Assembly: GCA_003554345.1 (NCBI GenBank)
Contig: PWGE01000222.1
Coordinates: 1-9,364 of the forward strand
Reading direction: 5' to 3'
DNA: 9,364 bases
Source of the DNA: T1SED10-198M sp003554345 [NCBI: Candidatus Sumerlaeota bacterium]
GTDB taxonomy: Bacteria; Sumerlaeota; T1SED10-198M
Positions 1 through 9,364 of this stretch are shown here, in pieces (position 1 is the first letter of the stretch; the number at the start of each line of letters is the position of its first letter). Under the pieces are notes generated by a model. That model worked only from the letters and a program-made list of their open reading frames with translations. It was not told the DNA's origin and made no database searches. A program made the position numbers and the translations under genes.

Positions 1-79
1 CAGGCGTATAGAACTTGTAAGCAATATTTTTCTGTTTTCTTAGTTGTTCTTCTTTTTCTGAATTCTTAAGGTATTTCTA

Positions 80-90
80 TTTTCAGAGGA
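80..90 (+). repeat. Dispersed motif TTTTCAGAGGA, copy 1
   Basis: One of four exact copies of an 11-base word, all outside genes. This copy is preceded by TA, giving the 13-base form TATTTTCAGAGGA shared with copies 2 and 4. A partial copy, TATTTTCAGA, lies at 256-265, just after the 224-245 hairpin. Confidence 0.6.
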
Positions 91-157
91 ATTATTCATG
101 TCAGCACGAGTGCTAACGCAACCAATGATGAATCCGCCATAGACGGACTGTAAGTCG

Positions 158-172
158 GGAATCGGCGATTCC
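158..172. repeat. Short GC-rich palindrome
   Basis: GGAATCG, one G, then CGATTCC form a perfect 7+7 base dyad. A second small stem, CGGG-AAAG-CCCG (172-183), follows directly. Together with the hairpin at 224-245 these mark a GC-richer island in AT-rich intergenic DNA, which suggests a REP- or MITE-like insertion remnant. The identity of the element is not known. Confidence 0.5.
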
Positions 173-223
173 GGGAAAGCCCGCAATTATATCCATCACC
201 ATTATTGTAAATATCCCGAGGTA

Positions 224-245
224 GAGACGCAATATTTTGCGTCTC
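224..245. repeat. Perfect 9-bp hairpin, GAGACGCAA / TTGCGTCTC
   Basis: The two arms (224-232 and 237-245) are exact reverse complements around a four-base loop, TATT. The left arm is preceded by GTA, while the matching TAC is absent on the right, so the palindrome looks trimmed on one side. From memory, GTAGAGACGC...GCGTCTCTAC palindromes are dispersed intergenic repeats in several bacterial groups, including cyanobacteria. That link was not checked. No T-run follows, so it is not a + strand terminator. Confidence 0.65.
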
Positions 246-332
246 AAAAAGGTTGTATTTTCAGATAAGAATATACCACGAAAAAAAGATACTATTCTGT
301 TTCCAGGATCTGCTAACATTATCTTTTCTGGC

Positions 333-489
333 ATCCTGTTTCATCCTGTCCATCATGTTAAATCTCTTTTCCTGGTCTGCTCTTTTTCTGGAGTCTTTAT
401 CCTGGAAATCCTGTACATCGATGCAAATTTTCTGTATTCTTAATCTTTTAGTTCTTATCCTGTTTCACCCTGCAAATCCTGTTTAATCT
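333..489. repeat. Degenerate ATCCTGT repeat, 9-10 base period
   Basis: ATCCTGT occurs at 333, 343, 408, 457 and 476, with one-base or two-base variants at 352, 399 and 467. Within each of three clusters the units start 9 or 10 bases apart. The first and third clusters are 33-base imperfect direct repeats (333-365 and 457-489) that match at 27 of 33 positions. Similar ATCCTGT-type tracts are, from memory, common intergenic repeats in unrelated bacteria and a source of spurious ORFs. The units touch one another, so this is not a CRISPR array. Confidence 0.7.
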
Positions 490-528
490 TTTCTTTTCTG
501 AATGTTTTCTTTCTTTTCCCGGGTTTTA

Positions 529-539
529 TTTTCAGAGGA
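529..539 (+). repeat. Dispersed motif TTTTCAGAGGA, copy 2
   Basis: Exact copy of the 11-base word, preceded by GGGTTTTA. This extended form matches copy 4 at the window's end apart from one T, which suggests a longer repeat unit with common ancestry. It lies upstream of the glycosyltransferase gene. Confidence 0.6.
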
Positions 540-714
540 GTTTCATTCTCAAGCCTTCTTTCTAAAATGGTCATCAAAATGGAACAGATTTTTCCATAAA
601 TAATTTTTATTGGAAATACTTCAATTCGTTGAATATGTCGAATAGACAACGGTCAATGTACATTCAAACTGCTTTTTCTTGACTTTTTTGATCTATGAGA
701 TACCATTACAGGGC

Positions 715-1581
715 ATGAAGAAACTCAGTATTATACTCCCCGTCTTCAATGAAGAAGCGAGTATAGAATTAATCCTTAAAGATATTAAGAATATTATTGA
801 AAGAAATAATATTGATAGCCAGATAATAGTTGTTGACGACGGAAGCTCCGACCGTACTCCAGATATACTTTCAGAGCAGGATAATATTAAAATTATCTCC
901 AACAAAAGAAATAAAGGTTACGGGCACTCTTTAAAAAAGGGCTTACTGGCAGCCAAACATGAATGGGTCGCTATTTGCGATGCGGATGGAACATATCCTG
1001 TTCAGGAATTTGAAAACATGTTTCAGTATATGGACAGGGCGGATATGATAGTCGGTTCCAGAACAGGGCAAAAAGTAGCAATTCCCTGGATACGACGGCC
1101 CGCAAAATGGTTCCTCAATAAGTTGGCTAATTATCTCGTAGAATACAAAATTCCTGATCTCAATTCAGGGATGCGTCTGTTTCGAAAAAAATGCGCCATG
1201 CAGTTTTTTAACATATATCCCGAGGGATTTTCCTTCACTACCACCATCACCATGGCTTTTATCAGCAAAGACCTCGAAGTCATTTTTCATCGCATCAATT
1301 ATTATCCACGCCGCGGTAAATCCAAAATCGTTCCCTGGCGGGACATGCAAAACTTTCTGGTGACAATTGTACGGACGATTCTTTACTTCAACCCTCTCAA
1401 GGTGTTTTTGCCTCTTTGCATGGCATTCTTTCTCCTTGCCTGCCTTGTACTGGTAGGAAGCTGGTATTTTGAAGGACAGATTCGTGACGCCACTATTATT
1501 ATATTGCTTATGACCTCTTTTCAAGCTGCCGCTATGGGCTTCCTGGCTGATCTCATCAACCGAAAAAGCGACCGTCTGTAG
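715..1581 (+). CDS. Family 2 glycosyltransferase, polyprenyl-phosphate sugar synthase type
   Basis: Probably moves a sugar from a nucleotide donor to a polyprenyl phosphate at the inner face of the membrane, as dolichol-phosphate mannose synthases do; the actual sugar is unknown. The GT-A fold is clear: LPVFNEE (8-14), VVDDGSSDRTPD (39-50), NKGYG (66-70), the metal-binding DAD (89-91), IVGSR (112-116) and DLNSGMRLF (148-156). Two hydrophobic segments at about 228-250 and 258-281 would anchor the C-terminus. Length is 288 residues from ATG 715, chosen because MKKLSIILPVFNEE is how family members start. A TTG at 679 would add 12 residues. No strong Shine-Dalgarno is seen for either start. The gene stands alone, with no partner sugar gene in the window. 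Family assignment is firm, substrate is not. Confidence 0.9.
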   Translation: MKKLSIILPVFNEEASIELILKDIKNIIERNNIDSQIIVVDDGSSDRTPDILSEQDNIKIISNKRNKGYGHSLKKGLLAAKHEWVAICDADGTYPVQEFENMFQYMDRADMIVGSRTGQKVAIPWIRRPAKWFLNKLANYLVEYKIPDLNSGMRLFRKKCAMQFFNIYPEGFSFTTTITMAFISKDLEVIFHRINYYPRRGKSKIVPWRDMQNFLVTIVRTILYFNPLKVFLPLCMAFFLLACLVLVGSWYFEGQIRDATIIILLMTSFQAAAMGFLADLINRKSDRL

Positions 1582-1950
1582 CCCCGGCGACATTATTCTG
1601 TATTCAAGTAACCTTATCAACATTTTCTATGCTTTCACAATTGCCAGTTCTCATTGCTGTATATCATAACTTTTATAGATGAGATCTATTAATTTTTTCT
1701 CTGATATTCAACCCGATAGCTGAAAAAAAAGCCCTATTCAAGGGAAAAAAGATAGATTGTTTTACATTGCAGACGATAAAAGCAGGTGAAAGTATTGGGG
1801 GAACGAGCATTAAATAAAGCCGTTTCATATATGTACCAAACACAACATTTTGATATATCCCCCACTTCCCTTTTCTTCCCTATTTTATATAAAGAATTAC
1901 GCTGGTACGGCATGGTATATATGTATTATTGTATAATTTGACCCTTATAC

Positions 1951-1979
1951 TTGACAAGCGTGATTTATTAAACTATAAT
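1951..1979 (+). promoter_or_regulatory. Perfect consensus sigma-70/sigma-A promoter
   Basis: TTGACA (1951-1956), a 17-base spacer, and TATAAT (1974-1979) match the housekeeping consensus at all twelve positions with optimal spacing. Transcription would begin near 1986 and give a leader of about 40 bases. No operator-like dyad is seen over it, so strong constitutive expression is expected. Confidence 0.9.
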
Positions 1980-2013
1980 ATTTTTAGACCGATTTAATTA
2001 AGAGTAAATAAAA

Positions 2014-2019
2014 AGGAGG
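2014..2019 (+). promoter_or_regulatory. Strong ribosome binding site, AGGAGG
   Basis: A full AGGAGG lies six bases before ATG 2026. It decides that start over the in-frame ATG at 2035. Together with the consensus promoter it implies a highly expressed protein. Confidence 0.9.
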
Positions 2020-2025
2020 CAAATC

Positions 2026-3231
2026 ATGAAGGTCATGAAGTATTTACTGATTATGGTTTTAAGTTTTTTTTTATTCTTCCTGTTTGGAGAACCTTTTGAC
2101 GTTACCTGGGAAGAAATTGGCGAGGGAGACGGAAATTTTTTTGGTGAGGCCGGAGCAGAAGCTGACAAACTTTTTACGGCGGTTGACGATAATTATTTAT
2201 ATTTTCAGGCCAAAAATGAAAGTGCAGGTGAATGGTTGACATGGGCATTTATTATTGATACCAGAGATGGGGGTGGAACCGGATGCCCACAGGGTTATCA
2301 AGTTGGTTTTGGCCATGAAAACCCACCTGATTTTGCCATGATTGGAGATTTTGATGGAAACTGGGGTGAGTTAAGAGTCTGGGATCCAGAAAATTCAGAA
2401 TGGGCTGGTGGTGGGACTAATCTTCCGGACAATTATTACGTTTCTAGTGATCAGACAGTGGTAGAAGTTCGGTTTCCACGAGGAGAGATAAACAGACCCA
2501 ATGCTGTGCACATTCAATATTATATTACAGGAGACAACTCAAGTCAACACGCCTCTTTTGATAGCATTCCAGCTGACGAGGTAGCAGGAAGCTGGGACGA
2601 TTATACTGAACTCTCTAATTATATTTCTGTTTACATGCCTTTTGGCGACCCTTTTGATGTGGTTTGGAATGAAAAAGAGTCAGGTGATGGCAATAGCTTC
2701 ATTGGAGATGCTATTGCAGACAGGCTCTATACTTCAGTTGATGATGACTATCTCTATTTTCGTGCTACTCATCTAAATATAGCTGACTGGAAAACCCCTG
2801 GAATGGTTTGGGCATTCCTCCTTAATACAGCTGCAGGCGGAGGTTCTTCGTGTCCATGGGGCAGAGAAATCTATTTTGATCATCCCGAAAATCCCAATCA
2901 CCTTATGATTGGTCATTTTGGAAGCGATATTGGACAGTTTATTTCCTGGGATGGAACTCAATGGACTGGTTACGAAGTACAACGTGATGGGGATTATTAT
3001 ATGGCTGAAGACCGATCAGAAGTACAGGTTCGATTTGACAAAACAGAAATAGGCGAACCCGCTACTATAGATGTTCAGTATTATATCTCCGGGAATAATG
3101 ATGATCATGGCTGTTTTGATAGTATTCCTTCTGACGAACTAGCCGAAGGCTGGAATCCTCCGGCAAGCACTTCTAATCTATCGAATTATGTTCAAAATGT
3201 CAGCCGCATTAAGGATTGGATTCTTCACTAA
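2026..3231 (+). CDS. Probable exported protein with two tandem beta-sandwich-like domains
   Basis: Function not recognised. Residues 1-20 (two Lys, then a run of Leu, Ile, Phe and Val) act as a signal peptide or anchor; no clear signal peptidase I site is visible. The rest is an internal duplication. Domain 1 (about 20-201) and domain 2 (about 206-388) share FGEPFDV/FGDPFDV (20-26, 206-212), VDDNYLYF/VDDDYLYF (53-60, 238-245), a Cys after a Gly-rich turn (87, 276), IQYYITG/VQYYISG (163-169, 350-356), FDSIP (178-182, 364-368) and LSNY (196-199, 385-388), at a near-constant offset of 185-189. The acidic, aromatic, beta-rich sequence recalls CBM9- or DOMON-like domains that often sit on surface glycan enzymes, but no catalytic domain is present. 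Its own strong promoter and terminator make it monocistronic. The domain class is a guess. Confidence 0.85.
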   Translation: MKVMKYLLIMVLSFFLFFLFGEPFDVTWEEIGEGDGNFFGEAGAEADKLFTAVDDNYLYFQAKNESAGEWLTWAFIIDTRDGGGTGCPQGYQVGFGHENPPDFAMIGDFDGNWGELRVWDPENSEWAGGGTNLPDNYYVSSDQTVVEVRFPRGEINRPNAVHIQYYITGDNSSQHASFDSIPADEVAGSWDDYTELSNYISVYMPFGDPFDVVWNEKESGDGNSFIGDAIADRLYTSVDDDYLYFRATHLNIADWKTPGMVWAFLLNTAAGGGSSCPWGREIYFDHPENPNHLMIGHFGSDIGQFISWDGTQWTGYEVQRDGDYYMAEDRSEVQVRFDKTEIGEPATIDVQYYISGNNDDHGCFDSIPSDELAEGWNPPASTSNLSNYVQNVSRIKDWILH

Positions 3232-3239
3232 CAGAAAAC

Positions 3240-3250
3240 TTTTCAGAGGA
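3240..3250 (+). repeat. Dispersed motif TTTTCAGAGGA, copy 3
   Basis: Exact copy of the 11-base word, starting 9 bases after the stop codon of the two-domain protein gene. It is preceded by C rather than the A found in copies 1, 2 and 4, so only the 11-base core is shared. Confidence 0.55.
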
Positions 3251-3292
3251 ATAAAACAGCGCTAAACATTTACTGAGAAAATAGTTGACAGA

Positions 3293-3354
3293 GAACCCGG
3301 AGGTACAGTGAGCCAAAGACTGCTTGTTGTGTTTTCTCCGGGTTCTTTTTTTTT
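3293..3354 (+). terminator. Rho-independent terminator
   Basis: GAACCCGGAG (3293-3302) pairs perfectly with CTCCGGGTTC (3336-3345) and is followed at once by nine T residues (3346-3354). The 33-base loop is longer than usual. It ends the single-gene transcript of the exported protein and separates it from the downstream cluster. Confidence 0.9.
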
Positions 3355-3720
3355 ACAGTCCAGAAAAATATTCACGTAGCATGTGTATTTCCAGTTTTTG
3401 CAGGCCTTATCTTAAATATTATATCAGGTGTACCCTTAAACATATGACCCAATTCAGTCTCTGCCATTTTAAGCGGTGAAGTCGATAAAAACAGTCAAAC
3501 CCCATTCTTATGCCGTTAGTTGCAGAAAAATTACAAGGACTCTGGTAAAAAAAGCCTCTACGTATAATTTTTGATGTCCATCCGCAATATGTTATTATGA
3601 TTTGAGATATACAAACAAAGAATTCTGGTAACAATAGAATAATAAAATTAACATGAGAGGATAGCTCAGATAATAGTTTCTTAAATTATCGAAAAACCCA
3701 CTGCATTTATAAAACTTTTG

Positions 3721-3745
3721 ATTTGAAAAATATTTCATTTCAAAT
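3721..3745. promoter_or_regulatory. Perfect inverted repeat, candidate operator
   Basis: ATTTGAAA (3721-3728) and TTTCAAAT (3738-3745) are exact reverse complements 9 bases apart. The right arm covers the expected -35 position of the 3758-3766 promoter, so a dimeric regulator bound here would block or replace -35 contact. The sequence is AT-rich, which raises the chance of coincidence. The regulator is unknown. Confidence 0.4.
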
Positions 3746-3757
3746 AATTATTAAATG

Positions 3758-3766
3758 TGATATAAT
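3758..3766 (+). promoter_or_regulatory. Extended -10 promoter of the eight-gene cluster
   Basis: TGATATAAT is a perfect extended -10 element (TG-N-TATAAT). The -35 position at 17-base spacing (TTTCAA, 3738-3743) is poor, as is common for extended -10 promoters. Transcription would start near 3773, leaving a leader of about 30 bases before ATG 3805. Confidence 0.65.
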
Positions 3767-3804
3767 AATAATGGTTGGAACGTATCAAAAGAGGGTTTTG
3801 AAGT

Positions 3805-4305
3805 ATGAATTTCTTTGAGAAAGTGGTTTCTCGAGAAGGGGTGGAAATATATTCTGCACCCCACTCTCGTGAAAAAGCTCTGTACAAGCTCTCTTTATTA
3901 CTCAAAAAGCAGGTAAGCGACGAAGAAGCTACCTGTCGTCAAGTTTATGATGGTGCCATAGAAAGGGAGCATATAGGGTCAACCGCCGTAGGTCATGGGG
4001 TTGCTTATTCTCATTATAATTGCGAGAGTTTAAAAAGATTGTATGCCGTTGTCGGTATTTTCCCAGATGGCATTGTAGCCTGGGAAAGCCCTGATGATAA
4101 ACCCATTCATATTCTCTTTTTAATTGCCTCACCTGATAAAGAGTCCTGCCGCTATTTTGCGTTTATTACACATATTTCCCGTATGTTACGCTCTAACCGT
4201 CTTATTACTGAAATGAAAAACAGCAACAATCCTGATCATATCTATGACTTCCTTCTCCAATGGGAAAGAAAACATGGCACTCAATTATATGTTTGTCAAA
4301 AATAG
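3805..4305 (+). CDS. PTS EIIA domain protein, PtsN/fructose type
   Basis: A single-domain phosphocarrier of the phosphotransferase system, normally phosphorylated on one histidine by HPr or NPr. In free-standing PtsN-type proteins the phosphorylation state is used for regulation rather than sugar transport. The family core is clear: EREHIGSTAVGHGVAYSH (53-70) aligns with the REKMGSTGIGNGIAIPH region of E. coli PtsN, which puts the phosphorylated residue at His70. The Pro usually before it is Ser69. FPDGIVAWESPDDKPIHILFLIASP (85-109) matches the next conserved block. Length, 166 residues, is normal for the family. The start follows AGAGGG (3790-3795). It is the first gene of the cluster, and no EI, HPr or permease gene is nearby, which favours a regulatory role. 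Family is firm, target unknown. Confidence 0.9.
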   Translation: MNFFEKVVSREGVEIYSAPHSREKALYKLSLLLKKQVSDEEATCRQVYDGAIEREHIGSTAVGHGVAYSHYNCESLKRLYAVVGIFPDGIVAWESPDDKPIHILFLIASPDKESCRYFAFITHISRMLRSNRLITEMKNSNNPDHIYDFLLQWERKHGTQLYVCQK

Positions 4306-4313
4306 TAGTTTTT

Positions 4314-4321
4314 GAAGGAAG
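4314..4321 (+). promoter_or_regulatory. Ribosome binding site that sets the HAD gene start
   Basis: GAAGGAAG lies 5 bases before ATG 4327 (7 bases from its AAGGA core). It overlaps the in-frame TTG at 4312, which therefore cannot be the start that uses it. Confidence 0.75.
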
Positions 4322-4326
4322 ACGGG

Positions 4327-4953
4327 ATGGTAAAAAACATTATTTTTGACCTGGGAAATGTTCTTTTCCATCTTAATTTCTCTGCCACGTTCCGTTATCT
4401 TAAAGCACATGTATCAGCAGAAAAAGATGTTGAACATATTTTTCAGGAAGTTATAAGGGGCAAAGAGTTTGATCTCTTTAATCGTGGCAAAATTACCCGC
4501 CAGGAATTTTTCCGGTATGTTCGTCAGTTTTTGGACAAAGTCATTGATGAAGAAGACTTCTGGCGAGGTTATTCCGATATTTTCATTCCCAATCGACGCC
4601 TGATACAGACTATTCCTTCCCTGAAGGAACACTTTCATCTTTTTATTCTCTCCAATACTGATGTTGCCCACATGGAATATCTTTTTCACAAATATCCTCA
4701 CTTTTTCAAGCTCTTTAATGACGCTGTCTACTCTTATGAAGCAGGGGCCATGAAACCAGAACGACAAATATTCAAATTCCTCCTCCATAAAACAGGGATT
4801 ACCGCCTCTTCTTCCCTTTTTATTGATGACCTGTCACATAATATTGAGGTGGCTCAGGAAATGGGCTTCCGGACTTTTCACTTCTCGAACAACACAGATG
4901 AGCTCCTCCATTATATAGAAGAGTTGAAAAACCCAGCAGGAAAACAACATTGA
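4327..4953 (+). CDS. HAD superfamily hydrolase, YihX-like sugar phosphatase
   Basis: A small cytoplasmic phosphatase; E. coli YihX, which it resembles along its length, acts on sugar phosphates such as alpha-glucose-1-phosphate. All HAD motifs are present: motif I FDLGNVL with nucleophile Asp8, motif II LSNT (108-111), motif III Lys143 in MKPE, and motif IV FIDD (Asp167, Asp168). In motif I the usual second Asp is Gly10, as in YihX. Residues about 15-90 form the helical cap of HAD subfamily IA. Length, 208 residues, is normal. ATG 4327 is chosen over TTG 4312 because a good Shine-Dalgarno precedes it. It follows the EIIA gene by 21 bases, and its stop overlaps the next start. Substrate is inferred from resemblance only. 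Confidence 0.9.
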   Translation: MVKNIIFDLGNVLFHLNFSATFRYLKAHVSAEKDVEHIFQEVIRGKEFDLFNRGKITRQEFFRYVRQFLDKVIDEEDFWRGYSDIFIPNRRLIQTIPSLKEHFHLFILSNTDVAHMEYLFHKYPHFFKLFNDAVYSYEAGAMKPERQIFKFLLHKTGITASSSLFIDDLSHNIEVAQEMGFRTFHFSNNTDELLHYIEELKNPAGKQH

Positions 4954-5372
4954 AGGCATTCCGTGTTTTTAAAAATAAGCTCCTCGTCAGAAAAATCAGG
5001 TTTTTTTTCAACGCTATTATTCTCCTCTTTCTTTTTTTTATTATCATTCTTCATAGTGTAGGACTCCGGCATTTTTTCCATTCACCGGTAAACCTCATGA
5101 ATATGGTAATGACATATCGGGAACTGTATCACATTCGCTATGCTCTTGAACGCTATTATGACGACCATGAGGACTATCCTTCGGATCGCGATTTCAAAAA
5201 TTACCTTTATGACCTGGACGTCCAGAAAAGAATCTCTTTAAGAACTGATAGATGGGGAAATCAATACAGGTATTTGCCCGATATTTATGATGATAAAGTG
5301 GTTCTGGTCAGCAAAGGACCAGACGGTATTGTGGGAACAAAGGATGATATAAGACTAATCTGGCAAAAATGA
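4950..5372 (+). CDS. Membrane-anchored protein with GspG-like C-terminal domain
   Basis: Residues 1-17 are basic and 18-37 form one membrane helix, followed by an outside domain. The last 85 residues match the C-terminal pattern of type II secretion major pseudopilins (GspG): a helix with ALERYYDDHEDYPS (65-78), DRWGNQYRY (100-108; GspG has DPWGNPYQY) and SKGPDGIVGTKDDI (121-134), the acidic loop that binds calcium in GspG. However, the class III leader (Gly before a Met/Phe-Thr-Leu-x-Glu stretch) is missing, so prepilin peptidase should not process it and it is unlikely to be a normal pilus subunit. The start is TTG 4950, overlapping the HAD stop (TTGA) and preceded by AGGA at 4938-4941; no in-frame ATG comes before the membrane segment. 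Role unknown; translational coupling ties it to its neighbours. Confidence 0.8.
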   Translation: MKAFRVFKNKLLVRKIRFFFNAIILLFLFFIIILHSVGLRHFFHSPVNLMNMVMTYRELYHIRYALERYYDDHEDYPSDRDFKNYLYDLDVQKRISLRTDRWGNQYRYLPDIYDDKVVLVSKGPDGIVGTKDDIRLIWQK

Positions 5373-5379
5373 GGCAACA

Positions 5380-5925
5380 ATGAAAAAAAAACAGCCTAAA
5401 CTCATTGATACTTTTCAATACCGGTACCTTTTCCAGATTCTTTTCCTCTTTACTTTCTTTTTGATTATAACAGTCTTCCTGACTATTGCCTTCACCCTGA
5501 TTGTTTTCCACTGGGAATTTTTTCTTTCGAGGTACTGGCTATGGACCTGGGTCTACTGTCTGCTGCTCGCATTCCTGCTGGGATTATTGTTTTTCCGCTG
5601 GATATTCCGTTATTCTTTACGAATTGTCCTGCCAATTCATCAATTGAAGAGCTCTTTATCCCGCTTGCTGGCAGGGAATACTGAACAAACTCTCAAGGTT
5701 GAAAAAAGGATGGAATGGGCTGAACTTCTCAGGTTATACAATAAAGTGTTAAAAAAAATCAATGCTGATATGTCTTTATATCATGAGACACTTCTGGATA
5801 CTATCAAAGAGTTAGACGTAATGAAAGAGCTCATTACCCAATTACCACCCTGTGCCCAGAAAACAAAACTGCTCGAACGCGTCAAACAATTGCAACAATC
5901 CTGCTTACTTGAAAATAAAGAATGA
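5380..5925 (+). CDS. Two-TM HAMP-like coiled-coil protein without output domain
   Basis: Two hydrophobic segments (about 19-43 and 53-79) are separated by only about ten residues, so there is no extracytoplasmic sensor domain. The stretch after the second helix (about 81-128) reads like a HAMP linker: a Pro (85) at its start, LSRLLAGNTEQTLKV in the AS1-connector position, and a second amphipathic helix, LLRLYNKVLKKI. Residues about 128-175 look like coiled coil. The protein stops there with no kinase, cyclase or methyl-accepting domain. GAGG (5371-5374) precedes ATG 5380, seven bases after the previous stop. In HAMP proteins this region passes signals between membrane and effector; here it may work as an adaptor, perhaps with the adjacent GspG-like protein. 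That pairing is inferred from adjacency only. Nine A residues follow the ATG. Confidence 0.75.
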   Translation: MKKKQPKLIDTFQYRYLFQILFLFTFFLIITVFLTIAFTLIVFHWEFFLSRYWLWTWVYCLLLAFLLGLLFFRWIFRYSLRIVLPIHQLKSSLSRLLAGNTEQTLKVEKRMEWAELLRLYNKVLKKINADMSLYHETLLDTIKELDVMKELITQLPPCAQKTKLLERVKQLQQSCLLENKE

Positions 5926-6896
5926 AACACATTTTCGGACCTGTACCATCTCGCCGACTGGGCAATTCTCTGGGAATAGACGTTGTTCCTTCTAAAACAT
6001 GCACTTTGAACTGTATATATTGTGAATGTGGCATAACCAATCATTCCCCAGACACTCCAGCTTCTTACTTCTCCCTTTCCTCTGTAAGGCACCAGTTGCA
6101 AGAGGCATTAGCTTCCATACCTGATGGATCATTGGATTATATTACTTTTTCCGGCAGCGGAGAACCTACTCTTAACAAGAACCTGGGAGAAATCATACAA
6201 TGGGTAGTTCAACACCGGCAGGAAAAAGTCGCTGTTATTACCAACTCCACCCTTTTGTATCAGGAAAACGTTCGCGAGGCATTAAAAAATGCTCACCTTA
6301 TAATGCCTACCCTTTGCACCACCAATGCCAGCACTTTTTCAAAAATCCATCGTCCCGTTTCTGACAGGATAACCGTAGAAAAGGTCATGGAAGGTATAAG
6401 ACTTTTCAGCAAATCTTATGAAGGAGAAATACATATAGAAATATTTTTTGTCCCTGGTTTAAATGATACAAGTACCGAAATAAAAAATCTCATACGATTT
6501 TTAAAAACCATTTCCTTCCAAAAAATTTATTTAAACACCGCCAACAGACCCGGGACAGAACCTGAGGTAAAGAAAATGACCCACTCCAGGTTACTTGATC
6601 TAAAGCAGGCTTTCCCTTCAGACTGGATTGTAGAAACATCGGGAGATTATTTCACAAAAAAAGATAAAACCATACAATATGCATGGAAAAGCTTGAAGGA
6701 AATGTTACTCCGACGTCCTGTCGCCCTATCAGAACTATCAAAGATGACCGGATTGGATGATACCCAACTTTTACAGGAATTGCAAAAACTGGCGCACACC
6801 AATAAATTATCCTTGAAAAAATACCAACAAAATGGTTTTTATTTCCTTCGCTTCTTCCATCAACAGGATGCCAATGAACGCTATTTTTCAGGTTGA
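5922..6896 (+). CDS. Radical SAM protein, COG0731 type, with C-terminal winged-helix-like region
   Basis: A cytoplasmic iron-sulfur enzyme that would use S-adenosylmethionine to make a radical. The opening FGPVPSRRLGNSLGIDVVPS (5-24) and the cluster motif CTLNCIYC (Cys27, Cys31, Cys34) are typical of the COG0731 group, which is distantly related to wyosine-type tRNA-modifying enzymes. GSGEPT (78-83) is the SAM-binding glycine motif, and LNTANRPGTEPE (204-215) is another group marker. Residues about 255-311 look like a winged helix (ALSELSKMTGLDDTQLLQELQKL), as in some group members, possibly for nucleic-acid or protein binding. ATG 5922 overlaps the previous stop by four bases (ATGA), supporting this start. 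The substrate of the group is not established to my knowledge, so the wyosine link should not be taken as function. Confidence 0.92.
   Translation: MKHIFGPVPSRRLGNSLGIDVVPSKTCTLNCIYCECGITNHSPDTPASYFSLSSVRHQLQEALASIPDGSLDYITFSGSGEPTLNKNLGEIIQWVVQHRQEKVAVITNSTLLYQENVREALKNAHLIMPTLCTTNASTFSKIHRPVSDRITVEKVMEGIRLFSKSYEGEIHIEIFFVPGLNDTSTEIKNLIRFLKTISFQKIYLNTANRPGTEPEVKKMTHSRLLDLKQAFPSDWIVETSGDYFTKKDKTIQYAWKSLKEMLLRRPVALSELSKMTGLDDTQLLQELQKLAHTNKLSLKKYQQNGFYFLRFFHQQDANERYFSG
6863..6868 (+). promoter_or_regulatory. Ribosome binding site inside the radical SAM gene
   Basis: ACAGGA lies five bases before ATG 6874. It favours this start over ATG 6832 and over ATG 6868, which is too close to the AGG. 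Confidence 0.55.
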
Positions 6897-7554
6897 ATTG
6901 AAAAGAATATACAGGCAACTTCGAAGCCACCAGAAAAATATCATTCAAGATGTCTCTTTCCATGCTTCACCGGGATCCGTCATTGATATCACAGGAACCT
7001 CCGGCAGTGGAAAAACCACCCTTCTACTGGCACTCAATTTACAGGTACCTTTTGAAGGCTTTATTCGTTTCGGGGACAAAAAACATGATGCCTTTTCTCC
7101 ACCCTACTGGAGAGCCACCATTTCTTATCTTCCTTCCAAAATCCAGCCGGTTTCACAGTCCATAAAGTCATTTTTGCTGTATCCTTTTTCTTTTCGTATT
7201 CATAGAGAAAAAAAAACGCCCTCAATCCCCACCATTCTTTCTCTGATGAAAGAGTTAGCCTGTCCCCTTTCCCTGGACGAAAATATACAGGAAGTGTCGC
7301 TGGGACAACAGTATCGCCTGAGTTTTCTACGTCTTTATCTTTTGCAACCATCAGTCTATTTGCTTGACGAACCCTTTGCCAATCTTGATCCTGAGAATAT
7401 GAAAAGATTACATGGCATCCTTCAAAGAGAAGCAGAGAAAGGAAAAATCGTCATCAGGGGGATGCATACTACTTCAGAATATCCTGCTCATCAGACATTT
7501 GATATCAAAGAAGGAAAGTTTTTGACACAAAAGGACAACATCAATGTACATTGA
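6874..7554 (+). CDS. fetA: ABC transporter ATPase, FetA (YbbL)-like
   Basis: Energises the FetB permease encoded next, as in the E. coli FetAB exporter linked to iron export and peroxide tolerance. Walker A is GTSGSGKTT (41-49), Walker B VYLLDEP (161-167) with catalytic Glu166, the D-loop ANLD (169-172) and the switch His198. The signature reads VSLGQQYR (141-148), with Leu143 where LSGGQ has its first Gly. Where the Q-loop Gln is expected, after SYLP, there is Ser88, with Gln91 slightly later. Both are departures from the norm. Length from ATG 6874 is 226 residues, usual for the family; this start has ACAGGA upstream and overlaps the radical SAM gene by 23 bases. An ATG at 6832 would add 14 residues. 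Nine A residues at 7208-7216 are a possible slippage site. Metal specificity is inferred. Confidence 0.88.
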   Translation: MNAIFQVELKRIYRQLRSHQKNIIQDVSFHASPGSVIDITGTSGSGKTTLLLALNLQVPFEGFIRFGDKKHDAFSPPYWRATISYLPSKIQPVSQSIKSFLLYPFSFRIHREKKTPSIPTILSLMKELACPLSLDENIQEVSLGQQYRLSFLRLYLLQPSVYLLDEPFANLDPENMKRLHGILQREAEKGKIVIRGMHTTSEYPAHQTFDIKEGKFLTQKDNINVH

Positions 7555-8359
7555 AATCCCATTCTGGCGCCTCCTCATGCTGGCAATTCCCCTGGCATTC
7601 ACTCTTTTTCTTTTATATCTTATAAAAGTAAAATTTATCAGAGCTTACTGGATCGCCTCACTACGTGCCGTTATCCAGCTCATCATACTGGGCTGGATAT
7701 TCGCCTATATGTTTTATTATGAGAATATCTGGATATCAGTTGGTTTTCTTCTTGTTCTTTTTCTTTTCGCCTCATGGCACCTGATTTCGATGTTTTACCA
7801 TGTTCCCAGGGTAAAAGGACCGGTCTGTATCTCCCTGGGCATGGTGGGTTTTCTCATGCTTTTCTTCCTGCTCGGGGGTATTATTCATATTGAACCATGG
7901 TATAATATACAGTATCTATTACCGTTAGCGGGGATGGTTTTAGGAAATACAATGAACTCAGTCGCTCTTTCCAGCGAACGTTTCGTTTCTGAGCTGGAGG
8001 GAAATACTCTTACCATAGAGAGCCATCTTGCCCTGGGAGCAACTTCTTATGAAGCAGTAGCACCTTACATTCGCTCGGCTCTCTTTGCCAGTCTTTTGCC
8101 TGTCATTAATCGTACAGCCACCGTGGGAGTGGTCTCTATTCCCGGCATAATGAGCGGACAGATAATTGCGGGAATCGATCCCTTTCAGGCAGCAAAATAT
8201 CAAATAGCCATAATGATTTGCATTCTGACTGCAGATACTTTAGGAGCCATATTATCGGTATTCCTCATCTACCGTAATTATTTCGGAAGAAAAATTCCTT
8301 TAAAATACAAGGATGCCCGAACAAGAACATTCAAGGACACTGCTGATACAAATGAATAG
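7544..8359 (+). CDS. fetB: FetB-like metal exporter permease (UPF0014 family)
   Basis: The integral membrane half of a FetAB-type exporter in the inner membrane. Hydrophobic segments lie at about 9-27, 38-57, 62-84, 95-117, 122-142, 179-203 and 219-243, consistent with a six- to seven-helix permease. Family blocks are plain: LPLAGMVLGNTMNSVAL (126-142), LALGATSYEAV (162-172), VGVVSIPGIMSGQIIAGIDP (194-213) and AAKYQI (216-221), matching E. coli FetB in order and spacing. Length, 271 residues, is slightly more than E. coli FetB because of a polar C-terminal tail. ATG 7544 follows AGGA (7532-7535) and overlaps the ATPase gene by 11 bases, so the two halves are translationally coupled. Iron as substrate rests on the E. 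coli example. Confidence 0.92.
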   Translation: MYIEIPFWRLLMLAIPLAFTLFLLYLIKVKFIRAYWIASLRAVIQLIILGWIFAYMFYYENIWISVGFLLVLFLFASWHLISMFYHVPRVKGPVCISLGMVGFLMLFFLLGGIIHIEPWYNIQYLLPLAGMVLGNTMNSVALSSERFVSELEGNTLTIESHLALGATSYEAVAPYIRSALFASLLPVINRTATVGVVSIPGIMSGQIIAGIDPFQAAKYQIAIMICILTADTLGAILSVFLIYRNYFGRKIPLKYKDARTRTFKDTADTNE

Positions 8360-9254
8360 AAAAAAATTAAAAATTGGCATTGGGTTTACGGCCCTGCTAG
8401 TAATATGGGCTGTTTCAATGTATGGGCTCTATTTGCGAGAAAAAGGGTATTTCATAGAAGCAGAAGAAATCAGACAATACCGGAGTTTTATTGACTTTGA
8501 ACTGCCCACCCAGCTGAATCAATACTATAAAATTTCAGTGCTGGATAATACAGTGGGTTATTATTACACCCGCTTAGAACCTCATGAAGAAGATTATTAT
8601 TACAATAAACACCAGGAACTGATGTTCATGCTCTCTGATTTAGGTGAAATGCCGTTGTACTTTAACATGCAGACGGAGTCTTCTCATAATCTGGACGGTT
8701 CCTTAATGTTTCAGGAAGGCACCCTGGAGGTAAATGAAGAAAATATCGATTTTCAGGGAAATGTAGTGAATGGAAGTGCTGTTTTTGATATAGATTACCG
8801 GGATAGAACCTATAATAGAGAATTCGAACTCCCCGACCATTATCTTACCCTTGACCTTTTTTCACCTTTTAATATCGACTTCAGTCAATTTGTTCTCCAG
8901 GAAACATACAAATTAGAAACTTTTTTTCCTCATCTGGTAGACTTTCCACAGTCTCTCTACCTCCGCTTGGAAGAAATTACAGAGATAACCCACAACGACC
9001 ATCGCGAGGAAGTGTATCTCGTCTATCTTTTTGATGAAAATGAAACATTTTCCAGCCAGCTGTGGGTTGATAAAGAAAACCAGGTACTCCAGCAGACCTT
9101 TCAAAATTTCGTCACCATAGAAAGAATCAACGATGAGGAACACGCCCTATTAGAGGAAGAATTTAAAAATCTTAAAGCAGGTCGCAGCTGGCAGGAATTA
9201 CCGGATCTTTCCCCCATTCTGGAAGGCGAATGGTGGCGGGGATTCCCCTTGTAA
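8352..9254 (+). CDS. Membrane-anchored extracytoplasmic protein of unknown function
   Basis: Not recognised. Residues 1-6 are basic, 7-28 form one membrane helix, and the remaining 270 residues are acidic, aromatic and beta-rich and should lie outside the cytoplasm. VLDNTVGYYYTRLE (63-76), followed by SHNLDGSLMFQEG (111-123) and an alternating VNEENIDFQGNVVNGSAVFDID stretch (127-148), loosely recalls secreted proteins encoded beside some transglutaminase-like genes, but I cannot name a family. It has no catalytic motif that I can see and no cysteine, so it is not a lipoprotein. ATG 8352 overlaps the fetB stop by eight bases; AAGGA at 8333-8337 is rather far upstream. An in-frame ATG at 8313 would add 13 residues and place a polar stretch before the helix. 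Coupling to fetB suggests an accessory role to the exporter, which is inference. Confidence 0.8.
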   Translation: MNRKKLKIGIGFTALLVIWAVSMYGLYLREKGYFIEAEEIRQYRSFIDFELPTQLNQYYKISVLDNTVGYYYTRLEPHEEDYYYNKHQELMFMLSDLGEMPLYFNMQTESSHNLDGSLMFQEGTLEVNEENIDFQGNVVNGSAVFDIDYRDRTYNREFELPDHYLTLDLFSPFNIDFSQFVLQETYKLETFFPHLVDFPQSLYLRLEEITEITHNDHREEVYLVYLFDENETFSSQLWVDKENQVLQQTFQNFVTIERINDEEHALLEEEFKNLKAGRSWQELPDLSPILEGEWWRGFPL

Positions 9255-9298
9255 AAGCCATCTTCATCAGAGTTTCCCGTGATTTCTGACGTCTGTTT

Positions 9299-9322
9299 TT
9301 TTCAGATCTCTTCCTCTGAAAA
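9299..9322. repeat. 8-bp inverted repeat after the last gene, containing motif copy 4
   Basis: TTTTCAGA (9299-9306) and TCTGAAAA (9315-9322) pair perfectly around an 8-base loop. The right side, read on the minus strand from 9322 to 9312, is copy 4 of TTTTCAGAGGA, with the GGGTTTA prefix also seen near copy 2. No T-run follows, so it is a poor terminator. No better one is seen between 9255 and 9364; a 4-5 base CAGA/TCTG pairing before the T-run at 9296-9302 is too weak to call. Confidence 0.5.
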
Positions 9323-9364
9323 TAAACCCTACAAAATATAAGGGACTTTAATCAAGAAACTTGA

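What the first reader, a model, noticed from the sequence alone, without database searches (positions are those of the whole stretch)
3805..9254. Eight-gene overlapping cluster joining EIIA, HAD, GspG-like, HAMP-like, radical SAM and FetAB proteins
Seven junctions have gaps of 21 bases or less and five are overlaps, so co-transcription is very likely. I know of no described operon with this gene set. If the order is kept in other genomes, it could be a membrane system in which a phosphocarrier and stripped-down membrane signalling proteins govern metal export or modification.
Basis: partly seen in the sequence, partly recalled or inferred. Interest (0 to 1): 0.68.

Follow-up and report, generated by a model that had tools for sequence, protein, structure and literature searches.

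The report
Packed operon hiding pilin–HAMP pair
Eight tightly packed bacterial genes look like one machine but seem to be mostly chance neighbours; inside them sits a small conserved pair, a pilus-subunit-like protein and a stripped-down sensor-like protein, whose relatives recur in other bacteria.

Summary
The eight genes and their tight junctions are real, but the order was not found elsewhere. EIIA, radical SAM, FetB and the last gene, sought in 99-147 genomes each, share no close neighbourhood apart from one EIIA-radical SAM case on opposite strands; HAD was sought only in fetched loci. Tight packing looks ordinary here: 15 of 18 same-strand junctions in four other contigs of this genome are 21 bases or less. 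One eight-part membrane system is therefore not supported. Two pairs inside are conserved. FetA-FetB is the familiar transporter pair. In the other, gene 3 is a GspG-fold pilin-like protein without a prepilin cleavage site, and gene 4 is a two-helix HAMP-only protein. They stand side by side in all five of 242 genomes with a strong gene 3 match, in four families of one phylum. Gene 4 belongs to a widespread family ("FQ-HAMP") whose genes often adjoin true prepilin genes: 9 of 60 newly sampled loci against 0 of 40 controls. My reading is a membrane pilin-and-sensor pair, analogous to PilA-PilS, inside a lineage-specific packed operon. Contact, signal and output are unproven.

The parts
3739..3766 (+). 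possible promoter of the run (TTCAAA-16-TATAAT, TG before the second hexamer)
   Evidence: consensus scan, chance-level in number
3805..4305 (+). g1: PTS EIIA-2 domain protein, PtsN-like; histidine H70 at the position of the PtsN histidine
   Evidence: PF00359 77.9 bits, cut-off 27; TIGR01419 below its cut-off; alignment to PtsN; H70 checked; that this is the phosphorylated residue is recalled
4327..4953 (+). g2: HAD-IA family hydrolase
   Evidence: PF00702 40.6 bits over 26.4; TIGR01509 46.9 over 29.4
4950..5372 (+). g3: membrane-anchored GspG-like pilin-fold protein without a prepilin cleavage site
   Evidence: T2SSG 24.6 bits over 21, no N_methyl match; model pLDDT 83.2; seven best realigned PDB chains are GspG-type pseudopilins, Z 9.7 to 8.3; relatives; found at 9.9e-13 by a profile built without it
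5380..5925 (+). g4: FQ-HAMP family protein, two membrane helices, degenerate HAMP, short coiled coil, no output domain found
   Evidence: found at 7.1e-16 by a profile of 22 relatives built without it, next ORF 0.004; no Pfam HAMP match itself
5922..6896 (+). g5: radical SAM enzyme of unknown substrate (CTLNCIYC at residues 27-34)
   Evidence: PF04055 56.1 bits over 29.5; no curated equivalog reached among those listed; motif
6868..7554 (+). g6: FetA-like ABC ATPase
   Evidence: PF00005 68.1 bits over 25; NF007601 FetA is the best model but 86.1 of 292; both scans used the longer frame from 6832
7544..8359 (+). g7: FetB/UPF0014 permease
   Evidence: PF03649 223.9 bits over 22.6; TIGR00245 122.9 of 410
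8352..9254 (+). g8: orphan with one N-terminal hydrophobic helix (read by eye); alternative start 8313
   Evidence: no family over a cut-off; found only in its own genome among 147; structure model unusable, pLDDT 39.4

Best explanation
The run is one tightly packed, probably co-transcribed stretch of a compact genome, assembled in this lineage from parts that mostly do not depend on each other. Shown by comparison: two two-gene modules inside it recur elsewhere (g3-g4, and FetA-FetB), while no other combination does in what I searched. Inferred mechanism of g3-g4: g3 is a pilin-fold protein whose long N-terminal helix stays in the inner membrane because it lacks a prepilin peptidase site; g4 is a HAMP-only protein whose two membrane helices contact that helix, so that the amount or state of the pilin-like protein shifts the HAMP and its short cytoplasmic coiled coil. 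This is the logic reported for PilA with PilS and minor pilins with FimS, and proposed for PilA with PilJ, but without an attached kinase or receptor domain, so the signal must pass to a separate partner, or the pair is an assembly scaffold. Inferred for the rest: FetAB exports a metal or another small substrate, EIIA is charged by the cell's EI and HPr, HAD and radical SAM act on their own substrates.
For: Scattering: places in the lists (the EIIA list is cut) give one close EIIA-radical SAM pair, on opposite strands (G037), and none with FetB; 40 regions read; 80 named FetB loci, the best 80 of at least 590, with FetA directly upstream in 68 and none of the other six genes; 420 loci together. 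Packing is ordinary. Pair: g3 profile over 70 bits in 5 of 242 genomes (next 42 bits; 72 of 242 have some match at E 0.001), and in 5 of 5 the g4 relative follows at once, overlapping by 4, 4, 4 and 8 bases in the four others. Fold of g3 is GspG-like. FQ-HAMP genes have a same-strand prepilin within 1.2 kb in 9 of 60 new loci versus 0 of 40 loci round full-length HAMP proteins, one-sided Fisher p 0.008; among 25 earlier loci 6 within 1.2 kb, 8 within 3 kb. On the tree the prepilin label needs 8 changes, 5 forced by starred branches. EI and HPr are present. Precedents: passages of PMC5979040 and PMC9210963.
Against: No member of the same class as the window's organism was held, so conservation among close relatives is untested. 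51 of 60 new FQ-HAMP loci have no canonical prepilin within 5 kb (some contigs end sooner), so pairing is a tendency, not a rule; the nine positives are all among the 24 best-scoring loci. Four of twelve FQ-HAMP loci of the window's own phylum that I looked at have neither a prepilin nor g3 nearby (L309, L310, L312, L317). No direct evidence of contact between g3 and g4, nor of any signal. g4 of the window is a very long branch (2.84), so it may have drifted from the family's function. The genome searches scored at most 17, 13 and 8 candidates per genome, so members can have been missed.
Confidence: 0.7

Rival explanations
1. The whole run is one dedicated system of the organism's own class: the pilin-HAMP pair and EIIA control a FetAB-type exporter, with radical SAM and HAD enzymes making or modifying the substrate and g8 as its periplasmic part.
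For: Five overlaps suggest translational coupling. In two other genomes of the phylum the g3-g4 pair follows a permease-like membrane protein (by eye; no family match), in G032 with an ABC ATPase before it, so a pair next to a transporter recurs, though of another kind. EI and HPr exist to charge EIIA.
Against: Apart from that G032 locus, where g3, g4 and a distant ABC ATPase lie together, no fetched locus holds three of the eight genes. The two other pair loci, G007 and G023, show no ABC ATPase in the stretch held. Packing is ordinary here. g8 has no relative in 147 genomes.
Confidence: 0.15
2. g3-g4 is a structural, not signalling, module: g4 is an inner-membrane platform or assembly helper for pilin-like proteins, and its HAMP part is only a dimerisation helix.
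For: No output domain was found in g4, and the family members aligned are 139-208 residues long; two relatives lie among minor-pilin-like genes by eye (L229, L308).
Against: Pfam HAMP is still matched by 14 of 23 members at E 0.01 or better, which suggests that its two-state property is used.
Confidence: 0.3
3. g3-g4 is a decaying remnant of a secretion or pilus locus.
For: Long branch and no Pfam HAMP match in the window's g4; no cleavage site in g3.
Against: The form without a cleavage site is shared by five genomes in four families with open frames, so it is a kept form rather than one lineage's decay; the WG, GPD and DD positions of the pilin domain are invariant in the five.
Confidence: 0.1

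Closest known systems
GspG/PulG major pseudopilin (T2SS), T2SSG domain
   Same: C-terminal domain and overall fold of g3; best PDB matches by profile and by model
   Different: No prepilin cleavage site with Glu5 in g3 or its four relatives (by eye); no other T2SS gene in the run
Pilin-sensing membrane proteins PilS, FimS, PilJ of Pseudomonas
   Same: A membrane protein reported or proposed to contact pilin subunits in the inner membrane (passages of PMC5979040 and PMC9210963)
   Different: g4 has no kinase or receptor output domain and is encoded next to a single pilin-like gene
FetA-FetB iron exporter / UPF0014
   Same: ATPase-permease gene pair in the usual order (68 of 80 named loci; 10 of 20 unnamed regions)
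   Different: Below the curated FetA and FetB cut-offs; orphan g8 attached
PtsN (EIIA-Ntr)
   Same: EIIA-2 domain and the histidine
   Different: Below the PtsN cut-off; no recognisable nitrogen-regulation gene in the window

Membership tests
GspG/type IV pilin | prepilin peptidase site (G, then Glu at position 5) and N-terminal methylation motif | tested here: not met
   no N_methyl or TIGR02532 match for the window's g3, none by Pfam in three relatives scanned; absent by eye in all five aligned sequences
GspG/type IV pilin | T2SSG C-terminal domain and pilin fold | tested here: met
   PF08334 24.6 over 21, in relatives 23.8, 17.9 and 18.2, so two below the cut-off; model and PDB comparison
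HAMP-domain protein | Pfam HAMP at its cut-off | tested here: not met
   g4 itself has no HAMP match
FQ-HAMP family as defined here | matched by a profile of the relatives (N-terminal FQ motif, two membrane helices, HAMP-like segment) | tested here: met
   E 7.1e-16 with a profile that leaves the window out
FetAB iron exporter | UPF0014 permease next to its ATPase | tested here: met
   PF03649 223.9 bits; order as in 68 of 80
FetAB iron exporter | curated equivalog cut-offs TIGR00245 and NF007601 | tested here: not met
   122.9 of 410 and 86.1 of 292
FetAB iron exporter | iron export | not testable with these tools
   needs a transport assay
PtsN | EIIA-2 domain with the histidine; EI and HPr in the cell | tested here: met
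PtsN | curated equivalog cut-off TIGR01419 | tested here: not met
   51.6 of 138.7
Radical SAM enzyme | CxxxCxxC in the radical SAM domain | tested here: met
   PF04055 and CTLNCIYC
Conserved eight-gene operon | gene order kept in other genomes | tested here: not met
   limits: no same-class genome held, HAD sought only in fetched loci

The most novel reading that the evidence does not exclude
FQ-HAMP proteins are a widespread, undescribed class of HAMP-only membrane proteins that read pilin-like subunits in the inner membrane, and in this phylum the pilin has become a dedicated, uncut, non-polymerising sensor subunit encoded together with its reader.
Probability: 0.3. Interest if true: 0.65.

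Novelty: new variant of a known kind. Interest (0 to 1): 0.4.

Why it matters
How pilus state is sensed at the inner membrane is debated for PilA and PilJ (passages of PMC9210963). A minimal two-gene pair of one pilin-like protein and one HAMP-only protein would be a simple system in which to test it. The negative half matters too: it warns that tight packing in compact genomes is weak evidence for a shared function.

Tried and rejected
One eight-gene system: rejected on gene order. EIIA next to an ABC ATPase in L070, L072 and L078: from recall, this is the well-known lptB-rpoN-ptsN type of neighbourhood, not FetA; not tested. EIIA and radical SAM on one contig of G037 (L112): opposite strands, over 5 kb apart; by my rough estimate, made in no call, about one such case is expected by chance. 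ABC ATPases near radical SAM (L118, L124) were not followed.

g8: no family over a cut-off in Pfam or NCBIfam and none in PHROGs. Its PDB search at a loose threshold gave eight weak matches, the best five being distinct sequences of one clostridial neurotoxin (20.8 bits, E 0.002) over about 90 residues; no family search supports it, and I take it as a chance match and did not follow it. A single-sequence model of g8 was useless (pLDDT 39.4) and was not searched.

Rfam found nothing in the window at gathering scores. Paper searches for HAMP proteins with pilins showed no description of such a gene pair in the rows listed; most listings show only the top 10-20 rows, and the library holds only open-licence papers. 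(FetAB) was read as a listing only.

Limits of the counts: the two control sets differ. One search counted any prepilin-like motif anywhere in 40 loci round FetB or radical SAM (1 of 40); one search counted round full-length HAMP matches (0 of 40, within 5 kb). The 60 new loci are the best-scoring FQ-HAMP rows that were not in the profile, in order, with one row left out because it lay inside a region already taken (G169:C13). Several genomes gave more than one locus, and some new positives are close relatives of earlier ones on the tree (L332 with L321, L331 with L316), so the 60 are not independent. The positives are all among the first 24 rows: 9 of 24, then 0 of 36. Two of the 60 (L342, L344) are longer proteins, L344 being a positive. 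The seed loci were found with a profile that held the window's g4; one search repeats the membership test without it. The prepilin label is clustered on the tree (0 of 500 shuffles as low). Of the weaker g3 matches, 12 loci that I read have no g4 relative. Labels such as recA, methionine synthase, phage-structural and minor-pilin-like for genes of other loci were read by eye, without a family search.
Full report
What is there. The window covers bases 1-9364 of contig C435 of an unnamed 2.55-Mb genome in 454 contigs, 87.7% complete. The eight + strand genes are real, with junctions of 21, -4, 7, -4, -29 (or -23), -11 and -8 (or -47) bases. Families: PTS EIIA-2, HAD-IA hydrolase, T2SSG domain, an unassigned two-helix membrane protein, radical SAM, ABC ATPase closest to FetA, UPF0014/FetB permease, and an orphan.

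Is the tightness telling? In four other contigs of the same genome (L244, L245, L246, L431), 15 of 18 same-strand junctions as called by a simple script are 21 bases or less, including neighbours that by eye are recA and a methionine-synthase-like gene 12 bases apart. Seven tight junctions in a row are thus not remarkable here.

Is the order kept? The held genomes include 39 others of the phylum, none closer. Matches at E 0.001, own genome included: radical SAM in 72 of 99 genomes, FetB in 25 of 147 (5 of the 39), EIIA in 112 of 147, the orphan g8 in 1 of 147, its own; single-sequence searches gave g4 in 14 and g3 in 17 of 147. The places listed (the EIIA list is cut) show one EIIA-radical SAM pair within 6 kb, on opposite strands, and no FetB near either. 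Of 40 regions read, 20 round FetB and 20 round radical SAM, FetA lies beside FetB in 10 of 20, and otherwise only that one pair and two ABC ATPases some kilobases from radical SAM (L118, L124) were seen. Of 80 named FetB loci, the best 80 of at least 590, 68 have FetA directly upstream and none has another of the eight genes; profiles of g3 and g4 found nothing convincing there either. In 420 fetched loci (3.4 Mb, many overlapping, own genome left out) tblastn found FetA-FetB together in 89, g3-g4 in 4 (all of genome G032, two with a distant ABC ATPase), EIIA with an ABC ATPase in 3 and three other single combinations.

The g3-g4 pair. A g3 profile scored over 70 bits in five of 242 genomes: the window's own, G024 and G032 (one family), G007 and G023; the next match had 42 bits, and 72 of 242 had some match at E 0.001. 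In all five a relative of g4 follows at once, overlapping by 4, 4, 4 and 8 bases in the four others and 7 bases apart in the window. That is 4 of 39 other phylum genomes, in three other families, and 0 of 202 outside the phylum. Twelve loci with weaker g3 matches that I read have no g4 relative. In G032 an ABC ATPase and, by eye, a permease-like membrane protein precede the pair, and in G024 the end of a similar protein does; G007 and G023 show no ABC ATPase in the stretch held. Profiles without the window's row find g3 at 9.9e-13 and g4 at 7.1e-16, each as the best of 7,859 open frames.

What g3 is. None of the five g3 proteins shows a prepilin cleavage site, yet they share the WG, GPD and DD positions of the GspG domain. 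The model (five rows, pLDDT 83.2) is a long N-terminal helix followed by a small sheet; the seven best PDB chains after realignment are all GspG-type pseudopilins (Z 9.7 to 8.3, rmsd 2.3-3.4 over 87-95 residues), although Foldseek E-values are weak (0.007 at best). g3 is best described as a pilin-fold protein that stays uncut in the membrane; the last step is inferred.

What g4 is. It belongs to a family that I call FQ-HAMP: a basic N-terminus with an FQ motif, a helix, a short loop, a helix, a HAMP segment (SHRIAGPxYR in the consensus) and a short coiled coil, with no output domain. Pfam HAMP is met at E 0.01 by 14 of 23 members, not by the window's own. Of the curated models, none dedicated to it was met by the members scanned.

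FQ-HAMP and pilins. While reading loci I saw prepilin genes beside FQ-HAMP genes. I then kept the same motif rule and took 60 new FQ-HAMP loci and 40 loci round full-length HAMP proteins. A same-strand prepilin lies within 1.2 kb in 9 of 60 against 0 of 40 (Fisher one-sided p 0.008). Among the 25 earlier loci it was 6 within 1.2 kb and 8 within 3 kb, the five g3-type loci counting as none. Ten neighbours checked by Pfam include seven N_methyl prepilins, two of them with T2SSG as well (L322, L323); L336 has a weak T2SSG match without Glu5 directly upstream, and L315 and L333 have small single-helix proteins without a match. In a tree of 83 FQ-HAMP proteins, 10 of the 11 rows of the window's phylum group together (support 94, not starred): 5 beside g3-type genes, 1 beside a prepilin, 2 within 3 kb of one and 2 with neither; the eleventh (L310) also has neither. 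The prepilin label as a whole needs 8 changes, 5 of them forced by starred branches, and is clustered. So the link is recurrent but not universal: 51 of 60 new loci lack a canonical prepilin within 5 kb, and the positives are in the better-scoring part of the list.

How it may work. In Pseudomonas, FimS was found to interact with each pilin tested by two-hybrid assay and PilS with PilA (passages of PMC5979040), and PilA is proposed to contact PilJ (passages of PMC9210963). The g3-g4 pair would be a stripped version: pilin helix against the two helices of a HAMP-only protein. Contact, signal and output are all inferred. An assembly-helper role is the main rival.

The other genes. EIIA keeps a histidine at the PtsN position (H70), and EI and HPr lie together on contig C107, so it can probably be charged. 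Radical SAM has CTLNCIYC and no curated function. FetAB is the usual pair. Nothing ties these to g3-g4 beyond position.

Verdict. Observation confirmed; the one-system reading not supported by what could be searched; a conserved pilin-HAMP pair, of which I found no description, lies inside it.

Noticed in passing
window 80-91, 529-540, 3240-3251 (+), 9311-9322 (-): A short motif TTTTCAGAGGAA occurs four times (one mismatch allowed), all outside the assigned genes; 0.24 expected. A 10-base form of it occurs once in another contig of the genome (L245).
   Followed up: partly
window 1951-3231: A secreted-looking 401-aa protein made of two similar halves (by eye; one 48-base repeat), with no family over a cut-off, behind a perfect TTGACA-17-TATAAT site at 1951-1979.
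   Followed up: no
L306 (G007:C76): The g3-g4 pair of this genome lies on a contig whose other strand carries genes that by eye look phage-structural, interleaved with membrane-protein genes; possibly a prophage or an assembly join.
   Followed up: no
L227 4441-5367 (-) and L228 1455-2510 (-): In both genomes a radical SAM gene, of another kind than g5 by eye, faces the g3-g4 pair from the opposite strand (Pfam for L227).
   Followed up: no
L229, L308, L313: FQ-HAMP genes of the same phylum lie in or near clusters of prepilin-type genes.
   Followed up: partly
L343, L355, L370, L376: Some FQ-HAMP genes without prepilins lie next to proteins with CxxCH motifs (by eye), perhaps a second kind of partner.
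   Followed up: no
L336 5417-5830 (-), L333 5317-5706 (-), L315 3151-3474 (+): Small single-helix proteins without the canonical prepilin site directly beside FQ-HAMP genes outside the phylum, pilin-like by eye; only L336 has a weak T2SSG match.
   Followed up: partly
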